DNA from: a virus
DNA length: 35,871 nucleotides
Reading direction: 5' to 3' (one strand)
Virus record (IMG/VR): IMGVR_UViG_3300008450_000177
Location: 1 to 35,871 of that record
Within the stretch, counting starts at the first letter, position 1. Each line of letters starts with the position of its first letter. The notes below the pieces were generated by a model, which did no database searches, was not told where the DNA came from, and was given only the letters and a program-made list of their open reading frames with translations. This document shows, one piece after another, positions 1-35,871 of the stretch. The position numbers and the translations under genes were made by a program.

Positions 1-114
1 AATGTTAAACGAGGCGGCAAGCGATGCAGTTACAGGTTCTTACTTTGATGCTATTGGCAAACTTGGGATGGCGGCTGCTTCTTATGCAAAAAACTTTCCT
101 GGCACAACCACAAC
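1..114. repeat. Direct terminal repeat, left copy
   Basis: These 114 bases are identical to 35758-35871. The overlap lies inside one reading frame (35387 through the junction to 133), so joining the ends restores a complete 167-codon gene. It may be a true terminal redundancy or the assembler's overlap of a circular or circularly permuted genome. The sequence alone cannot separate these. Confidence 0.97.
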
Positions 115-133
115 TGATACGGCTGCCGCTTAA
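1..133 (+). CDS. Internal virion protein (gp14-like), C-terminal part
   Basis: This is the 3' end of the gene that starts at 35387 and crosses the circular junction. In-frame codons begin at base 2 and the stop is at 131-133. The segment ends in a Thr- and Ala-rich tail (GTTTTDTAAA). Joined across the ends the protein is 167 residues, Ala- and Gln-rich, with a hydrophobic N-terminus. The gene sits between tail tubular protein B and the next internal virion protein, the place of T7 gp14. Confidence 0.8.
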   Translation, partial: MLNEAASDAVTGSYFDAIGKLGMAAASYAKNFPGTTTTDTAAA

Positions 134-153
134 GGCAAATGGAGTAAAGTTTA

Positions 154-1833
154 ATGGCTGATTTACCAAGATACCAATCAACTGGTCGCGTCTATTCTGA
201 CTTACCTCAGTTAGACTTTGCCAATGTGCGCGAGTCGTTTAAGCAATCGCAAACCATGTCTAATCAATTGGACAGGTTGTCTAGCTATGCCTTTACAGAA
301 ATGGGCAAGGCTACTGAAGCAAAAGCAGAGCAGTTTGCGCTTGACAATCCAATTACAAAAGAAGATTTAATAAACGCCCAATCTAGCGGCATAGATTTAA
401 TTAAGGCTAGTGGCGGTGGTCAAGTTTGGGAAGATACATTACGCAAGTTTCAAGGCGAGCAATTACGCGCACAACTTGAAGTGCATGGTCAAGCCGCGTT
501 AACAGAAATCCTTTCTCAAGTTGAACGTCGTGAGTTAACAGACCCTAATGAGATTAAACAAAAGTTTGAGTCTGCTGTTACTGGATTTGAAAAACCGTTA
601 GCTAATATCAGCCCGGAGTCTGCTGTTAGATTTAAGCAATCTATGGGCGCTACTGCTGGCGCTTTTTATAAAGAAGCCACAAAGAAACTTACTGCTGACT
701 ATTTAATTGACCAGCAAATATTAGCTGAAGAAAATCTAATATATAGCGCAAGAGCGGCTAAGGCGATGATTGCTACGATTACTGACCCAGCCCTACTTGA
801 TGAAGTTGAAAACTTATTGTTTAGACGCGTATATGAACAAGCGCGTGAAGGCGGTACAGATTTTGCTAAACTTAAAGCTAATGAATTTAAAAAAGAATTT
901 AAAAGCATTAAACTAAATTATTTTGCTGAAGTTGCTACATCTAGCGAATATTCAAAAGACATGGTTACCGCTGTTAAACGAATTAATGCTGGAGACTTTG
1001 GCGAGAAAACTGATTTATATAAATCACTGCCAATTGAAGAGCAGAAAAAAGTTCGCGACTTGTCTGTTTCAGCATGGACTGATGTATATTCAGCAACTAA
1101 AAAACAACAAGAATTAAATAAAATTGAAAACAAAGAGAAAGATGATGCCGATGTAATTTCAATGTTTCAAATGAAGGATGGAAAAACAAAAATAAATGCT
1201 GCTCAAGATTTATATAAGCGCGATGTTATTACCTTAGATACTCTTAAAGGAATTATATCCCCAAAAGATGAAGGTAATGGTGACCCGCTAACAAAAGCTA
1301 GAGCTATGTCAGATGTTATTTTTGGATTGATTACATCAGAAAAACAATTAATAAGTTTATATCCAAATCTTAATATCAAGCAACGCGCTGATTTAGTTGA
1401 AGCCATTGCCAATAAACAAGTTGTAAGAGGGCAGACGAAAATAAGACTAAATGCTGGGGCATCAGAAAATCCATATGCCGCTATTGATATACCAACTGCT
1501 GGTAAAATACAAATAATGAACGATTTGGCTGATGATTTTAAAGCTGAAACAAATCCAGATGGGTCTGCAAAATATACTTATAATGAAGCCATTAATGAAG
1601 CTATTAAGCAATTTCCAAAAGCAGAAACCGTAGTAAAAAATAAGACAACGCAAACTACAAAAAATCAATATTTTGTTAAGAATTATCCTGATTTTAATCC
1701 AGATACAATGACTCCATCAGGTTATGGTAAATTTAAAAAATTAGATACAACCGCAATAGATAATTTAACAAAGCAACATAAGCTATATCTTGATGCTAAA
1801 AAAATTACTGGATTAAGCGCAGGACAATTATGA
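154..1833 (+). CDS. Internal virion protein, gp15-like by position
   Basis: This 559-residue protein is rich in Lys, Glu and Ala and is predicted mostly helical, with no membrane segment or catalytic motif that I recognise. It follows the gp14-like gene and precedes a series of tightly packed structural genes. In T7-like phages this place holds the internal core proteins that leave the capsid during DNA ejection, so that role is inferred from order and composition. The AAATGGAGT just upstream serves as ribosome binding site. It overlaps the next gene by four bases (ATGA), a sign of coupled translation. Lys and Arg codons here are AAA and AGA-rich, unlike the CGT-rich capsid genes. Confidence 0.6.
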   Translation: MADLPRYQSTGRVYSDLPQLDFANVRESFKQSQTMSNQLDRLSSYAFTEMGKATEAKAEQFALDNPITKEDLINAQSSGIDLIKASGGGQVWEDTLRKFQGEQLRAQLEVHGQAALTEILSQVERRELTDPNEIKQKFESAVTGFEKPLANISPESAVRFKQSMGATAGAFYKEATKKLTADYLIDQQILAEENLIYSARAAKAMIATITDPALLDEVENLLFRRVYEQAREGGTDFAKLKANEFKKEFKSIKLNYFAEVATSSEYSKDMVTAVKRINAGDFGEKTDLYKSLPIEEQKKVRDLSVSAWTDVYSATKKQQELNKIENKEKDDADVISMFQMKDGKTKINAAQDLYKRDVITLDTLKGIISPKDEGNGDPLTKARAMSDVIFGLITSEKQLISLYPNLNIKQRADLVEAIANKQVVRGQTKIRLNAGASENPYAAIDIPTAGKIQIMNDLADDFKAETNPDGSAKYTYNEAINEAIKQFPKAETVVKNKTTQTTKNQYFVKNYPDFNPDTMTPSGYGKFKKLDTTAIDNLTKQHKLYLDAKKITGLSAGQL

Positions 1834-2369
1834 AAACATTAGAACAGCTCTACGGTGAAGAATACGATTATAATTTGTATGCAGGAGTATTGCCGGAAGA
1901 AACGCCAGTTGAGCGAGTGCTTGCAGACAATAAGCCTACAGTACAAAACATGCCACAAAGTGCGTATGAAAGAGGACTTGAACTAGCAGGCATTGGCGTA
2001 GAGCAAGCTGCAACATTTTTAGAAAGTTTAGGCTCAATCAATATAGGCGGAGTAGACTTTACATTGCGTGACTTAATGCCAGTTGATACAGGTACGTCTG
2101 AGGCATTAAAGACTGCCGGCAGTGGTATGCCTGTAACGGTGGGTGGTGGATTGCAAACTAGATTGAAGCCTGAGTTTGGCAAGGCTGGTGCAGAGTTATC
2201 ATTATTAGGCCCTGCTGGTAAACTGTTAGAAAAAGGTGTAACTAAAGCCGCTAAAACTGCAATGAAAAATAAAGCAAAATTAGCTACTGGCACTGCTACA
2301 ATATCAGCATCAGAAGCATCACAACAAAATAGAGTTAAATATGATGCTCAAGGTAAAAGGATTCAGTAA
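1830..2369 (+). CDS. Hypothetical structural-block protein, 179 aa
   Basis: I do not recognise a family. The N-terminal part is acidic and Tyr-rich (EQLYGEEYDYNLYAGVLPEE). The middle is Gly-rich, and the C-terminal 50 residues are Lys/Ala-rich (KAAKTAMKNKAKLATG), which could form a basic helix. The start overlaps the preceding stop (ATGA) and its last base is shared with the next start (TAATG). It is therefore co-translated with the internal virion genes and probably is a virion or ejection protein, by context only. Confidence 0.5.
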   Translation: MKTLEQLYGEEYDYNLYAGVLPEETPVERVLADNKPTVQNMPQSAYERGLELAGIGVEQAATFLESLGSINIGGVDFTLRDLMPVDTGTSEALKTAGSGMPVTVGGGLQTRLKPEFGKAGAELSLLGPAGKLLEKGVTKAAKTAMKNKAKLATGTATISASEASQQNRVKYDAQGKRIQ

Positions 2370-2641
2370 TGAAAGTTGCAGAACTTCCAGATGGTAATGA
2401 GCTATATTTCCCACCAGATTATCCTGATGACAAAATGGATAATGCGGTATTGGAATATATTAAAATGCAGCAGTCCAATAATAAAGCTCAGATAGAGGAA
2501 ATGCGTCAGTTGAGAGAAACAATCAAAACTGGTGTTGATAAGATTGCCACAATTATGGCTGCCCCAAAAATACTTGAACGCGATTGGCAAGATAAACCAA
2601 TTGGAGTTAAACCTAAACTTGAAGGAACAATAAATGGCTAA
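2369..2641 (+). CDS. Small hypothetical virion-block protein, 90 aa
   Basis: The N-terminus reads ELPDGNELYFPPDYPDDKMDNAV. A helical, coiled-coil-like stretch around residues 30-65 (NKAQIEEMRQLRETIKTGVDKI) follows. Small proteins of this shape recur beside internal virion genes of aquatic podoviruses, but I cannot name a family. It shares bases with both neighbours (TAATG at the start and an 8-base overlap at the end), so it belongs to the same translational unit. Confidence 0.5.
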   Translation: MKVAELPDGNELYFPPDYPDDKMDNAVLEYIKMQQSNNKAQIEEMRQLRETIKTGVDKIATIMAAPKILERDWQDKPIGVKPKLEGTING

Positions 2642-3035
2642 TGCAATTTACCCAAAATATAAAGAGGCGTTACTTGACGCTTTTACGGATATTGACTTAC
2701 AAAACCTTACTGCAAAAGTTGCGCTGATTGATACTGGTACTTATACCTATAGCGATACGCATGACTTCTTTAACGATGTAACTGGCGTTGTAGGTACTCC
2801 ACAGACATTATCAAGCAAGTCTGTTACTAATGGCGTGTTTGACGCGGCAGATGTAACCTTTACTGGCGTTACAGGTAACAGCGTAGAAGCGTTACTTATC
2901 TATATTGATACAGGCGTGTCAACTACATCACGCTTGGTTGCTTATATTGATACAAGCGTTACTGGATTGCCAGTTACTCCTAACGGTGGGGATATTACTA
3001 TTACTTGGAACGCTTCAGGTATATTTGCTCTTTAA
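2634..3035 (+). CDS. Conserved phage structural protein, 133 aa
   Basis: The protein begins MANAIYPKYKEALLDAF and contains VKVALIDTGTYTYS-type and TNGVFDAADVTFTGVTGNSVEA segments, then IDTGVTGLPVTPNGGDITITW-like text near the end. From memory this is a widespread phage protein pattern, beta-rich, usually found in tail or fibre modules and labelled structural. No enzymatic motif is present. The start at 2634 overlaps the upstream gene by 8 bases, and AAGGAACAA upstream is the likely ribosome binding site. Confidence 0.6.
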   Translation: MANAIYPKYKEALLDAFTDIDLQNLTAKVALIDTGTYTYSDTHDFFNDVTGVVGTPQTLSSKSVTNGVFDAADVTFTGVTGNSVEALLIYIDTGVSTTSRLVAYIDTSVTGLPVTPNGGDITITWNASGIFAL

Positions 3036-3047
3036 TGGATTGAGTCA

Positions 3048-4565
3048 ATGGCTCTTTCCTATGTTGGTGGATTAACAAGTACCTTTGTTGGAGCTGCGTC
3101 TGGTACTCAGACAATCTCAATTAATGGTACGTTAACTGGTGGGTCTAATACCTCGCCATCTGCCAATGACATAGTTATAGTTGTATATACTACAGGCTCG
3201 ACTGCTGATAGAGCAATTGGTGTTACTACAGCAGGTTATACAGAAGAAGCAGAATTATACTCAAACGGTACTAGCTATGATACTAACCTATCATTTAGCT
3301 GGAAGCGGATGGGGACAACGGTTGATACCAGTGTATTAGTTAATGCTACTGGTAATGCTGCTGATGCTGGTGCAGTTGCAATTCATGTATGGCGCGGTGT
3401 TGATACTGTTACCGCGATGGATGTTGCAAGAACTACTGCTACGGCTACTGGTACGAGCAGACCAAACCCGGCAGCAATTACGCCTGTTACTACTGGTGCT
3501 GTAATAATTGTAGCTGGTGGTGGCTCTGCTGCAACTGGTGCTGTTTATACTGCAAGTTACTTATCTAACTTCAGAACGGCAACATCAGCAGATACCAATG
3601 ATGCTATGGTTGGCATTGGGTCGGTTGCATGGACAAGTGGTGCGTATGACCCAGCAGTATGGGCAGGTGGCTCTACTCTTGCTGCAAATAGTTGGGCAGC
3701 AGTAACGGCAGCATTAAGGCCGTGGGTAAATAGAACTCTTACCGCAAGTAGGTACGATAACCCTGATGTGTTTTATGCGGCAACGATTACACAATCTGCG
3801 CCTGTACAGAGTTTAACAGCAAGTAGATATAACAATACTAATGTATTTTATGCAGCGACCATTACACAGTCTGCGGCAACACAGAATTTAACTGCAAGTA
3901 GATTTAACAACAGTAACACGTTTTATAGTGCAAGCATCACTAAGACATACAATGCTGTAGCTAGTAGATACAATAATGCCAATACATTCTACAATGCTAC
4001 TGTTAGTCGTGGTGCTGTTACATTAAGTGCAAATAGATTTAATAATAGTAATACGTTTTACGCTGCAATTGTTTCTACATTCTCAGCTAATCAGAATGTA
4101 GTTGCGAATAGATTTAATAATGCTAATGTATTTTATAGTCCCAAGATTAAAGAGACTATATACGCTAGTAGATACAATAACAGTAATACGTTTTATGCAA
4201 GCACTGTTACTACTGCAAATGCTGTAAGTGTAGGTTTATTTACTAATAGCAATGTATTTTATAGTGCTACAGTAACTACTGGTTTTGCAGCACAGAATAT
4301 AGAGCCGTTACGATTTAATAATGTCTCTACATTTTATAGCCCAACGGTTACCATAGGCTTTGCAACACAGTCGATACAACCGTTTAGATTTGATAATAGT
4401 AATGTATTTTATAATCCGCTAGTAATAAGGGAAGCATACATACCACCAATAACGCCATTCTATGTAGAAGGTGTGAAGGTAAACAAAAAAGTCAAAAAAG
4501 TAACAGAAGAAGATATAATTGACTACGATGAAGAAATTGCAATATTAATGTTAATGGCAGCATAA
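3048..4565 (+). CDS. Repeat-bearing fibre-like structural protein
   Basis: This 505-residue protein has two parts. Residues 1 to about 228 are Ser/Thr/Gly-rich and beta-like, resembling a carbohydrate-binding or jelly-roll domain of phage tail proteins. Residues 233-460 carry ten degenerate copies of an approximately 16-residue core, R-Y/F-N-N-x-N-x-F-Y followed by an alternating hydrophobic strand (AATIT, SPTVT). The C-terminus (residues 465-505) changes character to charged and helical (KVNKKVKKVTEEDIIDYDEE), perhaps an attachment or trimerisation end. It lies among virion genes. A tail appendage or head fibre role is inferred. Confidence 0.6.
   Translation: MALSYVGGLTSTFVGAASGTQTISINGTLTGGSNTSPSANDIVIVVYTTGSTADRAIGVTTAGYTEEAELYSNGTSYDTNLSFSWKRMGTTVDTSVLVNATGNAADAGAVAIHVWRGVDTVTAMDVARTTATATGTSRPNPAAITPVTTGAVIIVAGGGSAATGAVYTASYLSNFRTATSADTNDAMVGIGSVAWTSGAYDPAVWAGGSTLAANSWAAVTAALRPWVNRTLTASRYDNPDVFYAATITQSAPVQSLTASRYNNTNVFYAATITQSAATQNLTASRFNNSNTFYSASITKTYNAVASRYNNANTFYNATVSRGAVTLSANRFNNSNTFYAAIVSTFSANQNVVANRFNNANVFYSPKIKETIYASRYNNSNTFYASTVTTANAVSVGLFTNSNVFYSATVTTGFAAQNIEPLRFNNVSTFYSPTVTIGFATQSIQPFRFDNSNVFYNPLVIREAYIPPITPFYVEGVKVNKKVKKVTEEDIIDYDEEIAILMLMAA
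3744..4427 (+). repeat. Ten-copy protein-coding repeat, R[YF]NNxNxFY core
   Basis: Ten in-frame repeats are visible, for example ASRYDNPDVFYAATIT, ASRYNNTNVFYAATIT, ASRFNNSNTFYSASIT, ANRFNNANVFYSPKIK and PFRFDNSNVFYNPLVI. Linkers of 2-10 residues separate them. The Arg, the aromatic residue, the Asn pair and the Phe-Tyr are nearly invariant while DNA third positions have diverged. This suggests old duplications kept by selection on the protein. Confidence 0.9.
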
Positions 4566-4574
4566 AGGTAAAAA

Positions 4575-7565
4575 ATGATTAATCAAAATATTAATTCTAA
4601 GATTGACCAATTAACTGGCGACTCTACAGTTATTGATGAGTCATTGCCATTAGCTGCGCCATTAGATGCGGCTGTATTTACTGGCGAAACGGAAGAAGTT
4701 GCTGGTTTAGGAAAGATAATATTTGAGAAAGCTCCAGCAGTTGTTAAGAAAGTTATTACTAGAGAAGTCAAAGAAATTAAAAAAGGCGCTCCAGTAAAAA
4801 CGCCATCACAACAAGTAAAAGAGCTTGCAGTTGGCGCTGAAAGACAAGGCCTTGCAACTGAGACTGAAGCTAAAAAAGCTGGCAAAGTTCAGCAAAAAAT
4901 GAATGAAGAGCCACAAATATCTGTGGAAGATTTGCAAAAAACAGTTGATGAAGTTAAGCCACAGTTAGCGGCAACTGCACCAGAAGACCTTACTCCAAAA
5001 CAAGTAGAGTTTAATTTGCCTCTTATTAGCGAGAGCAATGACTTGCAGTCAATAGTCAATGCCGTTACCAAAGATGCAAACATTAAAACAGAAAACATAA
5101 CGTTTGATGATGTTGTTTCTTCAGCCAAAGCTGCTGGCATGGATGATACATTTGTCAGCAAATTGACTGATGGAACTTTAACTGTAAACGCAAAGAATAC
5201 TTATTTGGCATTAGAGGCCCAACGGTCAAGTGCTGTGCATTTAGAAAAATTGCTTCGTACATTTAAAGATGCCCCTGATAAAAAAATATTAGACAAGTTA
5301 GAGCTTGACGTTCAAAACAATGTAGATGGCGCGCAAGAACTATTAGATGCCGCTATTGCCAAGAAGATTAGCCCTGCTGTAGAAATGGAAGCAATGCAAA
5401 CAATTGCGTTTCATAGTTTGTTGCAACGAAGCGTTAAGAATTACCAAACCAATGTGGCTCAATCTTTAGCTGTAATGAGAATACCTAGGTCAGGCGTAGT
5501 TAGTCTTGATGATGCAACTGATGGGTTAATGTCTAGCTCTGATTTAATGAAGTTTGCTAATGCTTTCTTAAAAGAAACTGACGCCGCTAAACGTGCAAAA
5601 CTGATTGACTCTACTGCTAAGACTGGATGGAAAGATAAAACATTCTCAGTGTTTGTTAATAACATTCTTTCACGCCCATCTACACATGTTAAGAACGCGC
5701 TATCAAACTTTTTAATGATTCCAATTAGAGGGGCAGAAAAGACTGTGGCAGCAGGCATTGGCGCAACAAGGCAAATTGTTGGCTTAGGCTCGGAAGACAG
5801 ATATTTCTTTACTGAAACATATTCTAGCTTGTCTGCAACGGTGCAAGCGGTAAAAGATGGCTTGGAGATGGGTAAGTTTGCCGCTAAAGAAGGCTACTCA
5901 TCAACTATGGATGACGCTTCTAAAATTGATTTAGCAAAAGCTAGGACTGAGATTTTTGATTACGCTTCAGATAGTCCTCTTGCTGGGTTTTGGAAAACAG
6001 CAAACTTTGTTGCAACATTGCCTGGTCGTTCATTACTAACTGCCGATGAGTTTTATAAAGGCGTTGCATATAGGTATGAGCTAGAAAGAACGGCCACTAG
6101 AGAAGGCATTAAAGCGTATGACAATGCTCTTGCTACTGGAGTTGATGCTGATAAAGCATTTGATGATGCCGCGCAAAATATTTATGACAACCCACCAGAT
6201 GAGATATTGGGATTATCACAAGAAGCTACGTCTACTAAAAAGTTAGAGGGCATGGCTAAGAAAATGCAGGATGTCATTAATGATGATTCATTCTTAGGCT
6301 TCTTGGCTAGAACGCAAGTTCCATTTATTACTACTCCAGTAAACTTAAATTTACAAGTATTGGAAAGAACTCCATTAGGATTTGTAACAAAAAAAGTTAG
6401 AGAAGATTTAGCTAAAGGTGGTAAAGATGCTGACTTGGCAATGGCTAAGATTGGCATGGGAACTGGTGCTGGATTTCTATTTACAAACTATGCCGCTGAA
6501 GGAAAGATTACTGGTTCAGGCCCATCAGACAAAGGTCAACGAGCAATTCTTACCAATCAAGGTTGGCAACCATATAGTATAGTATTAGATTTTTCTGGCC
6601 TATCTGAAGAACAAAGAAACTTGTATGCGGAATTGCCTGTAGACATTAGATACGGTACTGGTGATTATAAAGGCAAGGCGTTTATTTCTTATCAAGGCTT
6701 AGAGCCAATAGGGGCGTTTCTTGCAATGGCTTCTAATTCTGTTGAATACGCTAAATATGAAAAGAATACAGATAAAGTAAATGCACAGATGGCTGGTGTA
6801 GCTTATGGTTTTTATGACTATATGATGAGCAGTCCTTTTTTACAAGGCTTGTCTAATATATCATCTGCTATAGGAATAGGCCCAAGGTCTAATCAAGAGC
6901 AAACATTAAAATTGTTTGATGAGCTAGGTAAATCATTGGTTACATTTGCTGGAAAAACAGTTGTCCCATTAAGCGGATTAATGTCATCCGTAAGAGAAAA
7001 AACAGACCCATATCAACGCGAATATAAAATTGATAAGAACGCTGATAGCATTTTGCCAATGGGCGTAAGAGAAGGCATTAACTCCGTATTGAATTCCACT
7101 CCTGGATTAAGTGATACGTTGCCACCAAAATTAGATATTTGGGGACAGCCTGTTATGTATGAAAGCTCATGGTCTCCAATTAAAATGAAGTCAGGTAAAG
7201 ATGATAAGGCTAACGAAATAATAATTCAAACTGGAACTCAAGTATCATATCCATCTCGAATGGCATCCATGCCAATGGAAAATGGACTAAGTGTGTCCAC
7301 GGAGTTGTCACCACTTGAATATAATATGCTGTTGGAAATTGCAAATGACCCAACTGGTATTGATTTACAAGGGCAATTAGTAAACACAGATATATCTAGT
7401 TTGCCATTATATAGACAACAGGTTACTATAAAGGCAATTATGTCTTCTGCGTTTCTAAAAGCTAAAGAACAATTGATTGGTAATTCAATTTATAGCGATG
7501 ATATACAAAAAAGAATACAAGATAAATACTTAGAAATTCAAGATGCTGGTTTAGGAGCTAAATAG
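4575..7565 (+). CDS. Large internal virion or ejection protein, 996 aa
   Basis: This is the largest gene of the genome. The N-terminal third is acidic and helical. The middle contains FVNNILSRPSTHVKNALSNF (about residues 360-380), a pattern I associate with large phage-borne and polyvalent proteins that travel with DNA, followed by a small-residue-rich segment (IGMGTGAGFLFTNYA) that might touch membrane. No lytic transglycosylase triad is evident. Size and place correspond to T7 gp16, the channel-forming internal protein, so a DNA-ejection role is inferred rather than shown. Confidence 0.55.
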   Translation: MINQNINSKIDQLTGDSTVIDESLPLAAPLDAAVFTGETEEVAGLGKIIFEKAPAVVKKVITREVKEIKKGAPVKTPSQQVKELAVGAERQGLATETEAKKAGKVQQKMNEEPQISVEDLQKTVDEVKPQLAATAPEDLTPKQVEFNLPLISESNDLQSIVNAVTKDANIKTENITFDDVVSSAKAAGMDDTFVSKLTDGTLTVNAKNTYLALEAQRSSAVHLEKLLRTFKDAPDKKILDKLELDVQNNVDGAQELLDAAIAKKISPAVEMEAMQTIAFHSLLQRSVKNYQTNVAQSLAVMRIPRSGVVSLDDATDGLMSSSDLMKFANAFLKETDAAKRAKLIDSTAKTGWKDKTFSVFVNNILSRPSTHVKNALSNFLMIPIRGAEKTVAAGIGATRQIVGLGSEDRYFFTETYSSLSATVQAVKDGLEMGKFAAKEGYSSTMDDASKIDLAKARTEIFDYASDSPLAGFWKTANFVATLPGRSLLTADEFYKGVAYRYELERTATREGIKAYDNALATGVDADKAFDDAAQNIYDNPPDEILGLSQEATSTKKLEGMAKKMQDVINDDSFLGFLARTQVPFITTPVNLNLQVLERTPLGFVTKKVREDLAKGGKDADLAMAKIGMGTGAGFLFTNYAAEGKITGSGPSDKGQRAILTNQGWQPYSIVLDFSGLSEEQRNLYAELPVDIRYGTGDYKGKAFISYQGLEPIGAFLAMASNSVEYAKYEKNTDKVNAQMAGVAYGFYDYMMSSPFLQGLSNISSAIGIGPRSNQEQTLKLFDELGKSLVTFAGKTVVPLSGLMSSVREKTDPYQREYKIDKNADSILPMGVREGINSVLNSTPGLSDTLPPKLDIWGQPVMYESSWSPIKMKSGKDDKANEIIIQTGTQVSYPSRMASMPMENGLSVSTELSPLEYNMLLEIANDPTGIDLQGQLVNTDISSLPLYRQQVTIKAIMSSAFLKAKEQLIGNSIYSDDIQKRIQDKYLEIQDAGLGAK

Positions 7566-7566
7566 A

Positions 7567-8955
7567 ATGGCAGATTATCCAATTAGTAACGTAGCAAGGC
7601 GCATAGTCTACACAGGCTCGGCAGGTGTTGGGCCGTATGCCTTTAGCTTTGAAGTGCTGACTAACACAGACATCAAGGTATATAAGAATGATGCCTTGCT
7701 GACGCTTACAACAGACTACACCGTAACCATTAGTCCCACATTGGGAACAGGCTCGGTTACCTTGGTATCTGCCGCTACTGGCGCAGACCGAATAACTATT
7801 GTTGGCGCTAGGGCAATACAGCGTACCACAGACTTTACTACTGGTGGTGACTTCTTTGCTAACACATTGAACGATGAGATGGATTCACAGACAATCCTAG
7901 TTCAACAAGTAGCTGAGACAGCAGACCGTGGCATTAAGGCTCCTGTTACTGACCCCACAAGTATTAACATGATATTGCCTATTAACACTGCTAGGGCTGG
8001 CAAGACGTTAGCCTTTGATGCTAATGGTAATCCTGTTGCTGGTGACCCTATTGGTAACTGGCGTGGTAACTGGGCGTCTGGCACATCCTATCAAAACCGT
8101 GACATAGTTAAAGATTCAGGCAATAGCAATGTCTACCTTGTAATTACTGCTCATACATCTAGTGGCTCATTACCTATTAGCACTAACGCTGACTCTGCTA
8201 AATTTGCTTTAGTAGTCGATGCTTCCGCCGCTGATGCAAGTGCTGATGCTGCCGCTGTAAGTGAAACCAATGCTGCCGCTTCTGCTATCTTAGCTAATGA
8301 TTGGGCTACAAAGACTTCAGGCGCTGTGGCTGGTGGAGAATACTCTGCTAAGTATCATGCTCAAGCCGCTTCTACTTCTGCTACGAACGCATCCAATTCG
8401 GCTACATCTGCATCGTCTGCACAGACTGCGGCTGAGTCTGCCCGTGATGCTACGCTTGCCGCGTATGATAGCTTTGATGATAGATACCTAGGCACTAAGA
8501 CTTCTGACCCATCTGTGGATAACGATGGCAATGCTTTACTTGCTGGTGCGTTATACTTTAACTCTGTAAGCGGAGTGATGAAGTTATATACTGGCTCTGC
8601 ATGGGTGGCTTCTTATGTGTCAGGTGCTGGCTTTGTTCCACAAACATCTATTACTGGTTCTGCTGACATTCCTAATGGCACTACTGCCGAGCGTGATGCT
8701 AGTCCGGGCGCAGGTTACTTTAGGTTCAATACAAGCACAGGAACATTCGAGGGTTACAATGGTACTGCTTGGGGGTCTGTAGGTGGCGGTGCAACTGGTG
8801 CTGGTGGTGACGCTGTATTCCAAGAGAATAGTTTAATTGTAACTACTAGCTATACACTTACAACTGGCAAGTCTGCATCATCAGTTGGCCCTATCACAAT
8901 CAACTCAGGCGCAGTAGTTACAGTTCCCTCTGGCGCTCGTTGGGTAGTTCTTTAA
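7567..8955 (+). CDS. Tail fibre protein with T7 gp17-type N-terminus
   Basis: Residues 1 to about 130 match the T7 tail-fibre attachment domain in pattern: VARRIVYTGSAGVGPYAFSFEVL, then KVYKNDALLTLTTDYTVT and later FANTLNDEMDSQTILVQQVAE. A spacer with GNWRGNWASGTSYQNRDIVKDSG looks like a small carbohydrate-binding module. An Ala/Ser/Thr-rich rod (about residues 220-300) follows, then beta-rich units ending in LYFNSVSGVMKLYTGSAWV. The protein of 462 residues should attach to the tail through its N-terminus and present its C-terminus to the host. It starts two bases after the preceding stop. Confidence 0.85.
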   Translation: MADYPISNVARRIVYTGSAGVGPYAFSFEVLTNTDIKVYKNDALLTLTTDYTVTISPTLGTGSVTLVSAATGADRITIVGARAIQRTTDFTTGGDFFANTLNDEMDSQTILVQQVAETADRGIKAPVTDPTSINMILPINTARAGKTLAFDANGNPVAGDPIGNWRGNWASGTSYQNRDIVKDSGNSNVYLVITAHTSSGSLPISTNADSAKFALVVDASAADASADAAAVSETNAAASAILANDWATKTSGAVAGGEYSAKYHAQAASTSATNASNSATSASSAQTAAESARDATLAAYDSFDDRYLGTKTSDPSVDNDGNALLAGALYFNSVSGVMKLYTGSAWVASYVSGAGFVPQTSITGSADIPNGTTAERDASPGAGYFRFNTSTGTFEGYNGTAWGSVGGGATGAGGDAVFQENSLIVTTSYTLTTGKSASSVGPITINSGAVVTVPSGARWVVL

Positions 8956-8964
8956 GGAAAATAT

Positions 8965-9591
8965 ATGGCTAGTTTAGTCTTAACAGCAGAAACATTGGTA
9001 ACTGTACCTAGTGCAGGGCAAAAAGAATTTAGCGGCACAATCTTTACAGGCGCACCAACATCAACAACCCGTGGGATTATTCCTACTGAACAGTTTTTTA
9101 GGCTTGATTCTAACTTAGTAGGTGCTAATGCTACAGGCGCACAGAATATATTTGGTGTTGGTGTAACGCTTGCAGGTTCTACTGTGTATGAGTTTGAAAT
9201 GATGTCTATTTTATCTAGAACGGCTGGCACAACAAGTCATAATATATCAATGCTATTTGGTGGAACTGCTACATTAAATAGTATTGCATACAGTGGATAT
9301 GCACCTTATGCGCTTAATGCTTCATATCCTCAACCGTGGGGTAATGCAATAGCAGGGTCATCTAATGCCGCAACTTCAAACCAAATTTATGCAGTCGGAG
9401 CTTTTGCCATATCATCTTTTGCCCTTGTAGTTAAAGGCACAGTAAGCATTAACGCTGGCGGTACATTTACCCCACAATACACATTATCAGCAGCTCCTGG
9501 TGGTGCATATTCAACATTAGCAGGGTCTTACATGAAAATTAAACCAATCGGTGTATCAGGTGCAAACACATCTGTCGGCACTTGGGCATAG
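8965..9591 (+). CDS. Tail-tip or fibre-associated protein, 208 aa
   Basis: The sequence is beta-rich, with Gly, Ser, Thr and Ala dominating and almost no charged stretches. The middle reads AGSTVYEFEMMSILSRTAGTT..LFGGTATLN, a pattern I have seen in tail modules of marine and freshwater phages, with no catalytic motif. It lies directly after the tail fibre (RBS AAGGAAAATAT, start at 8965) and before the glycine-rich adhesin. A role as a distal fibre domain or receptor contact is inferred from context. Confidence 0.5.
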   Translation: MASLVLTAETLVTVPSAGQKEFSGTIFTGAPTSTTRGIIPTEQFFRLDSNLVGANATGAQNIFGVGVTLAGSTVYEFEMMSILSRTAGTTSHNISMLFGGTATLNSIAYSGYAPYALNASYPQPWGNAIAGSSNAATSNQIYAVGAFAISSFALVVKGTVSINAGGTFTPQYTLSAAPGGAYSTLAGSYMKIKPIGVSGANTSVGTWA

Positions 9592-9600
9592 GGGAATAAT

Positions 9601-10503
9601 ATGAGTTCAGTAGTAATTTCAGGCGACTCTAGTGGTAGCGTCACACTTCAAGCCCCAGCAGTAGCAGGGTCAACGGTATTAACTTTACCATCAACATCAA
9701 TGACGTTGGGCGGGGGTAAAGATGTCCAAACATTTAATGCTTCAGGCACTTGGACTAAGCCTGCTGGTGCCCCATCAACAGCAACAGTAATTATTGAAGT
9801 TATATCAGGTGGTGGTGCTGGCGGTAGGGGCAACCTTGGTGGTGGCGGTGGTGGTGGCGGTGGTGGTGCTTATGTAAGTAGAATTGTTGCAATTTCATCA
9901 TGTGGGGCAACAGAAACCGTTACAGTTGGGGCTGGCGGTGCGGCAATTTCAGGTTCAAATGGCCGGGGAAATAATGGTGGAACATCATCCTTTGGTTCTT
10001 TAATATCTGTTATTGGCGGTGGCGGTGGTGGGTATAACGCAGTTACGGCTAATCCTGGGGCAACTGGTGGTGGCGGTGGCGGCAACCTTGGTGTCGGTGG
10101 CGCAGGTTATTATGGTGCTGGTGGTGGTGGTTCAGCAGCAAGTTCAGTTGGCACTGGATTACCTTCAGGCAATACAGACGCAAATGGCAATAGCCTTGCA
10201 TTATTTGGTGGTGGTGGTGGTTTTTCTATTGTAAATAATGTTAGTCAAATTGGCGGTGGCACAATTTATGGCGGTGCTGGTGGTGGTGGTAGTGCTAATA
10301 ATACATCTCCCGGTGTAAATCTTGGGGCAGGCGGAGTATCGCAAACTGGTGGTAATGGCGGTGCAGGTGGAAATAACATTTCTACAAGTAATGGCGAAGC
10401 AGGAACGGCACCGGGCGGCGGCGGTGGTGGATGTTTTACTAACGGTGCAAATGTATCAGGCGCAGGTGCGGATGGTCGTGTAATTGTTACAACAATTTGG
10501 TAA
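9601..10503 (+). CDS. Glycine-rich adhesin-like tail protein 1
   Basis: This 300-residue protein begins MSSVVISGDSSGSVTLQAPA, a common head of phage tail-associated proteins. From about residue 80 it runs through many GGGGGG and GGAGG blocks. Such domains are known in some phage adhesins, such as gp38 of T-even relatives, to fold as sandwiches of polyglycine-II helices whose loops bind the receptor. That structure is inferred here from composition. The next gene (10515) is a short chaperone-like partner, and the same pair of gene types is repeated at 10916-11943. Confidence 0.7.
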   Translation: MSSVVISGDSSGSVTLQAPAVAGSTVLTLPSTSMTLGGGKDVQTFNASGTWTKPAGAPSTATVIIEVISGGGAGGRGNLGGGGGGGGGGAYVSRIVAISSCGATETVTVGAGGAAISGSNGRGNNGGTSSFGSLISVIGGGGGGYNAVTANPGATGGGGGGNLGVGGAGYYGAGGGGSAASSVGTGLPSGNTDANGNSLALFGGGGGFSIVNNVSQIGGGTIYGGAGGGGSANNTSPGVNLGAGGVSQTGGNGGAGGNNISTSNGEAGTAPGGGGGGCFTNGANVSGAGADGRVIVTTIW

Positions 10504-10514
10504 GGGTAAAAATT

Positions 10515-10904
10515 ATGGAAAATATAATAAATGCGGCGCAAATAGAAAATGATGTTGTTGTTAATGTTCTTGTGGTAACGGACATAAATTTTTTACCTAA
10601 CCTAGTGGAAATTCCTGACAACTTAAATGTTGGAATTGGCTGGGGCTATGTTAATGACACATTTACAAAACCTGCTGTTAATCCAACTGCGGAAGAAAAC
10701 AAAGCTACTGCTATTAGTTTATTGGAAGCAACTGACTGGACACAAATACCTAGCGTTAGCGATTCTTTACTAAGCAATCCGTACTTGTCTAACAAACTTG
10801 CCTTTGACCAATACCGTAATGATGTTCGTCAATATGCAGTATACCCAGTAGAAGGTGACATTACATGGCCTACAACCCCAACTGAAAACTGGGTTAAAGT
10901 TTAA
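10515..10904 (+). CDS. Small fibre-partner or tail-fibre assembly-like protein 1
   Basis: The chosen start at 10515 (MENIINAAQIENDVVVNVLVV) has AAGGG ten bases upstream, whereas an upstream ATG at 10497 lies inside the previous gene. The 129-residue product resembles the short phage proteins that begin with an AQIDENNIVxNVIVV-type strand and contain GxGWGYxNDTF. These usually follow fibre or adhesin genes and are annotated as tail fibre assembly proteins or virion proteins. The C-terminus (YAVYPVEGDITWPTTPTENW) is typical of that group. The role is inferred. Confidence 0.6.
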   Translation: MENIINAAQIENDVVVNVLVVTDINFLPNLVEIPDNLNVGIGWGYVNDTFTKPAVNPTAEENKATAISLLEATDWTQIPSVSDSLLSNPYLSNKLAFDQYRNDVRQYAVYPVEGDITWPTTPTENWVKV

Positions 10905-10915
10905 GGAAATAAATT

Positions 10916-11761
10916 ATGACAATGATTATAAACGGAACAAGTGGGGTTACCTTTCCCAATTCCACAGTTCAAGTATCCGCAGCACAATCGTATAGAACCC
11001 GTGTACTGTCAACTGGTACAACCTATACAGTACCTAGTGATGTAAGGGCTTTATATGTATTTGTTGTTGGCGCAACAGGTGGTAGACCAGCAGATACTTT
11101 TGCTTATGGTGGTCGTGGTGGTTGTGGTTATTCTGAAACATACTACGCTAGTCCTGCTGCATCTTATACTTATTCTATTGGTGCGGCTGGGGCAATAACT
11201 CCTACTGCTGGCGGCACTACAACTTTTGGTGCAATGTCAGTAACAGGCGGTGGTGCAGTTTCAACTACGGCAGGTGGTACAGGCGGAATAGGTTCAGGCG
11301 GTACATTTAATGCTACAGGTGGTGCTGGTGGGACATCAACTGGAGCTACATCTGGTATTGGTGGAGCTGGCGGTGCTGGCAGTAGAGGTGGCAATGGTGG
11401 CACAGGTGGAAATGCTGTTGTAGGAACATCAGGCGGCGGTGGTGGTACTGGTGGTAATAACGCATCTGGTGCAACAGGTGGTTCAGCAGGTACGGTATCT
11501 GGTAGTGCAATATCACTTGCATTTTTTCCAACAGGTACAACAGAAACACTAAACGCTGGGACTACTTCAGTAAATGTAAACAATGCTGGCGGTGGAGCTA
11601 GTAATAGCTCTAGTTTTAATGCTTTAGTAGCAGGGGCATTTTTCCCCGCTTCAGGAACTTCTCTTGTTCTGTTTAATGCATCGGCAACATTAGCTAGAGT
11701 TCCATCTGGCACAGCTACTGACGGAATCCAAGGACTGATTTGTATTATTGAGGTGTTATAA
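10916..11761 (+). CDS. Glycine-rich adhesin-like tail protein 2
   Basis: The 281-residue product starts with MTMIINGTSGVTFPNSTVQ, a recurrent phage tail-protein head. A Gly/Ala/Thr-rich region (about residues 55-195) follows, with GGxGG repeats interspersed with Thr and Ser, and then a beta-like C-terminal domain (FFPTGTTETLN..FNASATLARVPSG). It resembles the product of 9601-10503 in kind but is not a close copy. Its last base is the first base of the next start (ATAATG), so both are co-translated. Confidence 0.7.
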   Translation: MTMIINGTSGVTFPNSTVQVSAAQSYRTRVLSTGTTYTVPSDVRALYVFVVGATGGRPADTFAYGGRGGCGYSETYYASPAASYTYSIGAAGAITPTAGGTTTFGAMSVTGGGAVSTTAGGTGGIGSGGTFNATGGAGGTSTGATSGIGGAGGAGSRGGNGGTGGNAVVGTSGGGGGTGGNNASGATGGSAGTVSGSAISLAFFPTGTTETLNAGTTSVNVNNAGGGASNSSSFNALVAGAFFPASGTSLVLFNASATLARVPSGTATDGIQGLICIIEVL

Positions 11762-11943
11762 TGATTACAGCTAATTTAGATGAAAACAACATTGTTCTTA
11801 ATGTCATAGTGGCAACTCCACAAGAAGCCATAGAAGCATTTGGTGGTGTATGGGTTGAGTGTCCAGCTTGGGTAGGCATTGGCATGGATATTAATATACC
11901 AGAGCCATTGCCGCCAGTAGAAGTTTTACCAACCGTTGAATAA
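11761..11943 (+). CDS. Small fibre-partner-like protein 2
   Basis: This 60-residue protein (MITANLDENNIVLNVIVATPQ ... WVGIGMDIN) shares the opening strand pattern with the product of 10515-10904 (AQIENDVVVNVLVVTD). The two therefore look like paralogues, this one shorter. It overlaps the stop of the second glycine-rich gene by one base. It is probably the partner or chaperone of that adhesin, by analogy and position. Confidence 0.5.
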   Translation: MITANLDENNIVLNVIVATPQEAIEAFGGVWVECPAWVGIGMDINIPEPLPPVEVLPTVE

Positions 11944-11959
11944 ATAAAAGAGTATATAA

Positions 11960-12169
11960 ATGTCAGAGCCTATAGACCCAGTAGAATACGGTAAGCTAAT
12001 CTCTAAGGTTGAATCCCTTGAGAAGAAGATAGACAAGATGGAGACAGCACTAGATGAACTACTTGCCTTAGCTAACAAAGGGCGTGGTGGGTTCTGGGCT
12101 GGCATGATGATAGCCTCATTGATTGGCGCTGTCATATCCTATGTATCTAGGGCAATGATAGGACACTAA
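11960..12169 (+). CDS. Small coiled-coil membrane protein, lysis-associated
   Basis: The 69-residue product has a charged helical N-terminus with a heptad-like pattern (LISKVESLEKKIDKMETALDELL). One C-terminal transmembrane segment (FWAGMMIASLIGAVISYVS, about residues 45-63) follows. Proteins of this build often sit beside endolysins as accessory holin-like or XhlA-like proteins. It immediately precedes the M15 endolysin, sharing the stop/start base (TAATG). A lysis role is inferred. Confidence 0.55.
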   Translation: MSEPIDPVEYGKLISKVESLEKKIDKMETALDELLALANKGRGGFWAGMMIASLIGAVISYVSRAMIGH

Positions 12170-12585
12170 TGCAACTAACACCTCACTTCTCTCTTGCTGA
12201 ACTAACGGTAACTAAGACTAAGATAGACAACACTCCATCTAAAGAAGTGATTGAAGTCTTACGCACTACTGCTTTCTACATGGAGAAGGTGAGAGAGATA
12301 CTAGGCAATGTGGCTATCACTATCAATAGTGGCTACCGTAGTCCTGATGTCAATCGTGCAGTAGGTGGCACTAGCAACTCGTCACATACCTATGGCTATG
12401 CTGTAGATTTTACAGCTTATGGTCATACTCCCTTGACTATATCTAATATACTCGCTAAGAGTAGTCTAAAGTTTGACCAGTTAATTTATGAACATACATG
12501 GGTGCATATATCATTTGACCCTCGTATGCGTGGTAACATTCTTACGCTGAAGTCTAAAGGCAAATATGTAAAGGGGATTGTATAA
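12169..12585 (+). CDS. Endolysin, M15-family peptidase
   Basis: The 138-residue protein fits the Peptidase_M15_3 family, zinc peptidases that cut peptidoglycan stem peptides. Visible motifs are FSLAELTVTKT near the N-terminus, ITINSGYRSPDVNRAVGG (51-67), SSHTYGYAVDF with His73 and Asp80, and WVHISF with His113. These give the expected His-Asp-His zinc set. There is no signal peptide, so it needs a holin for export. It lies between a small membrane protein and a 3TM holin-like gene, forming a compact lysis cassette with one-base overlaps. Confidence 0.9.
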   Translation: MQLTPHFSLAELTVTKTKIDNTPSKEVIEVLRTTAFYMEKVREILGNVAITINSGYRSPDVNRAVGGTSNSSHTYGYAVDFTAYGHTPLTISNILAKSSLKFDQLIYEHTWVHISFDPRMRGNILTLKSKGKYVKGIV

Positions 12586-12959
12586 TGTGGTCAGTATTAT
12601 TTCCAGCACTAATACCAGCACTAACAGATGGTGTCCGTGGTATCTTCGCTAAGTTTACTGGTGGCGCAGGTGGCACACCTCAGAATGTAACAGAGCGCAT
12701 CCAGCTTATGCAAGCAGAGACAGGTAGACTGCAAGCACTAGCAGAGATAGACAAGCCAATAGGTGAGCCTGACAAATGGGTAGTTAATCTACGCTCTGCC
12801 TTCAGATACCTAGCCATCATTGTTATTTGGGTGGCTACCATTGGCGCTGTGTTTACTCCTACCGTACCAGAAACCATTACTCTTATTATGCTTGACTTAT
12901 CAGGCGCGTGTATGTCGTTCGTAATTGGTGAGCGCATGTACTTAACCCTACGAAAATGA
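12585..12959 (+). CDS. Holin-like protein, 3TM GTA holin type
   Basis: This 124-residue protein has an N-terminal amphipathic or hydrophobic segment and an Arg/Glu-rich middle (NVTERIQLMQAETGRLQALAEID). The conserved KPIGEPDKWVVNLRSAFRYLAIIVIW region and a final hydrophobic segment (TITLIMLDLSGACMSFVIGERM) follow. The pattern fits the 'holin of 3TMs' family found in gene transfer agents and phages. It follows the endolysin with a one-base overlap, as expected for a lysis cassette. Confidence 0.75.
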   Translation: MWSVLFPALIPALTDGVRGIFAKFTGGAGGTPQNVTERIQLMQAETGRLQALAEIDKPIGEPDKWVVNLRSAFRYLAIIVIWVATIGAVFTPTVPETITLIMLDLSGACMSFVIGERMYLTLRK

Positions 12960-13414
12960 CAGTCGTTAGATGGAAGGACGATAGAAAAGAATACTTAAAA
13001 GAATATTCTAAAAGGCCTGAGCAAAAGGAAAAAAAGAAAGCATACCAAGAAGCCCATCCAGAACAGTTTGCTGAATATTATAGAGTGTATAGAGAACGTC
13101 ACCCAGAAAGAAGTTTATTTAGAGCTGCAAGAGACAGGGCTAAAAAAAGAAATCTTGAATTTAATTTAGAATATTCTGATATTGTTATTCCTGATTATTG
13201 TCCAGTATTAGGAATTAAAATTATTTTAACAGCGGGCAGAGGAACTCCCGGTGGAAAATTAAATTCTCCATCATTAGATAGGATTGATAACTCTAAAGGT
13301 TATACAAAAGATAATGTTCAAGTTATTAGCCATCAAGCAAATTCAATGAAATTTACTGCAACAAAAGAAGAGCTATTAAAGTTTGCAGAATGGGTATTGG
13401 AGACTTATAAATGA
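12956..13414 (+). CDS. HNH-type endonuclease, free-standing
   Basis: The 152-residue protein has a very basic, Arg/Lys/Tyr-rich N-terminus (KEYLKEYSKRPEQKEKKKAY). A nuclease-like core follows: Cys82 in DYCPVLGIKI, then SPSLDRIDNSKGYTKDNVQVIS (residues 104-125) and HQANSMK. That LDRIDxxxGYxxxNVxVIS signature is typical of small phage HNH nucleases. It overlaps the holin gene by four bases and the phosphoesterase gene by four bases. Its AT-rich, AGA-using text differs from both neighbours, so it is probably a mobile insertion. Cleavage specificity is unknown. Confidence 0.75.
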   Translation: MTVVRWKDDRKEYLKEYSKRPEQKEKKKAYQEAHPEQFAEYYRVYRERHPERSLFRAARDRAKKRNLEFNLEYSDIVIPDYCPVLGIKIILTAGRGTPGGKLNSPSLDRIDNSKGYTKDNVQVISHQANSMKFTATKEELLKFAEWVLETYK

Positions 13415-14172
13415 CCGTGCATTTGGTGTTGCCAGACGTTCAGGCAAAGGATGGAAATGACTTTACTTTCCTAAAGTGTCTTGGAAATTTTATTGTAGAA
13501 AAACAGCCAGACGTTATTGTGTGCATAGGAGACTTTGCAGACATGGAAAGTTTAAGCACGTATGACAGGGGAATGAAGTCGTTTGAGGGGCGTAGGTACA
13601 CCAAGGATTTATTTGCGGCCAGAGATGCCATGGATGCGCTCCTAGAGCCATTGTTTCGCTACAATAAGATAGCAAAGAAGAACAAACACAAGCTATATAA
13701 ACCTAGAATGGTTCTCACTCTAGGCAATCACGAAAATAGAATCAACCGTGCTATCAATGAGGATAGTAAACTTGAAGGATTGATGTCAACAGATGACTTA
13801 CCGTATCAAGACTGGGAAGTTATACCATTTCTCGATGTCGTCGTTATTGATGGCGTTGCCTACTCGCATTACTTTACATCGGGGGCTATGGGCAGACCTA
13901 TCTGTTCTGCTCAAGCTCTGCTTACGAAGAAGCACATGAGTTGCTTTGCTGGTCATCAGCAAGGAAGACAGATTGCTTACGGCAAACGGGCTGATGGCAC
14001 CGAGATGACAGCTATAATATGTGGCTCTTGTTACGAGCATGACGAGGACTATCTAGGCGCACAAGGCAATCAGCATTACCGTGGCTTCTATGTATTACAT
14101 GAAGTTAAAGATGGTAGCTTTGACGAGATGGCTGTTTCCATTCGCTTCCTTAAAGAAAGGTATAACTACTGA
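13411..14172 (+). CDS. Calcineurin-like metallophosphoesterase
   Basis: The 253-residue protein carries the ordered motifs of the fold: LPDVQ with Asp9, CIGDFADMES with Asp41, LGNHENR with Asn106-His107-Glu108, a later YSHYF with His153, and CFAGHQQGR with His182. The metal-binding set therefore looks complete. Substrate is not predictable; phage members may act on nucleotides, RNA ends or phosphoproteins. It is co-translated with the upstream HNH gene (ATGA overlap) and shares one base with the next gene. It is near the end of the late transcription unit, an unusual place for an enzyme. Confidence 0.85.
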   Translation: MTVHLVLPDVQAKDGNDFTFLKCLGNFIVEKQPDVIVCIGDFADMESLSTYDRGMKSFEGRRYTKDLFAARDAMDALLEPLFRYNKIAKKNKHKLYKPRMVLTLGNHENRINRAINEDSKLEGLMSTDDLPYQDWEVIPFLDVVVIDGVAYSHYFTSGAMGRPICSAQALLTKKHMSCFAGHQQGRQIAYGKRADGTEMTAIICGSCYEHDEDYLGAQGNQHYRGFYVLHEVKDGSFDEMAVSIRFLKERYNY

Positions 14173-14357
14173 TGGCCTACCAACAAGATGATGAATCAAT
14201 GGTTGACGTTTGCAACAGACTGCTTGGCTCTGCGATAGAGGAAATAGAAGTCGATGCTGATGAGCAAACTGTTTACATACACACCAGCACTGGGATGATT
14301 AAGATTGGTGGTGAAGAACTATCTATGTGGGTAGAGTGCGAGCGATACGCAAGCTAG
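14172..14357 (+). CDS. Small acidic hypothetical protein, 61 aa
   Basis: The product (MAYQQDDESMVDVCNRLLGSAIEEIEV...) is acidic, with no recognised family. A two-stranded segment (QTVYIHTSTGMIKIGGEELSMWVE) suggests a small alpha/beta fold. It starts on the last base of the phosphoesterase stop and ends the rightward block. Its TAG stop overlaps the TAG stop of the leftward gene at 14354 within one CTAG, so there is no space for a terminator between the convergent blocks. Confidence 0.55.
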   Translation: MAYQQDDESMVDVCNRLLGSAIEEIEVDADEQTVYIHTSTGMIKIGGEELSMWVECERYAS

Positions 14358-14578
14358 GGTAACTCTCCGCGATTCACATCTATATTGGATTCATCCCAAT
14401 TCAATGGGCATCCAGTCCAGCCACACTCTTTTGTTGATGCAAGGCTCTTGCCACACACATCGCAGATAGGGTCTTTGTTCTTCTTTCCCCATATCAAATC
14501 ATAGTTGTCTTCGTATTGCTTGCTATTCTTGCGTGATAGGATTGCATCCCCAGTCACATCGTTCGTTGTTGTTACCAT
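14354..14578 (-). CDS. Small zinc-ribbon-like protein, 74 aa
   Basis: The C-terminal half contains ICDVCGKSLASTKECGWTGCP, a CxxC plus C-x4-C arrangement that could bind one zinc ion. The N-terminal half is polar with no known domain. A good ribosome binding site (AGGAG, seven to eight bases before the ATG at 14578) supports the start. It is the last leftward gene of the early block and is separated from the rest by the oppositely oriented pqqA. Confidence 0.6.
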   Translation of the reverse strand: MVTTTNDVTGDAILSRKNSKQYEDNYDLIWGKKNKDPICDVCGKSLASTKECGWTGCPLNWDESNIDVNRGELP

Positions 14579-14612
14579 AATAACTCCTACAATTAATGGT
14601 TTTCTCTATTGT

Positions 14613-14640
14613 TTGTCTTTAATATTAAGCGGACTATTAC
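14613..14640 (+). promoter_or_regulatory. Possible promoter upstream of pqqA
   Basis: TTGTCT (14613-14618) and TATTAC (14635-14640) are separated by 16 bases and lie about 42 bases before the pqqA start. The -10 matches four of six consensus bases, so this is a weak call based on spacing and position. The only upstream rightward transcription would have to cross the convergent gene at 14354-14578. Confidence 0.35.
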
Positions 14641-14644
14641 ATAC

Positions 14645-14658
14645 AAGCAATGTTGCTT
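14645..14658. promoter_or_regulatory. Inverted repeat upstream of pqqA, possible operator
   Basis: AAGCAATGTTGCTT is a perfect 6+6 inverted repeat with a TG spacer, lying directly after the possible -10. Its 12-base core AGCAATGTTGCT recurs at 15105-15116 within a leftward gene, again as a perfect palindrome (15103-15118). It may be a binding site or a small leader hairpin; neither is shown. Confidence 0.4.
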
Positions 14659-14681
14659 AACATAAATTAAGGACTACTATC

Positions 14682-14753
14682 ATGTGGACATCACCAGCAG
14701 CTACAGAAATGCGCTTTGGCTTTGAAGTAACAATGTATGTTATGAATAAATAA
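14682..14753 (+). CDS. pqqA: PQQ precursor peptide PqqA
   Basis: This 23-codon gene encodes MWTSPAATEMRFGFEVTMY followed by VMNK. It matches PqqA in length and in every diagnostic place: MW start, Pro5, an acidic-hydrophobic-Arg triplet (EMR), Gly13, and the EVTMY core with Glu15 and Tyr19. In known PqqA the radical-SAM enzyme PqqE, with the chaperone PqqD, joins these two side chains, and the pair becomes PQQ. AAGGA lies eight bases before the ATG. No pqqB, C, D, E or F is present, so host enzymes would have to process it. It lies alone on the plus strand inside the leftward block. The call rests on motif recognition, which is strong despite the short length. Confidence 0.9.
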   Translation: MWTSPAATEMRFGFEVTMYVMNK

Positions 14754-14847
14754 CAAATTTGTGATATATGGTGGCGGCTATTAACCCAGTCGCCATTCCT
14801 AAAGCAAACGCTTCTTTGTAGCACAATATGTATTCAAGTGTATACAT
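14740..14847 (-). CDS. Tiny membrane protein, 35 aa
   Basis: The frame reads MYTLEYILCYKEAFALGMAT then GLIAATIYHKFVIYS, with one hydrophobic segment (about residues 14-28). AGGA lies six bases before the ATG. It starts eight bases after the stop of the 40-residue gene upstream. Its 3' end overlaps the 3' end of pqqA on the other strand by 14 bases. The hairpin at 14772-14795 falls inside its coding region. It is too short for homology by eye. Confidence 0.45.
   Translation of the reverse strand: MYTLEYILCYKEAFALGMATGLIAATIYHKFVIYS
14772..14795. other. Hairpin downstream of pqqA
   Basis: TGGCGGCT (14772-14779) pairs with AGTCGCCA (14788-14795) through eight pairs, one of them G-T, around an 8-base loop. 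It begins 19 bases after the pqqA stop. No T-run follows, so it is not a classical terminator, but it could protect or end the pqqA mRNA. It also lies in the coding region of the small leftward gene at 14740-14847, so it may be fortuitous. Confidence 0.4.
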
Positions 14848-14855
14848 GTCAAATC

Positions 14856-14978
14856 CTAGTAGCAAAAAGTTCCCACATCAGTTGTTATACATTTAAGTAT
14901 TTTCCCATCCGGCATTTTAACTGGTTCGTAGATGTCTGTGCCATTCATTAATGACAATACTAATAATAAATTAATCAT
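14856..14978 (-). CDS. Small hypothetical protein, 40 aa
   Basis: The frame reads MINLLLVLSLMNGTDIYEPV then KMPDGKILKCITTDVGTFCY. The N-terminal 11 residues are hydrophobic like a short signal or anchor, and two Cys residues lie near the end. Its ATG overlaps the stop of the upstream gene (ATGA), which supports translation by coupling. The family is not recognised. Confidence 0.5.
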   Translation of the reverse strand: MINLLLVLSLMNGTDIYEPVKMPDGKILKCITTDVGTFCY

Positions 14979-15199
14979 ACAGTCTTCCCAATGTAGGTTG
15001 CCTTAACGTTATTATTAAACTGCAAAGTTACTGCACAGTCTTGCCCTTTAGTTCCATGCATTAGCTTATATAATCCAAATCCAATGGAAACAATACAGAT
15101 AAGTAGCAATGTTGCTACAACCACGGTGGCTCTATCTATGCTTGAATCTTTCTTGCAGTTGCAGTTGCGCCCTTGGTTGCACTCTTGATTACACGGCAT
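14975..15199 (-). CDS. Cys-rich single-pass membrane protein, 74 aa
   Basis: The N-terminus has four Cys in MPCNQECNQGRNCNCKKD. One clear membrane helix follows (ATVVVATLLLICIVSIGFGLY), then a polar C-terminal tail. The start at 15199 is preferred because GGGG lies seven bases upstream. The alternative ATG two codons earlier (15205) is too close to it. The gene overlaps both neighbours in the leftward early operon. The four Cys could bind metal or be lipidated; neither is shown. Confidence 0.55.
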   Translation of the reverse strand: MPCNQECNQGRNCNCKKDSSIDRATVVVATLLLICIVSIGFGLYKLMHGTKGQDCAVTLQFNNNVKATYIGKTV

Positions 15200-15353
15200 T
15201 GTCATTCCCCTTTAATGCTTCGTTACAGGCTTGAAGTGCATCTACTGTATTGTCATAAACTCCAATGCCTCTCCAGTCAGCTCCAAGCATAAATGCTTCA
15301 CATAAATCTTCCATCGCTTCAATCGCCATCTTTAATGCTTCGTCTTTAGTCAT
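15189..15353 (-). CDS. Small conserved phage protein, 54 aa
   Basis: The frame reads MTKDEALKMAIEAMEDLCEA, continues FMLGADWRGIGVYDNTVDAL and ends QACNEALKGNDNAV. The MTKDEALKxAIEAxE opening and NEALKG ending recur in small phage proteins of unknown function. The product should be mostly helical. Eight bases at its start overlap the DUF3310 gene's end and its stop lies inside the next gene, in keeping with operon packing. Confidence 0.6.
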   Translation of the reverse strand: MTKDEALKMAIEAMEDLCEAFMLGADWRGIGVYDNTVDALQACNEALKGNDNAV

Positions 15354-15552
15354 ATTGTAGTTCCTTTATTAGTTGCAAGTAATGTATCGCCTTGTCAATG
15401 TCCTGCACACCATTCTTGTTGGCATGCCTACATACATACTTAATCACGTTGCCTTCTAGGAACGGTATATTATTCTTAACAATGAATGTTACTGGCTGGA
15501 TTGCCATGTCCTTGTAGTGGCTGCCACCTTCTTGCGTGTCTAGTGCGCTCAT
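15346..15552 (-). CDS. DUF3310 protein
   Basis: The 68-residue product contains the family pattern: GGSHYKDMAIQPVTFI, NNIPFLEGNVIKYVCRH, and NKNGVQDIDKAIHYLQLI. DUF3310 proteins are common in phages and are sometimes annotated as nucleotide kinase-like; the biochemical role is unsettled. It follows the winged-helix gene with one base between start and stop codons. The length is usual for the minimal domain. Confidence 0.8.
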   Translation of the reverse strand: MSALDTQEGGSHYKDMAIQPVTFIVKNNIPFLEGNVIKYVCRHANKNGVQDIDKAIHYLQLIKELQYD

Positions 15553-15553
15553 A

Positions 15554-16069
15554 TTAAATCATCCCTGATGGAATCATGTTATACATACCAAACGTGCTAG
15601 GTATACCACGGTGTTCAGGCTTACGCTTATCTTGCTTAAACAATTCAGGCCTTGTCTCAAACATGGCGCTTATCTTTCTCAAGTTTGGATTGGCAGCAAT
15701 CATGTCGTCGTATGGGCCTTTCTCATTTACTTCATAATGTGTGCGCTTGTCTTTGCGAAGTTTAGAGAAGTAACCAGGGGGATATATTTTCTCCAGCTCC
15801 TCGACTGTCTTTGGAATAAACGGAATACTTGTATGCTCGTAATGGTTCAGCCTGCCTTGACCCTTCTTAGTAATCTTTGGAGTAATGGCTAGATGCCCAT
15901 CTTTAACCAAGGTTGCCAATACATAATAAGCAAGGTCTCTTGATAAGCCTGAGCGTGTCATTACTTCTTTAGCTGAGATACTTCCGCTACCAACGACATC
16001 CATTACAAGTTTAAATCTAAGCTGTGTATCTAAATTCTTTTTGATTACTGGTCTCATCGTATTCTCCAT
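15554..16069 (-). CDS. Winged-helix DNA-binding protein, 171 aa
   Basis: Residues about 15-75 look like a winged helix: DTQLRFKLVMDVVGSGSISAKEVMTRSG, then LSRDLAYYVLATLVKDGHLA. This includes a helix-turn-helix (SAKEVMTRSGLSRDLAYYVL) and a wing ending near TKKGQGR. The C-terminal 95 residues are basic and polar with no known domain. It has a plausible promoter of its own (16098-16127) and GGAG upstream of the ATG. A regulator of phage transcription is likely, but no partner site is proven. Confidence 0.6.
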   Translation of the reverse strand: MENTMRPVIKKNLDTQLRFKLVMDVVGSGSISAKEVMTRSGLSRDLAYYVLATLVKDGHLAITPKITKKGQGRLNHYEHTSIPFIPKTVEELEKIYPPGYFSKLRKDKRTHYEVNEKGPYDDMIAANPNLRKISAMFETRPELFKQDKRKPEHRGIPSTFGMYNMIPSGMI

Positions 16070-16094
16070 AGTAGTTGGGTACTAGGTATATATT

Positions 16095-16127
16095 AAGTAT
16101 ATACTTTTCCCCATAATTAATTGTTAA
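16095..16127 (-). promoter_or_regulatory. Leftward promoter overlapping a palindrome
   Basis: On the minus strand TTAACA (16122-16127) and TATATA (16098-16103) lie 18 bases apart and point to the winged-helix gene at 16069. The -10 is embedded in the perfect 12-base palindrome AAGTATATACTT (16095-16106). Its ends AAGTA/TACTT resemble the palindrome at 18983-18994, so the promoter may be repressible. Confidence 0.5.
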
Positions 16128-16138
16128 AACGGTATACG

Positions 16139-16408
16139 TTAGAACGGTATATCCGATGCTATCTCGTCAATAGGTTGCTTCTGATAGCCGTTAGCCTTAG
16201 CACCTTCTTTAGCGATAGATACTACTGGCTCCGGTTCAGCTAATTGGCACCAGCCATCCCAACCCATAGGGAATAGTTCAATCTTTGCTGCTAGGCCACC
16301 AGTCTTGGTCTCCATTACAACGCCAACCTTTGTCCAGCGTGTTTTCTTCTCGCCATTCTTGTCTTCGTATTCGCCATTCTTTGCTACTAAGTTGTATTTA
16401 ACTGCCAT
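16139..16408 (-). CDS. SSB-like single-strand DNA-binding protein
   Basis: The 89-residue product has a beta-rich N-terminal half (MAVKYNLVAKNGEYEDKNGEKKT, then WTKVGVVMETKTGG) and ends in DEIASDIPF. The acidic tail ending DIPF is the hallmark of bacterial SSB, used to recruit repair and replication enzymes. The body is shorter than a classical OB-fold SSB and its fold is not provable by eye. Its gene overlaps the YqaJ exonuclease gene by 11 bases and lies in one operon with the annealing protein, which supports a recombination or replication role. Confidence 0.65.
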   Translation of the reverse strand: MAVKYNLVAKNGEYEDKNGEKKTRWTKVGVVMETKTGGLAAKIELFPMGWDGWCQLAEPEPVVSIAKEGAKANGYQKQPIDEIASDIPF

Positions 16409-17039
16409 TTTTATTTCCTTTTAGTCGTTGAATTGTTGTTTCTACTTCGTCGTTGAATTCTATTACCTTGCTTTCAACCTCTTTAATATATTCATCATCG
16501 CGCATTACACGCTTGACAAACAATTGTAAATCCAGTGGGAACTCAGGGCAGTATGACACGAAGTCACACCACTTAGCCCCACTGCATGCCATCTGCCATT
16601 GCATCTGTGGATAGTATTTAGTTGGCGCTCTATCCTCTAGCATAGTCTTTGCATGCGTCGTAGCCTTTGGGCATTTAATCTCTATCAACCCTAGCTCATC
16701 CTCATCCTCTACTACGCCATCAGGACTAGCCCCGGCAAACGATAATATTGGATGCTGTATGAACGGCACCTGTGTAACAAATATGTTACGCTCCACTTCA
16801 TACCATGCTCTAGCATTTGGTTCTAACTCAATGCCATTGGCCATGTATTGATTGGTGTAGCTTTCCTCATGCTTGCCATTTAAACGCTCACAGACGAGTT
16901 GCATGCGATAGTCTGCACGACTAGCCGCCTCACCAGTTTTAATCGTTGCTAGAACGTCTGCAATGCGACTGGCGGTTATCTTGCCAAGACGTAGAGCATG
17001 CCATTCAGGTGACCCTTGTATGATGTCACACATCATCAA
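16398..17039 (-). CDS. YqaJ-family exonuclease (lambda Exo-like)
   Basis: The 213-residue protein shows the YqaJ recombinase nuclease order: IIQGSPEWHALRLGKITAS (6-24), GIELEPNARAWYEVE (69-83), SFAGASPDGVV with Asp107, LIEIKCPK with Glu120 and Lys122, and YYPQMQWQMACSG. The PD-(D/E)XK catalytic set (Asp107, Glu120, Lys122) is intact. Such enzymes resect double-strand ends 5' to 3' and feed single strands to an annealing protein, here probably the DUF1071 protein encoded upstream in the same operon. Three consecutive start ATGs are possible at 17039, 17036 and 17033. Confidence 0.9.
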   Translation of the reverse strand: MMMCDIIQGSPEWHALRLGKITASRIADVLATIKTGEAASRADYRMQLVCERLNGKHEESYTNQYMANGIELEPNARAWYEVERNIFVTQVPFIQHPILSFAGASPDGVVEDEDELGLIEIKCPKATTHAKTMLEDRAPTKYYPQMQWQMACSGAKWCDFVSYCPEFPLDLQLFVKRVMRDDEYIKEVESKVIEFNDEVETTIQRLKGNKNGS

Positions 17040-17307
17040 CCTCCAATTTAATTTTTCCTATGCATTCCATATTTTCAACAATTGTGTTTTGACTTTCAAA
17101 AGTCAACTTTCCTATGTCTTGATACACATACAAATACTTCGGCTCTTTAGGCTGTGGTTTAATGCGGTATTCCATGTTTGTGCTATGCCAATCAGGTTTA
17201 TTACATATATGCCAAGCATTTTCACTATATGAGCCTTTGTTTTGCCATTCAATCTCCGCACCATCAGCCCATGCTTTAATCTCTTTGTGCCATTTATGTT
17301 GTTTCAT
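17026..17307 (-). CDS. Conserved phage protein, 93 aa
   Basis: The product starts MKQHKWHKEIKAWADGAEIE and contains CNKPDWHSTNMEYRIKPQPKEP followed by YLYVYQDIGKL and GKIKLEV. This AWADGAEIE..W....YRIKP pattern recurs in early regions of many phages as a small beta-rich protein of unknown function. It overlaps the exonuclease start by 14 bases. Confidence 0.6.
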   Translation of the reverse strand: MKQHKWHKEIKAWADGAEIEWQNKGSYSENAWHICNKPDWHSTNMEYRIKPQPKEPKYLYVYQDIGKLTFESQNTIVENMECIGKIKLEVDDV

Positions 17308-17309
17308 TT

Positions 17310-17657
17310 CTAACCCCTTTCCACTTTAGTGATTGTGTATTCAGGGGAAAACGCTTGAACAAGTCCATTGATAACAGCTTCATTTGCCTTTAGCATCGCC
17401 TGAGCCGAGTTAAAAAACTGTTTTGATGTCTTTATGTGGACAATATCTTTTAACGCGCTCTCAAGCGTCATGTAGTATCTAAACGAACTCCAATTTTCTG
17501 CGCCTTTTTTCTGAGACTTAGTATCGGATTGAGCGATTAGCAATTTCTGTAACTGCCAGTTTCTTGGTGACATGATTAAACGTAAGTCATCATCCACTTG
17601 CACATAGCTTTTACCGCTATCGTTTAATTCAAAATCTACATCATCATTGTTTTTCAT
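17310..17657 (-). CDS. Hypothetical early protein, 115 aa
   Basis: The N-terminal 45 residues are polar and beta-like (DVDFELNDSGKSYVQVDDDLRLIMSPRNWQ). The rest is predicted helical with a basic patch (SDTKSQKKGAENWSSFRYYMTLESALKDIV). I do not recognise a family. It lies in the recombination operon with a two-base gap to the next gene and a one-base overlap with the previous one. Confidence 0.5.
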   Translation of the reverse strand: MKNNDDVDFELNDSGKSYVQVDDDLRLIMSPRNWQLQKLLIAQSDTKSQKKGAENWSSFRYYMTLESALKDIVHIKTSKQFFNSAQAMLKANEAVINGLVQAFSPEYTITKVERG

Positions 17658-17794
17658 TATCGTATCCTCGGTGTTGGTTTTGAAAGTAAATACTTGTGAC
17701 CTAAATCTTTGATTGCTTGAGCAACCTTAGCATCGCGGTCTGCTACTTCCTTCTGTGTTGGAGGAGTCAATCCGTATAGTGATTTAATAATCAT
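17657..17794 (-). CDS. Small hypothetical protein, 45 aa
   Basis: I place the start at 17794 (MIIKSLYGLTPPTQKEVADR) because GGAGAA lies just upstream and the preceding gene stops at 17796. A longer frame to 17869 would run back through that gene. The rest is helical and charged (DAKVAQAIKDLGHKYLLSKP). The function is unknown. Confidence 0.5.
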   Translation of the reverse strand: MIIKSLYGLTPPTQKEVADRDAKVAQAIKDLGHKYLLSKPTPRIR

Positions 17795-17795
17795 G

Positions 17796-18005
17796 CTATT
17801 CTCCAAAGCTGTATTGGGCAACTCGACATGACTCGCCAAACTGGTTTGATACCTTAACAAGCTCAACATTTATTTTGCGCCCTTTCTTTTTCAAGATATG
17901 CACACATGATGCTAGTCTATAAATCCCCAGTTCTGACCACGCTTGTAATGGCGTGATGGATTGCTGGGCGCTTAAGTAACTTTCTAAACGGTCTGCTTGG
18001 CTCAT
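17796..18005 (-). CDS. Small helix-turn-helix protein (HTH_39-like)
   Basis: The 69-residue product reads MSQADRLESYLSAQQSITPL then QAWSELGIYRLASCVHILKK, followed by GRKINVELVKV. This matches the HTH_39 pattern (L..ITPLqAw..lGIyRLas.I..Lk..G..I) known from phage regulators. It is a complete, minimal DNA-binding domain. It overlaps the annealing-protein gene by four bases and is a candidate reader of the shared palindromes, though nothing in the sequence proves that. Confidence 0.7.
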   Translation of the reverse strand: MSQADRLESYLSAQQSITPLQAWSELGIYRLASCVHILKKKGRKINVELVKVSNQFGESCRVAQYSFGE

Positions 18006-18604
18006 GCTTTGCTCGCAATCTCAGCCTTCATATCATCTTTAGCTTTGATGACAATAGACTGCGCTGCTTTATCTTTACCGCATGCGTGTAGTGCTGCCGT
18101 GTAAAACTCTTGTAGCTGTGGCATTGTTGTGGCTGTCTTAATCTTGGCAACCAATGGTGTAACGTCTAACTCTACTTGCGGCAGGTCTTCACCAGCAAAG
18201 ATGTATAACCCAATTCCGAAGCAGGCGATACACTTGGCTAGGCAACGCATCGTAGCGTCACTAATCTTACGTGCATCAGGGTTGACGATGGCCGCATTGC
18301 GATTATCCATGACTGGCAATTGCATACGCATAGTCTTACCAAGCGCAGTAACGTTACAGAATACCATCATTGTGTCGTTATACACGCGTGGCTCAGGGAA
18401 TTCCCATACAGCCATTGGGTCTTGCAATAGTAACTGGTCTACAGCCCATGTCCATGACAGATAGGTAAGCTGGCCCTTCTTCTCTGTGTATTTATTAACA
18501 TCTATCTCGCGTAATACTTTGTATGTTGCTGTCGTTTCCATATCGTTCTCCTGTTGTTGTCTTAATTCATCCATTACTTGCGCTTGAAATGCTTGCTCTG
18601 ACAT
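18002..18604 (-). CDS. DUF1071 single-strand annealing protein (Sak3-like)
   Basis: Residues about 29-150 fit DUF1071: NVNKYTEKKGQLTYLSWTWAV-type opening, a strand DTMMVFCNVTALGKTMRMQLPV, DARKISDATMRCLAKCIACFGIGLYIFAGEDLP. DUF1071 members are phage recombinases that anneal complementary single strands. With the YqaJ exonuclease and SSB-like protein it makes a Red-type set. Two starts are plausible: 18604 (GGGAGA upstream, overlapping the previous stop) and Met22 at 18541, which has a stronger AGGAG six bases upstream. The family core begins after Met22. Confidence 0.8.
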   Translation of the reverse strand: MSEQAFQAQVMDELRQQQENDMETTATYKVLREIDVNKYTEKKGQLTYLSWTWAVDQLLLQDPMAVWEFPEPRVYNDTMMVFCNVTALGKTMRMQLPVMDNRNAAIVNPDARKISDATMRCLAKCIACFGIGLYIFAGEDLPQVELDVTPLVAKIKTATTMPQLQEFYTAALHACGKDKAAQSIVIKAKDDMKAEIASKA

Positions 18605-18912
18605 TAGTTATCTCCCAGTGCTTCATGGAAGACCCAATTGGCATGCTTGTTTGACCTATAATTATCCTCAACAAACCTAGCAAATCGGTTTATCTCGGCG
18701 TCATATATGTCTCTGATACGGCCCAGCTTGTCATCATTAGGGTCATAGATTATTTTCTTAACCTTATCTGATAGCAAGTCTGTTTCGTCGATGTAGTCTG
18801 ATAGCTTGTCAGCCTCAAACTGTAAGAAGTATTCCACTAAATCTCGGACATAGAACGGATTATCTTCGTGTTCCGTATAATCATCCTCTATCCAATCACC
18901 AAATACACCCAT
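18604..18912 (-). CDS. Acidic early protein, first gene of the leftward operon
   Basis: The 102-residue product (MGVFGDWIEDDYTEHEDNPF...) has 26 Asp/Glu against 12 Lys/Arg and is predicted helical with no known family. I place the start at 18912, preceded by GAGGAAACTATC, because the best promoter of the operon (18953-18981) lies within the longer frame that opens with TTG at 18999. First place behind a strong early promoter and high acidity are typical of host-takeover or DNA-mimic proteins, which is a guess only. Confidence 0.6.
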   Translation of the reverse strand: MGVFGDWIEDDYTEHEDNPFYVRDLVEYFLQFEADKLSDYIDETDLLSDKVKKIIYDPNDDKLGRIRDIYDAEINRFARFVEDNYRSNKHANWVFHEALGDN

Positions 18913-18933
18913 GATAGTTTCCTCGTAGTCATG
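18913..18933 (-). promoter_or_regulatory. Leader element D before the acidic early gene
   Basis: On the minus strand GACTACGAGGAAACTATC runs directly into ATG. It matches CACTATCGAGGCAACTATT before 22197 and ATAAAGGTAAACTATC before 23139. The shared parts are a Shine-Dalgarno core (AGG) and ACTAT(C/T) just ahead of the start codon. This also supports the start at 18912. Confidence 0.5.
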
Positions 18934-18952
18934 CCAAAGCGGCATGGATGTA

Positions 18953-18981
18953 ACAATAGATAGCTTTGATATATCTGTCAA
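18953..18981 (-). promoter_or_regulatory. Main leftward early promoter
   Basis: On the minus strand a perfect TTGACA (18976-18981) is followed after 17 bases by TATTGT (18953-18958). Transcription should start near 18946, leaving a leader of about 33 bases before the ATG at 18912. The palindrome at 18983-18994 abuts the -35 on its upstream side. Confidence 0.7.
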
Positions 18982-18982
18982 C

Positions 18983-18994
18983 AAGTATTTACTT
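18983..18994. promoter_or_regulatory. Operator-like palindrome beside the early promoter
   Basis: AAGTATTTACTT has 5-base arms (AAGTA/TACTT) around TT and lies one base from the leftward -35. Its ends match those of the palindrome at 16095-16106 and, with one base less between half-sites, the AAGT/ACTT arms of the identical repeats at 19013 and 23289. Confidence 0.45.
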
Positions 18995-19012
18995 ATCAAT
19001 CGTTAAATATCC

Positions 19013-19027
19013 ATAAGTAAAACTTAT
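19013..19027. promoter_or_regulatory. Operator-like inverted repeat, copy 1
   Basis: ATAAGTAAAACTTAT has perfect 6-base arms (ATAAGT/ACTTAT) and an AAA spacer. The same 15 bases, plus the preceding C, occur at 23288-23303. It lies between the leftward promoter (18953-18981) and the rightward -10 (19050-19055), as expected for a regulator site controlling divergent early units. Confidence 0.65.
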
Positions 19028-19049
19028 CGTTAAGTTTAATTACACAGAA

Positions 19050-19055
19050 TATAAT
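19050..19055 (+). promoter_or_regulatory. Possible rightward promoter -10 for the replication block
   Basis: TATAAT is a perfect -10 about 90 bases before the gene at 19144. The matching -35 position (TCGTTA at 17 bases) is poor, so an activator or another start may be needed. The operator-like repeat ends just upstream of that -35 position. Confidence 0.45.
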
Positions 19056-19143
19056 TGTTTTGGCTAGGTTATGCAGACCGAAAAGGCGATTCCCACGATT
19101 GCCCTGCCAACTTTTTAAACGTGGATAAACAAGTGGAGTTTAT

Positions 19144-19812
19144 ATGCACTATTACCAGCATCACATTGGCGACTATCGTAAAGACACTAGCCACCTCACC
19201 CTACTAGAGCATGGCATTTACCGCCAGCTGCTTGACCTATACTACATTTCAGAAAAGCCACTAGATGCGAACGCATTGCGTTTGATATGCGCTCGAACTG
19301 CTGACGAACAAGCGATGGCAATGCAATTGCTTAACGAATTCTTTATAAAAGATGGCGATAAGTATTCTCATGCTCGTTGCGATGCTGAAATAGAATTGTA
19401 TCATGGCAAGTCAACCAAGGCAAAAGCTAGTGCAAAAGTAAGATGGAATAAAAACAAAGACTTACAGGATGCGAACGCATTGCGAACGGATAGCGAAGGC
19501 AATGCTAACCATAAACCAATAACCATTAACCATAAACCATTAACCAATATAAAACCTAAACGCGCTGAAGCGCTTGAAGATTACTTCGAAGACTTTTGGT
19601 ATAAGTATCCTAAGAAAGTAGGAAAAGAAGCTGCACGTAAAGCCTGGAACAAAGCAAACCCAGACATCATTAAAGTTATTGATGCTATCAACTGGCAACG
19701 AGAAACTAAACAATGGCAAGCAGAGGATGGTAAATACATTCCTAATCCTGCTACATACTTAAACCAAGGTCGCTGGATGGATGAAGCGCCTACACAAGAG
19801 GCACCATTCTAA
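19144..19812 (+). CDS. DUF1376 replication-initiator-like protein
   Basis: Residues 1 to about 90 are a DUF1376 domain: MHYYQHHIGDYRKDTSHLTL, EHGIYRQLLDLYYISEKPLD and later SHARCDAEI. A basic linker (STKAKASAKVRWNKNKD) and an Asn/His/Lys/Pro repeat (NHKPITINHKPLT) follow. The C-terminal domain FWYKYPKKVGKEAARKAWNK..PNPATYLNQGRW is typical of phage replication proteins. Together this resembles a lambda O-type initiator with a wHTH front end. The repeat is the translation of 7-bp DNA iterons, as lambda ori lies inside O. The next-but-one gene looks like its helicase-loader partner. Confidence 0.75.
   Translation: MHYYQHHIGDYRKDTSHLTLLEHGIYRQLLDLYYISEKPLDANALRLICARTADEQAMAMQLLNEFFIKDGDKYSHARCDAEIELYHGKSTKAKASAKVRWNKNKDLQDANALRTDSEGNANHKPITINHKPLTNIKPKRAEALEDYFEDFWYKYPKKVGKEAARKAWNKANPDIIKVIDAINWQRETKQWQAEDGKYIPNPATYLNQGRWMDEAPTQEAPF
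19507..19548. repeat. Six tandem 7-bp iterons, candidate replication origin
   Basis: AACCA recurs at exactly 7-base steps at 19507, 19514, 19521, 19528, 19535 and 19542, each followed by two A/T bases (AACCATA, AACCAAT, AACCATT and so on). The AT-rich run ATAAAACCTAAA follows. The array is inside the initiator-like gene, the same arrangement as the iterons of lambda ori. Origin function is inferred. Confidence 0.6.
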
Positions 19813-20363
19813 TGATTGCCGTATTATTTGCAAGGTCAGACAGTGCATACAAAGATGATGTTGACTTTGATGTGTATGATATTCATCGTGATGCAAGACA
19901 GTTTTGCAATAAGATTCCTGTGTTAGCACATCCACCTTGTCGAGCATGGGGTCAATTAAGCCACATGGCTAATCCAAGAGAGGGAGAAAAGCAATTAGCT
20001 TATCTAGCATTAGCGCAAGTCAGATTGAATGGTGGAGTCCTAGAACACCCAGCCAGTAGTAGGCTATTTAAAGAAGCCAACCTGCCACTTGGCATGATGG
20101 TTGATGAGTTCGGTGGATTTACTATTGATATAGACCAGTATGACTTTGGCCATGTAGCACACAAGGCAACCAAGTTATACATTTGTGGTATTGATATGAA
20201 AGACTTGCCACCTATGCCGCCTAAAAACACAGCGCCTACTGATAGGTCAATATGCGGTAATGTAAAAGGCACGAAACGCTGCACACAATATCAACGGGAA
20301 TACACCCCCCCCCAATTGATTAATTGGTTAAAACAAATATGCTTAAGGATTAAAAATGATTGA
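19812..20363 (+). CDS. Phage protein with cytosine-MTase-like motifs
   Basis: The 183-residue protein contains VLAHPPCRAWGQLSHM (about residues 36-51), GGVLEHPASSRLF (about 74-86) and a later FGHVAHKATKLYICGI. In order these resemble the PPC, ENV and QxRxR motifs of C5 DNA methyltransferases. The N-terminal SAM-binding FxGxG motif and a target-recognition domain are not apparent and the protein is short. I recall it as a conserved phage family without proven function. Its 3' end contains a C9 run (20305-20313), so the last 18 codons depend on that count being right. Confidence 0.5.
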   Translation: MIAVLFARSDSAYKDDVDFDVYDIHRDARQFCNKIPVLAHPPCRAWGQLSHMANPREGEKQLAYLALAQVRLNGGVLEHPASSRLFKEANLPLGMMVDEFGGFTIDIDQYDFGHVAHKATKLYICGIDMKDLPPMPPKNTAPTDRSICGNVKGTKRCTQYQREYTPPQLINWLKQICLRIKND

Positions 20364-20784
20364 TACAGACAAACTCGCTTTTAAAGAAATGTTATGCGCG
20401 GTGTTTACTATTTATGGCAAGCCGTTACCTGAGAAAGAAGTGTTGCGTGTTTGGTGGCATAAGCTGGAGCGCTTTGACTTCAATGTGGTTGGCCGAGCCT
20501 TCGACCATTGGACAGACTCGCCTAATAAACTGCCACAGCCTGCTGATATTATCCAGCTATGCAAGCCACGCGAGGCTGAGTATCATGCCTTGCCAGCGCC
20601 AGTAAGCTATGCCGAGAACAAGCAGAATGTGGATAAGCTAAATAAGTTTATTGCTGATAAGCTAAAGCCCAAGACTAATTACCGTTCATGGGTTACTCGC
20701 ATATTGGATAACCCACAGAATTTCCCGGAGTCATCAGTGCAAGCAGCACAAGAGGTAAGCATTAGTGCGATGGGTGGCGTATGA
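20356..20784 (+). CDS. Helicase-loader-like replication protein (P-like)
   Basis: The 142-residue product shows FKEMLCAVFTIYGKPLPEKE, VLRVWWHKLERFDFNVVGRA, then FDHWTDSPNKLPQPADIIQL. This YGKPLxxxxLxxWWxxLexfdfxxVxxAfxxh..PxPADI pattern is common in phage proteins next to initiators and is compared to lambda P, which delivers host DnaB to the origin. The C-terminal half is polar and variable. It overlaps the upstream gene by eight bases and lies in the replication operon. Loader function is inferred from context and pattern. Confidence 0.6.
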   Translation: MIDTDKLAFKEMLCAVFTIYGKPLPEKEVLRVWWHKLERFDFNVVGRAFDHWTDSPNKLPQPADIIQLCKPREAEYHALPAPVSYAENKQNVDKLNKFIADKLKPKTNYRSWVTRILDNPQNFPESSVQAAQEVSISAMGGV

Positions 20785-21272
20785 ATCAAGATGAATTAAA
20801 AAACTTATTGCATTATGACGATGAAACTGGATTGCTTTATTGGAAAACAAAATGCGCTAGGAATGTTAAAATTGGCGATGTTGCTGGAACTAATAAGCAT
20901 TGGTCAAATTATATTTTTATTAGAATTAATAATAAAATTTATCCAGCACATAAACTTGTTTGGCTTTATCATCATGGTGTTTATCCAAGCGGATGTATAG
21001 ACCATGTGAATGGCATTAGGAATGATAATAGAATAGACAACCTAAGGCATGCAACAAGAGCGCAAAATAGCCAAAACATGAGAATGTTTAAAAGCAATAC
21101 ATCTGGCGTAAAGGGAGTCGATTGGCAAAAAGGCTCACAAAAATGGAGAGTTAGGTTGCAAGTAAATCATAATAGAATTGATATTGGAAGTTTTTATTGT
21201 TTGGAATTAGCTGAGCTGGTGGCAAATGAAGCTAGGGCAAAGTATCATAAAGAATTTGCAAGGGATAAATAA
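20781..21272 (+). CDS. HNH homing endonuclease with AP2-like domain
   Basis: The 163-residue protein has a complete HNH_3 signature: YPAHKLVWLYHHG (54-66), CIDHVNGIRNDNRIDNLRHA (72-91) and RAQNSQNM. An AP2-like DNA-binding domain follows (SGVKGVDWQKGSQKWRVRLQ, residues about 108-160). Such genes are free-standing homing nucleases or intron remnants. It is joined to its neighbours by 4-base and 1-base overlaps and is notably more AT-rich than the loader gene before it, suggesting a recent insertion. Confidence 0.9.
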   Translation: MNQDELKNLLHYDDETGLLYWKTKCARNVKIGDVAGTNKHWSNYIFIRINNKIYPAHKLVWLYHHGVYPSGCIDHVNGIRNDNRIDNLRHATRAQNSQNMRMFKSNTSGVKGVDWQKGSQKWRVRLQVNHNRIDIGSFYCLELAELVANEARAKYHKEFARDK

Positions 21273-21505
21273 TGATTCGTTGGCACAGTTGGGGCAAGTA
21301 TGCAATAGTAAACTTCAGCCCGGCAAGAATGGATGACGCGACGGTGGCTAGGAGCAAAGGTGGCTATGCAATATCAAAGGCCATTTCGCAAGGTGCCACA
21401 ATCTATTCAGTTTGGTTACTGCCCTCACTTCACTTAGGCAATTATAAAAATGCGGATGATGCGAAAGCAAAAGTTGCCCAGCATTTGGATGAAAGCAAGC
21501 AATAA
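21272..21505 (+). CDS. Hypothetical protein, 77 aa
   Basis: The product reads MIRWHSWGKYAIVNFSPARM with a middle GYAISKAISQGATIYSVWLL and a charged end (NADDAKAKVAQHLDESKQ). No family is recognised. It starts on the last base of the HNH stop and is the last gene of the rightward replication block. Confidence 0.55.
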   Translation: MIRWHSWGKYAIVNFSPARMDDATVARSKGGYAISKAISQGATIYSVWLLPSLHLGNYKNADDAKAKVAQHLDESKQ

Positions 21506-21552
21506 AAATTGTCTCGCGCCCTTCGCCTATATTTCACTTTTCGTAAAAATGG

Positions 21553-21590
21553 CAAAAACTTTACAATCCCAAGTCAAAAACTTTACAATC
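21553..21590. repeat. Paired 16-bp direct repeats, 22-bp period
   Basis: CAAAAACTTTACAATC occurs at 21553-21568 and again, unchanged, at 21575-21590. The 22-base period is about two helical turns, so two protein molecules would bind the same face of the DNA. There is no promoter with good spacing next to it. Confidence 0.7.
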
Positions 21591-21784
21591 GCAGAAAAAA
21601 GTAAACCGGCTAGCGTATAACGGCAGGCGTTAAATTATCGGCCTGCATAACGCGCATTATAAACGTTTTAAATTGTTGGTTGATACTATGCGCCCAATAA
21701 AGCAATAAAACGCGTCTATGGGCTTAAAAATAGTCTTCCCGAGTGTTTCATATGCTAATTAGCTAGTGCATAAACGATAGGCAA

Positions 21785-21809
21785 CAAAAAAGGCCCGGTA
21801 AAAGGCCTT
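21785..21809 (-). terminator. Rho-independent terminator of the leftward small-gene cluster
   Basis: On the minus strand AAGGCC and GGCCTT pair around an 8-base loop and are followed by a T-run (six Ts). It lies 12 bases after the stop of the gene at 21821, the last of the leftward cluster. Confidence 0.75.
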
Positions 21810-21820
21810 GATTGTTAGTG

Positions 21821-22024
21821 TTATGCTAATGCAAGCTCTTTTGCTTTATCGTATAAATTCCACATGGGTTGATTTTGCCAAAATTCACAATCTTCGTTTA
21901 TAAGCAATTCTGCCTTGGAATGAATAAAACAATTTTCTAGTGTTGCTGCATTGTTATTAAATTGCCTAAGCATCCACAATTCAAAAAATTCTAATACTTC
22001 GTTTTTGTCTGATAGGTTTAGCAT
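21821..22024 (-). CDS. Hypothetical protein, 67 aa
   Basis: The product (MLNLSDKNEVLEFFELWMLR...) is acidic and helical, with LENCFIHSKAELLINEDCEFWQ in the middle. No family is recognised. AAAGGG lies upstream of the ATG. It begins two bases after the stop of the upstream gene and is followed by a terminator. Confidence 0.5.
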   Translation of the reverse strand: MLNLSDKNEVLEFFELWMLRQFNNNAATLENCFIHSKAELLINEDCEFWQNQPMWNLYDKAKELALA

Positions 22025-22026
22025 AA

Positions 22027-22197
22027 TTAAGACCCTTTTAAAGTATATAAATTAATGCCTGTTAATTTTCTATAAGCTACGGCATGAATGATTAAATCAG
22101 TATTTGTCATATACTTATTAGGATTTAAAAAACTTAATCTAATCCAGCTTGCATTATATTTTAATAATGCTTTTAAATAATCGTTTTTAGTGCGCAT
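22027..22197 (-). CDS. Small hypothetical protein, 56 aa
   Basis: The start at 22197 (MRTKNDYLKALLKYNASWIR) is chosen because the recurring leader with CGAGG lies directly before it. A longer frame to 22254 would run through that leader and the hairpin. The product is basic and helical with a later NTDLIIHAVAYRKLTG. Function is unknown. Confidence 0.5.
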   Translation of the reverse strand: MRTKNDYLKALLKYNASWIRLSFLNPNKYMTNTDLIIHAVAYRKLTGINLYTLKGS

Positions 22198-22231
22198 AAT
22201 AGTTGCCTCGATAGTGTTTAAATAGTATGGC
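22198..22231 (-). promoter_or_regulatory. Leader element C
   Basis: On the minus strand this reads GCCATACTATTTAAACACT then ATCGAGGCAACTATT before the ATG. It is a copy of the element at 22605-22643 and 23140-23175. Shared blocks are ACTATTT, AACACTAT, (A/G)AGG and ACTAT. Confidence 0.55.
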
Positions 22232-22244
22232 TTAAAACAAGCCC

Positions 22245-22272
22245 ATAAGCCCACGGATTAGCATGGGCTTAT
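22245..22272 (-). terminator. Strong hairpin between leftward genes, possible terminator
   Basis: ATAAGCCCA (22245-22253) pairs perfectly with TGGGCTTAT (22264-22272) around a 10-base loop. On the minus strand GGGCTTGTTTT follows, so the T-run is interrupted and displaced. It may be an imperfect terminator or attenuator between the gene ending at 22281 and leader element C. Confidence 0.5.
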
Positions 22273-22280
22273 AGGATGTT

Positions 22281-22604
22281 TTAATGATTATGATATATAA
22301 ATGTTGTATCAGTTTCGCCTACAAAATGCCCTTCATCTTCTAAATAGGCGCGCACCGAGTCTGCTAAATTGCTTTCATCTTCTGTATCATGCTCAATACC
22401 ATAAGCGCGTTGTATTTCCTCTGCTGTATCTTCTGAAAAATCGCAGCATAAGCCAATTACATCAAGCTCAAATTCTGTCTCGCTGCCAGCTTCACATTCT
22501 TCTAAATAGTCAAATAAAATCTGTAAGCCTTCATAGCTAAAATTGGTTCTTTCATGTAAGCGGAACGCTTCGCGGAATTGGTGTAAGTTTACGGTCTGTT
22601 TCAT
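22281..22604 (-). CDS. Acidic conserved phage protein, 107 aa
   Basis: The product begins MKQTVNLHQFREAFRLHERT and continues NFSYEGLQILFDYLEECEAG, then ELDVIGLCCDFSED. The pattern F..AF.....NFSYEGL..LFdYLEE....ELDVI.LCCdFsE is one I recall from early regions of many phages, with unknown function. There are 27 Asp/Glu and 7 Lys/Arg in 107 residues, acidic enough to consider a DNA-mimic, though this is speculative. It has leader element B and a good AAAGG. Confidence 0.65.
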   Translation of the reverse strand: MKQTVNLHQFREAFRLHERTNFSYEGLQILFDYLEECEAGSETEFELDVIGLCCDFSEDTAEEIQRAYGIEHDTEDESNLADSVRAYLEDEGHFVGETDTTFIYHNH

Positions 22605-22643
22605 AATAGTGGCCTTTATAGTGTTGCGATAAATAGTAAAGCG
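22605..22643 (-). promoter_or_regulatory. Leader element B
   Basis: On the minus strand this contains ACTATTTATCGCAACACTAT then AAAGGCCACTATT before the ATG at 22604. It repeats the blocks of the other leaders and overlaps the 3' end of the small membrane-protein gene at 22616-22735. Confidence 0.55.
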
Positions 22644-22735
22644 ATGATTGTTAAAATAAAGCCGGCAGCAGCTAGATAGTCTAGGAATGATAACGGGCTT
22701 GCTGGTTTGTGATTCTTATAATCGCGCATTATCAT
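22616..22735 (-). CDS. Tiny membrane protein, 39 aa
   Basis: The frame reads MIMRDYKNHKPASPLSFLDY then LAAAGFILTIIALLFIATL. A positively charged N-terminus and a single C-terminal membrane helix suggest an N-in inner-membrane peptide. AAGG lies upstream and the start is one base after the previous stop. The family is not recognised, but spacing and composition make it a likely gene. Confidence 0.6.
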   Translation of the reverse strand: MIMRDYKNHKPASPLSFLDYLAAAGFILTIIALLFIATL

Positions 22736-22736
22736 A

Positions 22737-22922
22737 TTAAGCCTTAACAGTCAATTTAATTGAGCTTGCAGGGTTATGCAAATAAATTGCGTATAAACTG
22801 CCATCATTTGCTTTGACTTCAATAGTTAAAACATGGTTAGTGCCGTAAGTAGAATCGCCAATTATTTTAATGCCTTTGACGTCATATAGGTTGAAGCTAT
22901 TTTGATTCATTGAGCTGCGCAT
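22737..22922 (-). CDS. Hypothetical protein, 61 aa
   Basis: The product (MRSSMNQNSFNLYDVKGIKI...) is predicted as a small all-beta protein: NHVLTIEVKANDGSLYAIYL with hydrophobic alternation. GGGG lies six bases before the ATG. It is the second gene of the cluster transcribed from the promoter at 23197-23226. Function is unknown. Confidence 0.55.
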   Translation of the reverse strand: MRSSMNQNSFNLYDVKGIKIIGDSTYGTNHVLTIEVKANDGSLYAIYLHNPASSIKLTVKA

Positions 22923-22923
22923 A

Positions 22924-23139
22924 TTAAGCCCCTGCCAATTGGTTTTTAGCGTTAGTCAATGAATATATAAACGCCTGCAATTGATCCGGATTATCAAAAA
23001 ACAATTCTATATTCTCGCTGCTATTTGCTTTTTGATATTTGCCTTGCGTGTTTATGCTTAAGCTGATAACAGAAAAATTATCAAAATGCTTAATTCTAGC
23101 GCCAGCGTCAATAATGTTGTGTATTTGAAGAGTAGCCAT
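22924..23139 (-). CDS. Hypothetical protein, 71 aa
   Basis: The product (MATLQIHNIIDAGARIKHFD...) has beta-like strands (NFSVISLSINTQGKYQ) and a C-terminal helix (PDQLQAFIYSLTNAKNQL). No family is recognised. It is the first gene of the second leftward cluster, with leader element A and a promoter with a perfect -10. Confidence 0.55.
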   Translation of the reverse strand: MATLQIHNIIDAGARIKHFDNFSVISLSINTQGKYQKANSSENIELFFDNPDQLQAFIYSLTNAKNQLAGA

Positions 23140-23175
23140 GATAGTTTACCTTTATAGTGTTGAAATAGTATCGCC
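23140..23175 (-). promoter_or_regulatory. Leader element A
   Basis: On the minus strand it reads GGCGATACTATTTCAACACT then ATAAAGGTAAACTATC before the ATG. Its 5' part can pair (CGCCT with AGGCG, 23171-23188) to form a hairpin in the leader. The last 16 bases resemble ATTAAGGACTACTATC before pqqA (12 of 16 identical; 15 of 19 with the start codon). Confidence 0.55.
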
Positions 23176-23196
23176 TTGTTTTCTAGGCGGTGAGCC

Positions 23197-23226
23197 ATTA
23201 TAAAATCAGTCTATAAAATAACGCAA
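23197..23226 (-). promoter_or_regulatory. Leftward promoter of the small-gene cluster
   Basis: On the minus strand TTGCGT (23221-23226) and a perfect TATAAT (23197-23202) are 18 bases apart. Transcription should begin near 23190, giving a leader of about 50 bases that contains the hairpin and leader element A. Confidence 0.6.
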
Positions 23227-23271
23227 CCACTAAATGCGATATTAGTGCGATATAACAATACACGTTTCAAA

Positions 23272-23280
23272 TGATATACT
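23272..23280 (+). promoter_or_regulatory. Rightward extended -10 promoter
   Basis: TGATATACT is an extended -10 (TGn then TATACT). It lies 28 bases before the ATG at 23309 with no good -35. The predicted start near 23287 puts the inverted repeat 23289-23303 at the very beginning of the transcript. Confidence 0.5.
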
Positions 23281-23288
23281 GGCCATTC

Positions 23289-23303
23289 ATAAGTAAAACT
23301 TAT
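23289..23303. promoter_or_regulatory. Operator-like inverted repeat, copy 2
   Basis: ATAAGTAAAACTTAT is identical to 19013-19027. Here it covers the predicted transcription start and the place where a ribosome binding site would be, five bases before the ATG at 23309. A bound protein would block initiation, which is classical repressor geometry. Confidence 0.65.
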
Positions 23304-23308
23304 TAAGC

Positions 23309-23899
23309 ATGTTCAATCTACCAGCTAAGCCAAGCATTAAGTTAAAAGAAAAGAAGCCAGACGCGCGGCAATTCTCGGTTGTTCCGTTAAGAGCCATAAA
23401 CGATAAAAGGCTAACGCGTGGCGATTATGTGAATCTAATGGCTTTATGTTCCTATTGTTCGCCAAATGGGTTTACTTTCGTAGCATGGTCAACGATTGCT
23501 TTATTCAGAGGGTGTAGCGCTCCAAATATCTGCAGAGGCATGAAGAAACTAGAAAGGCTTGGCTATTACGAACAAGTTAAGAAAGGCTACACTGGCTTAA
23601 GAGGTGCATTAAAACGTGTTATATATGATGATAGTTTAACCAGCCAAGACCAAGAAAGCATTAGCAATCAATCAATCGATTCATTGATACAAGAGGCGGA
23701 ACCCATGGCAAGATATAGCAAGGCAAGCAAGCAATCAGTTAACAAGCAAGTGCATAGTAATACAGCGATAAGTTTTGATGATGCACTGCTAGTTGTCCAG
23801 CACTCTCTTAAAACAGATTCAGATATTCTCACACTCGAACGCCTAGTATCGCAAGGCATTACACTTGAGCAGCTTAAGCATACCTATAACATAGTGTAA
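23309..23899 (+). CDS. Winged-helix protein, replication or regulatory
   Basis: In the 196-residue product, residues about 20-105 look like a winged helix: RQFSVVPLRAINDKRLTRGD, YVNLMALCSYCSPNGFTFVA, then APNICRGMKKLERLGYYEQV. This resembles N-terminal domains of phage replication initiators. The second half is Ser/Gln-rich and ends with a small helical domain (TLERLVSQGITLEQLKHTY). No normal ribosome binding site precedes the ATG, and the operator-like repeat lies there instead. It could be the autoregulated repressor or an initiator. Moderate certainty. Confidence 0.55.
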   Translation: MFNLPAKPSIKLKEKKPDARQFSVVPLRAINDKRLTRGDYVNLMALCSYCSPNGFTFVAWSTIALFRGCSAPNICRGMKKLERLGYYEQVKKGYTGLRGALKRVIYDDSLTSQDQESISNQSIDSLIQEAEPMARYSKASKQSVNKQVHSNTAISFDDALLVVQHSLKTDSDILTLERLVSQGITLEQLKHTYNIV

Positions 23900-24012
23900 G
23901 AATCACAAGGCCTGCCTGGCCGTGCCTATCATTTCCAGTAAATATCATGCTGGGTGCGCGTTGATTCGTGCCAGTGTTGCGCTGTGGGAAGTGATACCCT
24001 TGCCCCCCCCGG

Positions 24013-24033
24013 CCCCTCGCCTAGCGGTAGGGG
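24013..24033. other. GC-rich hairpin
   Basis: CCCCT (24013-24017) pairs with AGGGG (24029-24033). With a bulged C the stem extends by G-T, C-G and C-G to a TAGC loop. Two T-runs follow only after about 13 bases, so it is not a typical terminator. Confidence 0.45.
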
Positions 24034-24378
24034 TGTATGACTGAATTTTTCCTAGGTTTTTTATAGCTGGTTGGCACTATGCGTTGTTGCTATGGGAATG
24101 TGTATGGTGTGTATGATGCGTATTAAAAGTCAATACCTAACCTAACCCGAATAAAAATATATTAAGGTTAAAACACCTTTCGGTGCGCTTCTCTCGTTTA
24201 TCTAAGCTAGGACTGATTGTCCCCCACAGCTCACAGCCCCGATATTTATAGTCATTGTCTATTTATGACGTTTAAGGAGAACTCTGCGGTACGCTACGTT
24301 TATCTGCATCTGTCGAAGCTACATTTGCAAGGGCTGGGTAATGGCCCCGTAAGAATCAATATAGACTAATTCACTCTA

Positions 24379-24406
24379 TTGTGCAAGACATTTATTATGT
24401 TATACT
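24379..24406 (+). promoter_or_regulatory. Rightward promoter for the RusA-terminase block
   Basis: TTGTGC (24379-24384) and TATACT (24401-24406) are 16 bases apart, and TGT precedes the -10, giving an extended -10. Transcription should start near 24413, about 27 bases before the gene at 24440. It is the only promoter-like site I see before the packaging genes. Confidence 0.6.
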
Positions 24407-24439
24407 CAGATATGGATAAGATATATAAAGGGTTGACAA

Positions 24440-24574
24440 ATGGATTTAGTATTGATTGGGACTAGCTGTTTATTGCTAGTGACGTTTATTCTGTATTACG
24501 TTAAGACTGCTTTTGGCGAAATAGAGAGATTAGATAAAGAGAACGACTTAGAGGATATAGATTATGGCTGCTAG
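24440..24574 (+). CDS. Tiny membrane protein, 44 aa
   Basis: The frame reads MDLVLIGTSCLLLVTFILYY then VKTAFGEIERLDKENDLEDI and DYGC. It has one N-terminal membrane helix and a charged cytoplasmic tail. AAAGGG lies eight bases before the ATG. It overlaps the next gene by 11 bases. First place in the late block suggests it is real; function unknown. Confidence 0.55.
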   Translation: MDLVLIGTSCLLLVTFILYYVKTAFGEIERLDKENDLEDIDYGC

Positions 24575-24749
24575 TGATTACAATAACTTCTTAGTAAGGC
24601 TAACTCCTAAGAGCAGAGCCTTGCTTGATATTGCCCACCAAGAATTAGAGATGCCCAGGGCGCATATTATTAACAATGCTTTGAAGTCCTACCTTAGTAA
24701 ATACAATGATGGTAGCTTAAATGAACGGATTAGCAGGTTGGCTAAATGA
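24564..24749 (+). CDS. Ribbon-helix-helix-like DNA-binding protein, 61 aa
   Basis: The product has a short strand (NNFLVRLTPKSRALLDIAHQ) followed by a helix, turn and second helix (ELEMPRAHIINNALKSYLSK). This is the Arc/MetJ arrangement that binds DNA as a dimer. It is co-translated with RusA (4-base overlap) and could regulate the late block. Family assignment by eye is moderate. Confidence 0.6.
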   Translation: MAASDYNNFLVRLTPKSRALLDIAHQELEMPRAHIINNALKSYLSKYNDGSLNERISRLAK

Positions 24750-25096
24750 TATTGACGTTGCCCTATCCGCCAAGCGTTAATACTTACTGGAGAGCCAATG
24801 GAAAGCGACGATTTTTATCTAAAGCTGGTGTGGAGTTTAAAAGCGCTGTGCAGGAATATGTTATTAATAATTCAATTCCTAAACTTGGCGATGCTCGCTT
24901 GCGTGTGGACATTATTATTCGCCCTCGTAGTCGTCGCATATTTGATATTGACAATCTGCTCAAAGCTATTCTCGATGCGATGATGAACGCTGGTGTATAC
25001 GATGATGACAGTCAAGTAGACGATTTGCACATAACGCGTGGCGACCCATGCCCTAATGGTGCTTGCATAGTTATATTAGAGGTAATAAATGGCTGA
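24746..25096 (+). CDS. rusA: RusA-family Holliday junction resolvase
   Basis: The 116-residue product opens with LPYPPSVNTYWR and contains IIIRPRSRRIFDIDNLLKAI (57-76) and AGVYDDDSQVDDLHITR (82-98). Asp67, Asp69 and Asp88 and Lys73 stand where RusA has its catalytic acidic residues and lysine. Length is normal. The dimer resolves four-way junctions made by recombination or replication; before packaging it would debranch concatemers, fitting its place just ahead of terminase. It overlaps the next gene by eight bases. Confidence 0.9.
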   Translation: MILTLPYPPSVNTYWRANGKRRFLSKAGVEFKSAVQEYVINNSIPKLGDARLRVDIIIRPRSRRIFDIDNLLKAILDAMMNAGVYDDDSQVDDLHITRGDPCPNGACIVILEVING

Positions 25097-25550
25097 GACA
25101 GAAGATACGCGTAAGATTAAACGAATACCATCACTAAAGAACTACGGTGGTGTCCGCACTATACAGAAGACATTAGAACGCTCTGCAACACTAGAGGCTA
25201 ACCGTGAAGCCGTGGCTTATGCCTTGCTTACAATGGCCAACACAAACCTTACTGACATAATGAGTTGGGATGAGAATGGAACAATTAAGGTTAAAGCGTC
25301 GAAGGACATACCGGAACATGCGCTACAAGCGATTAAGAGTATCAAGTCAAATACACGTTATGACAAAGAGGGCAACGCGACGACTACCTTGGACATCGAA
25401 CTATTCGATAAAATCGGGGTGCTGCGCTTATTGGCTAAAGCGTCTGGTCTACTTGACCAAGCACAAGAATCTGACAAGCCATCAGTTATTGGCGTAAACA
25501 TTGTTGGCCCAGACCCTATAGAAGCTGAGGTAGTAGATGGCGAAAGTTAA
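25089..25550 (+). CDS. Terminase small subunit
   Basis: The 153-residue product has a basic N-terminus (KIKRIPSLKNYGGVRTIQKT), helical middle (LEANREAVAYALLTMANTNL) and the later segments YDKEGNATTTLDIELFDKIG and GVNIVGPDPIE. Its last bases overlap the large terminase by 14. This position and the INIVGxxxIE-type C-terminus fit phage small terminases, which recognise the packaging site and stimulate the large subunit. Specific DNA target is unknown. Confidence 0.7.
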   Translation: MAETEDTRKIKRIPSLKNYGGVRTIQKTLERSATLEANREAVAYALLTMANTNLTDIMSWDENGTIKVKASKDIPEHALQAIKSIKSNTRYDKEGNATTTLDIELFDKIGVLRLLAKASGLLDQAQESDKPSVIGVNIVGPDPIEAEVVDGES

Positions 25551-27093
25551 AGAACAGAGTGGTAAACAGGTATCTTTTGATGGCTTAAACCTAAACTTCA
25601 GTAAAAGCCCAGAGGTATACAAGTTTTTGCAAGACGATTCCTTTGTGCAAGGCTTGATGGGGCCTGTAGGTAGTGGAAAGTCATACGCCTGTTGTGCAAA
25701 GATATTTATTAAGGCGCTACAACAGAAGCCATCACCTGTGGATAACATTCGATACACGCGTTTTGCCGTAGTGCGTAACAGTTATCCTATGTTAAAGACG
25801 ACCACCATCAAGACATGGCTAGACTTGTTCCCAGAATCCACGTTTGGGCCATTGCTTTGGACTCCGCCTATTACTCACCACATCCGTTTGCCTGCAAAAG
25901 GTGAGGCTGCTGGTGTAGATTGCGAGGTTATCTTCTTAGCGCTAGACCAACCTAAAGATGTGCGTAAGTTGCTGTCGTTAGAGTTGACTGGTGCGTGGGT
26001 AAACGAGGCGCGTGAGTTACCAAAGGCTGTAATTGATGGGCTTACACACAGGGTAGGCCGTTATCCTACTAAGCGTGATGGCGGTGCTACATGGCATGGC
26101 GTATTCATGGACACCAACCCTATGGATGACGACCATTGGTGGCATAGGGTAGCCGAGAAAGAGAAAGTAACTGGCGCATACGCTTGGAAGTTCTTTAATC
26201 AGCCCGGTGGTGTGATAGAAGTTGACCCATCTGACTTGCCAGACAATCCTGAAGCCAATGACCACATCTTTGCGTCTGGTCGCTGGTGGAAAATTAACCC
26301 TAAAGCAGAGAACTTAAACAATCTGCCTGCTGGTTACTACCCACAGATGCTTGGTGGTAAGAACTTAGACTGGATTCGTTGCTATGCAGAGGGTAAATAT
26401 ACCTATGTGCAAGAAGGTCGCCCTGTATGGCCTGAATATAACGACCAAATGATGTCTGCTACCGTGGAATACGACGATTCACAGCCTATACAGATAGGTT
26501 TAGACTTCGGTTTGACACCAGCAGCAGTCGTTGGACAGCGTTTATCTAATGGCAGATGGGTAGTGTTACACGAAATAGTCACAGAAGATATGGGGCTAGA
26601 GCGTTTTGGTCAGCAATTACTTGCAGAATTGAACGCTAGATACCCTAAAGCACAGATTATGATGTGGGGCGACCCTGCTGGTATGCAAAGAGATGCCATT
26701 TATGAGGTCACAGCCTTTGATTATCTACGCACACTAGGATTAAGAGCGCAACCTACGCACTCAAATGACTTTAAAGTCCGTCGTGAAGGCGCTGCGGCAC
26801 CAATGCAACGACTAATTGATGGTAAACCTGGCTTGATTGTGGACACTTCATGCAAGATGTTGCGTAAATCGTTAGCTGGTGGGTACCATTTCAAGCGTGT
26901 TTCTGTAGGCGCAGGTCAAGAACGCTTCCGTGACGCACCAAATAAGAACGAACACTCTCACGTTGGTGACGCATTTGGCTATTTAATGCTTGGCGGTGGC
27001 GAACATAAGCGCATGACGCGCAATCCACTAGCTTCAAGTGGCCCAATCTTTGCAAGAACTGTTATGAGTGACTTCGATGTATTTAAGTATTAA
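25537..27093 (+). CDS. terL: Terminase large subunit (packaging ATPase-nuclease)
   Basis: The 518-residue protein carries a Walker A motif GPVGSGKS (42-49) and a Walker B-like segment LTGAWVNEARE with Glu157. The C-terminal RNase H-like nuclease has IGLDFG with Asp323, WGDPAG with Asp379 and HVGDAFGYLML with Asp478. It translocates DNA into the prohead at the portal and cuts it. Length is normal for T7-like and related podovirus terminases. It overlaps the small subunit upstream and the GNAT-like gene downstream. Confidence 0.95.
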   Translation: MAKVKEQSGKQVSFDGLNLNFSKSPEVYKFLQDDSFVQGLMGPVGSGKSYACCAKIFIKALQQKPSPVDNIRYTRFAVVRNSYPMLKTTTIKTWLDLFPESTFGPLLWTPPITHHIRLPAKGEAAGVDCEVIFLALDQPKDVRKLLSLELTGAWVNEARELPKAVIDGLTHRVGRYPTKRDGGATWHGVFMDTNPMDDDHWWHRVAEKEKVTGAYAWKFFNQPGGVIEVDPSDLPDNPEANDHIFASGRWWKINPKAENLNNLPAGYYPQMLGGKNLDWIRCYAEGKYTYVQEGRPVWPEYNDQMMSATVEYDDSQPIQIGLDFGLTPAAVVGQRLSNGRWVVLHEIVTEDMGLERFGQQLLAELNARYPKAQIMMWGDPAGMQRDAIYEVTAFDYLRTLGLRAQPTHSNDFKVRREGAAAPMQRLIDGKPGLIVDTSCKMLRKSLAGGYHFKRVSVGAGQERFRDAPNKNEHSHVGDAFGYLMLGGGEHKRMTRNPLASSGPIFARTVMSDFDVFKY

Positions 27094-27565
27094 AGATTTA
27101 AACGATAATCTGCCAAAAGTCAAGGGCGTAATCTTTGTTCCGTTCCTAGTTGAGCATGCTATGGACATTTCTGAAGGCGAATTTGAAGGCTATTCTGCAC
27201 AACGCATGGTTGGCGTCAGACAATTACTGGAAAATCAAGCCCAATACGGCTTTGCCTTTACTTGTTTCTACTATGGCAAGCCAGTCGCCTGTTTTGGTTG
27301 CGCCCCATTGTGGAAAGGAGTGGCTGAGATGTGGTCAGTCATTGGAGACGTAGCTCGAACTCGGCCAATCGCCATGACTAAGATAGGGATTGCAGTGGCA
27401 GATATGGCTTGGATATCTATGGGCTTGCATAGATTGCAAATAACTGTTAAAACATCAGATGCTAGAGCTATTTCTTGGGGTAAAGCTATCGGGTTTATAT
27501 CTGAAAGCACAATGAAGCAGTATAGCGAAGATAAATTAGACTATGACTTAATGGTTAGGAGATAA
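27077..27565 (+). CDS. GNAT-fold protein, T7 gp13-like
   Basis: The protein (MYLSIKDLNDNLPKVKGVIF..., 162 residues) has the GNAT-like order of a central FAFTCFYYGKPVACFGCAPL strand pair, the VARTRPIAMTKIGIAVADMA helix, then HRLQITVKTSDARAISWGKA and IGFISEST. This matches the T7 gp13-like family, linked to internal virion core assembly and structurally related to acetyltransferases. The ATG at 27077 is chosen; a GTG at 27068 in frame is also possible. It overlaps the terminase end. Confidence 0.7.
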   Translation: MYLSIKDLNDNLPKVKGVIFVPFLVEHAMDISEGEFEGYSAQRMVGVRQLLENQAQYGFAFTCFYYGKPVACFGCAPLWKGVAEMWSVIGDVARTRPIAMTKIGIAVADMAWISMGLHRLQITVKTSDARAISWGKAIGFISESTMKQYSEDKLDYDLMVRR

Positions 27566-27567
27566 AG

Positions 27568-27798
27568 ATGGGTGGAATTATTGGTGGTGGTGGTGATGGT
27601 GGTGCAGGTGCAGCTTTAGCTCAACAACAAGCAGAAGCAGAAAAAATGCGTAAGCAAGCTGAAGAAGAAAAGCGTGACCTAAATGAGCAAATTGCGTCTG
27701 GTCGTATGGCTAGAGCTAGAGGTGGTGCGCGTATGTTGTTATCTGAAGAGCGATTAAATCCTGAAGAAGGATTATCTGCAACCACTACACTAGGATAG
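27568..27798 (+). CDS. Small Gly-rich, coiled-coil protein, 76 aa
   Basis: The N-terminus is a Gly-rich string (MGGIIGGGGDGGAGAALAQQ). A charged helix follows (AEAEKMRKQAEEEKRDLNEQ), then an Arg-rich segment (RMARARGGARMLL). No family is recognised. It lies in the head-gene block, so a minor virion or assembly role is possible. Confidence 0.5.
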   Translation: MGGIIGGGGDGGAGAALAQQQAEAEKMRKQAEEEKRDLNEQIASGRMARARGGARMLLSEERLNPEEGLSATTTLG

Positions 27799-27802
27799 CG
27801 CC

Positions 27803-27961
27803 ATGAAAGAGAAGACTAAGATGCAAAAGAAGGTCTCTAAAGTCATGCGTGAATATAAAGCTGGCACATTGCATGCTGGCAAGGGTGGCACAGTAGTTAC
27901 TGATGATAAGCAAGCCATTGCTATCGCCATGTCAGAAGCCGAAAGGATGAAAAAGAAATGA
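27803..27961 (+). CDS. DUF6496-like small basic protein, 52 aa
   Basis: The frame reads MKEKTKMQKKVSKVMREYKA then GTLHAGKGGTVVTDDKQAIA and IAMSEAERMKKK. The VMxEYKxGxLxxGxGxxVxxxKQAIAIAxSEA pattern is typical of short phage and bacterial DUF6496 proteins of unknown function. It overlaps the next gene by four bases (ATGA). Confidence 0.7.
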   Translation: MKEKTKMQKKVSKVMREYKAGTLHAGKGGTVVTDDKQAIAIAMSEAERMKKK

Positions 27962-28113
27962 ATGTAGAGATAAGCGTAGAACTAGAAGCTGAAGACTTGA
28001 AGAAAGATAAGCGATTGACTAAGTTTGTAATGCAGATGCTTGCAAAGCAATCTAAAGAGAAGAAGAAGTCGCTAATTGAAGACATGCCTGAAGATGAAGA
28101 AATGGATGACTAA
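27958..28113 (+). CDS. Small charged hypothetical protein, 51 aa
   Basis: The frame reads MNVEISVELEAEDLKKDKRL then TKFVMQMLAKQSKEKKKSLI and EDMPEDEEMDD. It has a Lys-rich middle and a strongly acidic C-terminus. ATGA overlap at the start and TAATG at the end join it to both neighbours, which supports expression. Function unknown. Confidence 0.55.
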   Translation: MNVEISVELEAEDLKKDKRLTKFVMQMLAKQSKEKKKSLIEDMPEDEEMDD

Positions 28114-28691
28114 TGGCTATTCAAGTCGAACGTGAATCCATAACTACCAAGTCTAGGTTTGTATCGCCTACCTATACAGACAAGGATGGGGTGCAGCAAA
28201 CAGTTGGCTCTGATAGACCTGCGCCAATCATAGAGGTAAACCATTTGCGCTTGCATGAAGCTAGGGCATATTACGTTTACAAGATGTACCCCTACTCTGC
28301 TGGCTTGGCTGCTGGCTCTAGTATAGACATTGCTTTGGCTTTCCCATCTGGCACTACTCCGCACCTTATCTTTCAATACGAAAGCGCTGGAGAGTCTGAG
28401 TTCTATATGTATGAATCGCCAACAACATCTGGTGGAACGGCTCTTACTAAGCATCGTAGGAACAGAAATGTAGCAACAAGTAGTGTAGCTGCGGCTGTTA
28501 TTGCTCCAACTGTAACGTCAGTAGGCACGGAAATATATTCTGAGTTTATCCCTGCTAGTAACAAAGGGGGTGCTGGTGGTAGCTATAGCTTTGAGTTTGT
28601 GTTGGCTCCATTGACGACATACTTGTTTAGATTGACGAATGTTAATGCACAGCCTCACCCTAGTAACTTAAGAATTGAATGGTATGAATAG
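28113..28691 (+). CDS. Conserved structural protein, 192 aa
   Basis: The product is beta-rich: MAIQVERESITTKSRFVSPT, VNHLRLHEARAYYVYKMYPY, then a later GGAGGSYSFEFVLAPLTTYL and FRLTNV. This reads like a jelly-roll decoration or head-fibre domain, a type often found between terminase and portal in aquatic podoviruses. It shares a base with the previous stop. No catalytic residues are apparent. Confidence 0.5.
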   Translation: MAIQVERESITTKSRFVSPTYTDKDGVQQTVGSDRPAPIIEVNHLRLHEARAYYVYKMYPYSAGLAAGSSIDIALAFPSGTTPHLIFQYESAGESEFYMYESPTTSGGTALTKHRRNRNVATSSVAAAVIAPTVTSVGTEIYSEFIPASNKGGAGGSYSFEFVLAPLTTYLFRLTNVNAQPHPSNLRIEWYE

Positions 28692-28699
28692 GAAAAATT

Positions 28700-30277
28700 A
28701 TGGCTGAAATGAGATTAAAACCGGAAGATATTTTAAAGCGTCACGAAATTGCGCTGACCAAAAAAGAGGAGTTTCGCAGTCTATATGACGAGGCTTACGA
28801 GTTTGCTCTGCCACAACGTAACTTATACGATGGCTTCTATGATGGCAAGGTAGGCGGCGCTAAGAAGATGAATCGTGTGTTTGACGCTACGGCTATCAAC
28901 TCTACACAACGCTTTGCTAACCGCATGCAGTCAGGCATATTCCCACCGCAAACTAAGTGGTGTCGCCTTGAGGCTGGTACTGATATACCTGCTGACCGTA
29001 AGGCTGAAGCACAAGGTGCGCTAGACGTTTACACAGAGAAGATGTTTGCTACTATTAAGCAATCTAACTTTGATATTGCCGTTGGTGAGTCATTGCTAGA
29101 CTTGTGCGTAGGCACATCTGTAATGATGGTGCAACCAGGTGACGACACTAGCCCAATCAACTTCATACCAGTACCACAGTTCCTAGTAGCGTTTGAAGAA
29201 GGCGCCAATGGTCGTGTGGACAATGTGTATCGTCGTATGCGTTTGAAAGGCGAGGCCATATCACAGCAATGGAAAGACGCCAAGATTGAAGGCTCATTAA
29301 AAAGCAAGATTGAGCAGAAGCCTACGGAAGACATTGAGTTAATCGAAGCGACAGTGTTTGATGCTAAACGCGGTGACTATTGCTACCATGTTATCCACAA
29401 GGAAAGCAAGTCAGAGATTGTCTATCGTCGTATGAAGTTTAGTCCTTGGGTTGTCAGTCGTTACATGAAAGTGGCTGGTGAAATCTATGGTCGTGGCCCA
29501 TTAATCACAGCATTGCCTGATATTAAGACATTGAACAAAGTGCTAGAGCTAGTGCTTAAAAATGCGTCATTGGCTATTGCTGGTGTATATACTGCGGCTG
29601 ATGATGGTGTGCTTAACCCTAATACTGTCACAATCGCTCCAGGCGTGATTATTCCTGTTGCTCGTAACGGTGGGCCACAAGGCGAGTCGTTGAAGCCTCT
29701 ACCGCGCGCTGGTGACTTCAATGTTTCTCAAATTGTAATGAACGACTTGCGTATGAACATTAAGTCTATATTGCTAGATGAATCATTGCCACCTGACAAC
29801 ATGTCTGCTCGTTCTGCGACAGAAGTTATTGAGCGCATGAAACAGTTATCACAAAACTTAGGCTCTGCGTTTGGTCGTTTGATTAACGAGACTATGGTTC
29901 CACTTGTAGAGAAGATACTACAGATTATGGATGACCGTGGCATCATTGACTTGCCATTAAAAGTAAATGGTCTTGAGATTAAAGTAACTCCTATCTCACC
30001 ACTAGCCATGTCACAGAACATGGATGATGTGCAAAACATTATGCAATTTTTGCAGATTACACAGCAGGCTGGCCCAGAAGGTCAGTTTACTTTGAAGACT
30101 GATATGTTGCTAGACTTGATTGCAGATAAGATGGCTATACCTCAAGCAGTGCGTAATTCCCCAGCCGAGCGTGATATGATGAAACAACAAGCCGCGCAGA
30201 TGGCTCAACAAGCCGCACAAGCTAATCCAGAGATGGCGTCGCAAGTGGTAGGTGAAGCGATGAAAGGTGCAATGTAA
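28700..30277 (+). CDS. Portal protein (T7-type head-tail connector)
   Basis: The 525-residue product shows the podovirus connector signature: RHEIALTKKEEFRSLYDEAY, EFALPQRNLYDGF, FDATAINSTQRFANRMQSGI then FPPQTKWCRL. Later come INFIPVPQFLVAFEE, GEIYGRGPLITALPDIKTLN and SARSATEVIERMKQLSQNLG. The C-terminus is Gln/Ala/Met-rich (MMKQQAAQMAQQAAQ). It forms the dodecameric ring through which DNA enters and leaves. Length is normal for the family. It shares one base with the next gene. Confidence 0.92.
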   Translation: MAEMRLKPEDILKRHEIALTKKEEFRSLYDEAYEFALPQRNLYDGFYDGKVGGAKKMNRVFDATAINSTQRFANRMQSGIFPPQTKWCRLEAGTDIPADRKAEAQGALDVYTEKMFATIKQSNFDIAVGESLLDLCVGTSVMMVQPGDDTSPINFIPVPQFLVAFEEGANGRVDNVYRRMRLKGEAISQQWKDAKIEGSLKSKIEQKPTEDIELIEATVFDAKRGDYCYHVIHKESKSEIVYRRMKFSPWVVSRYMKVAGEIYGRGPLITALPDIKTLNKVLELVLKNASLAIAGVYTAADDGVLNPNTVTIAPGVIIPVARNGGPQGESLKPLPRAGDFNVSQIVMNDLRMNIKSILLDESLPPDNMSARSATEVIERMKQLSQNLGSAFGRLINETMVPLVEKILQIMDDRGIIDLPLKVNGLEIKVTPISPLAMSQNMDDVQNIMQFLQITQQAGPEGQFTLKTDMLLDLIADKMAIPQAVRNSPAERDMMKQQAAQMAQQAAQANPEMASQVVGEAMKGAM

Positions 30278-30552
30278 TGGCAACACTTGATGGATGGGAA
30301 GGGCTTGAGTTTCAAGCAACAGACATACGCAAGGTAGAGCAAGCGCGTGAGGACTTAGCTAAACTATGTCACCGTGTGCTTGCGTCTAACGAAGATGGCA
30401 AGAAGTTAATGGAATGGTTACGCAATACAATATTAGAGCATCCTGTAGCCGTGCCGGGAGCTGACCCTAGCTTCGCATTTTATCGTGAAGGACAATGTAG
30501 CGTCATTAGGGATTTAGAAGCACGGATTAAACAAGCAAAGGAAATTAAATGA
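30277..30552 (+). CDS. Bbp19-like small protein, 91 aa
   Basis: The helical product contains DIRKVEQAREDLAKLCHRVL, MEWLRNTILEHPVAVPGADP and then FAFYREGQCSVIRDLEARIK. The pattern FxREGQxxvIrdLexxi is that of the small Bbp19-type phage proteins found between portal and scaffold genes. The function is unknown. One-base and four-base overlaps tie it to its neighbours. Confidence 0.65.
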   Translation: MATLDGWEGLEFQATDIRKVEQAREDLAKLCHRVLASNEDGKKLMEWLRNTILEHPVAVPGADPSFAFYREGQCSVIRDLEARIKQAKEIK

Positions 30553-31322
30553 CAGACGAAAATACCCAACCCCAAGGCGGAGAACAACCTGCCGAAGGCT
30601 TATTGGACAGTATTTCACTAGAAAGTAATCAACCAGTAGATACAAACAAATCAGAAATTAGTCACTTACAAGCACCGGAAGATGACTCACCATTAGAGCG
30701 CCCAGATTGGTGGCCTGAGAATTTCTGGAAGAAAGACGACTCCGAGCCTGACTTGGAAGCCATAGCAAAATCATGGACAGATTTACGCAAACAGATTAGC
30801 CAAGGTAAACATAAGGCTCCTGAAGATGGCAATTATGATTTCTCTGCATTTGGCACAACACCAGAAGACGACCCAGTTCGTCAACATGTATCAGGCTGGG
30901 CTAAAGAGTATGGCGTAAGCCAAGTAGCTCTTGATGCTCTAGTTGGTGGGGTGATTGAGAAGGCTGGCTCTGTGCAACAACAAGCTAAGTTTGATGCCGC
31001 TGCTGAGAAGAAAGCGTTAGGCCCTAATGCTGACGTTATCATTAAAGGCATGACCGAGTGGGCCGGTGGCCTAGTTCAAAAAGGCATTTGGGGCAAGGAT
31101 GACTTTGAGGAGTTCAAGTTCATGGGTGGTACCGCTAAAGGTATTCAAGCATTGACTAAACTTCGTGAAGCATACGAAGGCCGTATTCCTACACAGTCTG
31201 CTCCTATTGATGGCGCACCATCTAAAGACGAGCTAATGGGCATGGTTGCTGACCCACGTTATAAAACTGATGCCGCATACCGCACCAAAGTTGAAAGAAT
31301 GTTTAACCAAGCGTTCAATTAA
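30549..31322 (+). CDS. Capsid assembly scaffold protein
   Basis: The 257-residue protein is acidic at its N-terminus (GEQPAEGLLDSISLESNQPV) and then reads RPDWWPENFWKKDDSEPDLE, followed by KAPEDGNYDF. The helical middle ends in a basic C-terminal helix (DPRYKTDAAYRTKVERMFNQ), the place where T7-like scaffolds bind capsid. RPxWxPExFW is common in podovirus scaffold proteins. It stands between portal-side genes and the major capsid gene, and a strong terminator follows its stop. Confidence 0.85.
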   Translation: MTDENTQPQGGEQPAEGLLDSISLESNQPVDTNKSEISHLQAPEDDSPLERPDWWPENFWKKDDSEPDLEAIAKSWTDLRKQISQGKHKAPEDGNYDFSAFGTTPEDDPVRQHVSGWAKEYGVSQVALDALVGGVIEKAGSVQQQAKFDAAAEKKALGPNADVIIKGMTEWAGGLVQKGIWGKDDFEEFKFMGGTAKGIQALTKLREAYEGRIPTQSAPIDGAPSKDELMGMVADPRYKTDAAYRTKVERMFNQAFN

Positions 31323-31339
31323 CTACAAATGTAGTAACG

Positions 31340-31367
31340 ATACCCAGCTTCGGTTGGGTATTTTTTT
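31340..31367 (+). terminator. Rho-independent terminator after scaffold gene
   Basis: ATACCCAGC and GTTGGGTAT pair over nine positions (one G-T) around a TTCG tetraloop and are followed directly by seven Ts. It lies 18 bases after the scaffold stop and is the strongest terminator in the genome by eye. Confidence 0.92.
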
Positions 31368-31408
31368 GTCCTAATCATAAATATTTCTTATCAATCTATA
31401 AAAAACCA

Positions 31409-31437
31409 TTGTATTTGTTTATGGACTGTGATATAAA
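31409..31437 (+). promoter_or_regulatory. Dedicated promoter for the major capsid gene
   Basis: TTGTAT (31409-31414) and TATAAA (31432-31437) are 17 bases apart, and TGA precedes the -10 to give an extended -10. It lies between the scaffold terminator and the capsid gene, giving a transcript start near 31444. Confidence 0.75.
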
Positions 31438-31575
31438 GAGCGTGGGCATATCATTAAATTGACCCCAAACTCAAGTAACCTTGACGATTGGCTTCCGTAA
31501 GTAGCAAGCAACGGCCCGCTTCGCGGCACACCACAGCACAAAACTTTATTTTAATTCGTTATCAGGAGATACATT

Positions 31576-32418
31576 ATGAGCATGTCTTTATCAAATGCCT
31601 TTGTAACCCTCTTTGACGCAGAAGTTAAACAAGCATACCAAGGTAAAGCTCAATTGGTAGGTGCTGTACGTCAGCGTCGTGGGGTAGAAGGTTCTACAGT
31701 TAAATTTCCAAAAGTAGGTCGTGGCGTTGCTACACCTCGTGTTGGTCAAACAGATGTTACACCGTTAAACGTTGGCTTCTCTAACGTTACATTGACATTA
31801 GAAGATTGGATTGCAGCTGAATACAGCGACATTTTCAGTCAACAAAAAGTAAACTTTGATGAGCGTTCAGAGCTTGTTCAAGTATTAGGTAATGCTATTG
31901 GCCGTCGTCAAGACCAATTGATTCTTAATGCTTTGGCTAACTCAGGCACATCATTGGCAGTAGGCAACGACGTTGGTGGCGCTGACACTAACATGAACGT
32001 AGCTAAACTTCGTCAAGCTAAAGGCTTGATGGACAAAAACAACGTTCCACCTACAGACCGTGGCATTATCATTCACTCAAATGGTTTACAATCATTATTG
32101 GCAGAGACAGCAGTAACTAGCTCTGACTTCAATACTGTAAAAGCATTGGTAAACGGTGAACTAGATACATTCTTAGGTTTCAAATTCCATGTTATTGGTG
32201 ACCGCACAGAAGGTGGTTTAGCAATTGATGGTTCATTAGACCGCACATGTTTCGCGTTCCACAAAGATGCTATCGGCTATGGCGAAGGTATTGCTCCAAA
32301 AACAGAAATCAATTACATCCCAGAAAAAACATCTTTCTTGGTTGCATCTATGTTCTCTGCTGGCGCAACTACTATCGACGCAGAAGGTATTGTGTCTATT
32401 GTTGCTCGTGAATCTTAA
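31576..32418 (+). CDS. Major capsid protein
   Basis: The 280-residue protein begins MSMSLSNAFVTLFDAEVKQA and contains RQRRGVEGSTVKFPKVGRGV, GFSNVTLTLEDWIAAEYSDI, FDERSELVQVLGNAIGRRQD and DRGIIIHSNGLQSLL. These match the HK97-fold capsid proteins of small aquatic podoviruses. AGGAG lies upstream. Arginine is encoded mainly by CGT and many codons look like those of highly expressed genes. It has its own promoter, as expected for the most abundant virion protein. Confidence 0.9.
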   Translation: MSMSLSNAFVTLFDAEVKQAYQGKAQLVGAVRQRRGVEGSTVKFPKVGRGVATPRVGQTDVTPLNVGFSNVTLTLEDWIAAEYSDIFSQQKVNFDERSELVQVLGNAIGRRQDQLILNALANSGTSLAVGNDVGGADTNMNVAKLRQAKGLMDKNNVPPTDRGIIIHSNGLQSLLAETAVTSSDFNTVKALVNGELDTFLGFKFHVIGDRTEGGLAIDGSLDRTCFAFHKDAIGYGEGIAPKTEINYIPEKTSFLVASMFSAGATTIDAEGIVSIVARES

Positions 32419-32432
32419 GAGGAGAATAGATA

Positions 32433-32711
32433 ATGGCATATTCAGCAACTGGTTTTTCAACAATAGCGGCATCTAAGGCTGGTAACTCACCAGCAATTTA
32501 TGCTTACAAAACAACTGATGCGTTAGCGGATGTTAATACATCTGGCTATTTCAACAGCTTGGCTACAGTATTAAGCGTAGGTGATTTAATCTACGGAGTA
32601 ACATCAACAGGCACTACCGCTGTTGCTGCTTTGTATTACGTCGTTTCTAACGCTTCTGGCGTTGTGGATGTAAATGATGGCACAGTATTGGCTAACACCG
32701 ATTCTGACTAA
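32433..32711 (+). CDS. Small capsid-linked protein, 92 aa
   Basis: The beta-rich product (MAYSATGFSTIAASKAGNSP ... YVVSNASGVVDVNDGTVLAN) has no family that I recognise. It lies between the major capsid gene and a strong terminator, so it is made from the capsid transcript in high amounts. A decoration or capsid-stabilising role is a reasonable inference. AGGAG precedes the start. Confidence 0.55.
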   Translation: MAYSATGFSTIAASKAGNSPAIYAYKTTDALADVNTSGYFNSLATVLSVGDLIYGVTSTGTTAVAALYYVVSNASGVVDVNDGTVLANTDSD

Positions 32712-32724
32712 GAAGTAACAAACT

Positions 32725-32760
32725 AGCTGCCCTGCCCAAAAGGTAGGGTGGCTTTTATTT
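32725..32760 (+). terminator. Terminator after the capsid cistron
   Basis: AGCTGCCCTGCC (32725-32736) pairs with GGTAGGGTGGCT (32742-32753) over all 12 positions, including three G-T pairs, around a CAAAA loop. TTTTATTT follows. It closes the two-gene capsid unit and lies just before the tail tubular A gene, so tail genes need read-through or another promoter. Confidence 0.85.
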
Positions 32761-32774
32761 ATGTAGAGGTATAT

Positions 32775-33389
32775 ATGGCAGCAGGTGATTCAGGCGTTTC
32801 AATTTGTTCTGACGCATTGTTAATGCTAGGTGCAAAACCTATCACATCATTTACTGAAGGCACAGATGAAGCCTCTGTATGTGACCGCCTATACCCAGAT
32901 ATTCGTGACCAAGCTCTGATGATTTATCCGTGGAGCTTCTCATTCAAAAAGACGCAACTAGCGCAATTAGTAACAACCCCAACTAATGAGTTTAAATATG
33001 AATACCAACTGCCTGCTGACAGGCTTGGTGCGCCACGCGCTGTATATAACTCTAGCGGTTTAAATCAAATGCCAATTGTTGGCTACCGCATCATGGGTTC
33101 TAAGTTGTTGACTAACGAAGAAATAATCTATGTTGATTACCAGTATTACACACCTGAAACTGAAATGCCTGTATGGTTTATTCAGTTACTCAAGTATCTA
33201 ACAGCGTGGCACATATCAATCCCTATTACAGACCAAACAGAGAAAGCTGCTTATTGGCAAGGCGTAGCAGTAGGTTCTCCTGGTGAGAACGGTCGTGGTG
33301 GTTATATGCGTACTGCCATGAACATTGATGGTCAAAACCAACCAGCAAATAGCATTAAAGACTTCTCTCTAATTTCTGTACGAGGATAG
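32775..33389 (+). CDS. Tail tubular protein A (T7 gp11-like)
   Basis: The start at 32775 (MAAGDSGVSICSDALLMLGA) has AGAGG upstream; an ATG at 32748 overlaps the terminator and is rejected. The protein of 204 residues shows the family order: ALLMLGAKPITSFTEGTDEA, YPDIRDQALMIYPWSFSFKK, YQLPADRLGAPRAVYN and WFIQLLKYLTAWHISIPIT. It forms the adaptor ring between portal and nozzle. The tail tubular B gene follows after three bases. Confidence 0.9.
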   Translation: MAAGDSGVSICSDALLMLGAKPITSFTEGTDEASVCDRLYPDIRDQALMIYPWSFSFKKTQLAQLVTTPTNEFKYEYQLPADRLGAPRAVYNSSGLNQMPIVGYRIMGSKLLTNEEIIYVDYQYYTPETEMPVWFIQLLKYLTAWHISIPITDQTEKAAYWQGVAVGSPGENGRGGYMRTAMNIDGQNQPANSIKDFSLISVRG

Positions 33390-33392
33390 TAG

Positions 33393-35384
33393 ATGGCTCG
33401 CTTTGTCACAATGCAGACAAACTTTACGGCTGGTGAGCTTGACCCATTAATCCGTGCGCGTAATGACTTGAAGTCTTACGGCAATGCGTTAGAGAAAGCA
33501 ACCAATGTAGTCTGTCAGCCACAAGGCGGTATCACTCGTAGACCCGGCACACGTTACATCACAGCGTTACCAAACTCTGGCACTGAGTCTGCTGCCAATG
33601 GCGTTCGCTTAGTTTCCTTTGAGTTCTCTACTTCTGATAGTTACATGTTGTGCTTTACGCATAATCGCATGTATGTGTTTAAGAATGGTTCATTGGTTAG
33701 TAACATAAATGGTACTGGCAATCCTTACCTTGTAACGACTGTTGGTTCATCTATTTTAAATGATATGTGTTGGACACAATCTGCTGACACATTAATCATA
33801 ACCCATGAGACTATTGCTCCAGTTAAGATTGTTCGTGGTGGTAGCGACTCTACATGGACTGCATCTACATTAGCATTTACTAGCGTTCCTAAGTATGCCT
33901 TTACATTGGCAACTAGCAATCCAGCAGGCACATTAACCCCATCTGCTGTATCAGGGAAAATTACTCTTACTGCGTCATCTAGCGTGTTCGTTGTTGGACA
34001 TGTTGGTCAATACATTAATGCTACTCCACAAGGCAGAGCAAAGATTGTTGAGTACGTTAGTGGCACCGTAGTCAATGCCGTTACAGAGTTTCCGTTCTTT
34101 GCTACTACTGCAATTACATCAGGCAACTGGCAATTAGAAACTGGCTATGAAGCCGTATGGTCTGCAACTCGTGGCTACCCAAGGTCAGTTACATTCCATC
34201 AAGGGCGTCTATATTTTGGTGGCAGTAAGACAAGGCCATCTACAATATGGGGTAGTCGTGTAGGTCAGTTCTTCTCGTTTGAGCCAACAGAAGGCTTTGA
34301 TGATGACGCTGTAGAGGCAACGCTAGACACCAATACATTTAACGCCATTGTCGATATGATTAGTGGTCGTGACTTACAGATATTTACTACTGGTGGCGAG
34401 TTCTATGTTCCACAACAAGGCCTTGAGCCAATTACTCCAACATCGTTTTTTGTAAACAGTGCAGGTAGGAACGGCATTAAGCCAGGCGTCAGGGTTCAAC
34501 TGTTAGACGCAGGCACATTGTTTATCCAACGTCAAGGCAAAGCGTTAAGCGAAGTGTCGTTCAGCGATACGCAACTAACGTATATCACAAGTAAGATTTC
34601 ATTGCTGTCCGGTCACTTGCTAAAAGCGCCTAAGCGCATGGCATTGCGTAAGGCTGTGGACACAGACGAGAATGACTTGTTGTTAATAGTCAATGCTACA
34701 GATGGTACTATTGCCGCGTATTCTTTATTGCGTGTTGAGAATGTAATTGCTCCATCAGAGTTTATTACTACTGGCGGTGAGTTCCAAGACATTGGCGTGG
34801 ACATTACTACTATATATACTGTTGTTAAGCGTACCATCAATGGTGTTGTGCAGTATTATGTAGAAAGATTTGACAATACGTTGCTAACTGATTGCGCTCA
34901 GACTGGTGGCATCATATCTTCACTAACCGTATCACACCTCGTAGGAAGCACGACAAACCTATTGTTGGATGGATTGGTTCAAGCCGATGAGATAGTCGGT
35001 GCTGGTGGCACTGTAACGCTTCCTAGGGCATCTACAGCGAGTTATGAGATTGGATTACCCATTGCAGTAGAAGCTAGGACTATGCCAGTAGACATTAAGT
35101 TGCAAACTGGAACAAGAGTTGGCTTTAAGAAACGCATTGTTGAAGTTAATGCTTTGGTGTTGGAAACTCAGCACATGAAAATAAATGGCATTGAAGTTCC
35201 ATTTAGGACATTTGATACAGTTGGTATTTTAGATACTGACATTCCAGAGTTTACTGGCACTAAAGTATTACATGGTATTCTTGGCTATAGCAACGAAGCT
35301 AAGATTACAATCACGCAATCATATCCACTCAAGTTTACTTTGCTTGGGATGGAATATAAAATAGCTGTACATCAGGGGACTTAA
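33393..35384 (+). CDS. Tail tubular protein B (T7 gp12-like nozzle)
   Basis: The 663-residue product begins MARFVTMQTNFTAGELDPLI and shows PQGGITRRPGTRYI, the hallmark of gp12 nozzle proteins. Later it contains RGYPRSVTFHQGRLYFGGSK, followed by RPSTIWGSRVGQFFSF, and GRDLQIFTTGGEFYV, typical beta-propeller strands. Length is a little under T7 gp12 (794). Hexamers form the tail nozzle that contacts the fibres. It is followed after two bases by the gp14-like gene that crosses the window end. Confidence 0.92.
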   Translation: MARFVTMQTNFTAGELDPLIRARNDLKSYGNALEKATNVVCQPQGGITRRPGTRYITALPNSGTESAANGVRLVSFEFSTSDSYMLCFTHNRMYVFKNGSLVSNINGTGNPYLVTTVGSSILNDMCWTQSADTLIITHETIAPVKIVRGGSDSTWTASTLAFTSVPKYAFTLATSNPAGTLTPSAVSGKITLTASSSVFVVGHVGQYINATPQGRAKIVEYVSGTVVNAVTEFPFFATTAITSGNWQLETGYEAVWSATRGYPRSVTFHQGRLYFGGSKTRPSTIWGSRVGQFFSFEPTEGFDDDAVEATLDTNTFNAIVDMISGRDLQIFTTGGEFYVPQQGLEPITPTSFFVNSAGRNGIKPGVRVQLLDAGTLFIQRQGKALSEVSFSDTQLTYITSKISLLSGHLLKAPKRMALRKAVDTDENDLLLIVNATDGTIAAYSLLRVENVIAPSEFITTGGEFQDIGVDITTIYTVVKRTINGVVQYYVERFDNTLLTDCAQTGGIISSLTVSHLVGSTTNLLLDGLVQADEIVGAGGTVTLPRASTASYEIGLPIAVEARTMPVDIKLQTGTRVGFKKRIVEVNALVLETQHMKINGIEVPFRTFDTVGILDTDIPEFTGTKVLHGILGYSNEAKITITQSYPLKFTLLGMEYKIAVHQGT

Positions 35385-35386
35385 TT

Positions 35387-35871
35387 ATGGCTTTTGCATT
35401 ACCATTTATTGCTGCGGCAGCGCCTTATGTGGCGGTTGGTAGCGGAGTATTATCTGCTGTTGGCTCCTTAAGGCAAGGTCAGCAACAAAAGACAATGTAT
35501 CAATTGCAAGCACAACAAGCTCAATTAAAGGCTAGTCGTGACGCTTTGCAGTATGAACAACAAGCAAACTCAGTATTGGGCAGGTTGTTACAGAACAATG
35601 CTACTGCGGCCGCTAGAGGCTTTGCTGGTGGCGTGTCAGGCTTCTCAGGTTCATCTAAGTTAATTCAAGAACGTAACACTAAAGAGGCAGGTCAAGATTT
35701 TGCGGTATTGCAAGAAGGCGCTACTTCAGCAATGTCATTTGGTGAAATTCAATCAAGAATGTTAAACGAGGCGGCAAGCGATGCAGTTACAGGTTCTTAC
35801 TTTGATGCTATTGGCAAACTTGGGATGGCGGCTGCTTCTTATGCAAAAAACTTTCCTGGCACAACCACAAC
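35387..35871 (+). CDS. Internal virion protein (gp14-like), N-terminal part
   Basis: The gene starts MAFALPFIAAAAPYVAVGSG and runs off the window end; joined to bases 115-133 it gives 167 residues. The N-terminal segment is hydrophobic and the middle is Gln/Ala-rich and helical (RQGQQQKTMYQLQAQQAQLK, ASRDALQYEQQANSVLGRLL). This build is common for T7 gp14-type proteins, which leave the virion and form part of the outer-membrane ejection channel. The position after tail tubular B fits. Confidence 0.75.
   Translation, partial: MAFALPFIAAAAPYVAVGSGVLSAVGSLRQGQQQKTMYQLQAQQAQLKASRDALQYEQQANSVLGRLLQNNATAAARGFAGGVSGFSGSSKLIQERNTKEAGQDFAVLQEGATSAMSFGEIQSRMLNEAASDAVTGSYFDAIGKLGMAAASYAKNFPGTTT
35758..35871. 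repeat. Direct terminal repeat, right copy
   Basis: These 114 bases are identical to 1-114. Joining at the repeat restores the reading frame of the gp14-like gene and gives a circle of 35,757 bases. Confidence 0.97.

Follow-up and report, generated by a model that had tools for sequence, protein, structure and literature searches.

Why would a phage carry a gene for PqqA, the precursor peptide of PQQ, and does it in fact carry one? The question is raised by a short frame in a stretch of viral DNA of 35,871 bases (IMG/VR record IMGVR_UViG_3300008450_000177, positions 1 to 35,871; hereafter, the window), which the original prediction, made from the letters alone, had read as a phage gene supplying the substrate of PQQ synthesis. 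Methylotrophs of the Methylophilaceae use PQQ enzymes to oxidize methanol and reach high abundance in lakes and coastal seas.

The frame lies on the plus strand at positions 14682 to 14753 and comprises 23 codons plus a stop, with the translation MWTSPAATEMRFGFEVTMYVMNK. A ribosome-binding site, AAGGA (14669 to 14673, plus strand), sits 8 bases 5' of the ATG, as had been predicted. The product matched all 19 model positions of PF08042 (37.9 bits, E = 1.7e-9; curated cutoff, 21.1 bits) and, end to end, the NCBIfam model TIGR02107 (34.4 bits, E = 1.4e-8; curated cutoff, 20 bits). Both models thus agree over the full length with the identity first proposed for the 23-codon frame. A PqqA search of the whole record returned this frame as its single match (E = 6.1e-10), and the search found no match in 14 control genomes. 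A degenerate DNA pattern covering most of the peptide had a single match in the window and none in 100 dinucleotide shuffles. The cross-linked pair E-x-x-x-Y is present as E15 and Y19, the residue numbers originally given. Judged by its sequence, the frame is PqqA beyond doubt. A solved structure for the peptide was sought by sequence, and none was found. It resembles the Methylophilaceae type in its length of 23 residues and in W2, P5, G13, Glu15, Thr17, and Tyr19; it differs in being phage encoded and solitary, with no pqqB-E nearby, and in having Ser at residue 4, where the hosts mostly have Thr or Lys.

The window pqqA is the sole plus-strand gene between two minus-strand frames and lies directly beyond the plus-strand late genes. 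Its divergent upstream neighbor (14354 to 14578, minus strand) encodes 74 aa with two CxxC pairs, zinc-ribbon-like and with no Pfam match, and the downstream neighbor in the frame listing (14975 to 15205, minus strand; 76 aa) is arranged tail to tail with it. The same tail-to-tail layout, judged from annotated neighbors, is found at the pqqA of the phages MEP301 and P19250A. The upstream stretch in which a pqqA promoter would have to sit (14579 to 14668, plus strand) holds no good sigma-70 match, a weak one at 14553 to 14581 being the only match upstream of the gene, and no conserved sigma-70 promoter stood out when sought upstream of the viral pqqA copies. An AGG/GGA-type ribosome site precedes all 131 of the viral pqqA frames checked. 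On the 3' side of the stop, a stable hairpin with a 10-pair stem and no T run (14770 to 14797, plus strand), lying within a 77-nt stretch with a folding z of -2.5, is possibly the transcript end. Among viral copies, the 80 bases past the stop hold a hairpin with a T run in 51% of cases, versus 8% of shuffles. At the 3' end, the pqqA of Venkman abuts a GC hairpin that has a T run, that of MEP402 is immediately followed by a same-strand gene, and that of Melnitz by a tRNA gene. No Rfam families were found in the window.

The terminase of the window shares 79.5% identity with that of the Methylophilales phage MEP301 (OM43 host), other isolates being far less alike, and the terminase, portal, and capsid genes of the window are homologous to those of this isolate. 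We infer that the host of the window phage is a Methylophilaceae bacterium, and on its gene content pqqA reads as a host-derived metabolic gene within a genuine phage genome. When 50,697 phage records were searched in translation, pqqA was present in nine of the nine Methylophilales isolate records found (P19250A, MEP301, Venkman, MEP401, MEP402, and four Melnitz variants), a count that leaves out MEP431-434, HIM624-A, and Venkman EXVC038S, as well as in the uncultured Venkman relative ctXG6705. With the Acinetobacter contigs discussed below set aside, these were the only PqqA matches in the collection. Queries with approximate PqqA peptides of the Pseudomonas type and Klebsiella type retrieved nothing further from this collection, which includes many phages of hosts with these PqqA types. 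The pqqA-bearing isolates fall into five unrelated lineages: the terminases of MEP301/window, P19250A, Venkman/ctXG6705, and MEP402 give no mutual BLAST match, and Melnitz is a T4-like myovirus. The correct-strand gene is annotated in 0 of the 10 public phage records that have it. The ctXG6705 and Melnitz records draw a "hypothetical protein" on the opposite strand at this site, and the P19250A gene (KX815270.1, 28085 to 28153) is unannotated. The expectation that gene callers would miss so short a frame was therefore correct.

A solitary pqqA in viral data might also be a passenger or an artifact, that is, host DNA binned as viral or a neutral fragment of recent capture. Host orphan copies of pqqA are solitary as well, so missing pqqB-E neighbors are no proof of phage origin, and two Acinetobacter "phage" records look like host DNA. 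These, named Acinetobacter phage MD-2021a (CAKLQF020000010.1 and CAKLQH020000055.1), both carry pqqA; the former was rejected as a phage and is host DNA, its pqqA adjoining pqqBCDE, fur, and ppk. For the methylophages, however, contamination is refuted by the isolates, in which pqqA lies inside the complete genomes of plated phages.

The metagenomic loci also argue against an artifact. IMG/VR was searched with degenerate DNA patterns, the first of which, for GFEVTMY, gave at least 120 loci, with a complete PqqA-like frame in all matches listed; a second, built on codons 1 to 11 alone, gave 37 loci more, and at least 150 IMG/VR contigs carry pqqA. Among the matches listed, 94 of 120 loci have proteins in common with the methylophage isolates or the window, and most of the others tested, several of them with other PqqA types, adjoin capsid, portal, tail, or terminase genes. 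No pqqB-E was found beside viral pqqA in the stretches around the listed loci (at least 120). Nine further IMG/VR contigs have a PqqA of alphaproteobacterial type (GMEINCYA), two of them with a phage terminase among the proteins tested, which indicates that pqqA carriage extends beyond methylophages. The viral contigs L425 and L416 and their relatives L417 to L424 have alphaproteobacterial-type peptides, SWNAPKITEVCVGMEINCYACAEL and similar, and terminase or other phage genes are present on the contigs of this group.

For the conservation test, viral copies were picked by codons 1 to 11 only, with the Glu15 and Tyr19 codons unused. Both residues were intact in all 119 viral frames picked in this way. 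The core read GFEVTMY in 112 of these, GFEVTLY in 5, and GFEITMY in 2, so that variation inside GFEVTMY was restricted to M18L and V16I. Over codons 12 to 23, the 115 distinct viral sequences gave a pN/pS of 0.064 and a dN/dS of 0.029, with synonymous sites near saturation. In phage pairs with homologous flanks, synonymous codon differences outnumbered nonsynonymous ones about threefold (2197 versus 683), although the pairs are not independent. The pattern of synonymous substitution in related phages, which had been named as a check, thus turned out to be one of strong purifying selection, and comparison of the frames indicates that it acts across many unrelated phages. Part of the selection measured may predate capture, having acted in hosts. 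A dN/dS of about 0.03 rules out a neutral passenger, and with contamination refuted by the isolates, we give next to no weight to the passenger or artifact explanation as a whole. An RNA element was considered as well; synonymous sites vary freely, which counts against it.

The same data bear on whether the phage peptide might act against the host pathway. A decoy or inhibitor would occupy host PqqD/PqqE so that no PQQ is made and PQQ synthesis is shut down, and a small peptide could bind PqqD. Loss of Glu15 or Tyr19 would then be expected, but neither was lost in any of the 119 viral copies. Moreover, the commonest viral PqqA, MWTTPAATEMRFGFEVTMYVMNK, is also the commonest Methylophilaceae peptide in a host sample that was itself selected by pattern, making it identical to the commonest host substrate, and an early block would presumably starve the phage, whose hosts rely on oxidizing methanol. 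Since every copy examined had kept its reactive residues, we regard a decoy as highly unlikely.

The peptide is conserved, but the gene is not fixed. In the terminase lineage of the window, only 3 of the 23 longer records have pqqA, so the gene is not universal there, and six-frame checks confirmed its absence from six records of about 34 kb. These near-complete relatives imply that phages of this type can do without pqqA. The pqqA-less relatives have head and tail genes in common with the window but not early genes, and the G+C of most of them is 0.435 to 0.511, versus 0.38 to 0.42, with one exception (G010, 0.359). The differing G+C and unshared early genes make it likely, rather than proven, that they infect different hosts. 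Presence/absence pairs show that pqqA is not universal among the close relatives of P19250A, Venkman, and MEP402 either. One relative (G409) matches Venkman on both flanks and is missing about 170 bases including pqqA, another (G403) matches P19250A on both flanks and carries about 300 bases of unrelated sequence in the pqqA slot, and a third (G410) is without pqqA at the site equivalent to that beside MEP402. The slot in G403 (contig L675, 5780 to 6150) holds a 52-residue basic frame, MIVYSAKRSPIGHGLLLKRWYRKRTFDKNARLSLDMKRLRKKWWHFKIRWEV. Close relatives without pqqA at otherwise conserved sites mark the gene, in these alignments, as a small exchangeable cassette that is gained and lost. The original prediction had held that loss of the frame or of Glu15/Tyr19 in close relatives would speak against it; clean absence of the cassette does occur, but decay of the two residues does not.

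The hosts themselves have amplified the gene. Of 187 Methylophilaceae genomes, 185 have pqqA and 171 have at least two copies (median 3, mean 4.0, maximum 12), whereas just 28 of the 185 genomes sampled from the class carry it, mostly in 1 to 3 copies. This agrees with the 3 to 12 pqqA copies reported for Methylophilaceae, in which pqqBCDE is normally single (PMC4109929). In our data, pqqBCDE adjoins pqqA in 23 of 140 host loci. The idea that the host orphan copies are prophage remnants was unsupported, with one weak phage-protein match in the 140 loci. The window pqqA is identical at 65 of 69 bases to the Methylotenera versatilis copy that adjoins pqqBCDE; a 23-residue frame carries little phylogenetic signal.

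PQQ synthesis uses up one PqqA per PQQ, while PqqB-E are catalysts and can be reused. It is likely that phage pqqA is functional and that its peptide is supplied as a substrate from which host PqqB-E make PQQ, and we infer that this is the best-supported mechanism. In such a scheme, the phage would express the 23-residue precursor during infection, host PqqD/PqqE would cross-link its Glu15 with Tyr19, and a host protease and PqqB/PqqC would complete PQQ. As host gene expression falls, PqqA would be exhausted first. Since the peptide is consumed and the enzymes are reusable, a 72-base gene would suffice to keep the pathway running, restoring supply at minimal genome cost. The extra PQQ would keep methanol dehydrogenase loaded, and hence the methylotroph's energy supply going, during phage production; in this way pqqA would raise PQQ and benefit the phage. 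Cyanophages carry psbA, a photosystem gene, and there too the phage replaces a fast-consumed part of the host energy machinery, but psbA encodes a protein subunit, whereas PqqA is a consumed 23-residue precursor peptide. The original reading of phage pqqA as a supplied PQQ substrate is thus supported by the sequence evidence.

Reports on host dosage bear on this scheme from both sides. PqqA availability is rate-determining in Methylovorus MP688, which belongs to the host family, according to Ge 2015, as cited in PMC11317620. In Methylobacterium extorquens AM1, one pqqA copy was reported to be dispensable for PQQ synthesis in a study that did not extend to orphan copies (PMC11317620). An alternative to the loading of methanol dehydrogenase is that free PqqA or PQQ has another job, in lanthanide handling, regulation, or redox protection: orphan pqqA copies are responsive to the lanthanide supply, and in Methylobacterium a part in taking up lanthanides has been proposed (PMC11317620). 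Such another job is unlikely, as the peptide is conserved in the manner of a PQQ precursor and, among cultured phages, pqqA tracks hosts in which PQQ is central. Returning to substrate supply, it is reasonably probable that supplying a consumed precursor is a recurrent strategy, in which many unrelated lineages of phages with PQQ-dependent hosts independently took up a mobile pqqA-only cassette of about 170 to 280 bases because PqqA dosage limits host PQQ. With similar, moderate confidence, the strategy would cover Methylophilaceae phages above all, plus those with alphaproteobacterial-type PqqA, and would place pqqA among the smallest phage metabolic genes.

Phage-encoded PqqA is already known as a kind. 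The original prediction had left open whether it had been reported; it was described in 2020 for a single T4-like population, the Lake Baikal methylophage VP_266, in which it was proposed as an auxiliary metabolic gene (AMG) for methanol oxidation (Coutinho et al. 2020, PMC7678222). VP_266 resembles the window phage in encoding PqqA, but it is T4-like and also has methanol dehydrogenase, whereas the window phage is small (35.9-kb record) and related to MEP301, with no methanol dehydrogenase gene among its listed frames. The same paper states that its AMGs are all absent from P19250A (PMC7678222), which is wrong for pqqA, present at 28085 to 28153. In a 2026 survey, pqqA, pqqD, and pqqE appear in the list of viral genes from sediment (PMC13188868). 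None of the isolate papers searched names PQQ as a trait of the phages. What is new here is the breadth of carriage; the presence of pqqA alone in small phages, and without a phage methanol dehydrogenase; the nine methylophage isolates with unannotated pqqA, P19250A included, for which published annotations are corrected; and the behavior of pqqA as a cassette under strong selection.

Standard annotation hid phage pqqA because the gene has only 23 codons, and AMG surveys with ordinary gene callers overlook peptide-sized genes. Cultured phage-host pairs, together with naturally cassette-free phages for comparison, make the idea directly testable. The same tiny gene in nine cultured phages suggests that Methylophilales phages probably top up the energy-producing chemistry of their hosts during infection. 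Should these phages supply PqqA as a matter of routine, their infections may sustain methanol oxidation.

Follow-up and report, generated by a model that had tools for sequence, protein, structure and literature searches.

Positions 19470–19548 of the window, the whole 35,871-base stretch of viral DNA that was analysed, probably form a two-part phage replication origin embedded in an initiator gene, as judged from sequence comparison. An 11-bp tandem array there abuts a run of heptamers on its 5′ side, and the two together occupy the linker-coding part of a DUF1376 gene, between the segments that encode its two domains (Table 1). Both arrays are family-wide, fixed in order and register, and under selection as DNA, not as protein.

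Table 1. Positions of the features, counted from the first base of the window.
Feature	Position	Strand	Basis
DUF1376 (YdaU-type) replication initiator gene, 222 aa, holding the putative origin	19144..19812	+	PF07120 E=2.9e-25, PHROG
N-terminal domain (DUF1376), predicted winged helix	19144..19407	+	AlphaFold2 mean pLDDT 90.9, PDB neighbours
Outlying exact 17-bp copy of 11-mer sequence, GATGCGAACGCATTGCG	19264..19280	+	Identical to 19468-19484
11-bp tandem array: TGCGAACGCAT, TGCGAACGGAT, AGCGAAGGCAA, then TGCT; candidate duplex sites for the initiator	19470..19506	+	Lag-11 match, relatives
60-bp AT maximum of the gene, over the heptamers and the bases just 3′	19501..19560	.	73% AT
Six AACCAWW heptamers in tandem; candidate for the opening or single-strand element	19507..19548	+	Exact match, TRF, codon and spacing tests in relatives
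C-terminal domain (FEDFWYKYP..YLNQGRWMDE), freely exchanged among relatives	19558..19809	+	11/119 share it
Putative helicase-loader gene, 142 aa	20356..20784	+	48% identity to L072 neighbour gene

The DUF1376 gene and its repeat arrays

Phages and prophages commonly encode DUF1376 proteins, with at least 600 viral matches, and the family is still listed as being of unknown function. The protein encoded in the window matches the family model across residues 2–84 with 88.9 bits, compared with a curated Pfam cut-off of 30.1, and its PHROG matches are a primosomal protein (9327, 4e-50) and replication initiation proteins (9474 and 270). Membership in the lambda O family is without support, the Pfam match being to DUF1376 only and none of the PHROG matches being labelled O-like. 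At the protein level, the nearest named relative comes from Methylophilaceae phage P19250A (42% identity). In the AlphaFold2 model of the N-domain, helices span residues 20–36, 43–47 and 53–66, and wing strands span residues 68–70 and 73–75. Its PDB neighbours are winged-helix domains, a common fold; because their VIA Z scores are only about 7 and a Foldseek search with the domain gave no match at E ≤ 0.001, the prediction is restricted to "winged helix".

The six AACCA cores begin at 19507, 19514, 19521, 19528, 19535 and 19542. Two A/T bases come after every core, as the earlier note had described, and the stretch translates in frame +1 of the ORF as NHKPITINHKPLTN. Tandem Repeats Finder detects the array independently (period 7, 5.9 copies, 19506–19546), and an exact scan finds no other array like it in the 35,871-base record. 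Shuffling the gene among synonymous codons, a null that leaves the protein sequence unchanged, produces a six-AACCA run with a 7-bp step in 5 of 5000 trials, and base-shuffling the whole window 200 times gives runs of 2 at most. The AT-rich run noticed earlier is also confirmed: the 60 bp starting at 19501 stand at 73% AT, compared with a mean of 59% across the 42-bp windows of the gene. The trend recurs in 111 relatives, with 65% AT in the array, 64% over the following 20 bp and 53% over the whole gene. The GC skew of the window turns near 19 kb, which is uninformative for an origin because gene orientation changes there too.

The 11-bp array, absent from the earlier note, has a lag-11 match of 19/26, compared with 10.5 in synonymous shuffles (P = 0.0002). 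The outlying 17-bp copy of its sequence lies about 200 bp upstream within the N-domain coding region, encodes the peptide DANALR at both sites, and is also found in the close relatives L072 and L455.

Selection on the repeat DNA among relatives

When viral contigs were scanned for exact matches to four AACCA cores at step 7, at least 120 loci were found. Among the matches listed, 110 of 116 exact 7-step arrays lie in DUF1376 genes, all on the sense strand. Of the listed arrays that fall in ORFs, 110/119 are in genes given a DUF1376 N-domain by an iterated profile, and several of the remaining ORFs are truncated copies from the same family. The AACCA scans at each step are read as family shares, not as totals. 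A reversed-core control (ACCAA at step 7) was poorly designed because AACCAA arrays match it too; when arrays with a preceding A are set aside, 11 are left among the matches listed, two of them in DUF1376 genes and resembling variant cores. The bias of a DNA search was avoided by drawing relatives from viral contigs with an alignment of the N-domain alone (A1) and from bacterial genomes with a nine-sequence subset (A3). Step-7 AACCA pairs number 177 in the viral relatives chosen in this way, compared with 20.7 after synonymous shuffling, and 84 in the bacterial-genome relatives, compared with 9.6.

These repeats might be a protein feature, if selection acted on the amino acids of a disordered linker (such as NHKPITN) and the DNA repeat were only a consequence. 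Such an explanation would suit repeats that are in frame, lie in an inter-domain linker and often encode a similar peptide among relatives, yet it is made very improbable by the codons themselves. In linkers picked by peptide motif with no DNA condition, N is encoded by AAC in 120/120 cases, P by CCA in 97% and 88%, and T by ACC in 95% and 92% in the viral and bacterial sets, whereas outside the motif in the same genes AAC makes up 50–55% of N codons, CCA 32–37% of P codons and ACC 29–37% of T codons. Third codon positions are thus nearly fixed within the motif and free elsewhere, and the periodicity is lost in same-protein codon shuffles. Additionally, the variable linker residues are the chemically opposite K and E, which share the codon letters needed by the repeat. 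The DNA cores are also kept at other steps: among the matches listed, DUF1376 genes account for 36/116 AACCA arrays at an 8-bp step, many of them near-identical copies of one lineage, and for 23/111 at a 6-bp step, and the peptides encoded by these arrays, such as KPSNHLTNEPSNQ, NQNQNQ and QPEPEPEP, are unrelated. The adjoining 11-bp array, whose period is not a codon multiple, encodes a different peptide in each of its types. The earlier view that the heptamers are not a simple amino acid repeat holds, and the outcome it had raised as adverse, relatives keeping the amino acids and losing the DNA periodicity, is the opposite of what was found: N, P and T codons are fixed, and AACCA outlasts spacing changes that ruin the peptide. 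A coiled-coil reading, 7 and 11 being coiled-coil periods too, was considered separately and rejected in view of the prolines, the 6- and 8-bp variants and the codon fixation.

Arrays of 6–8 bp occur in about 119/133 sampled genes (~89%), 74 with AACCA and 45 others (synonymous-shuffle P ≤ 0.04), and about 10% of the sampled DUF1376 genes are without a clear heptamer array. The heptamer core differs by lineage, with CACCAGA, CCAGACT, ACCCAAT and AAACAAG among its forms; in most of the array-bearing genes it contains CCA. For example, the CACCAGA/CACCAAA variant is found in Polynucleobacter and other loci (L636, L640, L491 and L533 among them), and the unit is CCAGACT in L497, L514 and L525. 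Eight of the ten cultured phages examined carry heptamers, some of them degenerate, with 11-mers adjoining in most; the arrangement extends to cultured phages of Methylophilaceae, Pseudomonas, Vibrio, Acinetobacter and Moraxella hosts. Short tandem repeats can come from slippage. A microsatellite-like or chance low-complexity origin of the arrays is nevertheless extremely improbable: the array is near-universal in a divergent family, keeps its order and orientation and has a shared core, and exact 7-step arrays are rare outside DUF1376 genes among the matches listed.

A second initiator-like family, with an N-terminus of the form NGYQLSRxWFDFxFEN and no confident Pfam match found, is likewise enriched in AACCA arrays at step 7 (19 vs 2.5 under the synonymous null) and at step 8 (29 vs 4.2). 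Its loci include L219, L220, L232, L298, L312, L332 and L535–L614, and some of its members have a C-terminal domain of the window's type. In an HTH/DnaD-like family, an AACCA array is present in 1/12 loci; because that one is the query itself, no wider role in other initiator families is claimed.

Types of the 11-bp array and domain exchange

Within the last 45 bp before the heptamers, the mean match across 179 distinct genes is 0.53 at lag 11 and 0.47 at lag 22, compared with 0.19–0.33 at other lags. In 155 non-redundant genes, the lag-11 match reaches 0.503, compared with 0.373 under the synonymous null (Wilcoxon 6e-25), and both unbiased subsets agree. The 11-mers fall into at least six sequence types; clustering yields 13 groups, six of them with at least three members. 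Recurring units, picked out by eye from the upstream sequences, include CGTTCAACGNN, TGCGAACGCAN (that of the window), AACCCAGNNGG, CCCCCTAATGC, CTGAAATCAGN and CACGAAACGTG, and several of these are short palindromes. The register between the 11-mers and the first heptamer is fixed in most members of the main types. The window's 11-mer type also stands directly upstream of the heptamers in the Polynucleobacter loci and L491.

Analysis of gene pairs suggests that the type of 11-mer goes with the N-terminal winged-helix domain and not with the C-terminal domain. Specifically, among 245 pairs with N-domain identity above 0.6 and unrelated C-domains, 55% share the same 11-mer type, and in pairs alike only in the C-domain the 11-mer similarity equals the baseline. 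This correspondence may reflect linkage alone, because the array and the N-domain adjoin on the DNA. No simple recognition code was found, since types A and D have nearly identical predicted HTH residues (ARQIGMR); covariation of N-domain residues with 11-mer type, for which relatedness is a confounder, gives signals outside the HTH as well as within it.

The two domains themselves are almost uncorrelated in similarity across relatives (Spearman 0.05), with the arrays at their junction, and among the 119 array-bearing relatives listed the N-domain is present in 110 and the window-type C-domain in only 11. Such a mosaic would be expected if the arrays were mainly recombination joints for swapping initiator domains, with the repeats persisting as mediators of exchange. 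Exchange, however, needs neither a fixed order and register of 11-mers and heptamers, nor fixed codons, nor 11-mers that track the N-domain, and this explanation is accordingly judged improbable; domain exchange at the arrays is probably a by-product.

Proposed origin mechanism and comparison with known systems

In the mechanism that we propose, the DUF1376 winged-helix domain would bind the 11-bp array at about one site per helical turn, so that bound molecules would stack on one face. The bound complex would then open the AT-rich 7-bp array directly beside the 11-mers. This 7-bp array may be retained for easy melting or for the sequence of its single strands, ACCA in one and TGGT in the other; tolerance of 6-, 7- and 8-bp spacing fits a single-strand reading better than recognition on one duplex face. 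The C-terminal domain, together with the neighbouring loader, would finally put a DnaB-type helicase of the host or phage on the open strand. Heptamers, as the near-universal companion of the 11-mers, are possibly a melting or single-strand element. The earlier note had read the heptamers as lambda-ori-like iterons bound by the DUF1376 protein: iterons within the initiator gene are strongly supported as a DNA constraint, with origin activity putative, and the proposed binding gives way to evidence that points instead to the 11-bp array as the site that corresponds to this protein's DUF1376 domain.

The genes around the putative origin are consistent with this scheme. The protein encoded at 20356–20784 is 48% identical over 120 aa to the product of the gene adjoining the DUF1376 gene of L072, which in turn matches a helicase loader (phrog_2289, 2.7e-9), and the loader-like function assigned to it earlier gains support through this homologue. 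Its own matches are only phrog_10105 and phrog_8159, both of unknown function, and no Pfam family was found for it. Downstream of the DUF1376 genes of relatives lie P-like, DnaC-like or other helicase loaders, or DnaB; in the annotated phages psageK9, ValSw3-3, Seahorse, IME285 and phPA-G, the downstream gene is a helicase loader, primase/helicase or DnaB. Between initiator and loader in the window, a 183-aa ORF (19812–20363) matches only phrog_12600, of unknown function (6e-48). An ORF for an HNH/AP2-type homing endonuclease (phrog_99, 20781–21272) directly follows the loader gene, and the ORF at 12956–13414 reads like another of the HNH type.

Plasmid iterons also serve copy control, and the arrays could be an autoregulation element instead of an origin. 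The DUF1376 protein would then bind its own gene, as operator or at the RNA level, and limit expression or copy number, with replication starting elsewhere. The predicted winged helix and the location of the site within an initiator gene would accommodate such a role, but an operator would require no universal AT-rich 7-bp array next to variable sites and no location 330 bp into the gene, and the neighbours are helicase loaders and helicases. We consider it unlikely as a replacement for the origin reading, although the two functions can coexist.

Within the origin reading, a close parallel is the lambda ori, which lies within gene O of lambdoid and Stx phages (PMC7466680). In both, the initiator gene contains direct repeats together with an AT-rich region, and a helicase-loader gene, putative in the window, is a neighbour. 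In contrast, the window's initiator is DUF1376 and not O, its repeats are of 11 and 7 bp where lambda has four to six longer iterons, its AT-rich part also consists of tandem units, whose core is shared across the family, and its 11-mers come in many types. Iteron plasmid origins also have tandem initiator sites adjoining an AT-rich region, as here, but plasmid iterons are usually longer and are not forced to be initiator coding sequence; a search with the DUF1376 portion of the query found no DUF1376-driven small plasmids under 38 kb.

The basal unwinding system of bacterial oriC consists of DnaA-boxes and DnaA-trios (PMC8287927). As a mechanistic analogy only, it shares with the window putative double-stranded initiator sites and, next to them, a short-period array presumably read single-stranded; the window differs in having, as far as seen, no DnaA/AAA+ initiator, in its period of 7 (6–8) instead of 3, and in its location in a gene. 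Moreover, the DnaD recognition element comprises pairs of 5'-TnnT-3' in single-stranded oriC at variable distance (PMC10201434). TGGT, the complement of each ACCA, conforms to TnnT, and the variable distance between TnnT motifs has a counterpart in the 6–8-bp spacing here, a resemblance of motif only.

Tentatively, the arrays may represent a family-wide, two-tier class of phage origin, in which fast-changing, often palindromic 11-mers would set which initiator binds and near-universal ACCA/TGGT 7-mers would be read single-stranded by the initiator or loader, both being coding sequence, as a phage counterpart of DnaA-box plus DnaA-trio. The linker peptide would then be dictated by DNA, since the arrays are written in the coding sequence of the initiator. 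Iteron origins in initiator genes are known from lambda; the involvement of the DUF1376 family, the double array, its types and its spacing variants are new relative to the open-licence literature, in which no description of the DUF1376 11+7 double array, its types or spacing variants was found. If the origin reading is correct, a short DNA pattern would pinpoint the origin in hundreds of genomes, the DUF1376 domain would gain an assigned job, and natural initiator–site pairs would be at hand for studying how initiator specificity changes; the 6-, 7- and 8-bp variants bear on the duplex versus single-strand reading of the second array.

The E. coli Rac prophage gene ydaU also encodes a DUF1376 family protein and is adjoined by ydaV, a gene for an ATP-binding protein. 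It differs from the window in that heptamers are absent and the 11-bp signal is weak (P=0.06). In the linker of this gene (L695:5120–5977 in E. coli K-12), repeats resembling TGTTCAA/TGTTGAA recur about every 11 bp and might be the sign of a Rac origin.
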